Part shown: in pieces, positions 1 through 64,000 of the stretch
Layout of the letters: each line of letters opens with the position of its first letter
Position numbering within the stretch: position 1 is the stretch's first letter
Origin: Candidatus Gastranaerophilales bacterium
Lineage (GTDB): Bacteria > Cyanobacteriota > Vampirovibrionia > Gastranaerophilales > Gastranaerophilaceae
Assembly: GCA_944325555.1 (NCBI GenBank)
Contig: CALVAN010000005.1
Span: 1 to 64,000 of the forward strand
Direction of reading: 5' to 3'
Length of the DNA stretch: 64,000 bases
Program-made: the position numbers and the translations under genes
Notes under the pieces: model-generated
Database searches by the model: none
Told to the model about the DNA's origin: nothing
Seen by the model: the letters and a program-made list of their open reading frames with translations, nothing else

Positions 1-110
1 CAAGAACTCTGAAAAACGATTAAGTATCGTTTTTTAGAGGTAGGCAAAGGAAAAATGTAATTTTTCCGTGCCGTATTATGACCTTGTCGGGGTCAGTTGA
101 CTATATGAAA
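1..110 (+). repeat. Structured repeat element A, copy 0 (5' end outside window)
   Basis: This is the 3' part of an element that recurs at 17650-17861 and 35899-36161. The shared primary sequence is CTCTG ... AGAGGTAG and the 3' block GGGGTCAGTTGACTATATGAAA (89-110). Visible helices are CTCT (7-10)/AGAG (36-39) enclosing AAAAACGAT/ATCGTTTTT (12-20/26-34), then GGAAAAAT/ATTTTTCC near 49-67, and TGACC (79-83)/GGTCA (91-95). The hairpin sequences differ from the other copies but stay paired, which suggests a structured RNA. The long arm that the other copies carry between TGACC and GGTCA is missing here. Function unknown. Confidence 0.7.
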
Positions 111-195
111 TCTTAACAAAAATTTACCTGTTAGCAGTCAAAAAATATTTTCACCTGTTTTTATCAACTTATAAAAATAAATTCAGGTGGAAAAT

Positions 196-1704
196 ATGAA
201 CATAAACAAACTCTCCTTTTTAAATTACACAACAAATAACAATACTGCATCAAAAAAAGAAACCTCTTTTAAAGGTAAAAAACAAAGCGATGTAACCAAT
301 CCTATTAACAGGGAATTGTATCCGGTGGGTGATTTGTTTTTAATGGCGAAAAAAGATGTAAAAATGCCGGAACTTATTATTGATGAATTCTATGCAAGTG
401 AAAACAGCAGGATGTTAAAAAATCCTCTTGGGGTATCTTTATCTCGCTTTTCACCAAAAGATAAGTATGAAATTTTGCAGTATGCAGAAGATATAAAACT
501 TCACAGAAGCGGATTTTCAAAAATTATCAATGCAAAAAATGACGATAAAACATACAGATTCAATACGGATGAAGCTTTAACTCTGTTTTTTGACGCCGGA
601 GATAAAATAGAAAAATATCCGGATGAATTTAAAAGAATTCTTAATGAAAAAGATTCTGATGGAAATCCAAGATTCAACAGCAAGGATTGTTCATTATTGA
701 TGCAAAACATTGAACTTGCAAAGTTGTATCCTAAAGCTTACAGCTCTGTTTTGGCAATGAAGAATTTGGGCGCCGTAGATGTAATAAATATAATGTTAAA
801 TGACGGAGAAATTATTGAAGAATATCCGGAATTATTAGACGACGTAAAACACCTCTTAAACCAAAAAGAAAATAACAATACAAAAGAATTGAATAGTACA
901 ATAAAAAAACTTTATATACAGAAAAAAGCTAAAATAGCTGAACAAAAAGCACAAGAGAGAGAAAGAGAAGAAGCTTTGCTTCTTGAAAAGAGACAGAAAC
1001 AGAAAGAAGAATTGGCAAGAATTGAAGAGGAACGCAGAATAAAAAATGAAGCTGCAGCTAAAATAAGAGCAGAAAAGCGTGCAATAAAAAATGCAGAAGA
1101 AAAGAAAATAAAAGAAGCAAAAATGCAAGAATGGAATCAAAAAGTAGGATGGATATCTCCTGAACAGCTTTTTGACAAAGTAAATACGGCAGTAAACAAC
1201 AAAACTCCGTTAATGCTTGAAAACGGAGAGGTGTTGCCTGACGAAACAAGAGATAAAATTGCATACTATATAAACAGAAGCGGTGAAAAATCAAAAAAAA
1301 TAATAAATGCCAGATACAAAAATCTGCAGCCGATATTTAATGAAAAAGATTGCTGTGAAATTCTAAGCGACTTTGATTCTTATTTCTATCCTCAGTATAT
1401 GTCTTCGCTAAAAAGCGTACGTCGTGACGGAACCCCTGTTTTTAGTGCTGAACAGTGTAAAGAGCTGCTCAAGTTAAAACAGAATTACAGAGATGAAATT
1501 ATTAACAGCTTCTTATTAAGTACGTACCGTAATTTTTCATCCGATGATATTGTGGATATAATGAAAAATTCTGACGTTACAATAAGATATGGTTCTCCTT
1601 TTCACAATTTCGTTATGCAAAAAAATGAAAGCGGGCAATACAGATACTCCGTAGAACAGTGTATTGAATTAGCCAGAGAACAATTAGAAGAATACAAAAG
1701 ATAA
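196..1704 (+). CDS. Hypothetical coiled-coil protein with N-terminal FKG motif
   Basis: A 502-residue protein that I do not recognise. ATG at 196 is preferred over the in-frame GTG at 187 because AGGTGG sits 6 nt before it. The first ~30 residues are Asn/Thr-rich and end in SFKGKK (F25-G27), a motif shared by several other hypothetical proteins here. Two helical regions flank a long charged Glu/Lys/Arg/Ala coiled coil (about residues 235-315). Phrases such as F-N-x-K-D-C and F-S-x-E-Q-C recur on both sides, so the flanking regions look like repeats of one helical unit. There is no signal peptide or membrane segment. The gene is monocistronic, lying after repeat element A and before a terminator. 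Confidence 0.8.
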   Translation: MNINKLSFLNYTTNNNTASKKETSFKGKKQSDVTNPINRELYPVGDLFLMAKKDVKMPELIIDEFYASENSRMLKNPLGVSLSRFSPKDKYEILQYAEDIKLHRSGFSKIINAKNDDKTYRFNTDEALTLFFDAGDKIEKYPDEFKRILNEKDSDGNPRFNSKDCSLLMQNIELAKLYPKAYSSVLAMKNLGAVDVINIMLNDGEIIEEYPELLDDVKHLLNQKENNNTKELNSTIKKLYIQKKAKIAEQKAQEREREEALLLEKRQKQKEELARIEEERRIKNEAAAKIRAEKRAIKNAEEKKIKEAKMQEWNQKVGWISPEQLFDKVNTAVNNKTPLMLENGEVLPDETRDKIAYYINRSGEKSKKIINARYKNLQPIFNEKDCCEILSDFDSYFYPQYMSSLKSVRRDGTPVFSAEQCKELLKLKQNYRDEIINSFLLSTYRNFSSDDIVDIMKNSDVTIRYGSPFHNFVMQKNESGQYRYSVEQCIELAREQLEEYKR

Positions 1705-1705
1705 T

Positions 1706-1744
1706 GAAAAAGGCAATGCTTACAACGCATTGTCTTTTTGTTTT
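1706..1744 (+). terminator. Rho-independent terminator
   Basis: AAAGGCAATGC pairs with GCATTGTCTTT and is followed by TTTTGTTTT, directly after the stop codon of the upstream hypothetical gene. Confidence 0.8.
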
Positions 1745-1792
1745 CTGTGTTATACTCTTTGTGTATTATTGCATTAAGGAGTTTAGCGGGTT

Positions 1793-2251
1793 ATGAACAT
1801 AAAAGATTTAAACATTACACTTAACGGTATTGATGAGAACGGCAGCGAAAAAGAGTATAAAATTGGGGACTTAGCGGGAAAAACAACCATTCTGTACTTT
1901 TATCCCAAAGACAACACGTCAGGCTGTACGCAAGAAGCCTGTGACTTTAGAGAAAACAAAAACAGATGGTCTGCCAAAGCTCAGGTTGTCGGCGTCAGCC
2001 CCGACAGCATAAAAAGCCATCTTTCTTTTAAAGAAAAACAAGGGCTCAACTTTACACTGCTATCAGACCCCGAACATATTTTAGCCGAAACCTTCGGCGC
2101 CTGGGGTGAAAAATCAATGTACGGTAAAAAATATATGGGGATAATTCGTTCCACATTTCTTATCAACGAACAGGGCGAAGTCGTAAAAGAGTGGAGAAAA
2201 GTTAAAGTAAAAGGTCACGTGGATGAAGTCCTTTCTGCATTGGAAGAATAA
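1793..2251 (+). CDS. bcp: Thioredoxin-dependent thiol peroxidase, Bcp/PrxQ type
   Basis: Peroxiredoxin that reduces H2O2 and organic peroxides in the cytoplasm at the expense of thioredoxin. The 152-residue length is typical of PrxQ. The active-site segment YPKDNTSGCTQEACDF contains the peroxidatic Cys45 and the resolving Cys50, with the five-residue spacing diagnostic of the two-Cys Bcp subgroup; the usual TPGCT appears as TSGCT. The conserved GVSPDS and FTLLSDP segments follow. Thioredoxin reductase (5258-6211), encoded 3 kb away, would complete the electron path. An oxygen-defence gene is consistent with an anaerobe meeting occasional oxygen. AAGGAG lies upstream of the ATG. Confidence 0.93.
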   Translation: MNIKDLNITLNGIDENGSEKEYKIGDLAGKTTILYFYPKDNTSGCTQEACDFRENKNRWSAKAQVVGVSPDSIKSHLSFKEKQGLNFTLLSDPEHILAETFGAWGEKSMYGKKYMGIIRSTFLINEQGEVVKEWRKVKVKGHVDEVLSALEE

Positions 2252-2286
2252 GAATGTGTAAGAAAAGGCTAAGAAAAGAGTAAAAA

Positions 2287-2472
2287 ATGGCAAAAAAATT
2301 TAAACACTTAAAAACCGGCAATACATATGAAATGATAAGAGATGATGTAAAAAACTGCACCAACGCAAACGACGGGCAGACAATGGTATTGTACAAGCGT
2401 GACGGATTCCCCGACTTGATTTTTGTAAGGGAAAAAGAAGAGTTTTATCAAAAATTTGAAGAAATTAAGTAA
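2287..2472 (+). CDS. Small protein, DUF1653-like
   Basis: 61 residues starting MAKKFKHLKTGNTYEMI, with a middle QTMVLYKRDG and an end FVREKEEFYQKFEE. This layout (K-H-x-K-x-G-x-x-Y-E, then V-x-Y, then R-x-x-x-x-F) resembles the DUF1653 family of small beta-rich bacterial proteins of unknown function; the match is by eye only. It follows bcp by 35 nt on the same strand and probably shares its transcript. Its 3' end overlaps the convergent acetyltransferase gene by 8 nt. Confidence 0.65.
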   Translation: MAKKFKHLKTGNTYEMIRDDVKNCTNANDGQTMVLYKRDGFPDLIFVREKEEFYQKFEEIK

Positions 2473-3022
2473 TACTCTTTATCGGTTTGCAAGGGTTACC
2501 GACTGCAATGCAGTTTGACGGAATATCTTTTGTAACCACGCTGCCTGCACCTATAACAACGTTATTGCCGATGGTAACACCGGGGAGAATTGTTACACTT
2601 CCGCCAATCCAAACATCGTTGCCTATCGTAACTGGTTCTGCCCACTCGTTAAATGTTAAACGTTCTTTTGCATCAATCGGATGGCAGGCTGTGTAAATTC
2701 CGACATTTGGTCCTACAAATACGTTGTTGCCTATAGTGACTTTTGCAGGGTCAAGTACAAGAAAATTGTGGTTTGCATAGAAATTATCACCGACTTCTAT
2801 ATTGTATCCGTAATCACATTGAAATGGAGATTCAACCCATAGATTTTTACCTGCTTTACTTAAAATTTTTCTTAACAAACTTTCTCGTTCATCTCGCTTA
2901 GAAGCTCTTAGCATATTAAAATCATATGTCATATCTTTAGCTTTTATACGGTCTGCCGCCAGTTCTTTATCGGGGGCATAGTATATTTCTCCGTTAAGCA
3001 TTTTATCTTTTTCTGTTGGCAT
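2465..3022 (-). CDS. Maltose/galactoside O-acetyltransferase-like (hexapeptide repeat)
   Basis: 185 residues, the size of Maa/LacA/NodL sugar O-acetyltransferases, which transfer acetyl from acetyl-CoA to a sugar hydroxyl. The N-terminal helical 'Mac' domain (about 1-55) starts MPTEKDKMLNGEIYYAPD. It is followed by left-handed beta-helix hexapeptides (VTIGNN, VFVGPN, VTIGND, VWIGGS, VTIGNN, VVIGAG) and the closing GNPCKPIK. The YANHN (H85) and TACHP (H114) segments match the acceptor site and the catalytic His of this family. The real acceptor sugar cannot be read from sequence. It is transcribed divergently from the gene at 3279. Confidence 0.88.
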   Translation of the reverse strand: MPTEKDKMLNGEIYYAPDKELAADRIKAKDMTYDFNMLRASKRDERESLLRKILSKAGKNLWVESPFQCDYGYNIEVGDNFYANHNFLVLDPAKVTIGNNVFVGPNVGIYTACHPIDAKERLTFNEWAEPVTIGNDVWIGGSVTILPGVTIGNNVVIGAGSVVTKDIPSNCIAVGNPCKPIKSIT

Positions 3023-3113
3023 AACTTATCTCCATAATATTATGTGATACTATATATTAGTTAGCATAAACAATATTCTAGCTCAAAAAGTGAAATTGAG
3101 ACAGATTTTGTTT

Positions 3114-3119
3114 TATAAT
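3114..3119 (+). promoter_or_regulatory. Possible -10 box before repeat element B
   Basis: TATAAT lies 25 nt before the conserved TGTTCGAG of element B. The other copy of the element has the same box at nearly the same distance (30837-30842, 26 nt). No clear -35 is seen. Confidence 0.4.
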
Positions 3120-3143
3120 CAGTTTTATAGAGCTCAGATAAAA

Positions 3144-3264
3144 TGTTCGAGAAAAATTCGTGATAAGGAGCCAAGCGACGTGAACGAATTTTTTGAGTGA
3201 CACATTGAAAAGGTGAGCAGGTGCTGGCTGCGGTCAGCCGGCAGCAACTGCGACACTAGATTAG
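3144..3264 (+). repeat. Structured repeat element B, copy 1
   Basis: About 120 nt, sharing with 30867-30988 the blocks TGTTCGAGAAAAATT, GTGATA, ACGAATTTTTTGAG, TTGAAAAGGTGAG and GACACTAGATTA. GAAAAATTCGT pairs with ACGAATTTTTTC-like sequence downstream to form a long helix. A second hairpin (GCAG-GTGCTGGCTG ... CAGCCGGCAGC-CTGC, about 3218-3250) replaces an unrelated hairpin at the same position in copy 2. The element ends 14 nt before the ATG of the next gene, so it is probably its 5' leader. Not matched to a known riboswitch. Confidence 0.65.
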
Positions 3265-3278
3265 ATAGAAGGTAAATA

Positions 3279-5186
3279 ATGGAAAAAACAGTATCTAAAG
3301 AAAAATCCTGGAGAGAGTGGCACTTAGCCGAAGAACTGCAATATGTTTTAGAAAGAAGCAAAAACGTTATAATACCTAAAAAACGTGATGAGCTTATAGA
3401 ACTTGCCCTGGGCAGCAAGGAAAATGTAACTTACGATGTTGCATATGATGTTCCTAATATTGGTAATGTTGTTGAAGCACACGTTACTCGATGCAAAAAC
3501 GGTATCGCAATTAATTATCCTGATCCATACATGCGCAGACGTGACCCTAATTGTATGGTGGTTAATAATATAGAAAAAACCGATAAAGTTACTTTTGATG
3601 AAAGATTCGGTAAAGGTTTTGATGCGTTAAGAAAAGACACTTTAGACTGGTTGAGCCATAATGACTTAATACTTGTTCCGTTTATGGCAGGCGGTACAAA
3701 ATACGGCTATCCTGCATTGATGATTGCGCCCAAAAATGCGGCCTTCTTTGCAGTGAGTATTTATGACCTTCAGGGGATGATTCCTTACGACAAACTTGAA
3801 AAAGATTTTGAGCCAAAGGCTATTATATATGTAGCTCCGCCATTCAGACATTCTCATTTTGAAGGCAAACAGGTTGTTGTTCATAACCAGCAAAATAATA
3901 TACACGAGGTCTTTTCGTATAACCTTTACCCGGGACCGAGCGCCAAAAAAGGCGTTTATGGAGTTTTGCTTGCACTGGGATTGAAAGAAGATTTTGTTAC
4001 AGTGCATGCATCAACCGTAAATATTACAACACCATATGATAATGATATAAGCATACTTCACGAGGGTGCCTCGGGCAGCGGAAAAAGCGAAATGCTAGAA
4101 TATGCGCACAGAGAAGAAGACGGACGTTTGCTTTTAGGGCGAAATGTTGTGACAGGAGAAGAAAAATATCTTGCATTGCCGCAGGGGTGTAAATTACAAC
4201 CTGTCACAGACGATATGGCGCTTTGCCATCCGAGTTTTCGAAAAGACAACGGCAAACTTTGTGTTGTTGACGCTGAACGCTCGTGGTTTGTAAGAATTGA
4301 TCATATCAAAGGTTATGGCACAGATCCTAATCTTGAATTTGTAACAACAAATCCAAAAGAACCGTTGATATTCTTTAACCTTGAGGCACACCCTAACGCA
4401 ACGTGCCTGATATGGGAACATGAGGAAGATTCTCCAGGTAAAAAATGTCCTAACCCGAGAATTATTATTCCACGTGAACAAATTAAAAATATACAAGACG
4501 GTCCTATAGAAATAGATTACAGAAGCTTCGGGCTGAGAACTCCGCCATGTACCAAAGAAAAACCGTCATACGGAATATTTGGTATGTTGCATATATTGCC
4601 GCCGGCTCTGGCATGGTTATGGCGACTTGTTGCACCAAGAGGCTACGGAAACCCGAGTATAACAAGCACCGGCAAAGACCTGTTTAAACTGCAAAGCGAA
4701 GGTGTCGGCTCATTCTGGCCTTTTGCAACAGGCAAAAGAGTGGATTTCGCCAATATTTTACTTGAACAATTTATGAATACTACCAGAACAAGAAATATTC
4801 TTATTCCTAATCAGCATATTGGCGCTTGGGAAGTCGGCTTTATGGCAGAATGGGTAATAAGAGAGTATCTTGCAAGACGTGGTCAGGCATCTTTTAAAAA
4901 GTTGAACTTAAAACCGGCACGTCACCCTCTGGGCGGTTACATACCTGAAAATATCCATATAGAAGGTACACCTATATCTAAAAAGTTCTTTGATGTTACA
5001 AAACAACCTCAAATTGAAGAAGAAGGTTATGATAAAGGTGCAAAAATGCTTGAAGATTTCTTTAAGGAAGAACTTAAATTATACTTGAAATCAGATCTTC
5101 ACCCGCTCGGTAAAGCAATAATACTATGCTGTATGGATAACGGTACTGTGGATGATTACGAAAAATTGATTCCGGGCGCATACTAA
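3279..5186 (+). CDS. Large PEPCK-like P-loop protein (probably DUF4914 family)
   Basis: 635 residues, cytoplasmic. A Walker A loop, GASGSGKS (263-270), preceded by SILHE is the style seen in phosphoenolpyruvate carboxykinases and HPr kinases. The rest does not resemble classical PEPCK closely, and the length exceeds ATP-PEPCK (~540). From memory it best fits the uncharacterised DUF4914 family; this was not searched. Other conserved-looking segments are VPFMAGGTKYGYPA, YPGPSAKKGVYG and FWPFATGKRVDFAN. It is monocistronic, directly behind structured element B and ending at a terminator. A nucleotide-dependent kinase or carboxykinase role is plausible but unproven. Confidence 0.75.
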   Translation: MEKTVSKEKSWREWHLAEELQYVLERSKNVIIPKKRDELIELALGSKENVTYDVAYDVPNIGNVVEAHVTRCKNGIAINYPDPYMRRRDPNCMVVNNIEKTDKVTFDERFGKGFDALRKDTLDWLSHNDLILVPFMAGGTKYGYPALMIAPKNAAFFAVSIYDLQGMIPYDKLEKDFEPKAIIYVAPPFRHSHFEGKQVVVHNQQNNIHEVFSYNLYPGPSAKKGVYGVLLALGLKEDFVTVHASTVNITTPYDNDISILHEGASGSGKSEMLEYAHREEDGRLLLGRNVVTGEEKYLALPQGCKLQPVTDDMALCHPSFRKDNGKLCVVDAERSWFVRIDHIKGYGTDPNLEFVTTNPKEPLIFFNLEAHPNATCLIWEHEEDSPGKKCPNPRIIIPREQIKNIQDGPIEIDYRSFGLRTPPCTKEKPSYGIFGMLHILPPALAWLWRLVAPRGYGNPSITSTGKDLFKLQSEGVGSFWPFATGKRVDFANILLEQFMNTTRTRNILIPNQHIGAWEVGFMAEWVIREYLARRGQASFKKLNLKPARHPLGGYIPENIHIEGTPISKKFFDVTKQPQIEEEGYDKGAKMLEDFFKEELKLYLKSDLHPLGKAIILCCMDNGTVDDYEKLIPGAY

Positions 5187-5209
5187 AAAGCTCATACTAA
5201 AAGACAAAT

Positions 5210-5245
5210 AAAAAGACATCCTATAAGGGATGTCTTTTTATTTAT
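5210..5245. terminator. Bidirectional terminator between convergent genes
   Basis: AAAAAGACATC/GATGTCTTTTT stem with a short loop. A-rich on the left and T-rich on the right, so it can serve both the P-loop gene and trxB. Confidence 0.8.
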
Positions 5246-5257
5246 GGGTTTATAAAA

Positions 5258-6211
5258 TTACACGGAAAGTGTTTTTTCCTTGATTTCATCAAGATATTTT
5301 GTTGCAAAACAGCCTGCTATTGCTCCGTCTGCAGCCGCTGTGATTACCTGCCTTAACGGGGTGTTTCTTACATCACCTATGGCATAAACCCCCTTAACGG
5401 AAGTCTGCATATACTCATCTGTTATTATAAATCCGGCTTCATCCTGCTTTAGCTGTGCATTAACATACTCAACATTAGGAGCAAAACCGATGTAAGGGAA
5501 CACTCCGTCAACATTAAGCTCCGTTTCTTCTCCGGTTTTAACATTTTTTACAACAAATGATTCCACACAGTCCTTGCCTTTTATTTCTACAGGTATTGTG
5601 TCATAGATAAATTCAACTTTGTCATTGTTAAAAGCACGCTGCTGAACAATTTTGTCGGCTCTAAGCGCATCTCTTCTGTGGATGATATAAACCTTTTGTG
5701 CAAATTTAGTTAAATAGCAGCCTTCTTCAACGGCAGCATTCCCCCCGCCGACTACTGCAACAACTTTGTCTTTGTAAAAGGCTCCGTCGCAAACTGCGCA
5801 ATAGCTTACACCACGTCCGGCGAATTCTTTTTCTCCTTTAATTCCAAGCTTTTTCGCCTGTGCACCTGTTGCTATAATTACCGTTTTAGTTTCGAAAACG
5901 GCTTCTTTTGTTTCGATAATTTTTGTATCAGGTATTAGGTCTATTTTTTCAATCTCCTGCATCGGGTATTTGTCGATGTTGAACATGTCAGCATGCTCTT
6001 CAAATTTTTCCATCATGTCATATCCGCCGATTTTTCCAAGTGCCGGATAGTTTTCAAGTTCAAGATAATTTGATGGCTGACCGCCGAACATTGAAATATC
6101 GATAACAGCAGTTTTAGCCTCGCCACGTGCGGCATAAATGGCGGCCGACAAACCTGCAGGACCACCGCCTAGTATTACAACATCATACTGTAAAAGCTTT
6201 TTCTCACTCAT
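5258..6211 (-). CDS. trxB: Thioredoxin-disulfide reductase
   Basis: 317-residue low-molecular-weight flavoprotein that passes electrons from NADPH through FAD to thioredoxin. It shows the FAD motif GGGPAG (15-20), the redox dithiol CAVC (C138, C141) in the canonical VSYCAVCDGAFY context, the NADPH-binding VGGGNAA (154-160) and the C-terminal FAD segment YAIGDVR. Length and order match the TrxB family. A small exported protein gene lies immediately downstream on the plus map (upstream in transcription, 24 nt gap), so the two may be cotranscribed. It would regenerate thioredoxin for the Bcp peroxidase at 1793. Confidence 0.95.
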   Translation of the reverse strand: MSEKKLLQYDVVILGGGPAGLSAAIYAARGEAKTAVIDISMFGGQPSNYLELENYPALGKIGGYDMMEKFEEHADMFNIDKYPMQEIEKIDLIPDTKIIETKEAVFETKTVIIATGAQAKKLGIKGEKEFAGRGVSYCAVCDGAFYKDKVVAVVGGGNAAVEEGCYLTKFAQKVYIIHRRDALRADKIVQQRAFNNDKVEFIYDTIPVEIKGKDCVESFVVKNVKTGEETELNVDGVFPYIGFAPNVEYVNAQLKQDEAGFIITDEYMQTSVKGVYAIGDVRNTPLRQVITAAADGAIAGCFATKYLDEIKEKTLSV

Positions 6212-6235
6212 TGTTTATACTCTCTCTCAATTAAA

Positions 6236-6757
6236 TCAGTAACTGTTTGCTTTAGAATACAACAGGTCTAATATGTCCATACCGCTTAATTTCTCGGCTT
6301 TGATATCGTAAATAACAATATCTGTCCTGACTTTATCCCCGTTTTTATATTTTTCTATAACTATTTTATCAGTTCCATGAAAATTTTCACCACTTAATGT
6401 TAAAGTAGGTGTTTCAATCATTTTGGCATTATTTCCTTCTGTAACATGCGTAAAAGTTATACGGTTACCTTTTACGTCCTTAACGGTTACGGAAGCCTCC
6501 GCTCCCGATACAGGATTTGCCAATGTAATGACGTCGCCTTGCTTTGATAAGTTCCAAAAATCCGTTGTAACTTCATTAAATATTTTTTTGTTGTTGCTGT
6601 AAGTCATTACGGATTTTATTTTCCAAGTCCCGAAAAAACCTTTTGGCACCTGATCGGATAAAGAAACTCCGGCTTTTAAAAGCATACTTTCTGCCGCAGC
6701 CGGAGCGTATGGTGTAATGAGTATGAATATTAAAAATATCAATAGTAAATTTTTCAT
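6236..6757 (-). CDS. Hypothetical exported protein
   Basis: 173 residues with a clear N-terminal signal peptide: basic MKN, a Leu/Ile/Phe hydrophobic stretch to about residue 17, then PAAAES as a likely signal peptidase I site. The mature part is beta-rich and polar, with regularly spaced strands (VITLANPVSG, NRITFTHVTEG, TLTLSGENFHG), like a small periplasmic lipocalin-type or beta-barrel domain. No catalytic motif is seen. It sits 24 nt upstream of trxB on the same strand. Function unknown. Confidence 0.75.
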   Translation of the reverse strand: MKNLLLIFLIFILITPYAPAAAESMLLKAGVSLSDQVPKGFFGTWKIKSVMTYSNNKKIFNEVTTDFWNLSKQGDVITLANPVSGAEASVTVKDVKGNRITFTHVTEGNNAKMIETPTLTLSGENFHGTDKIVIEKYKNGDKVRTDIVIYDIKAEKLSGMDILDLLYSKANSY

Positions 6758-6814
6758 GATTTATATATAAGAATTATTAAAAAACTTTCAATATTTTTAT
6801 GTTATTCTTTGTTT

Positions 6815-7288
6815 ATGGAAAAGATTTTTTCAATCACCGTAAATAACTTAGAAGAAACCGATATTCTGGCAATGAAATTTTCAAATGCGATTAGAAAACA
6901 CGGCGCATTTGTTTGTCTGTACGGCGATATTGGTGCAGGTAAAACAGCTTTTACAAAGCTTGTTGCAAAGCATCTTAACGTTAAAGAAAAAGTAACAAGC
7001 CCGAGTTTTGTAATTATAAATGAATATTTATCAGGTGATTTGCCGGTTTATCATTTTGATTTGTACCGTCTGGAAAAAGAAGGTGTTAAAACAATCATTG
7101 ATGAACTTACCGAATACACAAAACCTGATGTGCTGACAATGGTTGAGTGGGCAGAGTTTTCTGATTGTGAGCTTCCTTTTGACAGAATAGAAATAAAAAT
7201 CGAATACATAGATGAAAACGCCAGAAAATTTGATTTCTATGCATTTGGTGATGAATATAAAAAAGCACTGGAAGGACTTAAACAGTGA
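6815..7288 (+). CDS. tsaE: tRNA t6A biosynthesis ATPase TsaE
   Basis: P-loop ATPase of the TsaB-TsaD-TsaE complex that makes N6-threonylcarbamoyladenosine at A37 of ANN-decoding tRNAs. 157 residues; Walker A GDIGAGKT (37-44), then the family signature VTSPSFVIINEY and YHFDLYRL, and VEWAEF near the C-terminus. ATG at 6815 was chosen over a TTG at 6809; neither has a Shine-Dalgarno sequence, so the mRNA may be leaderless. It overlaps tsaB by 4 nt (GTGA), which makes a tsaE-tsaB operon likely. Confidence 0.93.
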   Translation: MEKIFSITVNNLEETDILAMKFSNAIRKHGAFVCLYGDIGAGKTAFTKLVAKHLNVKEKVTSPSFVIINEYLSGDLPVYHFDLYRLEKEGVKTIIDELTEYTKPDVLTMVEWAEFSDCELPFDRIEIKIEYIDENARKFDFYAFGDEYKKALEGLKQ

Positions 7289-7959
7289 AAATTCTTACAT
7301 TTGATACAAGTCTGGATAAAACATATGTAACGTTATCAGACAACGGAAATTTTCTTGCTGATGAGATAATAGAAAACCATAACGAAAAATACCACTCGGC
7401 ATTTTTAATTCCGACACTTGTGTCAATACTTAAAAATAATAAACTTACAATGCAAGATATAGATGTAATCGGCACAAACATTGGTCCCGGAAGTTTTACG
7501 GGAATAAGAGCCTGTGTAACCGTAGCCAGAGTAATGGCACAGCAGCTCAATATTCCGCTTGTCGGAGTAAGTTCGCTGGAAATTCTATCAAATATAAACA
7601 ATTCACTGAAGAAAACAGTAGTAGTTCTAGATGCAAGAAAACAGCAGTTTTATACCGCAATTTACGAAAATGGCAAAGAACTACAACCGCCTAAACTTAC
7701 AACAAAAGAAGATTTATTAAAATTAAGTTTCGAAAATTCCTGTGTAATATCAGATGAAGTTTCTCACGAGGTATTGAAGGAAATTTCCGTTGACACCAAA
7801 ATTTATACAAAAATAAACGCCGACCTTGGAAAATATTTGAACAATCTTGTTTCGCAAAAAATTTCGGCTGCCCAAAAGGATGAGTACCTCTGGGCAAAAT
7901 TAAAACCTCTTTATTTACAGGCACCGCCCGTAACAATTTCAGCAAAGAACAGAAAATAA
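7285..7959 (+). CDS. tsaB: tRNA t6A biosynthesis protein TsaB
   Basis: 224-residue ASKHA-fold scaffold that activates TsaD during t6A synthesis. The N-terminus MKILTFDTS and the segment GPGSFTGIRA are hallmark TsaB/YeaZ sequences. It lacks the metal-binding histidines of TsaD, as expected. The GTG start overlaps the tsaE stop (GTGA), with GGAAGGA upstream, giving translational coupling. TsaD itself is not in the window. No rimI gene follows, unlike in some bacteria. Confidence 0.93.
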   Translation: MKILTFDTSLDKTYVTLSDNGNFLADEIIENHNEKYHSAFLIPTLVSILKNNKLTMQDIDVIGTNIGPGSFTGIRACVTVARVMAQQLNIPLVGVSSLEILSNINNSLKKTVVVLDARKQQFYTAIYENGKELQPPKLTTKEDLLKLSFENSCVISDEVSHEVLKEISVDTKIYTKINADLGKYLNNLVSQKISAAQKDEYLWAKLKPLYLQAPPVTISAKNRK

Positions 7960-8132
7960 TTATTTAATGTTTATTTTGTGTATGCTCAAAAAATACAAGC
8001 GATAAAAAATGTTTTTGTAAATCGGTCGTAAAGCGTTATTTTATTTGTATTAAAAAATGGTTTGTATTACCATATAGTTATGTAGTTAGAATTAGGCAAT
8101 AGTATATACACTAACAAGGAGGGTACTTTATT

Positions 8133-11100
8133 ATGCCAGGTAAAACAATAACTGTTGATGGTAACTACGCAGCAGCGCATATTGCCTATGCACTGAGCGA
8201 AGTATCAGCAATTTATCCTATCACTCCTTCATCTACAATGGGTGAATGGGTTGATGAATGGGCGTCCCAACACAAAAAAAATATTTGGGGCAAAGAAGTA
8301 AAAGTAGCTGAAATGCAATCCGAAGCAGGTGCTGCAGGTGCGGTACACGGCTCTTTGGCTGCAGGTGCTTTGACTTCTACTTATACAGCTTCACAGGGTT
8401 TATTATTAATGATTCCTGTTATGCACAAAGCTGCAGGTGAAATGCTTCCGCACGTTATACATGTTTCTGCACGTGCATTGGCTGCTCAATCACTCGCTAT
8501 CTTTGGCGACCATACAGACGTAATGGGCTGCAGAAACACAGGTTATGCAATGTTGGCAGCAAACTCCGTTCAGGAAGAAATGGATATGGCTCTTGTAGCT
8601 CACCTTGCAACTTACAAAGCTAAAGTTCCTTTCCTGCAGTTCTTCGATGGTTTCAGAACTTCTCACGAAGTACACAAAATTGAAGAAATCTCTTACGAAG
8701 ATATTGCTAAGTTAGTTGAACCTAAATATATTGAAGAATTCAAAAAAAGAGCTATGCGTCCTGAAGCTCCTATTTGTAAAGTCGGTGCCCAAAACACAGA
8801 CGTTTACTTCCAGGGCAGAGAAACAGTTAACAAATACTATGACGCTGTTCCGGATATTGTTCAGGAATATATGGATAAAGTTGCTGCAGTTACAGGCAGA
8901 CAATATCATCCGTTCGATTACGTAGGTGCTCCGGATGCAACCGACGTTATTGTTGCAATAGGCTCTTCTTGCGAAACTATTGAAGAAACTATTGAATACC
9001 TCAACTCTACAAGAGGTACTAAATATGGCTTGGTTAAAGTTAGACTTTACAGACCGTTTGATACAAAACGCTTTAACGAAGCATTGCCGAAAACCGTTAA
9101 ACGTATCAACGTTATCGACAGAACAAAAGAACCGGGTTCAATCGGCGAACCTTTATATATGGACGTTGTTGCAGCTCTTGAAAACAAAGACATCAGAGTT
9201 ATCGGCGGCCGCTACGGTTTATCTTCTAAAGAATTTACTCCGTCAATGGTTCTCGCTATTTACAAACATGGCGAAAGCAACGGCTTCCATGGCTTTACAG
9301 TAGGTATCGAAGATGATGTAACTCACAAATCACTGAAAGTTGACGAACACATCGTTACCGAACCTGTTGGAACAACAAACTGCATGTTCTGGGGCTTAGG
9401 CTCTGACGGTACTGTAGGTGCTAACAAAAACTCTATTAAGATTATCGGCCAATATACAAACAAAGATGCTCAGGCATACTTTGCTTATGACTCTAAAAAA
9501 TCTTTCGGTGTAACTGTTTCTCACTTGAGATTCGGTGATAAACCTATTAAATCTACATACTTAATCACGGCACCTGACTTTGTTTCTTGCTCAGCTCATT
9601 CATACATCGGCAGATATGACCTCTTAAAAGGCATCAAAGAAGGCGGCGTATTCCTTCTTAACAGCCCTTGGTCAAAAGAAGAAGCATTCTCTCACTTAAC
9701 AAGAGATATGCAAGAAACTATCATCAACAAGAAAGTTAAATTCTATAACATCGATGCTGAAGCACTTATTAAAAAACAACCCGGCTTGCGCGGTAAAGGT
9801 GCTAACACGGTAATGATGGTAGCTTACTTCAAAGTATCAGGCATCATTCCTTTTGAACAAGCTTTAGAAGGTATGAGAGAAATGACTAAGAAAACCTTTA
9901 AGAAAAAAGGTGACGACGTTGTTAACATGAACCTTGCTTTAATTGACGCTGCTGTTGACGCTTGTGAAGAAGTTGTTGTACCTGCTTCATTAGACGGAGT
10001 TTGTGCAGCAGATCCCGTTAAATTCATCTCTGATGATGCAAGCGAATTCGCTAAGAAAATCATTGAACCTTCAATGAGACAAAAAGGCGATGATATCCCT
10101 GTATCAGCAATGTCTGTTGACGGTGTAATCCCTACAGGTACATCTTGCCTTGAAAAACGTGCTATCGCACCTCGTGTTCCTCACTGGAACTCAGAAGCTT
10201 GTATCCAATGCGGTATCTGTGCTTCTGCTTGTCCGCACGCTGCAATCAGAACTAAATTGATTGAAGCAAAAGACCTTAAAGATGCACCGGAATCCTTCAA
10301 TACAATCCCTGCAAAACCGGCTCTTGCTGATGAACACTTCAAAGTTCAGGTATATTGCAAAGATTGTACTGGCTGCGGTGTTTGTGTTGATCAGTGTCCT
10401 GCTAACAAGAACCCTGAAAAACAAGCACTTACTTGGTCTTCTGTTGAACAAGAAGAAGCAGCTTGCGAATGCGTTAACGAAAAATTCTTTGACGAATTGC
10501 CTGATAACGTAATGGGTAAAAACACTACAAAAACAATCAAAGGTGCTATGCTCAGAAAACCGTTATTCGAGTTCTCAGGTGCCTGCGCAGGTTGCGGTGA
10601 AACCCCTTATGTTAAATTGGTTTCTCAATTGTTCGGTGAAAACGCTATCGTTGCTAACGCAACAGGTTGTTCTTCAATCTACTCAGGTACTTTCCCGACA
10701 ATTCCTTACACAACTACTAAGGATGGCAGAGGACCGGCTTGGGCTAACTCATTGTTTGAAGACAACGCTGAGTTCGGCTTCGGTATGAGATTGGCAGTTG
10801 ACCAGAACAGAGATACTTTAAAAACTTATGTTGAAAAAGTTCTCGAAAACGAAAAAACACCTGCTGACCTTAAAGAAGCATTAACAGAAGCTATGTCGCA
10901 CTGGGATAACTCCAAAACAGACGAAGCAGTTGCTGCACAAAACAAAGTTAAATCAGTGCTGGCAAAATATGCTGATGTTCAGTGTCCTGATTTAGCTAAA
11001 GTAAGAGAGTTGGAAGACTACTTTACTGATAAATCAGTTTGGATTATCGGTGGTGACGGCTGGGCTAACGATATCGGATACGGCGGTATTGACCACGTTC

Positions 11101-11666
11101 TTGCTCAAAACAAAAACGTTAACATCCTCGTACTCGATACTGAGGTTTACTCTAACACAGGCGGTCAGGCTTCTAAGTCTACACCTACAGGTGCTGTTGC
11201 TAAATTTGCTACAGGCGGCAAACCTACATACAAGAAAAACATGGGCTTGATGAGCATGTCTTACGGTTATGTATATGTTGCATCAGTTGCTCTTGGTGCT
11301 GATAGAGCTCAAACTCTTAAAGCATTCCAGGAAGCTGAAGCATATGACGGACCGTCTATCATCTTTGCTTATGCTCCTTGTATCGCTCACGGTATCGACA
11401 TGAGCAAAACTCAAACTGAACAAAAACGTGCTGTTGAAGCAGGATACTATCCGTTATACAGATACAACCCTGCTAATGAACAACCGTTCACTTGGGATGC
11501 TAAAGATCCTAAAGGCAACTATCAAGAGTTCATCAGAAGTGAAGGACGTTATAAACAGTTGATGAAAACTAACCCTGAACACGCTGAAGCTCTTTATACA
11601 CAGGCTGAATCCGATGCGGCTAAGAGAATGGCTGTATTTAAATCAGTCGGCGAGTTGTTGAAGTAG
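8133..11666 (+). CDS. nifJ: Pyruvate:ferredoxin (flavodoxin) oxidoreductase, single chain
   Basis: 1177-residue homodimeric PFOR: pyruvate + CoA + oxidised ferredoxin to acetyl-CoA + CO2 + reduced ferredoxin. The order is the N-terminal pyrimidine-binding domain with YPITPSSTMGEW, the gamma domain, a 2[4Fe-4S] ferredoxin domain with CIQCGICASACP (~690) and CKDCTGCGVCVDQCP (~745), CAGCGETPY (~818) for the third cluster, and the TPP/Mg site GGDGWANDIGYGG (~972). All cluster cysteines are present. AAGGAGG before the ATG and a strong terminator suggest high expression as a monocistronic gene. The 59-residue ferredoxin at 18008 is a likely electron acceptor. It signals anaerobic fermentation. Confidence 0.97.
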   Translation: MPGKTITVDGNYAAAHIAYALSEVSAIYPITPSSTMGEWVDEWASQHKKNIWGKEVKVAEMQSEAGAAGAVHGSLAAGALTSTYTASQGLLLMIPVMHKAAGEMLPHVIHVSARALAAQSLAIFGDHTDVMGCRNTGYAMLAANSVQEEMDMALVAHLATYKAKVPFLQFFDGFRTSHEVHKIEEISYEDIAKLVEPKYIEEFKKRAMRPEAPICKVGAQNTDVYFQGRETVNKYYDAVPDIVQEYMDKVAAVTGRQYHPFDYVGAPDATDVIVAIGSSCETIEETIEYLNSTRGTKYGLVKVRLYRPFDTKRFNEALPKTVKRINVIDRTKEPGSIGEPLYMDVVAALENKDIRVIGGRYGLSSKEFTPSMVLAIYKHGESNGFHGFTVGIEDDVTHKSLKVDEHIVTEPVGTTNCMFWGLGSDGTVGANKNSIKIIGQYTNKDAQAYFAYDSKKSFGVTVSHLRFGDKPIKSTYLITAPDFVSCSAHSYIGRYDLLKGIKEGGVFLLNSPWSKEEAFSHLTRDMQETIINKKVKFYNIDAEALIKKQPGLRGKGANTVMMVAYFKVSGIIPFEQALEGMREMTKKTFKKKGDDVVNMNLALIDAAVDACEEVVVPASLDGVCAADPVKFISDDASEFAKKIIEPSMRQKGDDIPVSAMSVDGVIPTGTSCLEKRAIAPRVPHWNSEACIQCGICASACPHAAIRTKLIEAKDLKDAPESFNTIPAKPALADEHFKVQVYCKDCTGCGVCVDQCPANKNPEKQALTWSSVEQEEAACECVNEKFFDELPDNVMGKNTTKTIKGAMLRKPLFEFSGACAGCGETPYVKLVSQLFGENAIVANATGCSSIYSGTFPTIPYTTTKDGRGPAWANSLFEDNAEFGFGMRLAVDQNRDTLKTYVEKVLENEKTPADLKEALTEAMSHWDNSKTDEAVAAQNKVKSVLAKYADVQCPDLAKVRELEDYFTDKSVWIIGGDGWANDIGYGGIDHVLAQNKNVNILVLDTEVYSNTGGQASKSTPTGAVAKFATGGKPTYKKNMGLMSMSYGYVYVASVALGADRAQTLKAFQEAEAYDGPSIIFAYAPCIAHGIDMSKTQTEQKRAVEAGYYPLYRYNPANEQPFTWDAKDPKGNYQEFIRSEGRYKQLMKTNPEHAEALYTQAESDAAKRMAVFKSVGELLK

Positions 11667-11683
11667 ACAATAACTTTATAACC

Positions 11684-11721
11684 AAAGCGGGTATTGGCTT
11701 TAAAGCGGATACCCGCTTTTT
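11684..11721 (+). terminator. Rho-independent terminator of nifJ
   Basis: AAAGCGGGTAT pairs with ATACCCGCTTT, followed by TTTTG. Confidence 0.9.
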
Positions 11722-11810
11722 GTATGTTAACATAACTTAACCAAAATGTTTAAAATTTGGAAAATTGGGTATTAATAATATATAGGAATAAACACAGGGA
11801 CGAAACATTA

Positions 11811-12335
11811 ATGAAAGTTTTAATCAAATTGTTATTTGCTATATTGTTGATTACCCCTGCTGCAGCCTTTGCGGCTTCGGATTATCTGGGTGATTTGGAT
11901 TACGTTATGTACTGGGATGAGCCCCGCAATATTACGGTATGGGTTCAGCCTCATAAATATCAAAATATTGCCTATGATGCATTTCGTGCCTGGATGAAGG
12001 CGTCAAACGGCTGTGTAAGATTTGTTGATGCACCGTCGGAGCACAACGCCAATATCAATGTTTATTTCATCGATACAAACTATTTGCATGGCGGAAACGC
12101 CGTAGGAACTACAACTTACTATCATAATTCGCCGACTATAAAAATAGCGGTAAGCAGATATTCAAGAATAGAAATTGAATCCGTGCTGCTTCATGAAATC
12201 GGACATGCGCTGGGTATGAAGGGACATTCCAGAGATATCAAAAGTATAATGTATCCCACTACAGCTTCAGCTGCAGGCAGAAGACTAACAAACAAAGACG
12301 AAGCAACAATACAAAAAATGTACTGTGGAAGGTAA
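11811..12335 (+). CDS. Exported matrixin-like zinc metalloprotease, copy 1
   Basis: 174 residues from the ATG at 11811, chosen because it begins a clean signal peptide (MKVLIKLLFAILL ... AAAFAAS) and has AGGGA upstream. The mature part is a small metzincin-type domain. Zinc motif HEIGHALGMKGH (H128, E129, H132, last His 139) is followed by IMYP, the Met-turn. The motif has one residue more (HExxHxxGxxxH) than the classical HExxHxxGxxH. It is a tandem paralogue of the next gene, 13 nt downstream, sharing the WVQP, AFRxWM and RFVDA segments. Probably secreted or periplasmic; substrate unknown. Confidence 0.85.
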   Translation: MKVLIKLLFAILLITPAAAFAASDYLGDLDYVMYWDEPRNITVWVQPHKYQNIAYDAFRAWMKASNGCVRFVDAPSEHNANINVYFIDTNYLHGGNAVGTTTYYHNSPTIKIAVSRYSRIEIESVLLHEIGHALGMKGHSRDIKSIMYPTTASAAGRRLTNKDEATIQKMYCGR

Positions 12336-12348
12336 TAAAGGGTAATAT

Positions 12349-12912
12349 ATGAAAAAAATCTCAGTTATACTGGCTGTAATTATTACGTTATTGGCGGTAT
12401 GCCCGCCGGAATCTTTTGCTAACGACAATTATTTACATGAACTGGATAAATATGCCGTTTGGAAGCAGAAAAAAAGAATTAAGGTATGGGTGCAGCCAAC
12501 ACCATATTCTCAAGGCGTTTACAATGCATTCAGAGAATGGATGATAGCAGGCGGCGGCTGTTTCAGGTTTGTTGATGCAACCAGTGAAAAAAATGCGGAT
12601 ATAAGAGTCTATTTTGTCGAACGTCTTGGCGGCAGTAAAGCCGGTATAACGCAACACGTAAGTTCCGGAAAGTACATGTTATCGGCTGATATAACAATAG
12701 GGTACAAAGATTTGCATCAGGAGCGTATTCTCTCTCAGGATGAAGTTTATGCAACTGCAGTACACGAAATCGGCCACGCACTCGGAATAATGGGGCATTC
12801 CTCAAACAGAAACGATATTATGTACCCGAACACAAATGTTGTCGGCATACATGCCTCTGCAAGAGATTTTAATACCATAAGAGAGTTTTACTGCTCGGGC
12901 AAATATGATTAA
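12349..12912 (+). CDS. Exported matrixin-like zinc metalloprotease, copy 2
   Basis: 187 residues with a signal peptide (MKKISVILAVIITLLAVC ... SFA) and the same domain as the preceding gene. Zinc motif HEIGHALGIMGH (H139, E140, H143, last His 150), Met-turn DIMYP, and a C-terminal Cys (YC) conserved in both copies, perhaps paired with the GGC/NGC cysteine. The pair clearly arose by tandem duplication and is likely cotranscribed. The 3' end overlaps the convergent pyrimidine-nucleoside phosphorylase gene by 4 nt. Possible roles are host- or prey-protein degradation or envelope turnover; neither can be decided from sequence. Confidence 0.85.
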   Translation: MKKISVILAVIITLLAVCPPESFANDNYLHELDKYAVWKQKKRIKVWVQPTPYSQGVYNAFREWMIAGGGCFRFVDATSEKNADIRVYFVERLGGSKAGITQHVSSGKYMLSADITIGYKDLHQERILSQDEVYATAVHEIGHALGIMGHSSNRNDIMYPNTNVVGIHASARDFNTIREFYCSGKYD

Positions 12913-14219
12913 ATAATCTTATAAATCAAAGAGCCTCTGTTTCTCTGCTCATAAGAGTATGAGAACGCCTCTTTAAGATATTCCTGTGCTGCTTCTATTT
13001 TGTCCGCATCGTTGGCGTACAGGGTTGCAACAACTTCCCCTTCAGTAACGGGTTCGCCGCAGATTTTGTTAAGGTAAATCCCTGCCGAATAGTCTATAAT
13101 ATCGTGCTTCTTTTCACGCCCCGCACCTAAAAGTTTGCAGGCATAAGCTGTCTTATACGCATCTACATTCCAGATAAAACCGTTTTGTGGCGACTTAATC
13201 TGGTAAGCGTAATTAGGCTGTGCAAAGAATCTGTAGTTATCAATAACACTAGGGTTTCCGCCCTGTGAACGGATAAGCTGCCTGAAATACTCCAGCCCTT
13301 TGCCCGAAGTTACGGCTTCATCAATTTTTTGATAAGCTTCCTCTTTGTTTTGAGCTTTACCAAGCGAGGTCAGGGCAAGAGAAGCCATTTCGTAAGTGAG
13401 TTCTTTGATATCTGTAGTCATATTTCCTTTTAAAAACTCTATTGACTCTATGACTTCAATAGCATTGCCGACAGCCCTGCCAAGAGGCTGTTCCATAGAG
13501 GTAATAACGGCATGAAATTTTTTACCGAGCATATCGGCTATATTAACCATCCATTGAGCAAGCTCTGATGCTTCTTCAGAAGTTTTTAAAAACGCTCCTG
13601 AGCCGTATTTTACATCCAGTATTACATAATCGGCACCTGAGGCAATTTTTTTAGAAACAACTGAAGATGCAATTAACGGTATGGAATCAACGGTTGCTGT
13701 AACGTCACGCAAAGCATAAAGCCTTCCGTCAGCAGGTGTGAGTCTTTTGGTCTGTGCACCTATTGCCAGACCGACATCTTTAACTTTTTGTATAAGTTCA
13801 TCAATTTCCAAATTAGTTTTAAAACCGGGGATTGATTCCAATTTATCGATTGTTCCGCCCGTGTGCCCCAGTCCTCTGCCTGAAAGTTTAGCTATTGGGA
13901 TTCCGCAGGCAGCGAGCAAAGGTATCAAAATAAGAGTAATTTTATCTCCGACACCGCCGGTTGAGTGTTTGTCCAGCACCTTTTCGCCGTGCTGACAAAT
14001 CGGAGAAAGGTCTATTACCTCGCCGGAGGTTATTATTTCTTCCGTAAGGTAAGCGGTCTCCTGCAGTGTCATACCTTTAAAATATACAGCCATCAGCCAG
14101 GCTGACACTTGATAATCCTCTGCCATACCGCTCATCAGTGAACTTATGATAAAATTCATTTCCTCTTTAGTATGTTCACCGCCGCGTTTTTTCTTTTCTA
14201 TTAAATCAACGAATCTCAA
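12909..14219 (-). CDS. pdp: Pyrimidine-nucleoside (thymidine) phosphorylase
   Basis: 436 residues. Cleaves uridine or (deoxy)thymidine with phosphate to the base plus (deoxy)ribose-1-phosphate. The N-terminal helical domain starts MRFVDLIEKKKRGGEHTKEE. The phosphate-binding segment KHSTGGVGDK (84-93) and GRGLGHTGGTIDKLES (115-130) are signature sequences, followed by the C-terminal alpha/beta hammerhead domain. The length fits Pdp/DeoA. Whether it accepts uridine (Pdp) or only thymidine (DeoA) cannot be settled here. With phosphopentomutase (27092) it would feed nucleoside sugars into the pentose phosphate pathway. Confidence 0.94.
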   Translation of the reverse strand: MRFVDLIEKKKRGGEHTKEEMNFIISSLMSGMAEDYQVSAWLMAVYFKGMTLQETAYLTEEIITSGEVIDLSPICQHGEKVLDKHSTGGVGDKITLILIPLLAACGIPIAKLSGRGLGHTGGTIDKLESIPGFKTNLEIDELIQKVKDVGLAIGAQTKRLTPADGRLYALRDVTATVDSIPLIASSVVSKKIASGADYVILDVKYGSGAFLKTSEEASELAQWMVNIADMLGKKFHAVITSMEQPLGRAVGNAIEVIESIEFLKGNMTTDIKELTYEMASLALTSLGKAQNKEEAYQKIDEAVTSGKGLEYFRQLIRSQGGNPSVIDNYRFFAQPNYAYQIKSPQNGFIWNVDAYKTAYACKLLGAGREKKHDIIDYSAGIYLNKICGEPVTEGEVVATLYANDADKIEAAQEYLKEAFSYSYEQRNRGSLIYKII

Positions 14220-14337
14220 AACTAAAATCCTTACTTACCTTTTACCAGACATACTTTCAGGATAGCACAAGTTTTAATTTAAGGCTTATTGTAAATATTA
14301 CTTATAAAGCTACATAAAAAATGTTGCAGCTGCTTAT

Positions 14338-14673
14338 TTAAACAATTTTAATAAGATTATCTACAAGAACAGATTCGGCGTCATCAGGACTCTGCTTTGC
14401 TTTTTCAATCAATTCTTTTACTGCTTTAAGAGATTGATTCACTATATATTTTGTATTGTTGTCATCTGTTATAGTTGTTTCTCTTTTTTTGTTAGTATAA
14501 TATCCATACGGATCAAAACAATCCTCTTTAAGAGAAGTTATTTTCCGAGGATCAAGCTCTATTGATTTCTTTATGGTTGTTTCTCTTCCTTTATGATCGT
14601 TTCCGTGCATAACTTGTTCAAACAGCAAATTAGCTTTAAATGACGGTGACGGAGTAATCGGTCTTATATTCAT
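14338..14673 (-). CDS. Small hypothetical protein with N-terminal FKA motif
   Basis: 111 residues starting MNIRPITPSPSFKANLLFEQ. The S-F-K-A at 11-14 matches the N-terminal motif of other hypothetical proteins in this window. The rest is charged and helical, with no membrane segment or signal peptide and no known domain. AAGGAGAG precedes the ATG. It stands alone between pdp and tyrS. Confidence 0.7.
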   Translation of the reverse strand: MNIRPITPSPSFKANLLFEQVMHGNDHKGRETTIKKSIELDPRKITSLKEDCFDPYGYYTNKKRETTITDDNNTKYIVNQSLKAVKELIEKAKQSPDDAESVLVDNLIKIV

Positions 14674-14790
14674 TTTCTCTCTCCTTTTAGAATTTATAGA
14701 TATATTAATGTTATAAATATATTTTTTTGCTACCGCTTTTTTATTTTTGTTACAATAGTATAAAAATCACTAAACAGAGGATAAATATAA

Positions 14791-16017
14791 ATGGAACCAC
14801 AATTTCAGTTAAAAGAAGAGTTTATAAAACAGGCGCAGGAAATCTCAAGAGGAGCAGAACTCTTGCCGGGCGGTGTCAAAGAGCTTGCTATAAAATTGCA
14901 AAAGTCTAAAGAATCAGGCAAACCAATAAGAGTAAAACTCGGTATGGACCCTACACGTCCTGACCTTCACCTCGGTCATACGGTTGTTATGAAAAAGCTT
15001 AAAAAATTTCAGGAGCTCGGACATCAGATTGTGCTGCTTGTTGGTGGTGCTACAGCAATGGTAGGCGACCCGTCAGGTAAATCGGAAACCCGCCCCGCAT
15101 TGACAAAAGAACAGGTTGAAGAAAACGCAAAAACCTATTTTGAACAGATGTCTAAGGTTCTCGACACTTCAAAAGCAGAAGTCGTTAATAACGCTGACTG
15201 GCTGCATAAAATGAATCTTATAGACCTGTTAAAACTTGCTTCAAATGTTACTGTTGCACAGATGATGACACGTGATGACTTTGCCAAAAGATATGCTGAC
15301 GGCAAACCCATTGCTATACATGAGTTTTTCTATCCGCTTATGCAGGCATACGACTCTGTTGCAATTGATGCTGATATAGAGCTTGGCGGAACTGACCAGA
15401 GATTTAACGTTTTGTTGGGCAGAGAAATTCAAACAGCATACGGAAAACCGAACCCTCAAATGGTTATGCTGCTCCCCTTGATTGAAGGTACTGACGGACT
15501 CGTTAAGATGTCCAAAACATATCCGGAACACTGTATCTCCTTAACAGACAGTGCAAAAGATATGTACGGAAAGCTTATGTCTATACCTGATACTCTTATT
15601 ATCAAATACTTTACGCTTCTTACTGATGTATCGGATGAAGAATTGAAGCAGATTGAAGAACGCCTTAAAACAGAAAACCCCCGTGACATTAAAATGCAGC
15701 TTGCATATACAATCACTAACGAATACCACAGCGATGAAGAAACCAAAAAAGCGCAGGATGAATTCATTAACGTTGTGCAAAATAAGGGGATTCCGGAAGA
15801 TATTCCATCATTTAAAATGACGGAAGCCAAAAACATCCTGGATTTGCTTCTTGAATTAGGCTTTGTTGCAAGTAAAGGTGAAGCTAAAAGACTTATTGCG
15901 GGAGGCGGTGTCAAACTGGATAACGAAAAAGTCAACGATATAGCTCTTATGGTATCTGTACCGAAAGAACCCGTAGTGTTACAATCAGGTAAAAGAAAGT
16001 TCATGAGGCTTGTTTAA
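14791..16017 (+). CDS. tyrS: Tyrosine--tRNA ligase
   Basis: Class I aminoacyl-tRNA synthetase charging tRNA-Tyr. 408 residues, the longer bacterial TyrRS subtype (TyrZ-like). HIGH-type motif HLGH (60-63) in GMDPTRPDLHLGH, KMSKT (240-244), and a C-terminal S4 RNA-binding domain (about 345-408). GAGG precedes the ATG. Its stop overlaps the cysK start (TAATG), so tyrS-cysK-cysE form one operon, an uncommon link between charging and cysteine synthesis. No T-box-like leader is seen upstream. Confidence 0.95.
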   Translation: MEPQFQLKEEFIKQAQEISRGAELLPGGVKELAIKLQKSKESGKPIRVKLGMDPTRPDLHLGHTVVMKKLKKFQELGHQIVLLVGGATAMVGDPSGKSETRPALTKEQVEENAKTYFEQMSKVLDTSKAEVVNNADWLHKMNLIDLLKLASNVTVAQMMTRDDFAKRYADGKPIAIHEFFYPLMQAYDSVAIDADIELGGTDQRFNVLLGREIQTAYGKPNPQMVMLLPLIEGTDGLVKMSKTYPEHCISLTDSAKDMYGKLMSIPDTLIIKYFTLLTDVSDEELKQIEERLKTENPRDIKMQLAYTITNEYHSDEETKKAQDEFINVVQNKGIPEDIPSFKMTEAKNILDLLLELGFVASKGEAKRLIAGGGVKLDNEKVNDIALMVSVPKEPVVLQSGKRKFMRLV

Positions 16018-16937
16018 TGGCAAGAATTTATAACAATATATTAGAGCTTATCGGCAATACACCTCTTGTAAGACTGAATAAGCTGAATGACGGTTATGCT
16101 GATATCGCCGTTAAACTTGAGTTTTACAATCCTGCCAATTCAGTAAAAGACAGACCTGCACTGTATATGATTGAACAGGCTGAAAAGCAGGGGCTAATAA
16201 ACAAAGACACTATTATTGTTGAGCCTACAAGCGGAAATACGGGAATTGGCCTTGCTCTTGTTTGTGCAATAAAAGGTTATAAGCTGATTTTAACTATGCC
16301 TGAAAATATGAGCGCAGAAAGAAGAAAAATGCTTTCTGCTTACGGGGCTGATATTTCTTTGACGCCGGCAGAAGCAGGCATGAAAGGTGCTGTTAATGAG
16401 GCAATAAAAATTGCAGAGGCAATAGGTAATTGTTTCATCCCTTCACAGTTTTCCAACCCGTCAAATCCTGAAATTCATCAAAAAACAACTGCTCAGGAAA
16501 TCTGGAACGATACTGACGGCAAAGTTGATATCTTTGTTACTTCTTTTGGCACGGGCGGCACTGTTACAGGTGTCGGAAGAGGGCTTAAAGAGCATAACAG
16601 CGATATAAAAATAGTTGGCGTTGAGCCTGCAGAAAGTCCGCTTGTTACTCGCAATGTAACAGGACAGCACGGTATTCAGGGCATAGGGGCAAATTTTGTA
16701 CCTAAAAATCTTGATAAAAACATTCTTGATGAAGTAATGACAGTGACAACAAAAGATGCTTTTGAAACTGCAAAGGCTCTTTCAAGACAGGAGGGCATCT
16801 GCTGCGGTATTTCATCAGGAGCCAACGTAAAAGCGGCAATAGAGTTATCCAAAAGAGAAGAAAACAAAGGTAAATTAATAGTTACAATAATCTGCGACTA
16901 TGGAGAAAGATACATCTCAACACCTTTGTTCAATTAA
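16017..16937 (+). CDS. cysK: Cysteine synthase A (O-acetylserine sulfhydrylase)
   Basis: PLP enzyme making cysteine from O-acetylserine and sulfide. 306 residues; PLP lysine in NSVKDRPA (K44), phosphate/substrate loop TSGNTG (71-76), the GTGGTVTG PLP-phosphate cradle, and the C-terminal SSGAN segment. The start codon overlaps the tyrS stop. cysE follows after 15 nt; its product supplies O-acetylserine and may bind CysK as the cysteine synthase complex. The CysE C-terminus here ends TNCNPDK rather than the usual Ile, so classical complex formation through a C-terminal Ile is doubtful. Confidence 0.95.
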   Translation: MARIYNNILELIGNTPLVRLNKLNDGYADIAVKLEFYNPANSVKDRPALYMIEQAEKQGLINKDTIIVEPTSGNTGIGLALVCAIKGYKLILTMPENMSAERRKMLSAYGADISLTPAEAGMKGAVNEAIKIAEAIGNCFIPSQFSNPSNPEIHQKTTAQEIWNDTDGKVDIFVTSFGTGGTVTGVGRGLKEHNSDIKIVGVEPAESPLVTRNVTGQHGIQGIGANFVPKNLDKNILDEVMTVTTKDAFETAKALSRQEGICCGISSGANVKAAIELSKREENKGKLIVTIICDYGERYISTPLFN

Positions 16938-16952
16938 AACGAAAGAAGATAT

Positions 16953-17639
16953 ATGCTTTTAAAACGAGCTATAGAACAAATTAAAGAAGATATAAAAACC
17001 ATCTATGACAAAGACCCTGCTGCTAATAATATTGTAGAAGTGTTCTTGTGTTATCCGGGGTTGCATGCGCTTATCGCACATAGAATTGCTCACAAATTAA
17101 GATACTGGGGTATTCCCGTAATTCCCCGTCTTATATCTTACTGGAGCAGAATTTTTACGGGTATCGAAATCCATCCGGGGGCAAGAATCGGCAGAAGATT
17201 TTTTATTGACCACGGTATGGGCGTTGTGATAGGTGAAACGACGTACATTGGCGATGATGTATTGCTGTATCAGGGTGTAACTCTTGGCGGTACGGGCAAA
17301 GAACATGGAAAGCGCCACCCGACGCTTGAAGATAACGTTATTGTCGGAGCAGGAGCAAAGGTTCTCGGAAACTTAACAATAGGCAAAAATTCGAGAATCG
17401 GTGCAGGCTCTGTTGTGATAGATGATGTGCCGCCTGATTCTACCGTTGTAGGCATCCCGGGCAGAGTTGTTCATCAGCGTGTTATGGTTGACGGTCAATT
17501 GCAGCATAACAGACTGCCTGACCCCGTAAAATGCCAGTTGAACAGGCTCACTTATGAGATTGCGGAAATTAAAGAGAAGCTTAATATAAAAACGACCGGC
17601 GCTGTATCAGACAGCACAAATTGCAATCCTGATAAATAG
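16953..17639 (+). CDS. cysE: Serine O-acetyltransferase
   Basis: Transfers acetyl from acetyl-CoA to serine, the first step of cysteine synthesis. 228 residues, the short form lacking part of the N-terminal helical region. It shows the SAT signature HPGARIGRRFFIDHGMGVVI, then hexapeptide beta-helix turns (TYIGDD, VLLYQG, VIVGAG, NSRIGAG) and GIPGRVV. It is the last gene of tyrS-cysK-cysE. Repeat element A copy 1 starts 11 nt after its stop, so the element is likely part of, or terminates, this transcript. Confidence 0.95.
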   Translation: MLLKRAIEQIKEDIKTIYDKDPAANNIVEVFLCYPGLHALIAHRIAHKLRYWGIPVIPRLISYWSRIFTGIEIHPGARIGRRFFIDHGMGVVIGETTYIGDDVLLYQGVTLGGTGKEHGKRHPTLEDNVIVGAGAKVLGNLTIGKNSRIGAGSVVIDDVPPDSTVVGIPGRVVHQRVMVDGQLQHNRLPDPVKCQLNRLTYEIAEIKEKLNIKTTGAVSDSTNCNPDK

Positions 17640-17649
17640 CGTAAATTGT

Positions 17650-17861
17650 CTGAGAGGGACCTCGCTTGTAGGAGTGGTACACACTCTGCCGAGCAAACAA
17701 TCCAGTGAATTGTTTGTGAGAGGTAGCGAGAGGCGCAAAATCCAAGATTTTACGGAAGTGACCCCTTGCACTTGTTGCAGGTGCCCATGTTATACAGCCA
17801 ATATCGTACTTGTTTATTGCACCTGTTCAATAAGTTGCCGGGGTCAGTTGACTATATGAAA
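17650..17861 (+). repeat. Structured repeat element A, copy 1
   Basis: 212 nt, alignable with 35899-36161 along most of its length and with 1-110 in the 3' part. Helices: CTCGCT near 17660 with AGCGAG near 17726; CTCT (17684-17687)/AGAG (17719-17722) enclosing CAAACAAT/ATTGTTTG (17694-17701/17709-17716); AAAATC/GATTTT near 17735-17752; TGACCCC (17759-17765)/GGGGTCA (17840-17846); CAGGTGC (17778-17784)/GCACCTG (17819-17825). Changes relative to copy 2 preserve pairing (A17779-T17824 becomes C36079-G36124). It carries no plausible protein gene. Confidence 0.75.
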
Positions 17862-17867
17862 TTACGC

Positions 17868-17901
17868 CCTGTTTTTTTTATATATAAAACAGGTTTTATT
17901 T
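17868..17901 (+). terminator. Rho-independent terminator after element A
   Basis: CCTGTTTT/AAAACAGG stem followed by TTTTATTT. It closes the cysE/element A transcript. Confidence 0.7.
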
Positions 17902-17945
17902 ACACTTCTTAATTGAATAGGGTATGTATTTTTTAAATTTTTTTG

Positions 17946-17951
17946 TATAAT
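17946..17951 (+). promoter_or_regulatory. Likely -10 box of the ferredoxin gene
   Basis: TATAAT lies 56 nt before the ferredoxin ATG, in a T-rich region. The -35 is poor. Confidence 0.4.
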
Positions 17952-18007
17952 ATTCTAAGTAAGGGTAAGGGATATTATCCCTTTTAATAAATATAAAGGA
18001 GAAAACA

Positions 18008-18187
18008 ATGAAAGTAAAAATTAATGACGGTTGCATAGCTTGCGGCGCTTGCGAATCTGTATGTGATGCAGTATTTTCTATCGAAGACACAGCTGTAGTT
18101 AACGAAGCTGCTGTTGAAGGCAACGAAGATTGCATTAAAGAAGCTGCAGAATCTTGCCCTGTAGGCGTTATCGAAGTTGAAGAATAA
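18008..18187 (+). CDS. 4Fe-4S ferredoxin, single cluster
   Basis: 59-residue acidic ferredoxin beginning MKVKINDGCIACGACESVC. By comparison with the well-known Thermotoga-type ferredoxin, the cluster ligands are C9, C12, C15 and C50 (in ESCPVGVI), while C19 and C42 would form the disulfide that replaces a second cluster. AAGGAG precedes the ATG and a terminator follows, so it is a monocistronic, probably abundant carrier. The most obvious partner here is the PFOR at 8133. Confidence 0.93.
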   Translation: MKVKINDGCIACGACESVCDAVFSIEDTAVVNEAAVEGNEDCIKEAAESCPVGVIEVEE

Positions 18188-18211
18188 TTTTTAACTTACA
18201 TAAATTAATAA

Positions 18212-18247
18212 AACGCTCCCGCATCATTGATTCGGGGGTGTTTTTTT
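18212..18247 (+). terminator. Rho-independent terminator of the ferredoxin gene
   Basis: ACGCTCCCG pairs with CGGGGGTGT (two G-T pairs), followed by seven or more T. Confidence 0.85.
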
Positions 18248-18261
18248 GCGTAAATACACTT

Positions 18262-18906
18262 ATGGCAAACAGTAAAAAGAATATTGATAAAATAATAAAG
18301 GGCATAAAAGACGCAAACCTTCCTCAAAGGGATTTTGTGAAAATGATGGAAACTTTTCATGACCCTTTTAAGGTTTTGATTTGCTGCATATTGAGCCTGA
18401 GAACAAACGATTTAACCACTTATCCCTGCTCTTTAAGGATGCTTGAGCTAGGCACAACTCCGCAGGATTTTTTAAAGGTTGATGTTGAAACACTGGCAAA
18501 AGCTATATATCCTGTAGGCTTTTATAAAAACAAAGCACAACAGATTCTTGATATTTCAAAAGAACTTGTGGAAAATTACGACGGAAAGGTTCCCGCATCG
18601 ATTGATGAGCTTGTAAAATTCAAGGGCGTGGGAAGAAAAACTGCCAATCTTGTTATGGCAAAAGGGTTTGGTATCCCGGCAATATGTGTTGATGTTCATG
18701 TTCACAGAATATCAAACCGTCTTGGCTGGGTGAAAACCAAAACACCAGAAGAAACAGAGATGGAATTGCGCAAGCTGCTGCCGGAAAAATACTGGCTTGA
18801 TATAAACACAATCCTCGTCACCTTCGGTCAGAACCTTTGCAAACCGCAAAGACCTATGTGTGAAACCTGCCCTGTTCAAGAATATTGCGAAAGTTTTGCC
18901 GTTTAA
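18262..18906 (+). CDS. nth: Endonuclease III (DNA glycosylase/AP lyase)
   Basis: Removes oxidised pyrimidines and nicks AP sites in base excision repair. 214 residues from ATG 18262; the in-frame upstream TTG at 18238 lies within the ferredoxin terminator and is rejected. Helix-hairpin-helix GVGRKTAN with catalytic Lys126, catalytic Asp144 in CVDVHVHR, and the C-terminal 4Fe-4S motif Cx6Cx2Cx5C (C193, C200, C203, C209). No Shine-Dalgarno sequence is visible. It ends one base before the convergent PLP-enzyme gene. Confidence 0.94.
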   Translation: MANSKKNIDKIIKGIKDANLPQRDFVKMMETFHDPFKVLICCILSLRTNDLTTYPCSLRMLELGTTPQDFLKVDVETLAKAIYPVGFYKNKAQQILDISKELVENYDGKVPASIDELVKFKGVGRKTANLVMAKGFGIPAICVDVHVHRISNRLGWVKTKTPEETEMELRKLLPEKYWLDINTILVTFGQNLCKPQRPMCETCPVQEYCESFAV

Positions 18907-20127
18907 TTACATCCCTAATTCTTTTAATACACCGTCTAAGGCAATCTTAACGTGTGCGTAATTTAATCCGCCCTGCATATATGCTGCGTAGGGGGCTCTC
19001 ATCGGGCCGTCTGCGGAAAGTTCAATGGTAGAACCTTCTATAAAGCTTCCGCCTGCCATAATGAGTTTGTCATCATATCCGGGAACTTCGTCCGGAATCG
19101 GTGTAAGATAAGATTCTATAGGAGAATTGTGCTGCAATGCCTTGCAAAAAGCTAACAACGGCTCAGGTCTGCCGAATTCTATTGTCTGAATAAGGTCGGT
19201 CCTTGGCACATCAGGTTTCGGTGTAGAAATAAATCCTATATCTTCAAACACCTGTGAAGCCAGAATAGCCCCCTTAATTGCTTCAGAAACAATGGAAGGT
19301 GCCATAAAAAGCCCTTGAAAAATTAGCCTTGTCTGGTTAAGCATTGCTCCGCCTTCGCTACCTATTCCGGGAGCTGTAAGCCTGTATGCTGCCTGTTCGA
19401 CAAATTCTTCCTTACCCGCTATATACCCGCCTGTTTCAACAATGCCGCCGCCCGGGTTTTTGATAAGAGAGCCTGCTACTATATCTGCACCGATTTCCAA
19501 AGGCTCTTTTTCTTCAACAAACTCACAGTAACAGTTGTCGACAAAGCAGATGCAGTCCTGATTTTTAGATTTTACTATATCTATAACTTTTTTGGTTGTT
19601 TCTATATTAAGAGATTTTCTTGTTGAATAGCCTCTTGAACGCTGGATTGTAACCATATTAACGGATTTGTCAATGACTTTTTCCAGCTTTTCAAAGTCAA
19701 CCTCCTGATTGTTAACAAGCGGTATTTCTTCGTATTTAACGCCGTGTCCCATCAAAGAAGCTCTGTAGTTTCCACGTGTCCCGATAACTTCTTCCATTGT
19801 GTCATAAGGTGTTCCAACTACGGACACGAGCTTTTCTCCGTGTCTTAGATTTCCGAATAATGCACAGGCAATAGCGTGAGTACCTGATACAAAGTGGTTT
19901 CTTACAATAGCGGCTTCTGTTTTAAATACGTCGGCAAATGTTTTATCCAGAGCTTCACGCCCCATATCGTCGTGACCGTAGCCGCTAACCGTTGCAAAAT
20001 GTTCAAGCCCGATTTTATTTTTTCTGAAAGCTTCCAAAACCTTTTGCTGGTTATACTCTTTTATTTTATCCACACGTTTAAAATACTGTTGTACTTTCTC
20101 TTCGGCTTTTTCAATAATCTTATTCAT
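18907..20127 (-). CDS. PLP enzyme, aluminium-resistance / methionine gamma-lyase-like family
   Basis: 406 residues of the fold-type I PLP family annotated as 'aluminium resistance protein' or 'methionine gamma-lyase family protein'. Recognisable segments are SGYGHDDMGREALD, HFVSGTHAIACALFG, CFVDNCYCEFVE and the Lys-containing GSLIKNPGGGI (Schiff-base Lys), with a C-terminal MAGGSFIEGSTIELSADGP-type block. Family members are common in Firmicutes and cyanobacteria. The reaction is not firmly established; carbon-sulfur lyase activity is likely. Monocistronic. Confidence 0.88.
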   Translation of the reverse strand: MNKIIEKAEEKVQQYFKRVDKIKEYNQQKVLEAFRKNKIGLEHFATVSGYGHDDMGREALDKTFADVFKTEAAIVRNHFVSGTHAIACALFGNLRHGEKLVSVVGTPYDTMEEVIGTRGNYRASLMGHGVKYEEIPLVNNQEVDFEKLEKVIDKSVNMVTIQRSRGYSTRKSLNIETTKKVIDIVKSKNQDCICFVDNCYCEFVEEKEPLEIGADIVAGSLIKNPGGGIVETGGYIAGKEEFVEQAAYRLTAPGIGSEGGAMLNQTRLIFQGLFMAPSIVSEAIKGAILASQVFEDIGFISTPKPDVPRTDLIQTIEFGRPEPLLAFCKALQHNSPIESYLTPIPDEVPGYDDKLIMAGGSFIEGSTIELSADGPMRAPYAAYMQGGLNYAHVKIALDGVLKELGM

Positions 20128-20196
20128 AAAAGTATCTTATCCCTATTCATTAACCCTAATAAAATGATAGCAAAAAATAAATTTGTTATTAATTAT

Positions 20197-20766
20197 TTAT
20201 CTTATCATTTCAAGATTCATGTTTTCATCTGTAATAGGGTTTTTAAAGATAATTCGCATAGATGGGGCTCGTTTGCCGAGTGCAAGTGTTTTAAACTTAT
20301 ATTTTTCATCGGGTTTTAGTTCAAAAGCTTCAATCTGCGGTTTATCATATTTTTCTGCTTCATTTAAAGCGTTTTTATTAGACATTGAGTTTTTTGCTGC
20401 TGAAAATGGCGAAGCTATTAAGCTGCCCCAAAAGGAGAGAGTCAGTGTTGGCAGTGCGTATGATGCACCTTTATTTATTGTATCAAGTGCAGCCTGCTTG
20501 CTGCTTGTTTTGACTGAAAGATAGGCAACGGTTGCGCTTGCATTATCCCATACATTTATTGCCTGAATTTGAATAGGTTTTGAATATATGTTTTTTATTT
20601 CGTACTCATAGCCTTTGTATGAGTTGTTTAATTTGCTGTGAAGCTCTTTGGTTTCTCTGCTTGCAATAAGGTAATTATTTTCAGCTTCTTTTACTGCAGC
20701 AAATGCAGGTGTAATAATTGATGCGCCCAAAATAATAATGCATATTGGCAACAATATCTTTTTCAT
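20197..20766 (-). CDS. Hypothetical exported protein
   Basis: 189 residues with a signal peptide (MKKILLPICIIILGASIITPAFA, cleavage after AFA). The mature part has a moderately hydrophobic central region near residues 95-125 (ASYALPTLTLSFWGSLIASPFSAA) that could be a membrane hairpin. No known domain. It follows the 1164-residue multidomain gene by 17 nt on the same strand, suggesting cotranscription and perhaps a shared pathway. Confidence 0.7.
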   Translation of the reverse strand: MKKILLPICIIILGASIITPAFAAVKEAENNYLIASRETKELHSKLNNSYKGYEYEIKNIYSKPIQIQAINVWDNASATVAYLSVKTSSKQAALDTINKGASYALPTLTLSFWGSLIASPFSAAKNSMSNKNALNEAEKYDKPQIEAFELKPDEKYKFKTLALGKRAPSMRIIFKNPITDENMNLEMIR

Positions 20767-20783
20767 ACCTTCTCCGTAGATTT

Positions 20784-23700
20784 TTATTTTTTTTGTTGTG
20801 CAAATTTAGCCATTGTCTGTTGGATATATGCCGATTTATGTTTGAAGTTTTCTATAACCTGCGGCGGCTGTTTGCTCGCACATATAGTATTATAAATAAA
20901 CATCAGCATATCGGCAAATTGAGGAAGATATAAATTCAGTTTATTTTTTGCTGCTGTTTCAAATGCTTGTTCTGCACAAAACATTGCTTTTTCTATATTC
21001 GCTTTAACAGCTACCATAACTTCAGAAGACATAGCCTTAAATATCATAATAAAGTATTCTGAGGCATCCGGATCTTTTTCAAGATTAAGTATAGAGTTAT
21101 TTATGATACCGACTGCCATGTCAATGTTTCCCTCTTGAAATTCAGCTTTTGCAATCAATGCCCAACTGAGATATGTGATATTTTTTATTCCTTTTTCTTC
21201 AGACAGGTCCAGAATGTTGTAATAGATTTGCTTTGCTTTTTTGATACTGCCAAGATTTTGATAAGCAAAGCCTATCATCAAATCGCAGAAATATTCTAAC
21301 TGATGTTGATTTAGCAGAGCAGAAATAAGTTTTCCGTTATAAACATAATTGCCCAGATTGTTCCAATCCTTGTAACTCCAAGCAATCAGCCCTTGTATTA
21401 CAGGGAACAGAATCTGTGAATATTTGTCACGCAGACCGCTTTGCGCAATTTGCTTCATAGGTTCAAGTATGTTTTTACCTTCCAAAAACTCATTGAATAC
21501 GTATAACAATTTAAAGAACGTGTATTTTTTATTTGTTCGTTCTTCAAACTCAATTAGTACATCAACTCTGTCTTTTTTCAGAAGAATTACTCTTGACATA
21601 CAGATAAAAAACATTGCGTCACAAAGAGCTTCTTCAAACTGTTTTTTTGAAAATCCGTCCGGAAGAACGTTCTCGGTAATTGTTGAAAGATCAATATAAT
21701 GGAATAACTCATCGCCAAGTTCTATACATTCGTTTAATCTTCCCAGATTAAAGAAAATCTCAAGTGTAACCAGATTTACAAGAAAATAATTGAGGTTGAA
21801 GTTTTTGTCAGACGGGTTAAAAGAGCTTCTTGGAGTTCTTGAAATAATTTTTCCTATGTATTCGAGAGCATTATTGTAGTTTCCGCTGATGAGGCAGCTT
21901 TGTACAAGTTTGTTTGCTGCTTCTTTAATGCGCTGATCATCATTTTGAGCTTCCAAACTTGTTAGTAAAGCTTCTAAAAATGTCCTGATTTTATCCGGAT
22001 AATATTTATACATTAGCGAGGCAAGTTCAGAATATACATCCATTTTTACCTGTTCTACGGTTCGGTCGGTTTCGTCATCAATTACGTTGTCGACAAGGGA
22101 AAGAAACTTATTCGTACAGTTTAAGTAAGCACAAAAATCACCGCTCTGGCTTGATATCATTGCAAGAGAGTGCCACTGTGTAAAGGCTTCTTTTTTTAGT
22201 TTTGCAAACTCAAGAAGTTTTGCTTTGTTGCTGTTAGGAATTTGTACTTGTAAATATATTTTTTCAAGTACATTTTGTGCAATCGAGCGCAGCTGCTCCT
22301 GGTCGCAAATTTCTATAAAGTTTTTGTAGTAAAGGTTGTAATTCAGTACAAAAATTTCTTTGTCATTTATTATCTTGATAAACTGTTTTTCTTCCAAGTA
22401 TTTTAATATTTTGATATCATCTTTGATTTCGAGTTTATGCAGAACTGCAAACTGCGTTTTTTCGCCTGCTAAAATTATTGACGCAAAAAGTTCGAAGGCA
22501 TTTTCTTTAATCTGTAAATATTGTATCCTTTTTTGTACCAGCTCATTTAAATCTTTAGGAATAACGAGCATTCTGTCTTTTGCAATTTCATATATACCGT
22601 CTTTGATCTTTAAGATGCCGTTATCGGTAAGATATTTAAGTGCTGTATCAAAGTAAAAATAAGAACCTTTTGTATTTTCAAGCACCTTTTCAAAGAAGAA
22701 AGTATCTTTAATGTTTTTTACAGCTGTAATATTGGCCGCAACAATTTTTTTATTAGAAGACGGTTTTATTTCCACATCAAAATAATTAGGTGCTGTCATC
22801 AGTTTGTATATTTTACGATGGAGAGAAAACTCCATATCACAAGAAATTAAAAATCCGACATTGCCGAGTTTGTTATTTTCACACAGGTATTTAATTATTT
22901 CTAAAGAGCCGTCATCAGTGTATTCAAAATCGTCAATGACAAATATTGTCTTATAAGGAATAGAAGCAATAAAGTTTGTAAAGGATTCAAAATAGCTGTA
23001 TCTTAAGTCTTCAGGATGTACCTGTTCTTTGATTTGCATTTTTAGTATTTCTTGAATATGAATATCAGCAGAAACAGTTTCAATCATTTCAGGATTTAAC
23101 AACAGAGTTAGTTCGTCTACACCTCTGTATGCCATAAGCATTTGTCGGAAAAGTCCGTATGCTGTGTATTTGTTGTTTTGTGAGCATGAAAACCTGATAA
23201 TATTGGAGCCATCAAAGATTTTTTCGATATTTTCATTATGAATCAGCGATAATTTACCGTTCCTTTGAGAAGAACGAATTGAAATAATCGGATTGGTTTG
23301 ACCTTTTGATACTATTTTTAAAAGTTCGTCTTCTATATTATCTTGTCTTGCTTTTACAAAAGTACAGTTTAGACTGTCAAAGTTTATTAGCTGCTCGTTG
23401 TCAATATCTTCTTCCGGTTCGAAATCAACATTTTTAGGAAGTTTAACTTTATTTGCGTCAACAACCTTTTCCGTAATATCCTCATTGCTTATGATTTTGT
23501 GTAGAATTAGTTCAAAGAACATTACCATCTGATTCTTTACAAACACTGCACTGAGTGACTGGAACGGATAAATAGTTTTTGTCTGTTGATAAATGTATGA
23601 ATCAACAACAACTTCGGTATTATTATAAAGGTGTCCTTTACCGCTTGAGGAATATACAACATTTATATTAAGACCGGATTTGTATTCTGACGGCTTTGAG

Positions 23701-24278
23701 TAGACATCTCTTTTTTGAACTGCCATTTGGACTTTAAGCTCTACTCCTTTTGCATCAAACAGTTTTTTATTAAGTTCGCTTACGGTTTGTGCTATGTAAA
23801 TAGAAAAATCAATAGCTGATTTGCATGATTCTAAAAAGCTGTAGTCTTTACAAAATCTTATTATGTAAGTGTTATCAATTAGTTGTACTCTTAGTTTTTT
23901 TTGTGCCGCATTTTTTTTAATAAGAGAATAGAGATTTGCTTTAAACTGTTTTGTTATTTTGTCGCTTTTAAATGCGTTTTTTATGTCATCAAAATTGGTT
24001 ACTTCAATGGTAAGAACGGCAAATTCTTCTATTACGGATTCTCTTAAACCTATACTTGCATTTATATTTAAACCGCATTTTGGACATTTCTCAAAAATTG
24101 TGGAATTAAGCTTTCCGCATTTGTAGCATTTATTTAAAAGTACAGTACCACATTTTTCGCAAACAGTATTTTTTGTGATGTTTTTACACACAGGACATTG
24201 AAGTCTTATAACTTTTTTACAGCTTGGACAGACTAAATCTTTATCGGATATTGGGGTTTTGCATTTTGGACAGTTCAT
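20784..24278 (-). CDS. Multidomain signalling protein: zinc ribbons, degenerate cyclase-like domain, ATPase, helical repeats
   Basis: 1164 residues, no membrane segments. Residues 1-75 hold six CxxC pairs (CPKC, CPSC, CPVC, CEKC, CYKC, CPKC), i.e. double zinc ribbons. About 85-270 looks like a class III nucleotide-cyclase fold, but the canonical FxDIxGF is TIEVTNF, so a metal Asp is replaced and the domain is likely inactive or only sensory. A STAND/AAA-like domain follows: PIISIRSSQRNGKLSL stands where the P-loop should be and lacks a clear GxxxxGK[ST], while TIFVIDDFEY resembles Walker B. The C-terminal ~550 residues are alpha-helical repeats (TPR-like). Probably a regulatory scaffold; partners unknown. 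Confidence 0.75.
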   Translation of the reverse strand: MNCPKCKTPISDKDLVCPSCKKVIRLQCPVCKNITKNTVCEKCGTVLLNKCYKCGKLNSTIFEKCPKCGLNINASIGLRESVIEEFAVLTIEVTNFDDIKNAFKSDKITKQFKANLYSLIKKNAAQKKLRVQLIDNTYIIRFCKDYSFLESCKSAIDFSIYIAQTVSELNKKLFDAKGVELKVQMAVQKRDVYSKPSEYKSGLNINVVYSSSGKGHLYNNTEVVVDSYIYQQTKTIYPFQSLSAVFVKNQMVMFFELILHKIISNEDITEKVVDANKVKLPKNVDFEPEEDIDNEQLINFDSLNCTFVKARQDNIEDELLKIVSKGQTNPIISIRSSQRNGKLSLIHNENIEKIFDGSNIIRFSCSQNNKYTAYGLFRQMLMAYRGVDELTLLLNPEMIETVSADIHIQEILKMQIKEQVHPEDLRYSYFESFTNFIASIPYKTIFVIDDFEYTDDGSLEIIKYLCENNKLGNVGFLISCDMEFSLHRKIYKLMTAPNYFDVEIKPSSNKKIVAANITAVKNIKDTFFFEKVLENTKGSYFYFDTALKYLTDNGILKIKDGIYEIAKDRMLVIPKDLNELVQKRIQYLQIKENAFELFASIILAGEKTQFAVLHKLEIKDDIKILKYLEEKQFIKIINDKEIFVLNYNLYYKNFIEICDQEQLRSIAQNVLEKIYLQVQIPNSNKAKLLEFAKLKKEAFTQWHSLAMISSQSGDFCAYLNCTNKFLSLVDNVIDDETDRTVEQVKMDVYSELASLMYKYYPDKIRTFLEALLTSLEAQNDDQRIKEAANKLVQSCLISGNYNNALEYIGKIISRTPRSSFNPSDKNFNLNYFLVNLVTLEIFFNLGRLNECIELGDELFHYIDLSTITENVLPDGFSKKQFEEALCDAMFFICMSRVILLKKDRVDVLIEFEERTNKKYTFFKLLYVFNEFLEGKNILEPMKQIAQSGLRDKYSQILFPVIQGLIAWSYKDWNNLGNYVYNGKLISALLNQHQLEYFCDLMIGFAYQNLGSIKKAKQIYYNILDLSEEKGIKNITYLSWALIAKAEFQEGNIDMAVGIINNSILNLEKDPDASEYFIMIFKAMSSEVMVAVKANIEKAMFCAEQAFETAAKNKLNLYLPQFADMLMFIYNTICASKQPPQVIENFKHKSAYIQQTMAKFAQQKK

Positions 24279-24536
24279 TTAAAGTTTTCCGCAACATAAA
24301 TATACAATTTTATTATAATATCTGCATTTATATTTGAACTCATCTTAATTATTGAGTTTTATAAATATTTTGTGCAAAAAACGGCGCAGTTAAGCATTTT
24401 TCATTAATAAATTATTGCCAGTCTAAGTATTCAAGCTCTATCGAGATATGTTAAAAGTTAATGATTAGTGAGAACGGCTGTGCCGCTGAACATACGACAA
24501 TGGTAAATAATTGTCCGCCAAGATATTGACGCCCTA

Positions 24537-24695
24537 TAAAAAAATAAATAAAAATGCCGCCAGGGGTAGATTGGCGGCAAAGTTTTCATCATGGAGAAAA
24601 GGAGTGGAAGAGAAAGTATAAAGAGAATTGGCTACATATTAATAATACCCAAATTTTTATTTCTTAAACATATACGGAGTATATATTTTACATAA
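24537..24695 (-). ncRNA. Candidate small RNA with C/U-rich tract (minus strand)
   Basis: The 592-nt gap between 24279 and 24870 holds no convincing gene. On the minus strand it contains a perfect terminator: TGCCGCCA stem (24572-24579/24555-24562) followed by an A/T run reading ATTTTTATTTATTTTTTT. Just upstream on that strand is a pyrimidine-rich stretch (24591-24627) containing CCACTCCTTTTCTCC, complementary to Shine-Dalgarno sequences. TATACT near 24690 could be the -10 box. No ORF of note. The 5' end is a guess. Confidence 0.5.
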
Positions 24696-24870
24696 ATTTA
24701 CAATTATTTTTATAAAAACAAACACGATACTTGTATAACCTTAATGAGTCATTTTTTTCTGAAATTTTATGCTATTATGTTATGTAAGTTAATATGTAAA
24801 AATCACTTTTGCTAATTTAAGTACGTACAATTCACATTATTGAATTTTGATGAAAGATAAATGATTATAT

Positions 24871-25203
24871 ATGCAAAAAGCTGTTGTTTATATAAATCGA
24901 CCTGCTAATAATGAAAATGTAAAAGAGCAGGCAATAATAATGCTGGCTCCTTTGTATGAAACCGCTAAATTGCATAATTTGATGATTGTTAACCATTTTT
25001 TTGAAAATATAAACAGTTTTAATGCTTTTTTAGCCCTTGTTGACTATTTAAAAAAAAATGAAACTATTAAAAATGTAATAATGGATAATAATGAAATAAT
25101 TATGAATGAAAAAATTTTCCCTGAATTACTTGAACTTAAAAGAACGATATTTATAGTCGGTGAAAAATACACAAAAGTTATAAAACCGGCAGAAAAAATT
25201 TAA
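24871..25203 (+). CDS. Hypothetical protein, faint resolvase-like N-terminus
   Basis: 110 residues, very AT-rich. AVVYINRP near the start, then KEQAIIMLAPLYETAK and the later IKNVIMDNNEI, follow the layout of the serine-recombinase catalytic domain (AxxYxRxS ... QxxxLxxYA ... VxxxDRL). The catalytic Ser is absent, and so are the Arg residues of the active site. It may be a degenerate or repurposed domain, or the likeness may be chance. No Shine-Dalgarno sequence. Convergent with the C39-like gene. Confidence 0.6.
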   Translation: MQKAVVYINRPANNENVKEQAIIMLAPLYETAKLHNLMIVNHFFENINSFNAFLALVDYLKKNETIKNVIMDNNEIIMNEKIFPELLELKRTIFIVGEKYTKVIKPAEKI

Positions 25204-25204
25204 A

Positions 25205-25876
25205 TCAAAATACGAGCAGATTAATACTGATTATACCGTTTAGCAATGCGGTTTCGTTGTTTTTCAGGTATGGAATACCTTTTAAAGACTTGAATTTGAA
25301 ATTGTTTTTACAAACTCTTTCGTTGTCGTTTTTGTTGTGGCGTATATTGGATGACTCTGGGTTTTCTATATCAACATAAAATGCAGCTCCTTTTTCAAAA
25401 GGATCAGTCAGTAGTATTTGTCCTTTTTCGTTTATGTTGATTGCGTTAACATAGTGCCCGTATTTTCTTGTATAAGTTTTTCCGTCATATTCATATATGC
25501 CGATGTTCAAAATTACAGACTTGCCGTTTTGCAATTCTTCTTTGATATCAAGAGCTTTTTTGCTTTTAAATACCCTGTTAACCGGACGAATTCCGTCATA
25601 TTTTATAATTGCACTTCGATTATGCTGCTTAAAATATTTTGCAAGTGCTTTGCAAAGATTGTTAGTTTTTGTACCCTTTTGTGTTGTTTGGGCATTTTCG
25701 GAAAAATACTTTACAAGCTCTGAATCAGTATTTTTAAAAGAATTATAATTGATAATGCAATTTGTAGCACACACAGGAGCACAGGAGTATTCGTCAATTT
25801 GTTTTATATCGGAAAATCCTGCCGCAAAACAAATTGACGTTATTAACAGTAATGTTTTGAAGAATTTTTTAAACAT
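25205..25876 (-). CDS. Exported C39-like cysteine peptidase family protein
   Basis: 223 residues from the ATG at 25876, chosen because it begins a signal peptide (MFKKFFKTLLLITSICFAAG) and lies one base after the ychF stop. The segment QIDEYSCAPVCATNC supplies a candidate nucleophile Cys32; GHYVNAI gives His141 and LLTDPF gives Asp158. This is the Cys-His-Asp order of the papain-like peptidase C39 superfamily. Not fused to an ABC transporter, so a bacteriocin-export role is unlikely. It could be a periplasmic peptidase or a transglutaminase-like enzyme. Likely cotranscribed with ychF. Confidence 0.75.
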   Translation of the reverse strand: MFKKFFKTLLLITSICFAAGFSDIKQIDEYSCAPVCATNCIINYNSFKNTDSELVKYFSENAQTTQKGTKTNNLCKALAKYFKQHNRSAIIKYDGIRPVNRVFKSKKALDIKEELQNGKSVILNIGIYEYDGKTYTRKYGHYVNAININEKGQILLTDPFEKGAAFYVDIENPESSNIRHNKNDNERVCKNNFKFKSLKGIPYLKNNETALLNGIISINLLVF

Positions 25877-25877
25877 A

Positions 25878-26975
25878 TTAAACAGCGAACCTGAAGTGAA
25901 CAATGTCGCCGTCTTGCATGATATAGTCTTTACCTTCAAGACGAGTTAGGCCTTTATCTTTGGCAGCAGCATAAGAGCCGCAGGCAACAAAATCATCGTA
26001 GCTTGTAACTTCAGCACGGATAAAGCCTTTTTCAAAATCCGTATGTATTACACCTGCAGCCTGAGGCGCCTTTGCTCCGGCAGGAATAGTCCATGCACGA
26101 ACCTCCATTTCTCCTGCGGTGAGAAACGTTCTTAAATCAAGCAGATGATAAACAGATTTAATCATTCTTTCAATACCCGAATCTTCAACACCAAGCTCGG
26201 AAAGATACGCTTTTTTCTCTTCATCGCCTAATTCGGAGAGTTCGGCTTCTATTTTTGCGGAAATAACAACTACATCGGCATTGTGAGTTTTGGCGTAAGC
26301 TTTAACTTTTTCAACGTAATCATTGCCTGTTGCAAGGTCTGTTTCAGATACGTTAGCAGCATATATAACAGGTTTTGTGGTCATAAGGTGCATAAGTTTT
26401 ATGTATGGAAGTTCGTCTTCGTTAAAGTGATCTTTAACATTAATGAACTTTCCGTCTTCGAGCAGCTTCAATAATTTTTCAACAACGGAAAGTTCAGCTA
26501 TAGCTTCTTTATCACCTGTTTTTGCTACTTTGGCTAATCTTTGTTGACGTTTTTCTAAGCTTGCCATATCGGCAAGAGCAAGTTCTGTATTAATTGTTTC
26601 TATATCATCAATAGGGTCGACTTTTCCTGTTACGTGGATTGTATTCGGGTCGTCAAAACACCTTACTACTTCAATGATGGCGTCTGTTTCTCTAATATTT
26701 GCAAGAAACTGATTGCCAAGACCCTCACCCTTGCTTGCTCCTTTTACAAGTCCTGCAATATCAACAAATTCTATTGCGGTGGGAACAATTTTGGCGGCAT
26801 TAACCATTGGCTGTAACACAGAGAGCCTTTCATCAGGGACGCTGACAACACCAACATTCGGCTCAATAGTACAAAACGGATAGTTTGCGCTCTGTGCGTT
26901 TGCTGTTGATGTTAATGCGTTAAATAATGTTGATTTTCCTACGTTGGGCAACCCAACAATCCCTGCTCGTAACAA
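25878..26975 (-). CDS. ychF: Redox-responsive P-loop ATPase YchF (Obg family)
   Basis: 365 residues of the universally conserved YchF/OLA1 family, which hydrolyses ATP rather than GTP and associates with ribosomes. Walker [10 protein letters not shown] (8-16), switch [12 protein letters not shown], a coiled-coil domain in the middle, and the C-terminal TGS domain ([17 protein letters not shown] ... DIVHFRF). The TTG start at 26975 is supported by GAGGAAG 7 nt upstream. The C39-like gene follows immediately. Confidence 0.95.
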
Positions 26976-27091
26976 TTTTTCTTCCTCTTTTTCTTTTATG
27001 TATGCTTAATTCTAATGGTACAAAAAATACATTCTATTTACAATGATATGATAAAATAATGACAAGAATTAGATTTAATGAGGATAAATTT

Positions 27092-28270
27092 ATGAAACGT
27101 GCAATTATAATAGTTATAGACTCTATGGGCTGCGGTGCAATGCCTGATTGCGGAGAATATAATGATATTCCTGAGTGCAATACTCTTTGTAATGTTGCAA
27201 AAGCTAACGGTGGCTTGCATCTGCCTACAATGCAAAAAATGGGAATAGGCAATCTTGGTGATGTTATGGGGGTTGCTCCGGAAGAACATACAATTGCACA
27301 ATACGGAATTATGAGAGAGGTTTCCAAAGGCAAGGATACAACAACCGGTCATTGGGAGATTGCAGGCCTTGTGCTGGATGAGCCTTTTAAAGTTTATCCG
27401 CAAGGGTTCCCTAAAGATGTTATTGACAAATTTATTGAAAAAACAGACTGCGGCGGAATACTTGGAAACTATCCTGCATCGGGAACCAAAATTATTGAGG
27501 ATCTTAACGAAGAACATCACAAAACAAAATTTCCTATTATATATACTAGTGCTGACAGCGTTTTCCAAATTGCCGTTGATGTCGATGTTATTCCGATTGA
27601 AGAACTGTACAGAATGTGTCATATAGCCAGAGAAATTCTTGTCGGAGAACATAATGTGTCAAGAGTAATTGCTCGTCCGTATCACCTTGTTGACGGAAAA
27701 CCGGTACGTATTTCTAAAGACAGAAGAGATTATTCGGTAAAACCGCCTAAGCCGACTGTGTTAAATGAAATTCTCAACTCCGGAGGAAGAGTTGTAGGTA
27801 TAGGCAAAATAGAAGATATATACGTCAAGTCAGGAATATCACATGCTGTTCATACAGGTTCAAACAAAGAAGGACTGGAACTGACTCTTAAAGCTGTTGA
27901 CGGTTCCCTTGATTTAAATAAAATAAAAATTGCAGATTCAACAGAACCGCCAAAATTTGAACTTATTTTTACCAATCTGGTTGATACTGATATGCTGTAC
28001 GGGCACAGAAACAACTGGAAAGGCTATGGCGAAGCTATAGAAGAAATAGATGCATTTTTGCCTGAAATTATGAAAAAAATGACATCTGAGGATATTTTGT
28101 TTATCACTGCTGACCACGGGTGTGATCCTACAGTACCGGGAACTGACCATACAAGAGAACAGGTTCCGCTTCTTGTTTATTCTAAAGCGCCGGACTTTAA
28201 AGCAAAGGATTTAGGTATAATTCCGTCATTTGCATACATTGCTGACGAAGTGAGGAAGTGGCTTTTATAG
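27092..28270 (+). CDS. deoB: Phosphopentomutase
   Basis: Interconverts (deoxy)ribose-1- and -5-phosphate. 392 residues from ATG 27092 (GAGGA upstream); an upstream TTG extension to 27059 is rejected. Alkaline-phosphatase-superfamily metal site: N-terminal VIDSMGCGAMPD, the phosphorylated-Thr region KDTTTGHWEIAG, and the C-terminal ITADHGCDPTVPGTDHTRE with the conserved Asp/His ligands. It works with the nucleoside phosphorylase at 12909. A short in-frame-shifted ORF overlaps its 3' end. Confidence 0.95.
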   Translation: MKRAIIIVIDSMGCGAMPDCGEYNDIPECNTLCNVAKANGGLHLPTMQKMGIGNLGDVMGVAPEEHTIAQYGIMREVSKGKDTTTGHWEIAGLVLDEPFKVYPQGFPKDVIDKFIEKTDCGGILGNYPASGTKIIEDLNEEHHKTKFPIIYTSADSVFQIAVDVDVIPIEELYRMCHIAREILVGEHNVSRVIARPYHLVDGKPVRISKDRRDYSVKPPKPTVLNEILNSGGRVVGIGKIEDIYVKSGISHAVHTGSNKEGLELTLKAVDGSLDLNKIKIADSTEPPKFELIFTNLVDTDMLYGHRNNWKGYGEAIEEIDAFLPEIMKKMTSEDILFITADHGCDPTVPGTDHTREQVPLLVYSKAPDFKAKDLGIIPSFAYIADEVRKWLL

Positions 28271-28410
28271 TTGAATATTCTCTGATATATAAATCAGCTG
28301 CGGAAAAGAATTTTATTTTAACCGTTGCAAGATATATTAACGACAATGTTTATGCAATAAGATTTGATATTGCTGCAAAAATAAGCGTATATGCAAAAAC
28401 AAAAAGATGA
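28258..28410 (+). CDS. Possible small protein overlapping deoB 3' end
   Basis: 50-codon reading frame starting at GTG 28258, 13 nt inside deoB, with GAGGA very close upstream. The product begins MAFIVEYSLIYKSAAEKN and continues with a balanced composition (ILTVARYINDNVYAIRFD) that looks more like protein than random AT-rich DNA. It ends just before the deoB terminator, so it would be translationally coupled to deoB. It could equally be a chance ORF in the 3' UTR or the remnant of a longer deoB neighbour. Confidence 0.35.
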   Translation: MAFIVEYSLIYKSAAEKNFILTVARYINDNVYAIRFDIAAKISVYAKTKR

Positions 28411-28437
28411 GTTTTTATAAACTCATCTTTTTATTTT
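28401..28437. terminator. Terminator between deoB and the TPR/NHL gene
   Basis: AAAGATGAGTTT/AAACTCATCTTT, a perfect 12-bp stem with a TTAT-type loop, followed by TTATTTT. It can act in both directions. Confidence 0.9.
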
Positions 28438-28460
28438 ACTTTTGGTTAATTTTTATAAAT

Positions 28461-29306
28461 CTAGTACAATTTATATCTTACAACAGTGTTGTTACCCTGC
28501 TCTGTTATATACATATTGTTGCCTTTAATAATCAGGTAATAAGGGTTTGTAATATTGTTCATAAATGTATAAACTTTACCGGCTTTAGTTATTTTTAATA
28601 TATTATTTTTTGCATAGTTTGCGACATAAAGGTTGTCCATAGAGTCAAAAGCAAGACCTATAGGTCCACCTAACAACGGGCTTTTAGAAAACAGCTGAGA
28701 TTGTCCGTTAGGCATAATTTTGTAAATGCTGTTATCTGTATAGCTGGCTACATATAAAATACCTCTTGAGTCAACCGCAAGTCCGGTAGGACCCGAGAAT
28801 TTATCTATCACACTTCTGTTTGTAGAATTAGCAACATTAACATTTGTCAAAGAACTTTTAGCTGCTTCTCTTTGTGATGCGACAACAATCTGGTTTTTCA
28901 AGCTGGAAGCTCTTGAGTATAAATCATCGCCTTCTTTAATTTTAGTAACATAGAACAAAGCTCTTTCTGTATTGCCTACTTTATGGTAAAGTTCAGCAAG
29001 TTTTAATACAACTTCCATATCATCAGGGTCTAACTGGTTGATTTTTGTATAGCAGGCAATTGCTGACTGATAGCTTTTTAAATATTCAAACAATGAACCC
29101 ATATTGTAATATGCATCAACAAAATCAGGGTCCTTTGCAACAGCGCTTTTGAAAGATTCAATAGCTTTGCCGTATTCGCCTCTTTCATACAAATCAAGAC
29201 CTTCATTGTAATACATTGCACCTTCTGTTGAATAAGCAAATGCACTACCTGCAGCGCTTGCACCTAAAAGAAGTGTTAATCCCAGTGTGATAAATATCTT
29301 TTTCAT
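28461..29306 (-). CDS. Exported TPR and NHL/beta-propeller repeat protein
   Basis: 281 residues from ATG 29306 (GGAGAAG upstream); an N-terminal extension to 29342 is rejected because the signal peptide MKKIFITLGLTLLLGAS ... AFA starts here. Residues ~27-125 contain about three tetratricopeptide repeats (AMYYNEGLDLYERGEYGKAI, DAYYNMGSLFEYLKSYQSAI). Residues ~165-281 contain NHL/SMP-30-type propeller strands (GPTGLAVDSRGILYVASY, GPIGLAFDSMDNLYVANY). Both parts are protein-interaction modules. It lies 20 nt downstream of gatA. Periplasmic; role unknown. Confidence 0.8.
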   Translation of the reverse strand: MKKIFITLGLTLLLGASAAGSAFAYSTEGAMYYNEGLDLYERGEYGKAIESFKSAVAKDPDFVDAYYNMGSLFEYLKSYQSAIACYTKINQLDPDDMEVVLKLAELYHKVGNTERALFYVTKIKEGDDLYSRASSLKNQIVVASQREAAKSSLTNVNVANSTNRSVIDKFSGPTGLAVDSRGILYVASYTDNSIYKIMPNGQSQLFSKSPLLGGPIGLAFDSMDNLYVANYAKNNILKITKAGKVYTFMNNITNPYYLIIKGNNMYITEQGNNTVVRYKLY

Positions 29307-29326
29307 ATCTTCTCCATTCTCTGTTT

Positions 29327-30790
29327 CTAAATAAGAGGACATTTTTGTTTGTCTTTTACTGCTTGTTCAAAATTATACGCTATATTAAATAATTTTTCCT
29401 CATGTAAAGCAGGTGCCAAAATTTGTAAACCAATCGGCATACCATCGGAATCATACCCGCATGGCAAACTCATCCCGGGAATACCGGCAAGGTTTGCGCT
29501 GATTGTACCTATATCAGTCAGATACATACTAAGAGGATCTGAAATTTTTGAACCTATTTCAAAAGCAGTATTCGGGCATGTCGGTGAGATAAGTACATCG
29601 ACTTTTTCAAAAGCTTTATCAAAATCTTCTTTAATTAGCCTTCTTAACTGTTGGGCTTTTTTGTAATATGCATCGTAATAACCTGCACTCAATGCATATG
29701 TTCCGAGCATTATTCTTCTTTTAACCTCATCGCCAAAGCCCTCTGCTCTTGTTTTTGTGTACATTTCAAGCAGATTTTTTGCATCTTTTGTTCTGTGACC
29801 GTATTTAACGCCGTCAAATCTTGCAAGGTTTGAGCTTGCTTCAGCAGTTGCCAGTATATAATAGACTCCTATAGAATATTCAAGAAGTGGAAGCGAAATT
29901 TCAATAATCTCTGCACCGAGTTCCTTGTATTTTTTTATTGAGTCTTCTACTGCTGCTTTAACATCGGGGGAAACACCTTCTCCTAAAAGTTCTTTGATAA
30001 CGCCTATTTTTGCACCTTTAATATCGTTGGTTAAAGCTTTGCTAAAGGCGGGTACAGGCATGTTCAAAGATGTGGAATCATGCGGATCGTGACCGCTAAT
30101 TGCTTCTAATAACAAGGCTGTATCCTCAACACATCTTCCAAATGGACCAATCTGGTCTAACGAAGATGCAAAAGCAATAAGCCCGTATCTTGAGACTCTG
30201 CCGTAGGTCGGTTTCATTCCGACAATACCGCAAAAACTTGCAGGAAGTCTGATACTTCCGCCAGTATCTGACCCCAAAGATATAGTAGCTTCGTATCCTG
30301 CTACTGATGCAGCAGAACCGCCGGAGCTGCCACCCGGAACTTTATTTGTGTCCCAAGGATTTCTTGTTATTTTAAATGCGGAGTTTTCTGTAGAAGAACC
30401 CATTGCAAACTCATCAAGATTAACTTTTCCAAGAATAGGTATTAAGTTTTCTTTAAGTTTTACACTTACGGTCGCATCATATGGCGAAACAAAGTTCTCG
30501 AGGATTTTGCTTGATGCGGTTGTTTTTGTACCTTTTAAATTAATGTTGTCTTTTAGAGCAAGCGGAATACCGGCAAGAGGGGGAAGTTCTTCTCCGGCTG
30601 CAATTTTTTTATCAACTTCTTTTGCTGTTTCAAGAGCCTGTTCTCTACAAAGAGAATTAAATGCGCCGAGTTTTTCATCAACTTCTTCGATTCTTTTATA
30701 TTCCGCATTAACAAGATCCACAGCAGATATTTCTTTATTTAAAAGAGCTTTTCTTTGCTCTGATGCTGTCTTTTTCAGTAATTCTTCCAT
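29327..30790 (-). CDS. gatA: Asp-tRNA(Asn)/Glu-tRNA(Gln) amidotransferase subunit A
   Basis: Amidase subunit of GatCAB, releasing ammonia from glutamine to convert Glu-tRNA(Gln) and/or Asp-tRNA(Asn). 487 residues. The Ser-cis-Ser-Lys triad is visible as K80 (PLALKDNIN), S155 (PGGSSGGS) and S179 (DTGGSIRLP). Amidase signature and length match GatA. gatB and gatC are not in the window, which is normal for the cyanobacterial lineage where gat genes are scattered. Upstream, divergently, lies repeat element B copy 2. Confidence 0.95.
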
Positions 30791-30866
30791 ATTTTCTTAA
30801 TTTTGCCTCTTAATAAACTGTGATTATATTTGTAATTATAATCTAAAAATAACTTAGTGTTAAAAC

Positions 30867-30988
30867 GTGTTCGAGAAAAATTAGTGATATGGAACAAAGT
30901 GACGTTAACGAATTTTTTGAGCAACACCTTGAAAAGGTGAGTCTTTGAGCATCGAAAGCCTGAAGCGAGAAAGATGACACTAGATTAA
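30867..30988 (+). repeat. Structured repeat element B, copy 2
   Basis: About 120 nt, alignable with 3144-3264. GTGTT (30867-) pairs with AACAC (30931-) around the TTCGAGAAAAATTAGT ... ACGAATTTTTTGAG helix, then CACCTTGAAAAGGTG forms a hairpin. CATC ... GATG, about 20 nt apart, replaces the GC-rich hairpin of copy 1. It ends GACACTAGATTA, as does copy 1. TATAAT at 30837-30842 sits 26 nt upstream. It lies in the 310-nt gap between gatA and the gene at 31101, about 110 nt from that start codon. Confidence 0.65.
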
Positions 30989-31100
30989 ATTAAGAATATT
31001 GTTACAAGAATTGTAAATATTTGTTAAAAATATACTCTGATTTCTAAAGAATATTAAAAAAACAACCGATATCCATAATGTAAAAAGGAGTATCAGCAAA

Positions 31101-31775
31101 ATGGGATTGTCAGCTTCACAGGCAAGATATTTGTCATTAACAGCAAGAAAGAATAACGTTGAGTACCAAATTGAACAATTGACTCAACAAAAACTTATGC
31201 TTGCTAATGAAATGGATGGCGAAGCAAGTCTCTGGAGTGAAGGTATGAATATCCAGCATTTATATTATGACCCCGATGGAACAGGTTCTGCTGCTACTGA
31301 TTTACAAAGATTGTCTTACCAAATTGTTACCGGTGATTATGCTGACGGCGGGCTTGGGATGAGAGTTGCTGATTCTTACGGCAGAATTGTCGTGACAGAA
31401 CTTCCCGAACCAATGCCGGATGGTATGACTGTTGCCAATTATGTTGTCGAACCTTATGCTACTCAGGCTGATTACTTTGAACAAAACCTTAAGACCGGCA
31501 ACTGGTTTATACAACAGCAGGATAAAAACGGTGAATGGAAAGACCAATCACTTTCAGGCTCATCATTTATTTATCAGGGTGTTGATAAAGAAGACTTTGC
31601 AATTGCAAACGCAGAGTATGAAAGAAAGATGGAAAGTCTTGAGCGTATTGATAAAAAATTCGATATGCAAATCCAGCAGCTTTCAACCGAGCAAAGTGCC
31701 CTTGAAACCGAGATGGATTCAATCAAAAAGGTTATAGATAAAAACATAGAAGAAACATTTAAAACCTTCGGCTAA
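31101..31775 (+). CDS. Hypothetical coiled-coil protein
   Basis: 224 residues, no signal peptide or membrane segment. It starts MGLSASQARYLSLTARKNN and then has a coiled coil (VEYQIEQLTQQKLMLANEM). The middle is beta-rich and aromatic (about 60-160). A second coiled coil, about 170-220, runs to the C-terminus. The helix-globular-helix layout recalls axial proteins of flagella or secretion systems, but no such genes are nearby and no family was recognised. AAGGAG lies upstream. It is preceded by repeat element B copy 2 and convergently overlaps the asparaginase gene by 4 nt. Confidence 0.75.
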   Translation: MGLSASQARYLSLTARKNNVEYQIEQLTQQKLMLANEMDGEASLWSEGMNIQHLYYDPDGTGSAATDLQRLSYQIVTGDYADGGLGMRVADSYGRIVVTELPEPMPDGMTVANYVVEPYATQADYFEQNLKTGNWFIQQQDKNGEWKDQSLSGSSFIYQGVDKEDFAIANAEYERKMESLERIDKKFDMQIQQLSTEQSALETEMDSIKKVIDKNIEETFKTFG

Positions 31776-32755
31776 TTTATAATACCATTTAAGTCAAAAA
31801 GTGGTTTATATTCGCCGACAGGTTTTTTATTTTCTGTAGTTACGGTTCTATTGTAAAGGAGAGTATCATCTGTGGAATTTATATTGTTAATCCAGCCGAG
31901 TTTAATCATTGCCTCAACTGCAATAATGCTTCTTGCCTTCATATCAGCTTGCAGAAGTTTTATTACAAGCACCTGTGAAGATGATGTGTTTGCAATGCAA
32001 AGCACACCGCCTGCGCCTGCTTTTGCACATATATGATTATCCAGTTGCATAATCTCTGTATCAGGTCTGTGTTTTCCGCCTATTAAATACGGGTGGTGTA
32101 AAAAAGCATTTTTAATTTTTGTATAATCATTTGTACAAAAAATGTTATAAAAACCTTTTGCCAGTTCGCTTAAGGTCGTTGCAAAATTCGGTGCACCGCA
32201 GCCGTCAAAAGTAAAAGCCAGTTCTTTATTGGTTTCACAAAGTTCTTGGATTTTTTTATATACTGCAAGCTGCAAAGGGTGATTTCTGTCAAGGTAAGTT
32301 TCAATATCCCAGCCCATTTGACGGCATATTAACAGCATTAACGTATGCTTGCCCGAGCAGTTGTTGTGCAGGGGCGAATATCTGCACGCAAATTTAATCT
32401 GTTCTTCTTTATCCAGAGGCTCTATTGCCGGACACTGTAAATTATCCTCACAAAGTCCGCCTTTTTTTAACAAGTCTTTCAATATCTCCAGATGAACGTT
32501 TTCGCCCGTATGGGATGCGCAGCATACCGCAATTTCTTCTTCAGTAAGGTTGTAATACTCATCTGTTTTGAAATCTTTTAAAATAGCAGCCTGCAAAGGC
32601 TTTGCACTTGAACGATGAAAAAAAGGATAATCGGCATCGTCACCGATTTTTTTTATATTTTTGTTTTTATCGCATAAAACAATGTAGCCGTAAAACTCTT
32701 GTTCTACAAGATTAGAGCGTGTTTGTTGAAGTAATAAAGCAGGTTTTGTGTTCAT
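31772..32755 (-). CDS. Asparaginase, type II-like (PF06089-type)
   Basis: 327 residues of the 'asparaginase II' family, unrelated to AnsA/AnsB and assumed to hydrolyse asparagine. Recognised by FFHRSSAKPLQAAIL, CCASHTGENVHLEILKDLL, LHNNCSGKHTLMLL and FDGCGAPNFATTLSELA. These contain the conserved Ser, Cys and His positions of the family. It starts on the base after the upstream gene's stop, so the two form an operon. Activity on asparagine is inferred from family membership only. Confidence 0.9.
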   Translation of the reverse strand: MNTKPALLLQQTRSNLVEQEFYGYIVLCDKNKNIKKIGDDADYPFFHRSSAKPLQAAILKDFKTDEYYNLTEEEIAVCCASHTGENVHLEILKDLLKKGGLCEDNLQCPAIEPLDKEEQIKFACRYSPLHNNCSGKHTLMLLICRQMGWDIETYLDRNHPLQLAVYKKIQELCETNKELAFTFDGCGAPNFATTLSELAKGFYNIFCTNDYTKIKNAFLHHPYLIGGKHRPDTEIMQLDNHICAKAGAGGVLCIANTSSSQVLVIKLLQADMKARSIIAVEAMIKLGWINNINSTDDTLLYNRTVTTENKKPVGEYKPLFDLNGIIN

Positions 32756-33529
32756 TTATTTATGTTTATTCTGTATATTAAATACAGCCCTGAGTTTGTC
32801 TTTTAACAGCTTGTTTTCCGTCATAAGTTTTTTAATAAGCTCATCATTAGCCGGCGTTTTGGGCAAATTCGGCGCCGTCGGAGTAATTGCTGCAGGTTTG
32901 TTTTCGTTTGCCAGTATATAGCGTTTTTTAGCTTCGCTTTTGGTATGAATTATTTTATCTATATCTTTATTGGCGACAAACCCCATATCCACCATTATTT
33001 CACCGATTTTTAACTGCGCATCGGGGTTTTGTTCGTTATGCTGTTTTTGTTTGCGCAATACGTCATCGAGTTCTTTGATATCTATTTTATTCAATCTTTT
33101 TACGTATTCACCGAGTCTGATTTCTCCGCTCATATAGTGGATAGCGGCAAGAAGAATAGAGCTGGGAGGTTTGATAAATTCCATTTTTATACATTGAGAA
33201 AGGTATAAAGAAGATTCCTCAAGTGTCCAAAAATTATCGAGAGTAATATCTATAACCCGTTGTTTGTTTAATGCACATTTTAAATACTTGTAGATATTAA
33301 AATCCAAACCGTTAGCATGTGTTTCCAGTTCTTGTTTACCCTTAAAAGTAATTTCCGGATAATAAGCAGGGTAAACCTCATTTGCTTTTGCTTCAACCGA
33401 GGCATTTGGAAGAACCTCTTCAAGATGCTGTTTTATATCAAGATACACAACTTCTTGAACCCATAAGGGGGCGTTTAATATACTCTGCATCAGCATATGA
33501 AAATTATTATGTGCCATAAACTCTCTCAC
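32756..33529 (-). CDS. Hypothetical protein with MshEN-like C-terminal segment
   Basis: 257 residues starting at GTG 33529 (GGAG upstream) or ATG 33517; both are plausible. No membrane segments. Helical N-terminal two thirds. The segment KIGEIMVDMGFVANKDIDKII (in the 170s-190s) resembles the N-terminal module of type II secretion/pilus ATPases (LGEILVExGxIxxxxL). A Pro/Ala linker is followed by a short coiled coil (DELIKKLMTENKLLKDKLR). It could be a c-di-nucleotide-binding or scaffold protein. It heads an operon with the asparaginase gene. Confidence 0.7.
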   Translation of the reverse strand: MREFMAHNNFHMLMQSILNAPLWVQEVVYLDIKQHLEEVLPNASVEAKANEVYPAYYPEITFKGKQELETHANGLDFNIYKYLKCALNKQRVIDITLDNFWTLEESSLYLSQCIKMEFIKPPSSILLAAIHYMSGEIRLGEYVKRLNKIDIKELDDVLRKQKQHNEQNPDAQLKIGEIMVDMGFVANKDIDKIIHTKSEAKKRYILANENKPAAITPTAPNLPKTPANDELIKKLMTENKLLKDKLRAVFNIQNKHK

Positions 33530-33629
33530 TAACTCCGATATTTATATTTAACTAAACATGTATTATAATATGACAAGCACAATAAGTGCAAAACCTTGAA
33601 AAAATATTAAGATGTAAAGGATTACACAT

Positions 33630-34136
33630 ATGGGTTTAGACGGATTTTCAATGTCGAATCTCGGATTACACAGAAATTTGACCACAGCGCAACTTGCCAA
33701 TGAGATGGAAGCAACCGCTAAAATGGCATTGGAAAATCAGTTGCCTGATGTGGACGGCGTCGGCAAAAAGGAAAAAGCCGGTAAAAAAGATCCTGAAGCA
33801 GCCTTTAACCCTATGGTTCCGTTTATTCCTGATAAAAAAAAGAAAAAAGATGAAGATGGCGGAGAAGATGATAATTCTGCTGATGAAGATAACAAAGACA
33901 AAAGTACGGAAAATACTGATTCAACAATCAACAAAAAAGTAGGGGACGAAGAGTATGACGTTCCGGAAGAAGTTGAAGAACCACGCTACCTTTTTAAAAT
34001 GAGTTCCGATAATATGATAGAAATCTATGACGCCAAAACAAATAATGTAATAAAGAAAATTACTCCGGAAGAGGCCGCCTCTACCGTACACAACTTTACA
34101 AAAATTCCGAGTATGTTTTTTAACAAAGATATATAA
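33630..34136 (+). CDS. Hypothetical protein with charged low-complexity linker
   Basis: 168 residues starting MGLDGFSMSNLGLHRNLTTAQ. A helical N-terminus is followed by a Lys/Glu/Asp/Asn-rich disordered linker (about 50-110, including KKKKKDEDGGEDDNSADED) and a small folded C-terminus (YLFKMSSDNMIEIYDAKTNNVIKK). No signal peptide. AAAGGA precedes the ATG. The C-terminus looks like two beta-hairpins and an interaction motif. No family recognised. Confidence 0.7.
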   Translation: MGLDGFSMSNLGLHRNLTTAQLANEMEATAKMALENQLPDVDGVGKKEKAGKKDPEAAFNPMVPFIPDKKKKKDEDGGEDDNSADEDNKDKSTENTDSTINKKVGDEEYDVPEEVEEPRYLFKMSSDNMIEIYDAKTNNVIKKITPEEAASTVHNFTKIPSMFFNKDI

Positions 34137-34139
34137 AAT

Positions 34140-35828
34140 CTAATCAACGACAATTTCTGTTTCGTTTTTGTAAACAACAAAACCGGATTTTGTGTTATTC
34201 GGGCGTTTTATGTATTTTCTCAACGTATAGACAACAGGCACTTTAGTGGAACTTTTGGCAGTGGAGTATTCTTTTGCAAGTTTTGCTATTTTTAGAATTG
34301 TTGTATCCTTTAAAATCCTTTTTGATTCGTTATTTTTTACAATAATATGAGAGCCGGGGGTATTCAACGTGTGGAACCAGACGTCCTCGGGTGATGATAT
34401 TTTTGAATACAAGTAGTCATTTTGTTTATTGTTTTTGCCCACATACACACTAAAACCGTCAATATCAAGTTTCATAATGTTTAGGGTCAGTTCTTTCTTT
34501 TTAGATGGTGATTGTTTAATTTCCGGTTCAAAATCCGCAGAAATTTCTTTTAGTTCTGCAAGAGAATCTGTATTTTCAATGTCAAATAAAAGCTGTCTGC
34601 AATACATAAGCTGTTCTTTTGTTTCTTCGGACATTTTTTGCGCAACCTCGCAGGCTCTTTTTATTTTGTTATACAAATTAAAATATCTCTTCGCATTTTC
34701 TATGGGCGTTAATGTTTCATCCAATTGAATTTCAATATCTTCTTGTGTTTCAAAATCCTTAAGCACAACTGATTTTTCGCCTTTTTGTATTGCATAGGAA
34801 TTGGCGGTAAGGAGATTTCCTTTTTTAAGGTATTCCTGAGCCTTTTGGTTTTTGTCCAGTTGTTTTTGCTGATTATTTAGCGTATTTGTATATTTTTTAA
34901 TATCTTTGTTTAGCCGTGCCGATAAAGACGATTTTAAGCTTTTTAGAAGATTTTTTTCAATGTTGTGTGCAAAATAGTCATCTATAAGACTGTTTACGCT
35001 GTTGTACGGCAAATCCAGTGATTTTACGCAGGAATATTTTGAAAAATCATAACTGAGAAAATAGCGTCGATTTTTGTTATCCATAAACTCATGCAGCGCA
35101 ACAAAAAGAACCCTTGTATCATTATCACTCATTGCAGAGGCTGTTTGTTCCGGGGAAATATTGTGCTGCAAGCAAATATCCTGCACTACCGCCTGAGAAA
35201 GTCCGAAATATTTGTCGGAAATGGCTTTTTTTAAAGGTGAGTCGGCTTTTTTTATATGGTTGATAAAATGGTCTGAACGTGTCATTAAAAGATTTTTTTT
35301 ATTTTGTTTTGGCGGATAAATATAGGGCAAGCCGCCAGCCAATTCACGTTCTTTGCTTTTTTCTTCACCCACGTTATGCGCACAGCCGAGTATCATATTA
35401 TTTTCTGTATTATACAAAACAATGTTGCTGTGTTTGCCCATCAGCTCAATACTGAGGCATTCTTCAATTTTATCTCCGAGTTCATTGTAGTTTTCAAAAT
35501 TAAGTTCAATTATCCTTTCGAACTCGGGTTTTTTTACACTTAAAATCCTTGCTCCCTCCATGTGTTTTCGAAGCAGCATACAAAACATCGGCGGCTGTTT
35601 TGGAATTTGAATATCACGCTTAATTTCGTTTTCTTTACTCATAAAACACAGGTGATAAAATTCCGGATTAATGTTTATATAGAGCTTTTTTGATTCTGCG
35701 TTATTACGCAAAAAAAGTATAACCTCTCGGCGTGTCGGCTGTTGAATTTTCTGCACCTTTGCATTTACAAAAAAATCTTTGTTCTCGTTATAAAAATCTT
35801 CCAATAATAGTGAATCAATATTTAACAT
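34140..35828 (-). CDS. rqcH: NFACT/RqcH family ribosome-associated quality-control protein
   Basis: 562 residues from ATG 35828; a TTG 18 nt upstream is less likely and neither has a Shine-Dalgarno sequence. Bacterial homologue of Rqc2/NEMF, which binds obstructed 50S subunits and directs C-terminal alanine tailing. The N-terminal NFACT-N domain carries the DNA-binding-like helices, a long coiled coil follows (about 280-400), and the NFACT-R domain (about 440-562) contains DVWFHTLNTPGSHIIVKN. It was formerly annotated as fibronectin-binding protein. The DXR/R residues that define RqcH function were not individually checked. Confidence 0.88.
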   Translation of the reverse strand: MLNIDSLLLEDFYNENKDFFVNAKVQKIQQPTRREVILFLRNNAESKKLYININPEFYHLCFMSKENEIKRDIQIPKQPPMFCMLLRKHMEGARILSVKKPEFERIIELNFENYNELGDKIEECLSIELMGKHSNIVLYNTENNMILGCAHNVGEEKSKERELAGGLPYIYPPKQNKKNLLMTRSDHFINHIKKADSPLKKAISDKYFGLSQAVVQDICLQHNISPEQTASAMSDNDTRVLFVALHEFMDNKNRRYFLSYDFSKYSCVKSLDLPYNSVNSLIDDYFAHNIEKNLLKSLKSSLSARLNKDIKKYTNTLNNQQKQLDKNQKAQEYLKKGNLLTANSYAIQKGEKSVVLKDFETQEDIEIQLDETLTPIENAKRYFNLYNKIKRACEVAQKMSEETKEQLMYCRQLLFDIENTDSLAELKEISADFEPEIKQSPSKKKELTLNIMKLDIDGFSVYVGKNNKQNDYLYSKISSPEDVWFHTLNTPGSHIIVKNNESKRILKDTTILKIAKLAKEYSTAKSSTKVPVVYTLRKYIKRPNNTKSGFVVYKNETEIVVD

Positions 35829-35898
35829 ATTTTTAGTATATCTCAAAAAACCGTCTTGTTTAAAGCTTAAGCGTGTGATGTATTTGAAAATAATATGG

Positions 35899-36161
35899 CT
35901 GAGAGGACCTCGCTTGTACCCAAGGGCATCCTGATATGTACGGCTCGTGAACTCGCCTACATCTCATGCTAGTAGTGGTACACACTCTGCCGAGCAAACA
36001 ATCCGGTGAATTATTTGTGAGAGGCAGCGAGGTCGCCTAAGCTGTAATTTTGCTCAAGTGACCACATGTACTTGTTGCCGGTGCCTTTGTTGTATAGCCA
36101 ATATTGTACTTGTTTATTGCGCCGGTTCAATGAGTTATCGGAGTCAGTTGACTATATGAAA
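35899..36161 (+). repeat. Structured repeat element A, copy 2 (longest)
   Basis: 263 nt. It matches copy 1 except for an extra ~55-nt arm (35919-35970) that folds on itself (TGTA-C-GGC ... GCC-TACA). GACCTCGCT/AGCGAGGTC is perfectly paired here, while CAAACAAT/ATTATTTG carries one mismatch. CCGGTGC (36078-36084)/GCGCCGG (36119-36125) covaries with copy 1. It ends with the shared GTCAGTTGACTATATGAAA. It lies between rqcH (divergent) and ctpA, 61 nt before the ctpA start. Confidence 0.75.
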
Positions 36162-36221
36162 AATCAAAAATAAAACAACAGTATTATTGATAAAATATCA
36201 TTTAAGCTGTTAAATAATTTT

Positions 36222-37493
36222 ATGTATAAAAAAGTTTTTTCAAAAATAGTTTTTACTTTTATAATTTTTCTGGCGTGTCTTGCGATATACAACTATTTAA
36301 ACCTGCAAAACGTGCAATTTTTTATTACGCCTGATTATAAAGAAGGCGAACTGATTAACAAACAGACAACTAATCCCAAACGGTTGTTTTTAAAATCATG
36401 GAGAATAATTAAAAGCAAATACTATGACCCCACCTTGAACGGTCAGGATTGGACAAAGTGGAATAAGCACTATATTGACCAGATAAAAACTGAAGAAGAT
36501 GCATATGTGGCAATAAACTCAATGCTTGCCAGCCTTGATGACCCGTATTCAAGATTTTTGAATCGTGAAGAATTTAAGGAACAGAATACTAATATTGATG
36601 CAAAAATTGTTGGTATTGGTGTGAATATAATGTCTGTCTCCGGAAAAATATTAATAATAAGCGTTGTAGACGGTACACCTGCACAAAAATCAGGAATAAT
36701 GGCAGGAGATATTATACTGAAAGTTAACGGGAAAGACGTAAGCGGAAAAACAATCAGCGATGTAGCGGCGCTTATAAGAGGAGAAATAAACACAAAAGTA
36801 AAATTAGAGCTTTTGCGTGATAAAAAAAGACTTACCAAAGAAATATCCAGAGAAGAAATTCATATAAAAAATATAAAAGCATCTGTTATTGATAAAAATA
36901 TCGGATATATTCAAATAATTAGCTTTATAAGCTCTGATATGACAAAAGAGTTTGTTGATGCACTCAATAAAACCCAAAACTGTCAGGGGCTTATAATTGA
37001 CCTTAGAGGTAATACGGGCGGGCTTATGCCAAATGCGGTTGTCATAGCTGATATGTTTCTTACTCAAGGACATATTGTTAGCATTGTTGATAGAGACAAA
37101 CAAAAAGCTGTTATAAACGCTCAGGCAAAACCTTATGCAATCAACAAACCCCTTGTAATACTTATTGACGAGGGAACTGCAAGTGCTTCGGAAATTTTAA
37201 GCGGTGCACTTAAGGACAATCAAAAAGCCATCCTTGTCGGCAAAAGAACCTACGGCAAGGGTATGATTCAACGAATTTACCCGATGCCCAATCAAACAGG
37301 CATGAATCTTACAATTGCAAAATATCTTACTCCAAAAGGCATTGATATAAATAAAAAAGGTATTTCGCCCGATTACGAAGTTGAATACACAACAAAAGAT
37401 TTTATAAACGACAAAGATCCGCAGATGGACGAAGCCAAAAGAATAATCAAAAAGCTTATAAATACGCAGCACGAGATAGCAAAAGTCCCTTAG
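36222..37493 (+). CDS. ctpA: C-terminal processing peptidase (S41 family)
   Basis: 423-residue periplasmic serine protease. One N-terminal signal/anchor segment (about 6-26), then an N-terminal helical bundle and DDPYSRFLNREEF, a PDZ domain (about 125-195, VDGTPAQKSGIMAGDIILKVNG), and the S41 core with catalytic Ser321 (GTASASE) and Lys346 (YGKG), 25 residues apart as in Prc/CtpA. Many substrates are possible: cell-wall hydrolases or tail-tagged proteins. No Shine-Dalgarno sequence is evident. It overlaps the convergent obg gene by 4 nt. Confidence 0.93.
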   Translation: MYKKVFSKIVFTFIIFLACLAIYNYLNLQNVQFFITPDYKEGELINKQTTNPKRLFLKSWRIIKSKYYDPTLNGQDWTKWNKHYIDQIKTEEDAYVAINSMLASLDDPYSRFLNREEFKEQNTNIDAKIVGIGVNIMSVSGKILIISVVDGTPAQKSGIMAGDIILKVNGKDVSGKTISDVAALIRGEINTKVKLELLRDKKRLTKEISREEIHIKNIKASVIDKNIGYIQIISFISSDMTKEFVDALNKTQNCQGLIIDLRGNTGGLMPNAVVIADMFLTQGHIVSIVDRDKQKAVINAQAKPYAINKPLVILIDEGTASASEILSGALKDNQKAILVGKRTYGKGMIQRIYPMPNQTGMNLTIAKYLTPKGIDINKKGISPDYEVEYTTKDFINDKDPQMDEAKRIIKKLINTQHEIAKVP

Positions 37494-38761
37494 TCGTAAT
37501 AATCAAACTGGATATGACCTATTTTTACGACATCGCCCTCTTTTATTCCTGCTTGTTTCAAAGCTTCATATACATTCATTGATGCAAGAATGTTCTGGAA
37601 TCTGTAAAGCTGGTCGATATTTCTTGTATCGGTTACGTTTGCAAGACGTATAAGCTTTCCGCCCTCGACAGAGTATGTGTTTTTATCAATTTTATAAACC
37701 GAATAAGAGCTGTCATCGTTATCAAAAGCCGCAAAATCTTCATCAATATCGATTTTAAAGTCGGGTTTGGGAATTTCGTCAACTTTTTGCATAACAAAGT
37801 TTAAGAAAGTGTCTATATTTTCTTTGGTTGCTGCAGAAATCAGGAAAACATCCTTTGCGTATGCTTTAAAGAGGTTTAAATATTCCTGCTGCTTTTCAGG
37901 TTCAACTGAATCTATTTTATTAAGCGCAACTATCTGATACAAATCCGCAAGTCTTTGGGAATGTTTTTTTAACTCATCATTGATTTTTAAATAGTTTTCA
38001 ACAGGGTTTTCTCCCGTTATATCAACAACGTGAATTAAAAAGCGGCATCTTTCAACGTGTCGTAAAAATTCGTGTCCTAAACCGACACCTTCGCTTGCTC
38101 CTTCAATAAGCCCTGGAATGTCAGCCACAACAAATCCGTCACCCGAAGGTTTTTTTACAACGCCAAGGTGAGGAACAAGTGTTGTAAAAGGATAATCGGC
38201 AATCTTTGGTTTAGCAGAACTGATAACGCTGATTAAAGTGGATTTACCGGCATTTGGCATACCAAGCAGCCCGACGTCGGCAATAAGTTTTAATTCAAGT
38301 TCCAAATCTCTTTCTATTCCGGGCTCTCCGGGTTCGCAAAACTGAGGTGCTCTTTTTTGTGCTGTAGCAAACCTTGCGTTGCCTCTGCCGCCTCTGCCGC
38401 CTTTTGCAACAAGAACTCTTTGTTCGTGTTCAGTTAAGTCGGCAATGATTTTGTCGTTTTCAGGATCTTTTACAACAGTGCCGATAGGAACTTTTATATA
38501 CAGGTCTTTTCCGCCTTTTCCATGCTGAGATTTTGGTCTGCCGTTTTCACCGTTTTCTGCTTTAAAAATAGACTGGTATTTAAAGTCCATCAGCGTTGTC
38601 ATACTTTCGTCCGCAACAAAATAGACATCGCCGCCTCTTCCGCCATCGCCGCCTGCGGGTCCGCCTTTATCAACATACTTTTCTCTGCGCCAGGCTACTG
38701 CACCGTTGCCGCCTCGACCTGAAAGTATTTTTATTTTTGCTTTATCTAAAAACATTGCCAT
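37490..38761 (-). CDS. obg: GTPase Obg (CgtA)
   Basis: 423-residue GTPase needed for 50S ribosome assembly and stress control. The N-terminal Gly-rich Obg fold (1-158) contains GRGGNGAVAWRREKYVDKGGP. In the G domain, G1 is GMPNAGKST (~167), G3 is ADIPGLIEGA and G4 is NKID. The C-terminal OCT domain (about 340-423) is rich in hydrophobic-acidic pattern. Translation may start at the second Met (38755). It is placed alone, convergent with ctpA; the usual rplU-rpmA partners are absent. Confidence 0.95.
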   Translation of the reverse strand: MAMFLDKAKIKILSGRGGNGAVAWRREKYVDKGGPAGGDGGRGGDVYFVADESMTTLMDFKYQSIFKAENGENGRPKSQHGKGGKDLYIKVPIGTVVKDPENDKIIADLTEHEQRVLVAKGGRGGRGNARFATAQKRAPQFCEPGEPGIERDLELELKLIADVGLLGMPNAGKSTLISVISSAKPKIADYPFTTLVPHLGVVKKPSGDGFVVADIPGLIEGASEGVGLGHEFLRHVERCRFLIHVVDITGENPVENYLKINDELKKHSQRLADLYQIVALNKIDSVEPEKQQEYLNLFKAYAKDVFLISAATKENIDTFLNFVMQKVDEIPKPDFKIDIDEDFAAFDNDDSSYSVYKIDKNTYSVEGGKLIRLANVTDTRNIDQLYRFQNILASMNVYEALKQAGIKEGDVVKIGHIQFDYYD

Positions 38762-38801
38762 AAAAAAAGATTAACACAAAAAAATATATGACAAAATAAA
38801 G

Positions 38802-39179
38802 CTAATCTACATACAAAAAGTCTTCGTTTTCATCCTGATAATCTTCCCACATCGGGATTTTTGCATCAAGATTTTTGTTTTTATCTTTGTCTTTTTTGTT
38901 ATCTTCTGCTTTGGACTTTTCTTCTTTATTTTTTTTAATTAAATTAGCAACATTCATCATTGCAAGAGAGTTAAGAGTTGCACTGAGCTGAGCGCTTCTG
39001 TCTACAAATTGGGATTCGGAAAATTGTCCGTCTTCCTGAAACTCACCTTGTTGAAAGTATTCCATCCCCGGACTCTGGCGGTCATCAGCGGTTTTGGCGG
39101 CAGTGCCGGATATGTCGCCGCTTTTAAAATTAAAGCTGCCACCGATTCCGAAAAATCCAGCTGAACGGTTGTCAACCAC
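38802..39179 (-). CDS. Small hypothetical protein
   Basis: 125 residues from a GTG start supported by AGGAGAG 7 nt upstream. It begins MVDNRSAGFFGIGGSFNFKSGD (a Gly/Phe-rich start with FNFK). A helix (AQLSATLNSLAMMNVANLI) is followed by a Lys/Asp/Glu-rich disordered stretch and an acidic C-terminus (WEDYQDENEDFLYVD). No membrane segment and no known domain. The composition resembles the protein at 33630. Confidence 0.65.
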   Translation of the reverse strand: MVDNRSAGFFGIGGSFNFKSGDISGTAAKTADDRQSPGMEYFQQGEFQEDGQFSESQFVDRSAQLSATLNSLAMMNVANLIKKNKEEKSKAEDNKKDKDKNKNLDAKIPMWEDYQDENEDFLYVD

Positions 39180-39333
39180 TTTTGACTCTCCTGTGTTTAC
39201 TCTCTTACACTAAGAGGGCATTAGAAATGCCTCATATTATTTTAAAGCCCAACAAAAAAAATTTTGCTAGTTCTCTTTTATTATTTTAATGTATATTAAC
39301 ATTTTTTTACATCGGTCTTTTGATGTAAATGTA

Positions 39334-39600
39334 TTACAAGCCTAGTATTAATAACATTCTTACTACGCAGAATTGGACAATTTGTAAAAATAACAGCGCA
39401 ATTATCGGCGAAAAATCCAGCCCGCCCAAAGGCGGGATGATTTTTCTAAACGGATTTAAAACGATATCCGCAACAATTGCAACCGTCTTAAAAGGCTGGT
39501 TGTACCAGTTTATGGACGGAATCCAGGTAAGGAAAATCCTGACCAGTACAAACCAGAAATAAAAGTTAAATAAATTATTTACTAAATAAGCTATGCTCAC
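39334..39600 (-). CDS. YggT family membrane protein
   Basis: 88 residues, two transmembrane helices (about 5-24 and 62-85) separated by the diagnostic loop WIPSINWYNQPFKTV ... LNPFRKIIPPLGGLDFSPI. YggT proteins are conserved in cyanobacteria and plastids (YlmG) and linked to cell division or nucleoid/envelope organisation. GTG start with GGAGAT upstream. It follows mtnP by 15 nt on the same strand. Confidence 0.9.
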   Translation of the reverse strand: MSIAYLVNNLFNFYFWFVLVRIFLTWIPSINWYNQPFKTVAIVADIVLNPFRKIIPPLGGLDFSPIIALLFLQIVQFCVVRMLLILGL

Positions 39601-39615
39601 TTGATATTTATCTCC

Positions 39616-40419
39616 CTAAGCTCTTGAAGATGCGACTGTTTTTGCACAATCGCAATGTTCTCTTTCTAAAGGAAGTTTTTCTATAAGGTTAAACAATAAC
39701 GCCTTTAATTTTTCGTTGTTGTCGTTGAATACCTTAATAACTTCTGCATGTTGTACCGGCGGAACTTCTCCTACAAGACCGGCATCGTAATCGGTTATCA
39801 GCGAGATATTCAACGGGCACATATCCATTTCTTTAATAAGGTAAGCCTCAGGAAACTGTGTCATATTAATAACTTCCCAGCCCTGAGAGGTAAAGAATTT
39901 GGATTCTGCTTTGGTTGAAAATCTCGGACCGTTTATAACAACAACAGTACCGGTTTCATGTACAGTAATACCCAGTTCTTTAGCTGTTGCAACAGCCAGT
40001 TGGCGCATTTCTTCACAATACGGGTTAGCAGCGCTTACGTGTGTAACAATAGGTCCGTCATAGAAGGTTGACTTTCTTCCGTCTGTCCAATCAACAAACT
40101 GGTCACAGATTACGAAGTGTCCCGGAGCTACATGTTTTTGCAGGCTGCCTGCTGCGCAAGGAGAAATTACTCTTGTACAACCGATAGATTTCATTGCCCA
40201 GACATTTGCTCTGTAGTTGATTAAATGAGGAGGAAGAGTATGTGTCCTTCCGTGTCTTGGCATAAATGCAACTTTGTGTTTGCCTATTTCTCCGATAAAC
40301 ACACTGTCAGAGGGTGATCCGTACGGAGTTTCGACTTTTACTTCTTCGATTTTATCTAAGAATTTGTAAAAGCCGGAACCACCGAATACACCTATATCAG
40401 CTAATTTTTTATTTTCCAT
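39616..40419 (-). CDS. mtnP: S-methyl-5'-thioadenosine phosphorylase
   Basis: 267 residues. Splits methylthioadenosine, a by-product of polyamine synthesis, into adenine and methylthioribose-1-phosphate. PNP/MTAP-family signatures: GVFGGSGFY, MPRHGRTHTLPPHLINYRAN, CAAGSLQ and NMTQFPEAYLIKEMDM. The Met before Thr/Gln fits MTA rather than purine-nucleoside specificity, but this is not certain. It links to SpeD (59436), whose pathway makes MTA. GGAGAT precedes the ATG; yggT follows. Confidence 0.93.
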   Translation of the reverse strand: MENKKLADIGVFGGSGFYKFLDKIEEVKVETPYGSPSDSVFIGEIGKHKVAFMPRHGRTHTLPPHLINYRANVWAMKSIGCTRVISPCAAGSLQKHVAPGHFVICDQFVDWTDGRKSTFYDGPIVTHVSAANPYCEEMRQLAVATAKELGITVHETGTVVVINGPRFSTKAESKFFTSQGWEVINMTQFPEAYLIKEMDMCPLNISLITDYDAGLVGEVPPVQHAEVIKVFNDNNEKLKALLFNLIEKLPLEREHCDCAKTVASSRA

Positions 40420-40450
40420 TTTTAATTATCTCCCCAAGTCTTATTTATAT

Positions 40451-41113
40451 CTAGTTTTTGATTTGTGTCTGGTCGTTTATCCATCTGTATGCATCGCCCT
40501 GCAATGTACCGTCAGAGCCTGAAGGTACTGTCATTTTACCTTCTTTGTAAACTTTAATTTGGTATCCGTCATTTTTAGGCTCTCCGTTAGGACACTGTGT
40601 TACAACTTTACCTGTTATAGAGTCTGTCCCAAAACCGGTCCAGCCTTTAAAGCATACTCCGTTTGTTGTTACAAAGTTAACCGTATCAGCCCCGCCGTTG
40701 CAGTTGAAATTTCCGACAAAGTTAATCTGTTCAGCAAGGAAGTAACACAAAGCATTTGATTGATTGATTTTTTTGTTAACACTATTACATTTGATTTCTG
40801 ATTCATCAGAATCTTGCCAACCGTTAGTGCAATATATTGTGTCGTTTATTTTTGCATAAGCAGTAGACAACGGTATATTTGCAAAGTCTCCGTTTTCTTC
40901 CGTGTTCTGGTCGTACTTTGATGCATCAGTAATAATGTTAGCTACTGCCGTTTCTATTGAATGATAAGATTTTAAAAATAAAATTTTATCTTTATCGGGG
41001 TTTACACGGCTTATTGAACGAAGCATCAATGCCATAACAACACCAATGATAGTTATTGTTATAAGAGTTTCTGCCAAAGTAAATGCGGCTTGTTTTAAAG
41101 ATTCTTTATTCAT
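40451..41113 (-). CDS. Type IV pilin-like protein (prepilin N-terminus), 1
   Basis: 220 residues. Short leader MNKESLKQAA, then FTLAETLITITIIGVVMALML: the N-methylated Phe and Glu5 of type IV pilins/pseudopilins followed by the hydrophobic helix. The residue before the cleavage site is Ala, not the usual Gly. The globular part has four or more Cys, likely in disulfides (YCTNGWQDS, ALCYFL, FNCNGGAD, GVCFKGW). The C-terminus ends in an Asp/Gln-rich tail. It is the paralogue of the next gene upstream (64 nt gap). Pilus or secretion-system minor subunit. Confidence 0.88.
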   Translation of the reverse strand: MNKESLKQAAFTLAETLITITIIGVVMALMLRSISRVNPDKDKILFLKSYHSIETAVANIITDASKYDQNTEENGDFANIPLSTAYAKINDTIYCTNGWQDSDESEIKCNSVNKKINQSNALCYFLAEQINFVGNFNCNGGADTVNFVTTNGVCFKGWTGFGTDSITGKVVTQCPNGEPKNDGYQIKVYKEGKMTVPSGSDGTLQGDAYRWINDQTQIKN

Positions 41114-41177
41114 TATTATCTCCTGTTTATTTGTATTAATTATAATTTACATTTAAGAAATTGAAAAGGATTTAGCT

Positions 41178-41885
41178 TTAATTGCCTTCTTTTTCAAAGT
41201 CGTAATCTCTTTTCTTAACATCTGTTTGTGCATACATCCAAGTATAAGCCTTCTTTTGTGCATTTTCATCAACTTTTTTAAATTCATTTGCGTAGCTTTC
41301 AGAAGTTTCAGGTACGGTCATACTTCCTGATGGGAATATTTTTGCTGCATACCCGTATTCAATACCTTTACAGGATGGATCTATAACAAATTCAAACGGT
41401 GCAATACTTCCGGCAAGGCCATAAACGCAGGTTCCGTTTCCAAGTTTGAAATTCATAATATTTTTACCGCCGGTACAATCAGTAATGCCGTTTACATTCA
41501 TTTTTGATGCTATTAAATAGCATATTGCATTATTCTTGGAAATTGTCTTATAACAGTTTGTGTATTTGCTTTTGGTTGCGCATATTTCTCCGTATGGTGA
41601 GTTTTTAGCATAAAGTTCTATTCTTGTTATGGGCAGAGGGTCTGTTGAAAGGTCTGAAATTTCATTTACGTCAGGATCGTAAAAAGATGTATCATTGACA
41701 ACCTCTCCTGCTGCGGCTTCAATTGCGTGAAAAGAACGCAAGAATAGCTGTTTGTCCTTATCCGGATTAATACGGTTCACCGTCCTTAGCATTAATGCGG
41801 CAACAACCCCTAGTATTGTCATTGCTATAAGCAATTCAGCCATTGTAAAAGCTAACTTTTTCATTTTATTTCTGTTGGTTTTCAT
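41178..41885 (-). CDS. Type IV pilin-like protein (prepilin N-terminus), 2
   Basis: 235 residues. Leader MKTNRNKMKKLA, then FTMAELLIAMTILGVVAALML with Glu5 retained and Ala at -1. After the helix both paralogues share RTVNRINPDKDKQLFLRSFH-like sequence (RSISRVNPDKDKILFLKSYH in the other). Cys positions around YGEICATK, KNAICYL, ITDCTGG and GTCVYGL are conserved. GGAG lies upstream. Assembly machinery genes are not in the window, so these are probably exported by a system encoded elsewhere. Confidence 0.88.
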   Translation of the reverse strand: MKTNRNKMKKLAFTMAELLIAMTILGVVAALMLRTVNRINPDKDKQLFLRSFHAIEAAAGEVVNDTSFYDPDVNEISDLSTDPLPITRIELYAKNSPYGEICATKSKYTNCYKTISKNNAICYLIASKMNVNGITDCTGGKNIMNFKLGNGTCVYGLAGSIAPFEFVIDPSCKGIEYGYAAKIFPSGSMTVPETSESYANEFKKVDENAQKKAYTWMYAQTDVKKRDYDFEKEGN

Positions 41886-42036
41886 AAAAAACTCCTATAA
41901 ACTTTTGACCTCATTATATTAATAATTCCCTGAAAATGCAAAAAATAACAAAAAAATACAAAATGTTAATAAATAAGCAATTTTTTTTTACAATTTGTTT
42001 TTATATAAATAGGTAGTAAAGTAAGGTTTATCAATT

Positions 42037-42270
42037 ATGGTTCAAGGTGTTTATTCATCACAAATTCCGTATCAGGGCTATCCAGCGAACGCTGTTGGCG
42101 CAACGAAGGTAACAAAAGATATAGCAAGTTATTGCTATGATACACAAAAAAATAACATTTCTAAAACTTACGGTTACTTAACTTCTGATGAAAAGCCCAA
42201 TTACACGTGGCCGATAGTCGGTGTTGCAGTTTCGGCTTTATCTCTTCTTGCAATGAAATTTATTAAGTAG
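42037..42270 (+). CDS. Small hypothetical protein with C-terminal membrane helix
   Basis: 77 residues. The N-terminal ~50 are polar (MVQGVYSSQIPYQGYPANAVG ...) and the C-terminus is a single hydrophobic helix (WPIVGVAVSALSLLAMKFI) with a final Lys, a tail-anchor layout. No Shine-Dalgarno sequence. It overlaps the convergent Fe-S gene by 8 nt. Function unknown. Confidence 0.55.
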   Translation: MVQGVYSSQIPYQGYPANAVGATKVTKDIASYCYDTQKNNISKTYGYLTSDEKPNYTWPIVGVAVSALSLLAMKFIK

Positions 42271-43486
42271 TTTGTTTTTTGCAGTATTTAGCAAGAAAAA
42301 CAAATAAATTAACGGCAATGGGTTTGTTATTTGCATTGATTTCTGCAAGCCCCTGATTTAAACCGAGTAAACATGCCGGACAGGTCGTTATGATAAAATC
42401 AACATTTGCATCAATATAGTGCTGAGCTTTTTGTGAGGAAATTTTACGTGATATTTTCTGATTTTGTAAAGCAAATTTACCGGAAAATCCGCAGCATTTA
42501 TCAAAATCCTCTATCTCAATAAAGTTAATACCTTTTATATTTTTTACTACATCAATAAAATCGTAACTGTCATGGCAAGGCTTGTGAACAGCGATATTAT
42601 ATTTTTTGTCGGAAATAACCTCAAACTTAATATTTTTTATTAAATCAAGAACCCCCGTTACTTTATTGCCAAACTCCAATGCCTTAGCGGTTTCATTGTA
42701 GTTTTTATATTCTTTAAGTACTGAATTGCATGATGCACAGTCTGTGAGTATATAATCACAGTCACAATCCAGCGTGTTGAGATTTTTCGTGATTAGTTCT
42801 TTAAATTTTTCAATATTTCCGTCATTAAGATAGCTAATCCCGCAGCATTCAAAATCTTTTTTTATAATCTCAATACCCGAGTCTTCAAGAATATGAGTTA
42901 CTGCTGATTTTGTGTCGTTATTTATATATTTGTTGAAACAGCCATCAAAATAAACAGCTTTTTGTTTCTTTACTCCGGAGCAAAAAGTTCTTTTGCCGGT
43001 GATTTGTTTAAATATCAGCGAATTAAATAAGTATAATCTTTTACCCAAATAACCGGATTTTAACAGAGTCTTTTCAAACAGCTTTAAAAGTCTGCTTATA
43101 CCTGTAAAACGAAGAATATGTCCGAATATACCGGCACAAATAAGTAATATTTTAAATAAAAAATATGAGTTTAAAATTTTTTGAAAGAAGGTCAGTTTAG
43201 TATTTTTGTAATATTCATGTTTAGCAGCAACAAATATCTCACGTGCATCAATGCCGCTGGGACAAAAGTTTTTGCAGGCGTTACATCCTGTGCATAAATC
43301 AAGATACTTTTTAACATTTTTATTAAACGTCAGTTCCCCTTTAATTATTCCGTTTAGAATATTGAATTTTCCCCTTGAAACGGCACACTCATTTAATGTT
43401 GTTTTAAATACCGGACAAACTGACTGACACAATCCGCATCTTGAACATTTGTATATTTCTTCTTTGTAATCTTTGAAATCTTTCAT
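42263..43486 (-). CDS. Fe-S oxidoreductase, GlcF/GlpC-like (two CCG domains)
   Basis: 407 residues. Two 4Fe-4S motifs lie at the N-terminus (CSRCGLCQSVCP, CTGCNACKNFCPSG), then a hydrophobic stretch (about 95-130), then two cysteine-rich CCG domains (DGCFNKY ... CCGIS; HKPCHDS ... CCGFSG). This is the iron-sulfur subunit architecture of glycolate oxidase, lactate utilisation and anaerobic glycerol-3-phosphate dehydrogenase. No flavoprotein partner (GlcD/LutB) is next to it, so the substrate is undefined. Start at ATG 43486 without a Shine-Dalgarno sequence. Confidence 0.85.
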   Translation of the reverse strand: MKDFKDYKEEIYKCSRCGLCQSVCPVFKTTLNECAVSRGKFNILNGIIKGELTFNKNVKKYLDLCTGCNACKNFCPSGIDAREIFVAAKHEYYKNTKLTFFQKILNSYFLFKILLICAGIFGHILRFTGISRLLKLFEKTLLKSGYLGKRLYLFNSLIFKQITGKRTFCSGVKKQKAVYFDGCFNKYINNDTKSAVTHILEDSGIEIIKKDFECCGISYLNDGNIEKFKELITKNLNTLDCDCDYILTDCASCNSVLKEYKNYNETAKALEFGNKVTGVLDLIKNIKFEVISDKKYNIAVHKPCHDSYDFIDVVKNIKGINFIEIEDFDKCCGFSGKFALQNQKISRKISSQKAQHYIDANVDFIITTCPACLLGLNQGLAEINANNKPIAVNLFVFLAKYCKKQTT

Positions 43487-43618
43487 ATAAGTAAATTTTA
43501 CCTGACTCGGCTAATCTTAGAGATTTTATTTTGTGTTATATAATATTATATTCACAAAGAATTATTTAGTGATAGAATTTTAAAATATCAGAACAGACTA
43601 TGGGATATTAATAACAAG

Positions 43619-44647
43619 ATGAAAGCAGCAGTATCAGAGAATCAGAAAATATCAATTCAACAAAAGCCTGAGCCTACTCTTGAAGAATATGGCGGTAAAG
43701 GAGCAATTGTTAAGGTACGTGGTTGCGGATTATGCGGTTCGGATATAGTTAAATTTTTGCATGACGGTACACCCAAGGTTCTTGGGCATGAAGTAGTTGG
43801 TGAGATTATCGAAATCAACAACGGTATGTTTTCTAAATTTAAAAAGGGAGACAAAGTTGTGCTGGGACATCATGTTCCGTGTATGAAATGTGACTATTGC
43901 CGTAATAAAAATTACTCAATGTGCAGACAGTTCAAAAAAACTAATATTTTCCCTGGCGGCTTTGCAGAGTATATTTATGTTTCTCCTTTGCATTTGCAAA
44001 ATACAGTGTTTAAGACTCCTGACAACCTTGATGATATGGAAATATCTTTTATGGAACCTCTTGCATGCTGTGTTAGAGCTGTCGAACGTGCGGAAGTACA
44101 AAAAGGAACCACTTCGCTGGTGATAGGCTTGGGTTCTATAGGTTTGTTAATGGGGCAAGCTGTAAAAGCTTTTGAAGGTGATGTTATCGGCTGTGACCTG
44201 ATAGAAGAAAGAGTTGCTCTTGCAAATAATCTCAATTTTGATGTTGCAATGAGATTTGAAGATAATGATACTACAGCAGCTAAGATAAAAGAAATGACCT
44301 GCTCTATCGGAGCTGATATTGTATTTATGACAGCAGGTGCAGATCAATCTCTGGATTTTGCACTCAAAGCAGTTCGTGACGGGGGAACAATACTTGTATT
44401 TTCTTCCGTGAAAAATGATACGGCTGGATATACAAATAACGAAATTTATTATAGAGAACTTAAAATTTTGGGCAGCTATTCTCCTGCGCCAAAAGATTTG
44501 GAAACGGCATACAATCTGTTAACAAAGAAAAAGGTTATAGTAAAATATCTATCAACTGCTTATCCTCTTGAGGATATAGGTAGGGCAATAGAAGATACAA
44601 GGGCAAATAAAACATTAAAAGCTTATATAAAAGTAGAAAAAGATTAG
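43619..44647 (+). CDS. Zinc-dependent medium-chain dehydrogenase, 1
   Basis: 342 residues, NAD(P)-dependent alcohol/polyol dehydrogenase of the MDR family. Catalytic zinc: C39 (GCGLCGSD), H57-E58 (LGHEVVG); structural zinc: C88, C91, C94, C102. Rossmann motif GLGSIGLL near 177. Closest in style to sorbitol or threonine dehydrogenases; the substrate cannot be read. It is followed after 7 nt by a second member, so the two form an operon, perhaps acting on related sugars or polyols. Confidence 0.9.
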   Translation: MKAAVSENQKISIQQKPEPTLEEYGGKGAIVKVRGCGLCGSDIVKFLHDGTPKVLGHEVVGEIIEINNGMFSKFKKGDKVVLGHHVPCMKCDYCRNKNYSMCRQFKKTNIFPGGFAEYIYVSPLHLQNTVFKTPDNLDDMEISFMEPLACCVRAVERAEVQKGTTSLVIGLGSIGLLMGQAVKAFEGDVIGCDLIEERVALANNLNFDVAMRFEDNDTTAAKIKEMTCSIGADIVFMTAGADQSLDFALKAVRDGGTILVFSSVKNDTAGYTNNEIYYRELKILGSYSPAPKDLETAYNLLTKKKVIVKYLSTAYPLEDIGRAIEDTRANKTLKAYIKVEKD

Positions 44648-44654
44648 TTGAAAT

Positions 44655-45692
44655 ATGAAAATGAAAGCAATAAGGTACTATGCTCCTCAGGATATAAGAT
44701 ATGAGGAAGTAGAAGTACAAGAACCAAATGACAATGAAGTACTTGTGAAAATTGAAGCTGCACTTACTTGCGGTACTGATGTAAAAACTTTTCGCAGAGG
44801 ACATCCTGTCTTAATAAAAAAAACTCCGTCCGGTTTTGGGCATGAGTTTGCCGGTACCATTGTTAAGGTCGGAAAAAATGTGGTGGATTTTAAACTCGGT
44901 GACAGAGTTGTCGCTGCAAATTCGGCACCTTGCGGAAAATGTTTTTTCTGTAGAAAAAAACAGTATAATCTGTGCGAAAATCTAGATTTGCTTAATGGTG
45001 CTTATGCTGAATACATAACAATTCCGCAAAGGATTGTAGAAAAAAATCTTCTTAAAATTCCCAACGGATTAAGTTTTGAAAAAGCAGCTTTTTGTGAACC
45101 GCTTGCAAATGTAGTACACGGTGTGGAAAGAACTAACATACAGCCCGGTGATACGGTAGGAATTATAGGTATAGGTCCTATCGGTCTTATGTTTGCCAGA
45201 CTTGCCAAACTTAAAGGGGCAAAAGTCATTGCTGCCGGCCGCAATCCGCTTAAACTAAAAATGGCAAAAGAGTTTGCTCTTGCCGATGAAGTTGTTGATT
45301 TATTAAAATACCAGCATCCCGAAAAAATCTTTAAATCTTTTACGGAAGAAGGCAGAGGTTTGGATGTCGCTGTTGAGTGCGTAGGTTTGCCGGAAGTTTG
45401 GGAAAAGATGTTTTCAATAGTAAGAAAAGGTGGCAAGGTTCATCTTTTTGGCGGATGTAAGTCAGGTACAAAAATATCACTTGATACCAAACAATTGCAT
45501 TATGATGAAGTTCAAATAATAAGTGTATTCCACCATACTCCGCAATATTTCAGACAGGCTCTTGATTTGATAGCGGACGGGCATGTTGATGTTACAAAAC
45601 TTATTACAAAGAAAATGCCCCTTTCTCAAGCCAAAGAAGCTATTCTTGCACATGACAGAGGAGAAGCAATCAAAGTTTTGCTTACACCTTAA
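44655..45692 (+). CDS. Zinc-dependent medium-chain dehydrogenase, 2
   Basis: 345 residues, MDR family like its neighbour. Catalytic C39 (TCGTDVK), H63-E64 (FGHEFAG); structural C93, C96, C99, C107; Rossmann GIGPIGL (~173). The Cys-Gly-Thr-Asp start, where many alcohol dehydrogenases have Cys-Gly-Ser-Asp, and RRGHPV resemble polyol (sorbitol/L-threonine type) dehydrogenases. The two proteins are only moderately alike, so they likely differ in substrate. Starts at ATG 44655 or 44661. Confidence 0.9.
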   Translation: MKMKAIRYYAPQDIRYEEVEVQEPNDNEVLVKIEAALTCGTDVKTFRRGHPVLIKKTPSGFGHEFAGTIVKVGKNVVDFKLGDRVVAANSAPCGKCFFCRKKQYNLCENLDLLNGAYAEYITIPQRIVEKNLLKIPNGLSFEKAAFCEPLANVVHGVERTNIQPGDTVGIIGIGPIGLMFARLAKLKGAKVIAAGRNPLKLKMAKEFALADEVVDLLKYQHPEKIFKSFTEEGRGLDVAVECVGLPEVWEKMFSIVRKGGKVHLFGGCKSGTKISLDTKQLHYDEVQIISVFHHTPQYFRQALDLIADGHVDVTKLITKKMPLSQAKEAILAHDRGEAIKVLLTP

Positions 45693-45894
45693 AAATATTA
45701 AGTTTTGTATAGTTGAATTTAAATGTCCAGAATACACTTATAACAGCGGATTTTAACCACTGTTTTTTAGATTATCATAAAAAAGGTGGATTGAATTGTT
45801 TATTTGTCATGTTAAACTAGCAAAAGAAAAGATTTTTGAACTTCTAGTAAATGTAAGATATTGGAAGTAGAAAAAAGACTTGTGAAAGAGGACA

Positions 45895-46692
45895 ATGTTA
45901 AATTTACAGTCTAATACAGTAAATATAGCATCTAAGCAGTTCACAGGGTTGCCTAAGGGGGCAACGAATGATTCTATTTCTCAGTTCATGTTGTATCATG
46001 ACTCATTGAACAAGAAGTCATTTAATCAAACAGATAATTTTATTTTCAGAAAGACCGCTAAAAATGTTTCATTTGGCGGTCTTTCTTTATCAGAAGTTAA
46101 TAAAGTAAAACAAACCAAACTCTGGAAATTTTTAAATAATAAAACTTTAGAAAAATTTATAAGCATGGCTGATGCCAGCCAAACAATTTTTGATGCTGTA
46201 TTTGCTTTAGGTATAACCTGCGTGCTTAGACCTGCAGCAATCATGGCACAGGCAAATGAAAAGAACAAAGAAAAAAATAAAAAAGCTGCATCTCACTCAA
46301 TTTCTTCAGGGCTTATAGGCTATGGCTTTGCGGTTGCTTTATTTTCACCAATTAAAAAAGGTTTAAATAAACTTAAAGCGCATCCGGAAGTATTTGCTAA
46401 AAAAGCAGCCAAGTTTATAAAATCTAATAAAAATGCACAAACATTTACGATGCTTGTAAATAAGTCAACGGAAGTGTTAACGGCAAGCATACGTTCAGGA
46501 ATTACAATAGCTTTGATACCGTTTATTGATAAGTATCTTTTAAACAAAATTTTTGGAACTAAACAACCGGAAAGCAAAAAAGAAATTCAAAATACTTTGC
46601 AAAATCCGATTTATAAATACTCAATAATAAACTTTAAAAACAATGCAAAAGCTAGTAAAACATTTCAGAACTTTACGGGGGGACTTGAATAA
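45895..46692 (+). CDS. Hypothetical membrane protein, FKG-type, copy 1
   Basis: 265 residues starting MLNLQSNTVNIASKQFTG, with VSFGGLS near residue 58. Two to four hydrophobic segments (about 95-115, 140-158, 198-215) separated by Lys-rich stretches (NEKNKEKNKKAASH). No signal peptide. Overlaps the next gene by 1 nt (TAATG). The two share the layout membrane segment - charged helix - membrane segment - C-terminal membrane segment, so they are probably paralogues that work as a pair. GAGGA precedes the start. Confidence 0.75.
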   Translation: MLNLQSNTVNIASKQFTGLPKGATNDSISQFMLYHDSLNKKSFNQTDNFIFRKTAKNVSFGGLSLSEVNKVKQTKLWKFLNNKTLEKFISMADASQTIFDAVFALGITCVLRPAAIMAQANEKNKEKNKKAASHSISSGLIGYGFAVALFSPIKKGLNKLKAHPEVFAKKAAKFIKSNKNAQTFTMLVNKSTEVLTASIRSGITIALIPFIDKYLLNKIFGTKQPESKKEIQNTLQNPIYKYSIINFKNNAKASKTFQNFTGGLE

Positions 46693-47642
46693 TGCAAATT
46701 AAACCTTATACATATACCCCTCAACAAAGACAAGCTTTTAAAGGTTATAATGCAGGTTCTGCGTCAAAACTAGTAAAAGACGTAAAAAGAATTGCAAATA
46801 ACGCATCAGATCGTTCTACAAGTTGGCTGGCCTTGGGGTTAGGGAAACTAGCTTCAACAAAACCTGCACAAAGTCTTGTAAATTACCTTAAAAATAAAAA
46901 CTATCAGGAACACCTTGCTGCGTTTGTCGGGTGTACATTATCAGGTTTTTATATGCTTGATACGGCTCGTTCCAAAACAATAGAAAAAGACCAAAAAGTT
47001 CCTTTGATGATTAATCAGGGCGCTGTTTGTGCAATGTCTACAGTTGGCGCTTATACTCTAAATCATTATTTAAACAGAAAAATTAACCATATTGCAGAGC
47101 TTTTCCATATAGCAAAAATAGAAGATAAAAATTTACAGCAAAAATTCTTAAAATTTAGGCAAGATCCTGAGTATGCTGATGTTATTGAAAGGGCTGCCGC
47201 TAAAAATCCACAGCTCAAAAACACAATTGATAAACTCAAAAACAAATTTGAATTTACAAATAACGTAAAAGTTTATCTGAAGGAAGAAATTAAAAAGCAA
47301 AAGGGTGATACTGTTGCGCAGAATTTCTTAAAAGAAATTAAAAATATTACTGTGGAAAACGGTAAAGATAAATCAGAGATTGTAAAAGCAATTTATATAA
47401 AGAACATGAAAAACAGCAAAGCAATGAAGGCTGCATTCAATAGAGAATGTATGAATAACGCCATAAAAATGTTGGCTAACGCCGATTCTACCAAAAAACT
47501 TACTAGAATGATGAACGGATTTAAGACGGCACAGGCCTTAATGGTATTTGCTTTGATTTACAGATTTGTTTCACCTGTTATTGCGACACCTATCGCAAAC
47601 AGTATAAGCGAAAAGCTCGAAAACAGAAAAAATAATAAATAA
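46692..47642 (+). CDS. Hypothetical membrane protein, FKG-type, copy 2
   Basis: 316 residues starting MQIKPYTYTPQQRQAFKGYN (F16-K17-G18). Hydrophobic segments at about 78-95, 112-130 and 283-303, with a long charged helical middle. It follows copy 1 with a start-stop overlap, so translation is coupled. Cys-containing FVGCTLSGF and the Lys-rich C-terminus (EKLENRKNNK) are notable. It ends at a strong terminator. No family recognised. Confidence 0.75.
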   Translation: MQIKPYTYTPQQRQAFKGYNAGSASKLVKDVKRIANNASDRSTSWLALGLGKLASTKPAQSLVNYLKNKNYQEHLAAFVGCTLSGFYMLDTARSKTIEKDQKVPLMINQGAVCAMSTVGAYTLNHYLNRKINHIAELFHIAKIEDKNLQQKFLKFRQDPEYADVIERAAAKNPQLKNTIDKLKNKFEFTNNVKVYLKEEIKKQKGDTVAQNFLKEIKNITVENGKDKSEIVKAIYIKNMKNSKAMKAAFNRECMNNAIKMLANADSTKKLTRMMNGFKTAQALMVFALIYRFVSPVIATPIANSISEKLENRKNNK

Positions 47643-47647
47643 TAAAA

Positions 47648-47680
47648 ACACCGCATTTTGTTTTCAGTGCGGTGTTTTTT
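47648..47680 (+). terminator. Rho-independent terminator
   Basis: ACACCGCA/TGCGGTGT stem, followed by TTTTTT. It ends the two-gene membrane-protein operon. Confidence 0.9.
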
Positions 47681-47705
47681 TACTAACACTTGGAATCTCT
47701 TTATA

Positions 47706-48434
47706 CTAAGCCGTTACCGGCACAAATACTTTCATGTTTTTTGCATATTTTGGATTACTGTTAACAAAATCGCTTGCGGCTTTGCCGTTTCCCAGAGTTA
47801 TTTCTATATGTCCGTATTGGCTGCTGTATCCTGCTGAACCTTTTGGATAAACTAGTATGCAGCCTGCAGGCAGACTTGCCAGTTCATCTTGAGAAACTTT
47901 TACCTCTTTAAAATGAGAGTTGTTTCTCAGGTTTGCTTCCATCTGGTATGCATGTCCTCTTGTAACCTTAATGCCAGAAGCTTCAATCGCATCGCTGACA
48001 TACTTTGCGCATTCGCCTTGCGACGAAGATTCAGCATTTGCTTTTGCATTTTGTGCAAGTTTTTTAGCTGAATTTGCATCGTAATTTACATCCTTCAGAC
48101 TTGCAGTAGGGGTTGTATTCCAGTTAAAATTCAAGTTAAACATTTCTTGAAGTTGACTGAACTGATTTTTATAATTCTGCATTGTTGCGTTGTACATATC
48201 CATAAGCATACTCATATCGAATTTGGGCATTTCAAAATTGAAATTGAAGGCACCCATAGCAGGATATGTTGAATATGAAGGAATAAAACTGTCCATAGCC
48301 CCAAAAGATCCGGGCATATATTGTGAAAAATCAAACATAGGCAGTGATGACGTTGCTAACATTGGGTCAGAAAACATGTTCATCATTCCTGTGTCCAAAT
48401 AAGATGTGTTCAAATTAATCTTATCTAATGTCAC
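47706..48434 (-). CDS. CHAP/NlpC-P60-like cell-wall amidase domain protein
   Basis: 242 residues from a GTG start (GGAG 6 nt upstream). The N-terminal ~110 are Met/Phe/Tyr/Asn-rich and low-complexity (FNFNFEMPKFDMSMLMDMYN). The C-terminal ~105 residues form a CHAP-like fold: nucleophile Cys142 in GECAKYVSDAIE and His209-Ile-Glu211 in YGHIEITLGNG, with SLPAGCILVYPKG before it. CHAP enzymes cut peptidoglycan cross-bridges or amides. There is no signal peptide, so export would need another route or the protein acts in lysis. Confidence 0.78.
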   Translation of the reverse strand: MTLDKINLNTSYLDTGMMNMFSDPMLATSSLPMFDFSQYMPGSFGAMDSFIPSYSTYPAMGAFNFNFEMPKFDMSMLMDMYNATMQNYKNQFSQLQEMFNLNFNWNTTPTASLKDVNYDANSAKKLAQNAKANAESSSQGECAKYVSDAIEASGIKVTRGHAYQMEANLRNNSHFKEVKVSQDELASLPAGCILVYPKGSAGYSSQYGHIEITLGNGKAASDFVNSNPKYAKNMKVFVPVTA

Positions 48435-48561
48435 AAATTTCTCCTAAAATTTATCCCCTTATATTAATAAAGTAATTTTGTTGTAAAATATTGCTAAAAA
48501 TGAGATAATGTTAAAATATATTAAGCTTATAAGTTACTCATATGTGTATCATTTGTTGAAT

Positions 48562-49560
48562 ATGAATAAAATAAAATTTTTATTATTAATATTTTTATTT
48601 TGTTCAACTTTTGTCAATTCAGTCTTTGCTCTGGAAACTGCGACACCTGTTGAAATGGTAACTCCTGAGCAAAACGTGTCCGTACAAGTTCAAGAAACTT
48701 CCCAGCAGGAAGAAGAAATGTTTGCGCCGATTGATTTGGATTTAACGGATTACACTTATATGAATAAACAAAAAAATAAAAAGTTTGAATTATCCGCAAC
48801 AAAAGAAGGCGAACCTGCTTATGTGAAAAATACAGGCCAAATTTGGGATGAGAACATGCTCTTTAGATACAATTTTTATTCTGATGAAGACAATTTGCGG
48901 GTACTCCCCAGCTACGGTTCCCTGAACAGTTATGTAAGTCAAAAACTTGATGAAAATACTAACGTCATGATAGGACAGGACGGAATTTCTTCAATTAATG
49001 GAGATACAGTTAATTTTGCATATGCAAACAGTTCTTATTACAGCAGCGGAGCACGAATAGACGGGAGTACATCAAAATTTAACTACTCCTTAGGTGCTTT
49101 TAATGAAACAGACACACTTAATCAGGAGCTTGCTGCAATTGTTTCCACTAAACCTGCTAGTCTTATGAATTCTACAGGAAAATTTTATGTAGGCGGCGGA
49201 GTTTTTTCAAATCTTATGGATGACGTAAATAAAAATACAGCCGGTATATTTGCTCAGTATAATAACGATAAATTATCGTTAGGTGCACAGCTGGCACGTT
49301 CTCAGTACACTAAAAGCGGATATGATGATGCTAACAGTGTGCATTTTCTCACGCAATATAAAGTCAATGATCATCTGTCGTTAAAAAACAAAATTGTCAA
49401 AAATTTTGATATTGATGAGCTACAGGGTGAAGTCGGAATTGTTTACAAGCCGTTAAGTGATACAGACAGGCTGCAATTTGAACTGACTGCAGCTAATTAT
49501 CAGTCCCAAAACGTTATCACAAGGCAAAGATTAAAATTTACAACCTCTTTTAAATTTTGA
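48562..49560 (+). CDS. Exported beta-barrel-like protein
   Basis: 332 residues from ATG 48562, chosen because it begins a signal peptide (MNKIKFLLLIFLFCSTFVNSVFA). The mature protein begins with a Glu/Val/Gln-rich linker and then alternating strands with aromatic girdles (NFAYANSSYYSSGARIDGS, TAGIFAQYNNDKLSLGAQLA). The last residue is Phe (TTSFKF), the classic C-terminal signature of outer-membrane beta-barrels. Likely a porin or outer-membrane protein. It overlaps hisS by 11 nt at the 3' end. Confidence 0.75.
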   Translation: MNKIKFLLLIFLFCSTFVNSVFALETATPVEMVTPEQNVSVQVQETSQQEEEMFAPIDLDLTDYTYMNKQKNKKFELSATKEGEPAYVKNTGQIWDENMLFRYNFYSDEDNLRVLPSYGSLNSYVSQKLDENTNVMIGQDGISSINGDTVNFAYANSSYYSSGARIDGSTSKFNYSLGAFNETDTLNQELAAIVSTKPASLMNSTGKFYVGGGVFSNLMDDVNKNTAGIFAQYNNDKLSLGAQLARSQYTKSGYDDANSVHFLTQYKVNDHLSLKNKIVKNFDIDELQGEVGIVYKPLSDTDRLQFELTAANYQSQNVITRQRLKFTTSFKF

Positions 49561-50782
49561 TATGTTTTAAATAATCAGTTCTTGCAACGGTAACCTGCTC
49601 AGACGTATCAAGATTTTTTACGGTTACTGTGCCTGATTTAATTTCATCATCCATTAAAATAATTGCATACTTTGCAGTTTTAGCAGCTTTATCAAGCTGT
49701 TTTTTGAATTTTTTGTTTGCGTAATCAAATTCAGCACTATAACCGCTGTCTCTAAGTTCTTCTACCAATTTAAAGGCAGCATTCGTGTCCTCAGATATAA
49801 CAAATGCATTGAGTCTTGGCTCTTGTGTTTGTTCTATCAGGGAGTTTAATCTTTCCATGCCCATAGCCCAGCCGACAGCAGGTGTAGACGGTCCGCCCAG
49901 CGTTTCCACCAGAGAATCATATCTCCCGCCGCCGCAAACAGCATTTTGAGAACCAAGGTTGTTTGATTTAATCTCAAATACCGTTCTGTTGTAATAATCC
50001 AGTCCTCTTACAAGCTGCCTGTTTCTTTTGTAAGGAATATTCAGAACCTTCAGATACTGCTGTACCTTTTCAAAATGCTCTTTACATTCATCACAGATAA
50101 AATCGCCCAGTATTACTTTTTGAATTTCTTCTTTTTCAAATATCTTTTTACAAGAATCTACTTTGCAGTCGAGAATCCTTAGAGGATTCTTTTCGTATCT
50201 GAAATTACAATCTTCACATAGCTCTGTAAGGTATGGTTTTAATACTTCTTTTATTGATTCTCTATACTTTTTTCTGCATTCCGGACAACCAAGAGAGTTA
50301 ATTTCAATTTCCAGATCATTTAATCCGAGTTTGTTTAAATATTTTACGGCAAGGTTTATTACTTCCGCATCTGCAGAGGGTTCGGCTGAACCGAACATTT
50401 CAACCCCGATTTGGTGAAATTGTCTTTGTCTCCCGGCCTGCGGCCTTTCATAGCGAAACATCGGACCTTTGTACCATAGTTTTACCGGCTGTGGTAATCT
50501 GTGAAAGCCATGTTCAATATAAGCACGTACAACACCTGCAGTGTTTTCGGGACGCAATGTTAAAGAACGTTCGCTTTTTTCGAAAGTGTACATTTCTTTG
50601 TTAACAATGTCTGTGGAATCTCCGACACCTCTTGCAAAAAGCTCCGTAGCTTCAAAAATAGGTGTTCTTATTTCTTTGAAATTTGCCTTTGAAAAGACTT
50701 CATAACCTGCTGCTTCCATGTTTTGCCAATTTGAAACTTCCTGCGGCAATATATCTTTTGTTCCCTTTTGTGCTTGTATCAA
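49550..50782 (-). CDS. hisS: Histidine--tRNA ligase
   Basis: 410-residue class II aminoacyl-tRNA synthetase. N-terminus MIQAQKGTKDILP; motif 2 region RPENTAGVVRAYIEHG with MFRYERPQAGRQRQFHQIG; histidine-binding LVRGLDYYNRTVFEI; motif 3 in PAVGWAMGMERL. A four-Cys insertion (CPECRKKY; CEDCNFRY ... CDECKEHF) gives a zinc-ribbon-like element in the insertion domain. Starts at TTG (GAGAGG 7 nt upstream). Confidence 0.95.
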   Translation of the reverse strand: MIQAQKGTKDILPQEVSNWQNMEAAGYEVFSKANFKEIRTPIFEATELFARGVGDSTDIVNKEMYTFEKSERSLTLRPENTAGVVRAYIEHGFHRLPQPVKLWYKGPMFRYERPQAGRQRQFHQIGVEMFGSAEPSADAEVINLAVKYLNKLGLNDLEIEINSLGCPECRKKYRESIKEVLKPYLTELCEDCNFRYEKNPLRILDCKVDSCKKIFEKEEIQKVILGDFICDECKEHFEKVQQYLKVLNIPYKRNRQLVRGLDYYNRTVFEIKSNNLGSQNAVCGGGRYDSLVETLGGPSTPAVGWAMGMERLNSLIEQTQEPRLNAFVISEDTNAAFKLVEELRDSGYSAEFDYANKKFKKQLDKAAKTAKYAIILMDDEIKSGTVTVKNLDTSEQVTVARTDYLKHIKI

Positions 50783-50886
50783 TTTTTACCTCTCATTCTC
50801 TTTTCAAATTATATATTAAACATGGCTATTTCAATATATTAAAATTTATAGTAAAATCACATTGGTATTATCAAATTGAGGTGTCT

Positions 50887-51918
50887 ATGGATTTTAAAAG
50901 CTCATTAACGCCAAAGAATATATGTTTTACTCTTTTGGTTTTATTTGTAATTTTTATGCTTGTTAAAATGACTGATATTGCACTGTTATTGTTTTGCAGT
51001 TATGTAATATCATCAGCGATAAATCCATTTGTTGACAAGTTATCCGAAAAAATGCCGAGAAGCCTTGCTACTACATTAATGATAGTTTTGATTTTACTTG
51101 TTACATTAGGTGTTTTAACTCCTATTGTCATTATGTCAGTAAACGAAATTACGGATTTGGTTAATAATATGCCTCAGCATATTGATAAACTCCAAAATTT
51201 CATTGCAAACTTTAAAATTGCAGGACAAAGTATATCACAGTATTTAAATATTGATACGGTATTAAACAATTCATCCACAATAGCAAAAGAAGTTATAGAT
51301 AAATCAATAAATGTAACAGTTGGTTTTGTCGGGCTTCTTACAGTGCTTGTTACAATAGGTATTATTGTTTTCTTCCTGTCTAACGACAGAGAAGAAATTA
51401 AAAAATTCTCTTTAAAATTATTTCCGTACAACCTTCGACCGAGAGCATCAGAAGTTATAGACGACTTGGAAAATAAAGTTGGCGGCTATGTTACTGCGCA
51501 ATTGTTATCAATATCCATTGTTGGTATCGTTGTGGCTTTATTCCTTCTTGTTATGAAGGTTGAATATGCTGTGTTCCTTGGCTTTATATCAGCAATACTT
51601 GACCTTGTGCCTGTTGTCGGCCCGATTATATCCGGTATATTGATATTGCTTGTCGCTTTTCCGAAAGGCTGGATAGTATGTGTTATTGCAATATTTTCCT
51701 TGCTTTTGGGACAATTTCTTGAAAACAATTGGGCAAAACCATATTTCTTTTCAAAATATATGGATTTGCATCCGCTTGTTGTAATATTTTCTTTTGTTGT
51801 AGCTGCAAAATTTTTGGGGGTAATCGGTGTGCTTATCGCTCCGGCTATAGCAGCAGTTGTTGTTACATTGTTTGAAGAAATATATGTTAAGACCATGAAT
51901 GACGGAAATGAGGAATAA
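50887..51918 (+). CDS. AI-2E family transporter
   Basis: 343 residues from ATG 50887 (GAGGTG upstream); the open frame extends upstream into hisS but that part is rejected. Seven or eight membrane helices of the TqsA/PerM/YtqB superfamily. Conserved ALLLFCSYVISSAINPFVDKL, the amphipathic long helix and the C-terminal FLGFISAILDLVPVVGPIIS block. Family members export small molecules (autoinducer-2 in TqsA) or ions; the substrate here is unknown. Probably cotranscribed with the radical SAM gene 2 nt downstream. Confidence 0.92.
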   Translation: MDFKSSLTPKNICFTLLVLFVIFMLVKMTDIALLLFCSYVISSAINPFVDKLSEKMPRSLATTLMIVLILLVTLGVLTPIVIMSVNEITDLVNNMPQHIDKLQNFIANFKIAGQSISQYLNIDTVLNNSSTIAKEVIDKSINVTVGFVGLLTVLVTIGIIVFFLSNDREEIKKFSLKLFPYNLRPRASEVIDDLENKVGGYVTAQLLSISIVGIVVALFLLVMKVEYAVFLGFISAILDLVPVVGPIISGILILLVAFPKGWIVCVIAIFSLLLGQFLENNWAKPYFFSKYMDLHPLVVIFSFVVAAKFLGVIGVLIAPAIAAVVVTLFEEIYVKTMNDGNEE

Positions 51919-51920
51919 TT

Positions 51921-53522
51921 TTGTCTGATATTATCTTGTATGATATTCCGCAAAAATCTTCCGAGATTAATATTTGGATGGCCTTTCCTGCGATGACCTC
52001 TTTTGGAATGTCCTCGCTTGGTTATATGTCTATAGTAAAACGTCTTGATGTAAGAAGCGACTATTATGTTGAAAAGATTTTTACGGATACAACCAACACA
52101 AAACTAAAACCGTGCGATGTCGATGTCATGGGCTTTTCTGTTTCGTTTGAAATTGATTTTCTGGGTATCTTTAAAATTCTCGAGAATTTTAATATTCCGT
52201 TAAAATCCTCTCAAAGGGATGAAACGTACCCGATAATATTTGGTGGCGGACCTGTTTTGACTGCCAATCCGGAGCCTTATTGCGAATTCTTTGACTTTAT
52301 AATCATAGGTGATGCTGAAGAGATTGATACCAATGTAATTGATGTAATAAAAGATAATAAAAATTTAACTAAAAACGAAAAATTACAAAAACTTTCAAAA
52401 GTTAAAGGTATCTATGTTCCTTCTTTGACAAAGTTTGACGAAAAACTCGGAGTACTGACGCTCAACGGGGAACCATACAGCGTTGAAAAAATATCTTCGC
52501 CGTTGTGTGAATGTATAACAACTCCTGTGTTGAGTGAAAACAGTTTCTTTTCAAATACATATGTAATAGAAATTGTACGGGGCTGTCCTCAGCGATGCGG
52601 CTTCTGTCTTGCATCTTATTTGAATCTTCCTTCCCGTTATTGCGACTTAAACAAAATAATAGAAAAAATTGATGAGGGGCTGAAATATACAAACAAAATT
52701 GCTTTGCTCGGAGCATTGATTACTGCTCATCCTCAATTTGAAAAAATTTGTGAATATATTTTAAAAAGAAAACAAGAAGATGTTCCTATGTTGGAATTAT
52801 CGGTTTCTTCTTTGCGTGCGGATTCTATTTCTCCTTTAATTATAAAAACGCTTGTACAGTGCGGACAAAAGCATTCAACTATTGCAATAGAGGCAGGCTC
52901 TGACAGATTGAGAAAACTTATCAACAAAAACCTTACAGAAGCTCAAATATTTGAAACTGTAAAAACAGCTCAGAAATATGGATTAAAAGGCTTGAAAATT
53001 TACGCTATGATAGGTCATCCCAGTGAAACCCAAGAAGATATTGAAGCTTTTGTTGATTTGGCTAAAAAACTGAAAACAGAGTTTAAAGCTTTTGAATTTA
53101 CTTTTTCTTTTGCAACTTTTGTTCCGAAATCTCATACTCCGTTTCAGTTTTGTCAAAGAGAAAGCATAAAATCACTGGAAACGAAATATGAATATCTTAA
53201 AAAGGAATTTCATAAACTGGGTGTCAAAATCAGAACCTCAAGCGTAAAATGGGATTACTGGCAGGCGCTTTTATCAAGGGGTGACAGAAGATTGGCTGAT
53301 TATTTGATTTCCGTGTATAAAAACGGAGGAAATCTGGGTGCATTTAAACAAACTTATAATGAAATGAAAAAAACATGCCAACTTCCTTCTTCTGATTTTT
53401 ATGCAACAGCAGGAAAAGAATTACATGATAATTTGCCATGGGATTTTATAAAAATCACTCCGGGTAAAGAGCATTTAATATCGGAATATAAGCGCCTTTT
53501 AGCTGATTATAACAAAATGTAA
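51921..53522 (+). CDS. B12-binding-type radical SAM protein
   Basis: 533 residues from TTG 51921 (GAGGA 8 nt upstream). The N-terminal ~190 have a B12-binding-like Rossmann fold (MGFSVSFEIDFLGIFKIL, IIFGGGPVLTANPEP), followed by the radical SAM core with the 4Fe-4S/SAM motif Cx3Cx2C (C222, C226, C229; RGCPQRCGFC) and a C-terminal extension. The style matches the family of cobalamin-binding radical SAM enzymes such as those modifying tRNA or lipids; a firm assignment is not possible. Confidence 0.88.
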   Translation: MSDIILYDIPQKSSEINIWMAFPAMTSFGMSSLGYMSIVKRLDVRSDYYVEKIFTDTTNTKLKPCDVDVMGFSVSFEIDFLGIFKILENFNIPLKSSQRDETYPIIFGGGPVLTANPEPYCEFFDFIIIGDAEEIDTNVIDVIKDNKNLTKNEKLQKLSKVKGIYVPSLTKFDEKLGVLTLNGEPYSVEKISSPLCECITTPVLSENSFFSNTYVIEIVRGCPQRCGFCLASYLNLPSRYCDLNKIIEKIDEGLKYTNKIALLGALITAHPQFEKICEYILKRKQEDVPMLELSVSSLRADSISPLIIKTLVQCGQKHSTIAIEAGSDRLRKLINKNLTEAQIFETVKTAQKYGLKGLKIYAMIGHPSETQEDIEAFVDLAKKLKTEFKAFEFTFSFATFVPKSHTPFQFCQRESIKSLETKYEYLKKEFHKLGVKIRTSSVKWDYWQALLSRGDRRLADYLISVYKNGGNLGAFKQTYNEMKKTCQLPSSDFYATAGKELHDNLPWDFIKITPGKEHLISEYKRLLADYNKM

Positions 53523-53553
53523 ATTTTATACTGGTATTTTATAAAAAAAAGTA

Positions 53554-53581
53554 TTGACATAAAATTTTCTTTTGTCATAAT
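53554..53581 (+). promoter_or_regulatory. Sigma-70 promoter of candidate small RNA
   Basis: TTGACA (53554-53559), 16 nt, CATAAT (53576-53581). This is the clearest vegetative promoter in the window, and no protein gene follows it directly. Confidence 0.75.
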
Positions 53582-53587
53582 TAAATA

Positions 53588-53743
53588 TGTAAGGTTTAAG
53601 TGTAGTCGAAACACTAAATAACATCTTAAATTACATTAATAACCCCGAACACATATAAACTCCTAAATAATAAACACAAAAGAGACCATTAGGATGCAGA
53701 AAACAAACCACCCGAACATTAATAATTCGAGTGGCTTTTTTTT
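53588..53743 (+). ncRNA. Candidate small RNA, Yfr1-like layout
   Basis: A roughly 155-nt unit between a strong promoter and a terminator, with no sensible ORF. A 5' hairpin, TTTAAGTGT/ACACTAAA (53596-53618), is followed by A/U-rich single strand containing ACTCCT (53659-53664), complementary to Shine-Dalgarno. TCCTAA (53661-53666) could pair with TTAGGA (53689-53694). The end is CCAC-C-CGAA/TTCG-A-GTGG followed by eight T (53707-53743). The layout resembles cyanobacterial Yfr1 (hairpin - ACUCCU - terminator), but that likeness was judged by eye. The last ~150 nt before fumarase contain nothing else notable. Confidence 0.6.
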
Positions 53744-53890
53744 ATAATTAACTAAAACTTATATATTGTATATCATTTGATATCCAACAAGTGTAAATTT
53801 GACAATAAATAACGATTAAACAAAATATCGTGAATGTTTTCACGATACGGAACGTTTGATTTTCTCCAAAAAGGCATTTATGATTATATA

Positions 53891-55249
53891 ATGATAAAAA
53901 TTGACTCAACAATTATAGAAAAAGCTGTTTATAATTTATGTCTGCAAGCCAATACCTGTTACGACGAGTGTTTATATAATATCCTTTTGAAAAAATTAAA
54001 TGCAGCTGTTTCTTCTGATGATAAATTTAAGTATTCAAATATTTTGAAGAACATAAAATTGGCTTTTGATTCTAAACGTCCTTTATGTCAGGACTGCGGA
54101 CAAGTTGTAGTTTTTGTTAAATATGGTTGTGAATGTATTTGTGATAAACCTGTAAACGAGATAATTAACGCTGCTGTTGAAAAGGCATACACTGAAAATT
54201 GTTTTAGAATGTCGGTTGTAAAAAATGCAATTTTTGAGCGCATTAATACAAATACAAATACTCCCGCTCTAATATATACAGATATAGTTGCCGGTTCAGA
54301 AATTTCTATTGATTTAATGATAAAGGGTGCCGGGTCGGAAAACTGCAGTGCACTGAAAATGTTTAAACCGTCTGCACAAAAAGAAGATATTTATGAATTT
54401 ATTAAAGAAACAATAATTGCGGCAGGAGAAAAGAGCTGCCCGCCAATGACTATAGGAATCGGCATAGGCGGAACAATGGAGTATGCAGCATTGCTTTCAA
54501 AAAAATCTTTTTTCCACAGACAAAATACTGAGGAATTTAATTTTGTAAAAGGTTTAAGAGATTATTTGAAAACTGATGAGTCCAATATTTTAGATATTTA
54601 TCTCATGACAACTTCTACGCATATAGCTTGTTTGCCCGTTGCTATCACTATTAATTGTCACAGTACCAGACATGCATCTGCAACAATATTGCAAAATGAA
54701 GTAAAATATTCTTCAGCTTTTTATGGATATAATGACATAGCTGTAAGTGACGGAAATTTTAAAGAAGTTTTTTGTTCTGATGCACAGATGATACGTTCCT
54801 TAAAAAATGGTGAAAATATTCTTTTGACGGGTGAAATTTATACAGCTCGTGATGCTGCTCATAAAAAGTTTAAAGATTATTTTGAAAAAAACGGAAAGTT
54901 ACCGTTGGATTTTAATAATAAAATTATTTTTTATGCAGGACCCTGCCCTGCAACTGAAGATGAAATCATAGGTCCCGTCGGGCCGACAACTTCTTTTCGT
55001 ATGGATGAATACTGTGAACTTATGTATTCCCAAGGACTGTTGGCAACTATAGGCAAAGGTGAAAGAAGTCTTCATTCGCAAAATATTATAAATAAATATA
55101 AAGGTAAATATTTTACTGCACAAGGCGGGGTTGCTTGTCTTTTGTCAAAATGTGTTAAAACGTCTGAGATTATTGCATTCGGTGAGCTTGGAACAGAAGC
55201 TGTAAGAAAGCTTTATGTCCAAAAATTACCGCTAAAGGTTGTTATCTGA
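53891..55249 (+). CDS. Fumarate hydratase, class I, alpha and beta parts fused
   Basis: 452 residues from ATG 53891 (an upstream TTG extension is rejected). Iron-sulfur fumarase: fumarate + water to malate. The N-terminal Fumerase domain has LCQDCGQ (C66, C69; usual motif CQDTG) and GSENCSALK (C152), then THIACLPVAITINCHSTRHAS. The C-terminal Fumerase_C domain has GEIYTARDAAHKKF and GPVGPTTSFRMDEY. Both halves are in one chain as in FumA-type enzymes. The three cluster ligands could not all be assigned. Fits anaerobic C4 metabolism. Confidence 0.93.
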   Translation: MIKIDSTIIEKAVYNLCLQANTCYDECLYNILLKKLNAAVSSDDKFKYSNILKNIKLAFDSKRPLCQDCGQVVVFVKYGCECICDKPVNEIINAAVEKAYTENCFRMSVVKNAIFERINTNTNTPALIYTDIVAGSEISIDLMIKGAGSENCSALKMFKPSAQKEDIYEFIKETIIAAGEKSCPPMTIGIGIGGTMEYAALLSKKSFFHRQNTEEFNFVKGLRDYLKTDESNILDIYLMTTSTHIACLPVAITINCHSTRHASATILQNEVKYSSAFYGYNDIAVSDGNFKEVFCSDAQMIRSLKNGENILLTGEIYTARDAAHKKFKDYFEKNGKLPLDFNNKIIFYAGPCPATEDEIIGPVGPTTSFRMDEYCELMYSQGLLATIGKGERSLHSQNIINKYKGKYFTAQGGVACLLSKCVKTSEIIAFGELGTEAVRKLYVQKLPLKVVI

Positions 55250-55368
55250 TTTTATATTTTTATTTTAATTAATATTAAAATCCTTGCTAAAACCATAATT
55301 TATAGTACAATTGGGGTATGTGTAGAAAATGGTCCTTTTGAGATGGAAAAGAGGACAAGGGAGAAAAA

Positions 55369-57822
55369 ATGGCTAACTTACAAAAATGGTCAGGTTTGCT
55401 AAAGGGCAGTGTTTTATCTGCATTTGCCACATTTTTAGCTGCCAACTGCGCTTTCGCAGGTGAAGCCGATTTGGTTGTTCCGAATTTGGCTGCTGACTCA
55501 CACAGCTTTAACCTGTTGCTGGTGGGTATTGGTATTTCCGTACTTGGCTTAGTTTTTGGCTTAATTGAATTTCTCAAAGTCAAAAATTACAAAGTTCACT
55601 CTGCTATGGCGGAAATAGGAAATACTATTTTTGAAACTTGTAAGACTTACCTTATTCAACAGGGTAAATTCTTACTCGCTTTGGAAATCTTAATCGGTTG
55701 CTGTATTGCATTCTACTTTGGCGGATTGCAACACATGGGACTTAAAGGGGTATTGATTATCCTTGCATGGTCTGTAATCGGTATTTTAGGTTCTTACGGT
55801 GTAGCATGGTTCGGTATCAGAATGAACACTTTGGCTAACGCAAGAACCGCATTTGCTTCTTTGGAAGCTAAACCTTTAAAAGTTTTAAACATTCCTTTAA
55901 AAGCAGGTATGAGTATAGGTGTATTGCTTGTTAGCGTTGAGTTAATCATGATGCTTATCATTCTTCTGTTTGTTCCGGGTGAACTTGCAGGTGCTTGCTT
56001 TATCGGTTTTGCTATCGGTGAATCTCTTGGTGCTTCCGCTCTTCGTGTAGCCGGCGGTATCTTTACAAAAATTGCCGATATCGGTTCCGACCTGATGAAA
56101 ATTCAATTCAAAATCAAAGAAGATGACCCGAGAAACCCCGGTGTTATTGCTGACTGTACAGGTGACAACGCAGGTGACTCCATCGGACCTACTGCAGACG
56201 GTTTTGAAACTTACGGTGTAACTGGTGTTGCTCTCGTTTCATTCATTCTGTTGGGTGTATTCCCTGAATATCAAATTCAGTTGTTAACTTGGATCTTTAC
56301 AATGAGATTCTTAATGATTGTTACTTCAGTAGTTGCATACTGGGTTAACACAGGTTTGACTCAGCTTTTATTCGGTAATGCAGAAAAAGTTGACTTTGAA
56401 AAACCGTTAACAAACCTTGTTTGGATTACATCAATTTTATCAATTTTGATGACTTTCGGTGTATCTAAATGGTTATTGGCATCAATGGGCGAAAACCTCT
56501 GGTGGGTATTAGCAGGTATTATCTCCTGCGGTACTTTGGGCGCTGCTTTGATTCCTGAATTTACAAAAATATTCACAAGCCCGAATGCTTTGCACACAAA
56601 AGAAGTTGTTACAGCTTCACGTGAAGGCGGTTCATCTTTAACAATCCTTTCAGGTATTGTTTCAGGTAACTTCTCAGGCTTCTGGATCGGTATGGTAATC
56701 GTATTCTTAATGGGATTGTCATACTACTTCAGCACAATGATTCCGGAAACAGTAATGATTTATGCATCAGTATTCGCTTTCGGTCTTGTTGCTTTCGGTT
56801 TCTTAGGAATGGGACCTGTTACAATTGCTGTAGATAGCTACGGCCCTGTAACAGACAACGCTCAATCAGTTTATGAACTCTCTTTAATTGAACAAAGAGA
56901 AGGCGTTGCTGAAGAAATCGAAAAAGAATTCGGCTTCAAACCGAATTTTGATGTTGCTAAACAACAGTTAGAAGAAAATGACGGTGCAGGTAACACATTT
57001 AAAGCTACTTCAAAACCGGTACTTATCGGTACTGCTGTGGTTGGTGCTACTACCATGATTTTCTCTTTGATTCTTGTAATCAAAAATACTCTTGGTATTG
57101 AACCTGAAGCCGTATTGAACGTACTTAACCCGTACACATTGCTCGGTTTCTTAGCCGGCGGTGCGGTTATTTACTGGTTCTCAGGTGCTTCTATGCAGGC
57201 TGTTACAACAGGTGCATACAGAGCTGTTGAATACATCAAACGCCACATCAAAATCGATGATGAAAGCGTTAAAACAGCTAATGTTGCAAACTCTAAAGAA
57301 GTTGTTAAAATCTGTACTCAATACGCACAAAAAGGTATGGTTAACATCTTCATCGCATTGTTTGCATTTGCTTTAGCATTTGCTTGTTTATCAGCTCCCG
57401 GATGCAAAACAGTTGCTCCTGTAGCATTCTTTGTAAGCTACTTGATTGCAATTGCTGTATTTGGCTTGTTCCAGGCTGTATTTATGGCTAACGCCGGCGG
57501 CTGCTGGGATAACGCTAAGAAAATCGTTGAATGCGATCTTTGCGAAAAAGGTACACCTCTGCATGACGCTACAGTTGTAGGCGACACGGTAGGTGACCCT
57601 TTCAAAGATACTTCATCAGTAGCTATGAACCCGATTATCAAGTTCACTACTTTATTCGGTTTATTGGCTATGGAAATCTCTATCAACGAATCATTCAGAC
57701 ATATCGCACCTGTTGCAGGCTGGATATTCCTGATTATTGCGCTGGTATTTGTATGGAGATCCTTCTATGCAATGAGAATTCCTGAAAAATCACCTGATGA
57801 ATACGCTAAAGAAGAAAACTAA
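55369..57822 (+). CDS. hppA: Membrane-bound ion-translocating pyrophosphatase
   Basis: 817 residues with about 16 membrane helices. Couples PPi hydrolysis to H+ (or Na+) pumping. The conserved EDDPRNPGVIADCTGDNAGDSIGPTADG-type blocks (split here as DDPRNPGVIAD and CTGDNAGDSIGPTADG) and VVGDTVGDPFKDTSS give the pyrophosphate/Mg sites. In GNTFKATSK (541-549), Lys545 occupies the position diagnostic of K+-independent enzymes. The usual DLVGKVE block reads DLMKIQ and appears shifted, so it belongs to a divergent subgroup. Pumps energy from biosynthetic PPi in a low-ATP fermenter. Confidence 0.92.
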   Translation: MANLQKWSGLLKGSVLSAFATFLAANCAFAGEADLVVPNLAADSHSFNLLLVGIGISVLGLVFGLIEFLKVKNYKVHSAMAEIGNTIFETCKTYLIQQGKFLLALEILIGCCIAFYFGGLQHMGLKGVLIILAWSVIGILGSYGVAWFGIRMNTLANARTAFASLEAKPLKVLNIPLKAGMSIGVLLVSVELIMMLIILLFVPGELAGACFIGFAIGESLGASALRVAGGIFTKIADIGSDLMKIQFKIKEDDPRNPGVIADCTGDNAGDSIGPTADGFETYGVTGVALVSFILLGVFPEYQIQLLTWIFTMRFLMIVTSVVAYWVNTGLTQLLFGNAEKVDFEKPLTNLVWITSILSILMTFGVSKWLLASMGENLWWVLAGIISCGTLGAALIPEFTKIFTSPNALHTKEVVTASREGGSSLTILSGIVSGNFSGFWIGMVIVFLMGLSYYFSTMIPETVMIYASVFAFGLVAFGFLGMGPVTIAVDSYGPVTDNAQSVYELSLIEQREGVAEEIEKEFGFKPNFDVAKQQLEENDGAGNTFKATSKPVLIGTAVVGATTMIFSLILVIKNTLGIEPEAVLNVLNPYTLLGFLAGGAVIYWFSGASMQAVTTGAYRAVEYIKRHIKIDDESVKTANVANSKEVVKICTQYAQKGMVNIFIALFAFALAFACLSAPGCKTVAPVAFFVSYLIAIAVFGLFQAVFMANAGGCWDNAKKIVECDLCEKGTPLHDATVVGDTVGDPFKDTSSVAMNPIIKFTTLFGLLAMEISINESFRHIAPVAGWIFLIIALVFVWRSFYAMRIPEKSPDEYAKEEN

Positions 57823-57845
57823 TTATTAGTTGATTTAAATAGGAC

Positions 57846-57879
57846 AAAGCCCTTTGAGTTTTTCTCAGAGGGCTTTTTT
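57846..57879 (+). terminator. Rho-independent terminator of hppA
   Basis: AAAGCCCT-TT-GAG/CTC-AG-AGGGCTTT stem with a TTTT loop, followed by TTTTTA. It could also serve the convergent gene. Confidence 0.85.
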
Positions 57880-57908
57880 ATATGATTATGTAAGGTATTG
57901 CGATAAGT

Positions 57909-58223
57909 TTATTTTTTCAACTTCATTTCTTTAATTTTGTTTTCGGCTTCTCGAATTTTCAGCATATTAAAAATCCCCATCAATCTTTGTATTGATATAA
58001 GCCCGTCAGAAATCACTTCTGTTGTGTATGACGCTGTTTTTTGACCGTTAGTGAACAGATCAAAGGTTCTTAACTCAGAGTTTTGTTCCAGCGGTTTAGA
58101 TAAAACTATTTTGTGCTTTGTATCATTCTTCGTACGCAATTCGAATATTGATTTAACAACATCCGATGCATCAGGGGCAATAAATTGAGCTTTAAAAGAT
58201 ATGTTCGATGGGGTGATATTCAT
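57909..58223 (-). CDS. Small hypothetical protein with N-terminal FKA motif
   Basis: 104 residues starting MNITPSNISFKAQFIAPDA (F10-K11-A12), the same motif as at 14338, 196 and 46692. The rest is charged, alpha/beta mixed, with a Lys-rich C-terminus (ENKIKEMKLKK). AGGAG precedes the ATG. No known domain and no membrane segment. Confidence 0.7.
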   Translation of the reverse strand: MNITPSNISFKAQFIAPDASDVVKSIFELRTKNDTKHKIVLSKPLEQNSELRTFDLFTNGQKTASYTTEVISDGLISIQRLMGIFNMLKIREAENKIKEMKLKK

Positions 58224-58339
58224 AGTTCTTGTTCTCCTAATTGGTTGTTAATTTTAAAAACAAGAAAAATTATTTTTGTTATTTTATTCTTTATTTGTAA
58301 AGATTTGTAAAATTTAGGGAAAAAAATGTTATAAAATCT

Positions 58340-58456
58340 TAAAATTGGGAACTATATATATAGAGGCAATTAAAAAAAGGTTTTAAATTTTCTCTCTCTC
58401 TAATTCCTCTCTCTAATATGTGGTAAAGTTTAACCGGCGTAAGTCGGTTTTTTTTT
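58340..58456 (+). ncRNA. Candidate small RNA with CU-repeat tract
   Basis: The gap 58224-58498 contains no gene on the plus strand, but a TATAAA at 58330-58335 (TTGTAA 19 nt upstream) is followed by TCTCTCTCTCTAAT and CCTCTCTCTAAT (58391-58417) and then a perfect terminator: AACCGGC/GTCGGTT (one G-T) with GTAA loop and a T run to 58456. The CU tract is complementary to Shine-Dalgarno sequences. The terminator points toward the response-regulator gene but lacks a T run for that strand, so it belongs to this unit. Confidence 0.5.
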
Positions 58457-58498
58457 GCCTGAAATTACTGATAAAATCCTGCTGAAAACAAAAGCAGC

Positions 58499-59212
58499 TT
58501 ATTTCCCGGGCTTGCCCTCAGGCAGCAGCCTGTAACCGCCGCCGTAAATAGTTTCAATATACTCTTTTCCGTCGGAAACTTTTTTAATTTTTGTTCTTAA
58601 ATGTCTTATGTGTACCCTTATTGTTTCGACGTCATCTTCCGGTGCATAACCCCATATGTCTTGAAGCAGTTTTCCTGATGAAACCATGCAGTCGTGATTT
58701 TGCACCAGTAAATTTAAAATATCGTATTCAATAGGCGTAAGTTTTGCAATTTTGTCATTTATTTTTACGCTGTAGGTTTCGGGCAGCAGCGTAATATCAC
58801 CGATTGTCAGAATCTCTTTTGTAGCAAGTGATTCCGGTATTGCGTGTACTCTTTTTAACAAAGCACGTACACGGACTTTCAACTCTTCCATTTCAAAGGG
58901 TTTTACAAGGTAATCGTCAACCCCGATATCAAAGCCTTTTACTTTATCTTCAAGCATATTAAGTGCGGTAAGCATAAGTATGGGGATATCTTTTGTTGAC
59001 GGATTTTCTCTGACTCTTTTGGCAACGGTGTAACCGTCAACATCCGGCATCATTACATCCAGTATTATTAAATCAGGAAGCTCCTGTTTTGCCAGCGTAA
59101 ACCCCTGTATTCCGTCAAAAGCGGTAATAACTTCATAGCCGAAGATTTCCAAATTGACTTTTATAAGCTCGTTTATTGCTTCATCATCATCAACAACAAG
59201 AATTTTACTCAT
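58499..59212 (-). CDS. OmpR/PhoB-type response regulator
   Basis: 237 residues. Receiver domain (1-118) with phosphoacceptor Asp52 (IILDVMMPD), Asp8-9-10 acidic pocket (VVDDD) and the conserved KPFE. C-terminal winged-helix DNA-binding domain (about 137-230) with PIEYDILNLLVQ and IRVHIRHLRTKIKK. Strongly like the orphan cyanobacterial RpaB/RpaA group and PhoP. No histidine kinase is adjacent, so the cognate sensor is elsewhere. It stands alone. Confidence 0.92.
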   Translation of the reverse strand: MSKILVVDDDEAINELIKVNLEIFGYEVITAFDGIQGFTLAKQELPDLIILDVMMPDVDGYTVAKRVRENPSTKDIPILMLTALNMLEDKVKGFDIGVDDYLVKPFEMEELKVRVRALLKRVHAIPESLATKEILTIGDITLLPETYSVKINDKIAKLTPIEYDILNLLVQNHDCMVSSGKLLQDIWGYAPEDDVETIRVHIRHLRTKIKKVSDGKEYIETIYGGGYRLLPEGKPGK

Positions 59213-59430
59213 TGTACACCGCCTGTTTTCAGTTGATATAATTACCTTTATGCCTTATTATTAATAAGTTTCATCTATTTGTATAATAACAAAAATATAA
59301 ATATATTCTATTATGTTTAGAAAGATTAAGATATTTTACTAAAATTGGCAAAAATAAAAATTTTAGTATTTTTGTAGTATTATGATATTTATTGTAAAAA
59401 GTACACTGTAAGTGTTAGAAAAGGAGATAA

Positions 59431-59439
59431 ATGAATTGA
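59431..59439 (+). other. Start-stop mini-ORF overlapping the speD start
   Basis: ATG AAT TGA at 59431-59439, with AAGGAG (59421-59426) only 4 nt upstream, overlaps the TTG start of speD at 59436. A ribosome loading at this site would meet a two-codon peptide ending on the speD start codon. Whether it acts in control is unknown. Confidence 0.35.
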
Positions 59440-59882
59440 CTAAATCTATGACAGCTTCTAACGTTTATCACGTTGATACAAAAGCTAAGTATCTTGGACA
59501 GCACGTTTTGGCTGAATTTTTTGAATGCGACCCTAATATTTTAAATAATGCACAAAAGGTCGAAAGTCTTATGATTGATGCAGCACTTGAGTGCGGTGCA
59601 ACAATTGTTCAAAAATGTTTTCATATGTTTAGTCCGCACGGAGTAAGCGGTGTTGTTATTATTTCAGAAAGCCATCTCGCAATTCATACATGGCCCGAAC
59701 TCGGTTATGCTGCGGTTGATTTGTTCACATGCGGTGACAAATGCGACCCGAAAGTTGCTTATGAATTTCTTAAAAAGGCTTTTCATTCAACAAAAGCTTC
59801 TTTCTCTGAATTAAAAAGAGGCAAAATTGATGCTGCTTCTCATGTTTCAGAAACTCCTTTTGAAATTGCAAGTCAATTTTAA
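59436..59882 (+). CDS. speD: S-adenosylmethionine decarboxylase proenzyme
   Basis: 148 residues from TTG 59436, which has AAGGAG 9 nt upstream; a GTG at 59412 lies before the Shine-Dalgarno and is rejected. Makes decarboxylated SAM for spermidine synthesis. The self-cleavage site is Glu78-Ser79 in IISESHLAIHTWPE; Ser79 becomes the pyruvoyl group, with His84 and Cys99 as catalytic residues. Short prokaryotic class 1B form. MtnP (39616) would recycle the MTA it creates. Terminator at 59931. Confidence 0.93.
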   Translation: MTKSMTASNVYHVDTKAKYLGQHVLAEFFECDPNILNNAQKVESLMIDAALECGATIVQKCFHMFSPHGVSGVVIISESHLAIHTWPELGYAAVDLFTCGDKCDPKVAYEFLKKAFHSTKASFSELKRGKIDAASHVSETPFEIASQF

Positions 59883-59930
59883 TTGAATTATAAAATGATT
59901 TAACAGATAAAATCGTTTAAAAACCTTAAT

Positions 59931-59967
59931 AAAAACCCGATGTTAGCGTTGACATCGGGTTTTGTTT
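59931..59967 (+). terminator. Rho-independent terminator of speD
   Basis: AACCCGATG/CATCGGGTT stem (59934-59942/59953-59961) followed by TTTGTTT. Confidence 0.85.
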
Positions 59968-60038
59968 GGGTTTTGATATAGTTGTATCCCTATCGGGAGT
60001 ACAGATTTGTGCTGAATTCTGATTTCCGAAACGGGTAT

Positions 60039-60067
60039 GACGCACGGAGCGTCGTTGCAAACTCCGT
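60039..60067 (+). promoter_or_regulatory. Two mutually exclusive hairpins in the rpsL leader
   Basis: GACGC (60039-60043) can pair with GCGTC (60049-60053), while ACGGAG (60044-60049) can pair with CTCCGT (60062-60067). The two share G60049 and cannot both form fully. The pair lies about 70 nt before the rpsL start, in the 5' leader, and could be an r-protein or growth-linked regulatory switch. Confidence 0.4.
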
Positions 60068-60137
60068 AAAACAAGGGCTAAGGTGTGTTGCCTGACCTGA
60101 ATTAACAATTATTAAAAATTATATACAAGGAGAAATC

Positions 60138-60518
60138 ATGCCAACAATTGCACAATTGGTAAGAAAAGAACGTAAAAAATTAGTTGATAAAACTAAATCA
60201 CCGGCTCTTACAAACTGCCCTCAAAGACGTGGCGTTTGCACAAGAGTTTATACAACTACACCGAAAAAACCTAACTCAGCTTTGAGAAAGGTTGCAAGGG
60301 TTAGATTAACTAACGGTTTTGAAGTTACATCTTATATTCCCGGTATCGGACACAACCTTCAGGAACACAGTGTTGTTCTTATTAGAGGCGGCAGGGTTAA
60401 AGACCTTCCGGGTGTTAGATATCACATCGTAAGAGGCACTTTGGATACTGCAGGTGTTGCTAACAGAGCACAAAGCAGATCTAAATACGGTGCTAAAAAA
60501 GCTAAAGCTAAAAAGTAA
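60138..60518 (+). CDS. rpsL: 30S ribosomal protein S12
   Basis: 126 residues, the normal length. [13 protein letters not shown] start; [16 protein letters not shown] contains the streptomycin-linked Lys43-region; then [19 protein letters not shown] and the basic tail [14 protein letters not shown]. Decoding-centre protein. AAGGAG precedes the ATG. rpsG follows 70 nt downstream; fusA and tuf are not seen in the window. Confidence 0.97.
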
Positions 60519-60588
60519 GGATTTTTAACAAGCCTGGAAAGGCGTTGTTTTAATCCGCAAAGTAACTAAAAGAAAAGGAATTATAAAG

Positions 60589-61059
60589 ATGTCAAGAAGA
60601 AATAAACCCCCAAAACGCATTCCGGCACCTGATGCAATTTACAACAGTGTCGATATCGCTAAATTCATCAACAGATTGATGAGAAGAGGCAAAAAATCCA
60701 TTGCAGAAAGAATCTTCTATGAAACAATGGAAGCTATTAAAGAAAGAACTAAAGAAGATCCTATAGAAATTTATAATAAGGCTTTTGCTAACACAACTCC
60801 GTTGTTGGAAGTTAAAGCAAGAAGAATCGGCGGTTCTACTTATCAAGTACCTGTAGAAGTTAAGGCTGAAAGAGGTAAAGGGCTTGCTGCTATATGGATG
60901 ATTGATGCTGCTAAGAAAAGACACGGTAAATCAATGAAAGAAAAATTGACTGCCGAATTAATTGATGCATCAAACGGACAGGGTGCTGCTTGCAAAAAAC
61001 GTGAAGATACCCACAAAATGGCAGAAGCAAACAAAGCATTTGCTCACTACAGATATTAA
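60589..61059 (+). CDS. rpsG: 30S ribosomal protein S7
   Basis: 156 residues. MSRRNKPPKRIPAPD start, INRLMRRGKKSIAERIFYE, the conserved VKARRIGGSTYQVPVEV and the C-terminal REDTHKMAEANKAFAHYRY. It is the primary 16S 3'-domain binder, usually cotranscribed with rpsL as here. GGAATTATAAAG provides a weak ribosome site. A terminator at 61089 ends the unit, so fusA is not directly behind, unlike the str operon of many bacteria. Confidence 0.97.
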   Translation: MSRRNKPPKRIPAPDAIYNSVDIAKFINRLMRRGKKSIAERIFYETMEAIKERTKEDPIEIYNKAFANTTPLLEVKARRIGGSTYQVPVEVKAERGKGLAAIWMIDAAKKRHGKSMKEKLTAELIDASNGQGAACKKREDTHKMAEANKAFAHYRY

Positions 61060-61088
61060 TCTTTTTAAAGATAATAATAATTCAACAA

Positions 61089-61129
61089 GGATCCCTGAAT
61101 TATTTTTAATTCAGGGATTCTTGTATTTT
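61089..61129 (+). terminator. Rho-independent terminator of rpsG
   Basis: ATCCCTGAATTA/TAATTCAGGGAT, a 12-bp stem with a TTTT loop, followed by TCTTGTATTTT. Confidence 0.9.
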
Positions 61130-61329
61130 GATATAAATAAAATATCGGAAAACTGATAAGTATTATTATCTATTATAATATTAACATTTTGTTACAATTA
61201 GTTTTTTATGCATATAGTATATACAAATTACAAAAATCGAACCTTAAAATGCAATAAAGTATATACTTTTTTCTATTTTTTGCAATACTTCTTAACATTT
61301 GAAATTTTTGTCGGATTCTTATGTGGCAA

Positions 61330-61484
61330 TTATTTCTTTTTTATATACTTTATATAAATGTAAGACATAAACAAACCACTAAAGAGATAAACTAGACTAA
61401 TAGATTCTAATAAACTTAAAACATATAAGGAACGGGAAAATAGGTATTTAAAACACGAGGCTATATAAAAAGCCTCTTTTTTTT
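61330..61484 (+). ncRNA. Orphan transcription unit, very AT-rich
   Basis: The 606-nt gap between rpsG and the Pro-rich gene contains, after the rpsG terminator, an AT-rich stretch with no credible ORF ending in GAGGCT/AGCCTC plus eight T (61457-61484). Promoter-like TATACT and TATATA boxes lie near 61345-61360, but without a good -35. It could be a small RNA or an untranslated leader whose gene was lost. The interval 61485-61540 holds nothing notable. Confidence 0.4.
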
Positions 61485-61540
61485 GCTTTTTTAAATTAAA
61501 ATATGAACCCTCTGCAATTACTTCACCACTGTAAAACTGC

Positions 61541-61580
61541 AGATAAAAGAAATCCCGCAGCACGTATGCTAACGGGGATT
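61541..61580 (-). terminator. Terminator of the Pro-rich repeat gene
   Basis: On the minus strand AATCCCCGTT-AGCA/TGCT-GCGGGATT forms a two-part stem, followed by TCTTTT. Confidence 0.7.
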
Positions 61581-61665
61581 GGTTAGGTTTTAGTTTGTTT
61601 ATAATAGGTTTATGTTTAATTTAATATTATTAAATTTATAAATAATATTCGACAATGTTGCTTGA

Positions 61666-62826
61666 TTATGAAGCTTGTGCAGGAAGAAAACCTTTGATTC
61701 CGCCCGGAATATTATATTGTTTGTTTGATGTATTGTAATAATCTTGTATTGGTTTTAAATTAACTTTTGCAGTTGTTGCTGGCACTGAAGCAGAAGCCGG
61801 TGCAGGCAAACCTATTTTATTGCTAATTTCCTCGAAAGGAACATCTACTGCTTCTGATTTCCAATCATATTTAATAGCGGGAGCTGATGATCTTTGAGGC
61901 ATTGTAATTGTTGTCGGTGTTAGAACATTGCTTGTTGTTGCTGGTGCGTTAACAGGAGCAGGGGTAACAATAACCTTGCCGGATGACTGTAAGTTCATAG
62001 CTGCTGTCTGTTTATTTAGCGCATCTTGCATTCTTGATGTGTATTGAGGCAAGTAGCCTGCCGGAGTGACAGAAGGAGCAGGAGTTGTAATAACCTTGCC
62101 GGATGACTGTAAGTTCATAGCTGCTGTTTGTTTATTTAACGCATCTTGCATTCTTTGTGTATATTGAGGTAAATAACCTGCTACTTGCTGGCTTTGTTGA
62201 GGACCCGGTACCGGTTGATTAGGACCTGGGATCGGATCAACGAGGACTGTACCTGTACCTTGACCGCCAGTCGGAGGAGTATTTACCGGTGGTTTTGGAG
62301 TCGGAGCCGGCAAACCTAAGACTGTACCTTGACCGCCTGTCGGAGGGTTATTTACCGGCGGTTTGGGAGTTTGACCAGGTTTACCACCTGTCGGAGGTGT
62401 TGCAACAGGAGGTGTTGGTACAGGAGGATTCGGCGTAACCGGACGGGGTGCTCTTGCAGGACGTCTGAATTTTCCCTTAGCTAATGCAGCAAGAAGAGCT
62501 GCTGTACCTAATGCAGTACCTAATATACCTAAAATTGTTCCTGTTTCATTTTCTTTTTTATGAGCTGCAACAGGTCTTGCATAATAGTTGTTCATCTGGT
62601 CTTCGCCTTGAAGAAGATAATTGGCTCTGAATTGACCGACACCAACATTGGCCATTGGACCCATAGCGTACATACCCATCATAGCAGGGTTCATAAATCC
62701 GCCGCCAATCATACCGGCAGCACCGGGATAACCACCCATTCCGATTGTATAATTAGCATTTAAATTGTACATCGGCTTCATTAAGCTTTGAAAACTAGTG
62801 CTGTATGTGTCAAAATTCATAGCCAT
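61666..62826 (-). CDS. Hypothetical Pro/Gly-rich protein with tandem repeats
   Basis: 386 residues. A Met/Gly/Asn/Tyr-rich N-terminus (about 1-80, MGMYAMGPMANVGVGQF) is followed by a hydrophobic segment (about 95-115, GTILGILGTALGTAALLAALA) and a Pro-rich linker with two PPTGG-type repeats. Then come two near-identical units of about 45 residues (GYLPQYTxRMQDALNKQTAAM, NLQSSGKVI[TV]TPAP). The last ~60 residues carry IGLPAPASASVPAT and a polar tail. One membrane helix without signal peptide cleavage; likely anchored in the envelope. Function unknown. Confidence 0.7.
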   Translation of the reverse strand: MAMNFDTYSTSFQSLMKPMYNLNANYTIGMGGYPGAAGMIGGGFMNPAMMGMYAMGPMANVGVGQFRANYLLQGEDQMNNYYARPVAAHKKENETGTILGILGTALGTAALLAALAKGKFRRPARAPRPVTPNPPVPTPPVATPPTGGKPGQTPKPPVNNPPTGGQGTVLGLPAPTPKPPVNTPPTGGQGTGTVLVDPIPGPNQPVPGPQQSQQVAGYLPQYTQRMQDALNKQTAAMNLQSSGKVITTPAPSVTPAGYLPQYTSRMQDALNKQTAAMNLQSSGKVIVTPAPVNAPATTSNVLTPTTITMPQRSSAPAIKYDWKSEAVDVPFEEISNKIGLPAPASASVPATTAKVNLKPIQDYYNTSNKQYNIPGGIKGFLPAQAS

Positions 62827-63028
62827 AACCTAAACTCCAACCTGTTTAATTCTAACCTTACATTTATAAAAACAATTACTTTTTCAAAATTGCCTGAAGA
62901 ATAAATTTATATTAAGAAATGTTACACACGTAACTACACATACACTGTTCATTTAATTGTCAGCAAGTAGAATAGATATAGTGTATAAATTTTTTATATA
63001 ATATGTGATATTTTTAGAGGAGATACAG

Positions 63029-64000
63029 ATGTTAGAATTTAACTGCAAGAATGTCAGTGCCGAAAGACTTGGTGAAGGCAACGGATTAAATCTTGAAGAT
63101 GAATTCAACAAATATAATGAAAAAATTGCTAAAATTATCAGTGATTTAAACTCTAAAAAAGACAAACCGGGTCAATGGTTACAGTGGATGAATCTTGGCT
63201 ATAGCGAAGAAACTGTTTGGTTTGTAAAAGAATATGCAGCCATGACACAAGGACGTTTTGAAAACATACTTGTACTGGGTATAGGTGGTTCTGCTTTGGG
63301 CGGAATGGCTGTTTGTGAAGCACTGTTAAAACCATATTGGAATTTATTATCTGCTGAGCAGAGAAATAATATGCCGAGAATATTCTTTCTGGATAATATT
63401 GACCCTGATCAGATGAACGGTCTATTGAATGTTTTAGATTTAAAAAAGACTCTTGTCAATGTGATAACAAAATCAGGTTCAACTGCAGAAACAATGTCTC
63501 AGTTTATGGTTTTGAAAAATAGGCTGGAAGCGGAACTCGGGGATGATTACAGAAAACATATTGTTGCAACTACAGATCAGACAACTGGTATTTTAAGACA
63601 AATATCTAACGAAGAGGGATACAAAACTTTTGTTATACCAGACGATGTCGGGGGAAGATTTTCAGTATTTTCTGCAGTAGGGCTGTTGCCGTTTGCGCTT
63701 GTTGGCATAGATATAGAAGAACTTATGCAGGGTGTAAAGGATATGGACCTTGCCTTAAAAAATACAGATATAAGACACAATATTGCCGCACAAAATGCAC
63801 TTATACATTATTTAATGGATACTCAAAAAGGAAAAAATCTTGCTGTAATGATGCCTTATTCCAGCAGGTTAAAATATGTATCAGACTGGTTTGTGCAAAT
63901 ATGGGCAGAAAGTCTTGGGAAAAATAAAAATCTTGACGGTGAACCCGTATGTGTAGGTCCGACTCCGATAAAAGCAGTCGGAGCTACTGACCAACATTCT
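63029..64000 (+). CDS. pgi: Glucose-6-phosphate isomerase, N-terminal part (truncated by window)
   Basis: The reading frame opens at ATG 63029 (AGAGGAG upstream) and is still open at base 64000; 324 codons are visible. Interconverts glucose-6- and fructose-6-phosphate in glycolysis. NILVLGIGGSALGG and TKSGSTAETMSQFMVLK are sugar-phosphate-binding segments of the PGI/SIS fold, and ATTDQTTG and FVIPDDVGGRFSVFSA match the family. The C-terminal domain lies outside. A promoter-like TTGTCA occurs near 62957 without a clean -10. Confidence 0.95.
   Translation, partial: MLEFNCKNVSAERLGEGNGLNLEDEFNKYNEKIAKIISDLNSKKDKPGQWLQWMNLGYSEETVWFVKEYAAMTQGRFENILVLGIGGSALGGMAVCEALLKPYWNLLSAEQRNNMPRIFFLDNIDPDQMNGLLNVLDLKKTLVNVITKSGSTAETMSQFMVLKNRLEAELGDDYRKHIVATTDQTTGILRQISNEEGYKTFVIPDDVGGRFSVFSAVGLLPFALVGIDIEELMQGVKDMDLALKNTDIRHNIAAQNALIHYLMDTQKGKNLAVMMPYSSRLKYVSDWFVQIWAESLGKNKNLDGEPVCVGPTPIKAVGATDQHS

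Follow-up and report, generated by a model that had tools for sequence, protein, structure and literature searches.

The interval 53554–53743 of the window (by which we mean the whole 64,000-nt stretch analysed, read on its forward strand) holds a promoter, then noncoding sequence, and last an intrinsic terminator. It is a strong candidate for a small RNA gene of Candidatus Gastranaerophilales, and the predicted transcript is best classed as a previously undescribed RNA family that spans this order and shares a new, putative operator with a second gene. We favour the reading, with a probability of roughly 0.6, that the gene encodes a free-standing, trans-acting small RNA (sRNA) of about 155 nt which would be operator-controlled and would act by short, Hfq-independent pairing with mRNAs. 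From the DNA letters and their conservation we infer that the gene is transcribed, that a palindrome behind its promoter serves as a repressor site, and that the RNA acts by base-pairing.

The Gastranaerophilales are gut bacteria, non-photosynthetic sisters of the cyanobacteria, and the RNA was found only in this order. It is conserved over seven families, and a sharp putative operator marks what appears to be a two-gene regulon. These bacteria are difficult to grow in culture, and the 17-bp palindrome and a 25-nt core offer a direct handle on the transcription factor and on the targets.

Limits, distribution and neighbours of the RNA gene

The -35 box TTGACA (53554–53559, plus strand) matches the consensus and is conserved in aligned relatives. 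It is separated by 16 nt from the -10 box CATAAT (53576–53581, plus strand), with a TG two bases 5' of it. Together the boxes agree with the consensus at 11 of 12 positions, and the original prediction of a TTGACA-N16-CATAAT promoter is thereby confirmed. Transcription is predicted to start at about 53588 and to end at an intrinsic terminator (53708–53743, plus strand), which gives an RNA of about 155 nt. The terminator, too, had been proposed from the sequence of this single locus; it consists of the stem CCACCCGAA/TTCGAGTGG followed by eight T, and among 17 sequences four of the seven pairs show two-sided changes, a covariation score reached by none of 500 shuffles. The claim that the unit contains no ORF stood as well, since the conserved stretch contains early stops and differs between genera by single-base indels. 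A short ORF after ATGCAG was considered and rejected. In other genera its frame is shifted or ends immediately, and two loci (L029 and L039) read ATG CAG AAA TAA at the would-be ORF.

The host of the window has a 2.3-Mb genome with a single copy of the RNA gene. Elsewhere there is also usually one copy per genome, and the layout from promoter to terminator is kept. Relatives that carry the RNA belong mostly to Candidatus Gastranaerophilales, an order within Candidatus Melainabacteria. By blastn, the unit is kept in 45 of 59 relatives, at near full length inside family f1. A covariance model of 59 positions (core and terminator) detected the RNA in 313 of 383 Gastranaerophilales genomes at E <= 0.01, a count that includes a doubtful tail of some matches at E of about 0.003–0.007 which lacked the core when inspected. 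Inspection by eye added families f2 to f7, with TTGACA, core and terminator in each and an AGTGT-N7-ACACT palindrome in nearly all of their loci. The original reading was right in that a sister lineage of the cyanobacteria conserves a small RNA gene from promoter to terminator. When 386 genomes drawn from the phylum and 193 from the class were searched, convincing model matches were confined to Gastranaerophilales; weaker ones beyond the order (G587, f37 and f8) were discarded as terminator-like or at noise level. A link to phages was also dismissed, as the sole match on a viral contig (L192) was a chance match within a dense coding region.

The window contains the exact pattern of promoter plus palindrome a single time; shuffled sequences did not contain it. 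Comparison of the window with Rfam gave only chance-level matches, whether gathering thresholds or permissive ones were used, and even at E up to 1 the most diverged loci matched no Rfam family. A literature search for small RNAs of Gastranaerophilales or melainabacteria found none described.

Since the genomes are mostly metagenome-assembled and numerous contigs terminate at the RNA locus, the apparent absence of the RNA from an individual genome may be due to assembly. In the f1 genera g39, g40, g44, g47 and g3, the palindrome is present, as is the small protein gene described below, and an RNA copy is not recognisable. This suggests loss or strong divergence of the RNA, which would therefore be dispensable. 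Contig breaks are unusually frequent at the RNA gene (for example G062:C17:19-77 with G062:C18:1-47, and G007:C53:1-133 with G007:C16:1-104). They probably reflect a near-identical stretch common to co-resident species, and they may mark a hot spot of integration or rearrangement.

The neighbouring genes differ from genus to genus. On the 5' side, outside the RNA gene, lies a gene for a radical SAM protein (51921–53522, plus strand; Pfam PF19864 and PF04055), a neighbour found only in the window's own genus and at L029. On the 3' side lies the gene for fumarate hydratase (53834–55249, plus strand; Pfam PF05681 and PF05683), which adjoins the RNA gene in the own genus only. There, throughout the genus, the RNA is located 5' of the fumarase gene on the same strand with the terminator between them, an arrangement that a cis-regulatory leader of the fumarase (a riboswitch or attenuator) would also have. 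We regard such a leader as highly improbable, because the same RNA precedes different genes in other genera, where the next gene is frequently on the opposite strand, and because the fumarase gene has promoter-like sites of its own. These changing neighbours rule out a general function as fumarase leader and indicate that the RNA is no leader; as far as synteny tells, fumarate hydratase is not controlled via the RNA terminator. With its own promoter and terminator, a noncoding body and no fixed neighbour, the unit has the features of a trans-acting sRNA gene. A 10-bp inverted repeat, ATATCGTGAATGTTTTCACGATAC, is located 5' of the fumarase gene (window 53825–53848) and was scored as terminator-like on the minus strand; it may act as an operator or terminate an antisense transcript.

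Conserved segments and predicted folding

The order-wide invariant is GGAAGAAGAGAnnAUnAGnnnGCAGA, 5' of the terminator, and the core AAGAGACCATTAGGATGCAGAAAAC (53680–53704, plus strand) is recognisable in all seven families examined in the order. Among 128 loci of f1, ACCCC(G/A)AA...ACATATAAACTCCTAAATAATAAACAC.AAAAGAGACCATTAGGATGCAGAAAAC is nearly invariant. Family f1 also conserves a C-rich element, ACCCCGAA (53642–53649, plus strand), that is predicted to be unpaired, and conservation of ACTCCT (53659–53664, plus strand) is restricted to this family. The persistence of ACUCCU in close relatives had been set beforehand as a test for refutation; the segment is indeed kept in 128 distinct f1 loci, and the prediction was not refuted in this respect. 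The bare hexamer is found at chance frequency (18 in the window vs 16.6 expected). Beyond f1, ACTCCT is absent from most loci and GGAAGAAGAGAnnATnAGnnnGCAGA is left, directly 5' of the terminator; true core loci without ACUCCU came only from these other families. One genus of f3 carries a related C-rich string, CATATAATCCCCTATATA, at the place of the f1 element CATATAAACTCCTAAATA, and C-rich elements therefore seem to be gained and lost around a constant core. Neither the 18-mer of the core nor its complement was found elsewhere in the window's genome within three mismatches. A unique core lacking a near-perfect complement fits a trans-acting sRNA that would use short seeds.

The ACTCCT segment had been described as unpaired, and this part of the original prediction did not hold up in folding. 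By minimum free energy and partition function, TCCTAA (53661–53666) and TTAGGA (53689–53694) are predicted to form a stem with a 22-nt loop (53661–53694, plus strand), so that UCCU would pair with UUAGGA of the core. The mean probability of the UCCUAA/UUAGGA stem is 0.88 in the window RNA and 0.85 over 79 relatives, and a six-base complement no farther away than this occurred in 0.4% of mononucleotide shuffles. Covariation for this stem was not detected, as both arms are invariant in f1 save for one genus (L034), in which TTAAGA breaks the stem. Folding of the whole RNA is not exceptional (z -1.36).

A palindrome shared with a small protein gene

The palindrome AGTGT-N7-ACACT is found at 53599–53615. 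Its spacer is variable in sequence and strictly 7 nt in length: 142 instances occur in 848 kb of related loci vs 1.5 in shuffled sequence, and each other spacer length from 3 to 11 nt yielded 0–2 instances. In nearly all loci the palindrome is positioned 43–46 nt from the -35 box. A second palindrome is present in 70 of the 151 loci with sufficient upstream sequence, mostly 107–110 bp 5' of the first and hence outside the transcript. In nine of the 151, a palindrome overlaps the -35 box (AGTGTTGACAnnACACT). Among 26 genomes examined, the number of sites per genome ranged from one to five, with two in the genome of the window.

This element had been taken for a hairpin at the 5' end of the RNA. 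A hairpin that protects the 5' end would agree with the position of the palindrome near the 5' end of the transcript, both at the RNA gene and at the gene for the small protein, and with a mean hairpin probability of 0.64 over 80 relatives. Nevertheless, we consider this role improbable. In the window RNA the probability of the AGTGT/ACACT pair is 0.06, the spacer length is constant, and copies that precede the promoter or overlap its -35 box are off the transcript. The palindrome is conserved in the manner of a DNA operator. Because of the strict N7, the copies that lie off the transcript or overlap the -35 box, and the few sites per genome, the palindrome is most probably read as DNA, that is, as a putative operator to which a dimeric transcription factor would bind. 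As the palindrome follows the transcription start, this factor is probably a repressor.

The second palindrome site of the window's genome (G000:C4:13681-13697; L237:2159-2498) lies just 5' of a gene for a 95-aa protein. The layout of TTGACA, -10 box and palindrome is common to genes for such small proteins in most families of the order, and some genera have two copies of the gene. The proteins (loci L211–L311) are 78–117 aa long, and the member from the window's genome reads MKINSINTYSYSNINNNKQYATRPVF... in part. They are clearly related within families and of similar type between families; comparison with Pfam gave no match above the cut-off. The idea that the RNA is antisense to the small-protein mRNA was abandoned, as RNAduplex gave weak and inconsistent results.

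Mode of action and comparison with known RNAs

In the mechanism we propose, a strong sigma-70 type promoter would drive the RNA, and a dimeric factor, most likely a repressor, would bind AGTGT-N7-ACACT just past the start site. In many genera the factor would have another site about 107 bp upstream, and in some families one across the -35 box. The same factor would control the small protein gene too, so that RNA and small protein would be made together. Transcription would stop at the intrinsic terminator, and the RNA would then pair over short, imperfect stretches with mRNAs through ACCCCGAA, ACUCCU and the GACCAUUAGGAUGCAG core. Pairing would proceed without Hfq, for which a search with the Pfam model found no match. 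Against the gene starts of the window, pairing of the ACUCCU segment was slightly above that of shuffles (z -1.8); pairing of the core was no better than that of shuffles (z -0.5), and no target was found.

The main rival to mRNA pairing is binding of a protein by the core. In this case, the purine-rich GGAAGAAGAGA..GCAGA core would be a protein site, used for titration as in CsrB-type RNAs, and not a seed. Three points are consistent with this explanation: the part conserved order-wide is purine-rich and unsuited to pairing with ribosome-binding sites, the C-rich elements lack order-wide conservation, and no conserved target is known. However, no candidate protein is known either, and each RNA has a single core, so that the transcript would have to be very abundant for titration to work. 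We judge protein binding by the core to be rather unlikely. Somewhat better placed, if still tentative and short of even odds, is an order-specific circuit with two arms, in which one factor would have about two targets per genome (the small RNA and the small lineage-specific protein, in hosts without recognisable Hfq) and the core would bind a protein or RNA partner rather than ribosome-binding sites. Our preferred reading remains an Hfq-independent sRNA that would pair with mRNAs.

Identity with 6S RNA (RF00013) was rejected, as the sole candidate in the genome lies elsewhere and below the cut-off. This candidate (G000:C3:141659-141834, minus strand; L041) scored 34.8 bits with an E-value of 1.9e-5 against a cut-off of 46.4, and it is likely the 6S RNA of the lineage.

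The original prediction had suggested a divergent homologue or an analogue of Yfr1, with hairpin, unpaired ACUCCU, terminator, and pairing with ribosome-binding sites. Yfr1 is defined as an RNA of 54–69 nt with a 5' stem-loop and a terminator stem-loop flanking 16–20 unpaired nt, and with the unpaired motif ACUCCUCACAC (PMC2190773). The two RNAs are alike in being free-standing, in having their own promoter and terminator, and in being near-universal in their lineages; moreover, the Gastranaerophilales RNA has ACUCCU, conserved in f1, the family of the window, and ends in an intrinsic terminator. In contrast, it is over twice as long, lacks the ultraconserved 11-nt motif ACUCCUCACAC and has ACUCCUAAAUA instead, which is itself missing from most loci beyond f1. 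ACUCCU is not order-wide, being absent from most loci of the other families, and prediction places it in a stem. Another element is the invariant one, and trxA and guaB are not among the neighbours. The search with the Yfr1 model that had been advised (RF01116, with a Synechococcus positive control) gave no match in the window's genome; among 244 genomes drawn from the phylum the model matches 109, every one of them listed outside the class of the window. By these comparisons the Gastranaerophilales RNA is not Yfr1, and orthology by divergence is scarcely credible. Yfr1, near-universal in cyanobacteria, was thus not found in any genome of the gut sisters examined, and a literature search found no paper treating Melainabacteria and Yfr1 together. 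By analogy, the RNA may still act in a Yfr1-like manner, through pairing with mRNAs or ribosome-binding sites.

RsaE of Firmicutes is a C-rich sRNA that masks Shine-Dalgarno sequences. The C-rich segments of the Gastranaerophilales RNA (CCCC and CUCCU) could likewise occlude ribosome-binding sites; unlike in the RsaE type, it is the purine-rich core and not the C-rich segments that is conserved order-wide, and there is no Rfam match.

The Yfr2 family of Cyanobacteria provides a parallel in regulation. In Prochlorococcus, the GntR-type regulator PMM1637 binds the motif CGRE1 at the Yfr2 promoter, and this motif is nearly unique in the genome (PMC6778093). The two families differ in that the most diverged Gastranaerophilales loci have no Rfam match at E up to 1. 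They have in common a small RNA that occurs lineage-wide, and the control logic of Yfr2, a dedicated factor at a near-unique promoter motif, resembles that of the putative shared operator of the Gastranaerophilales RNA.
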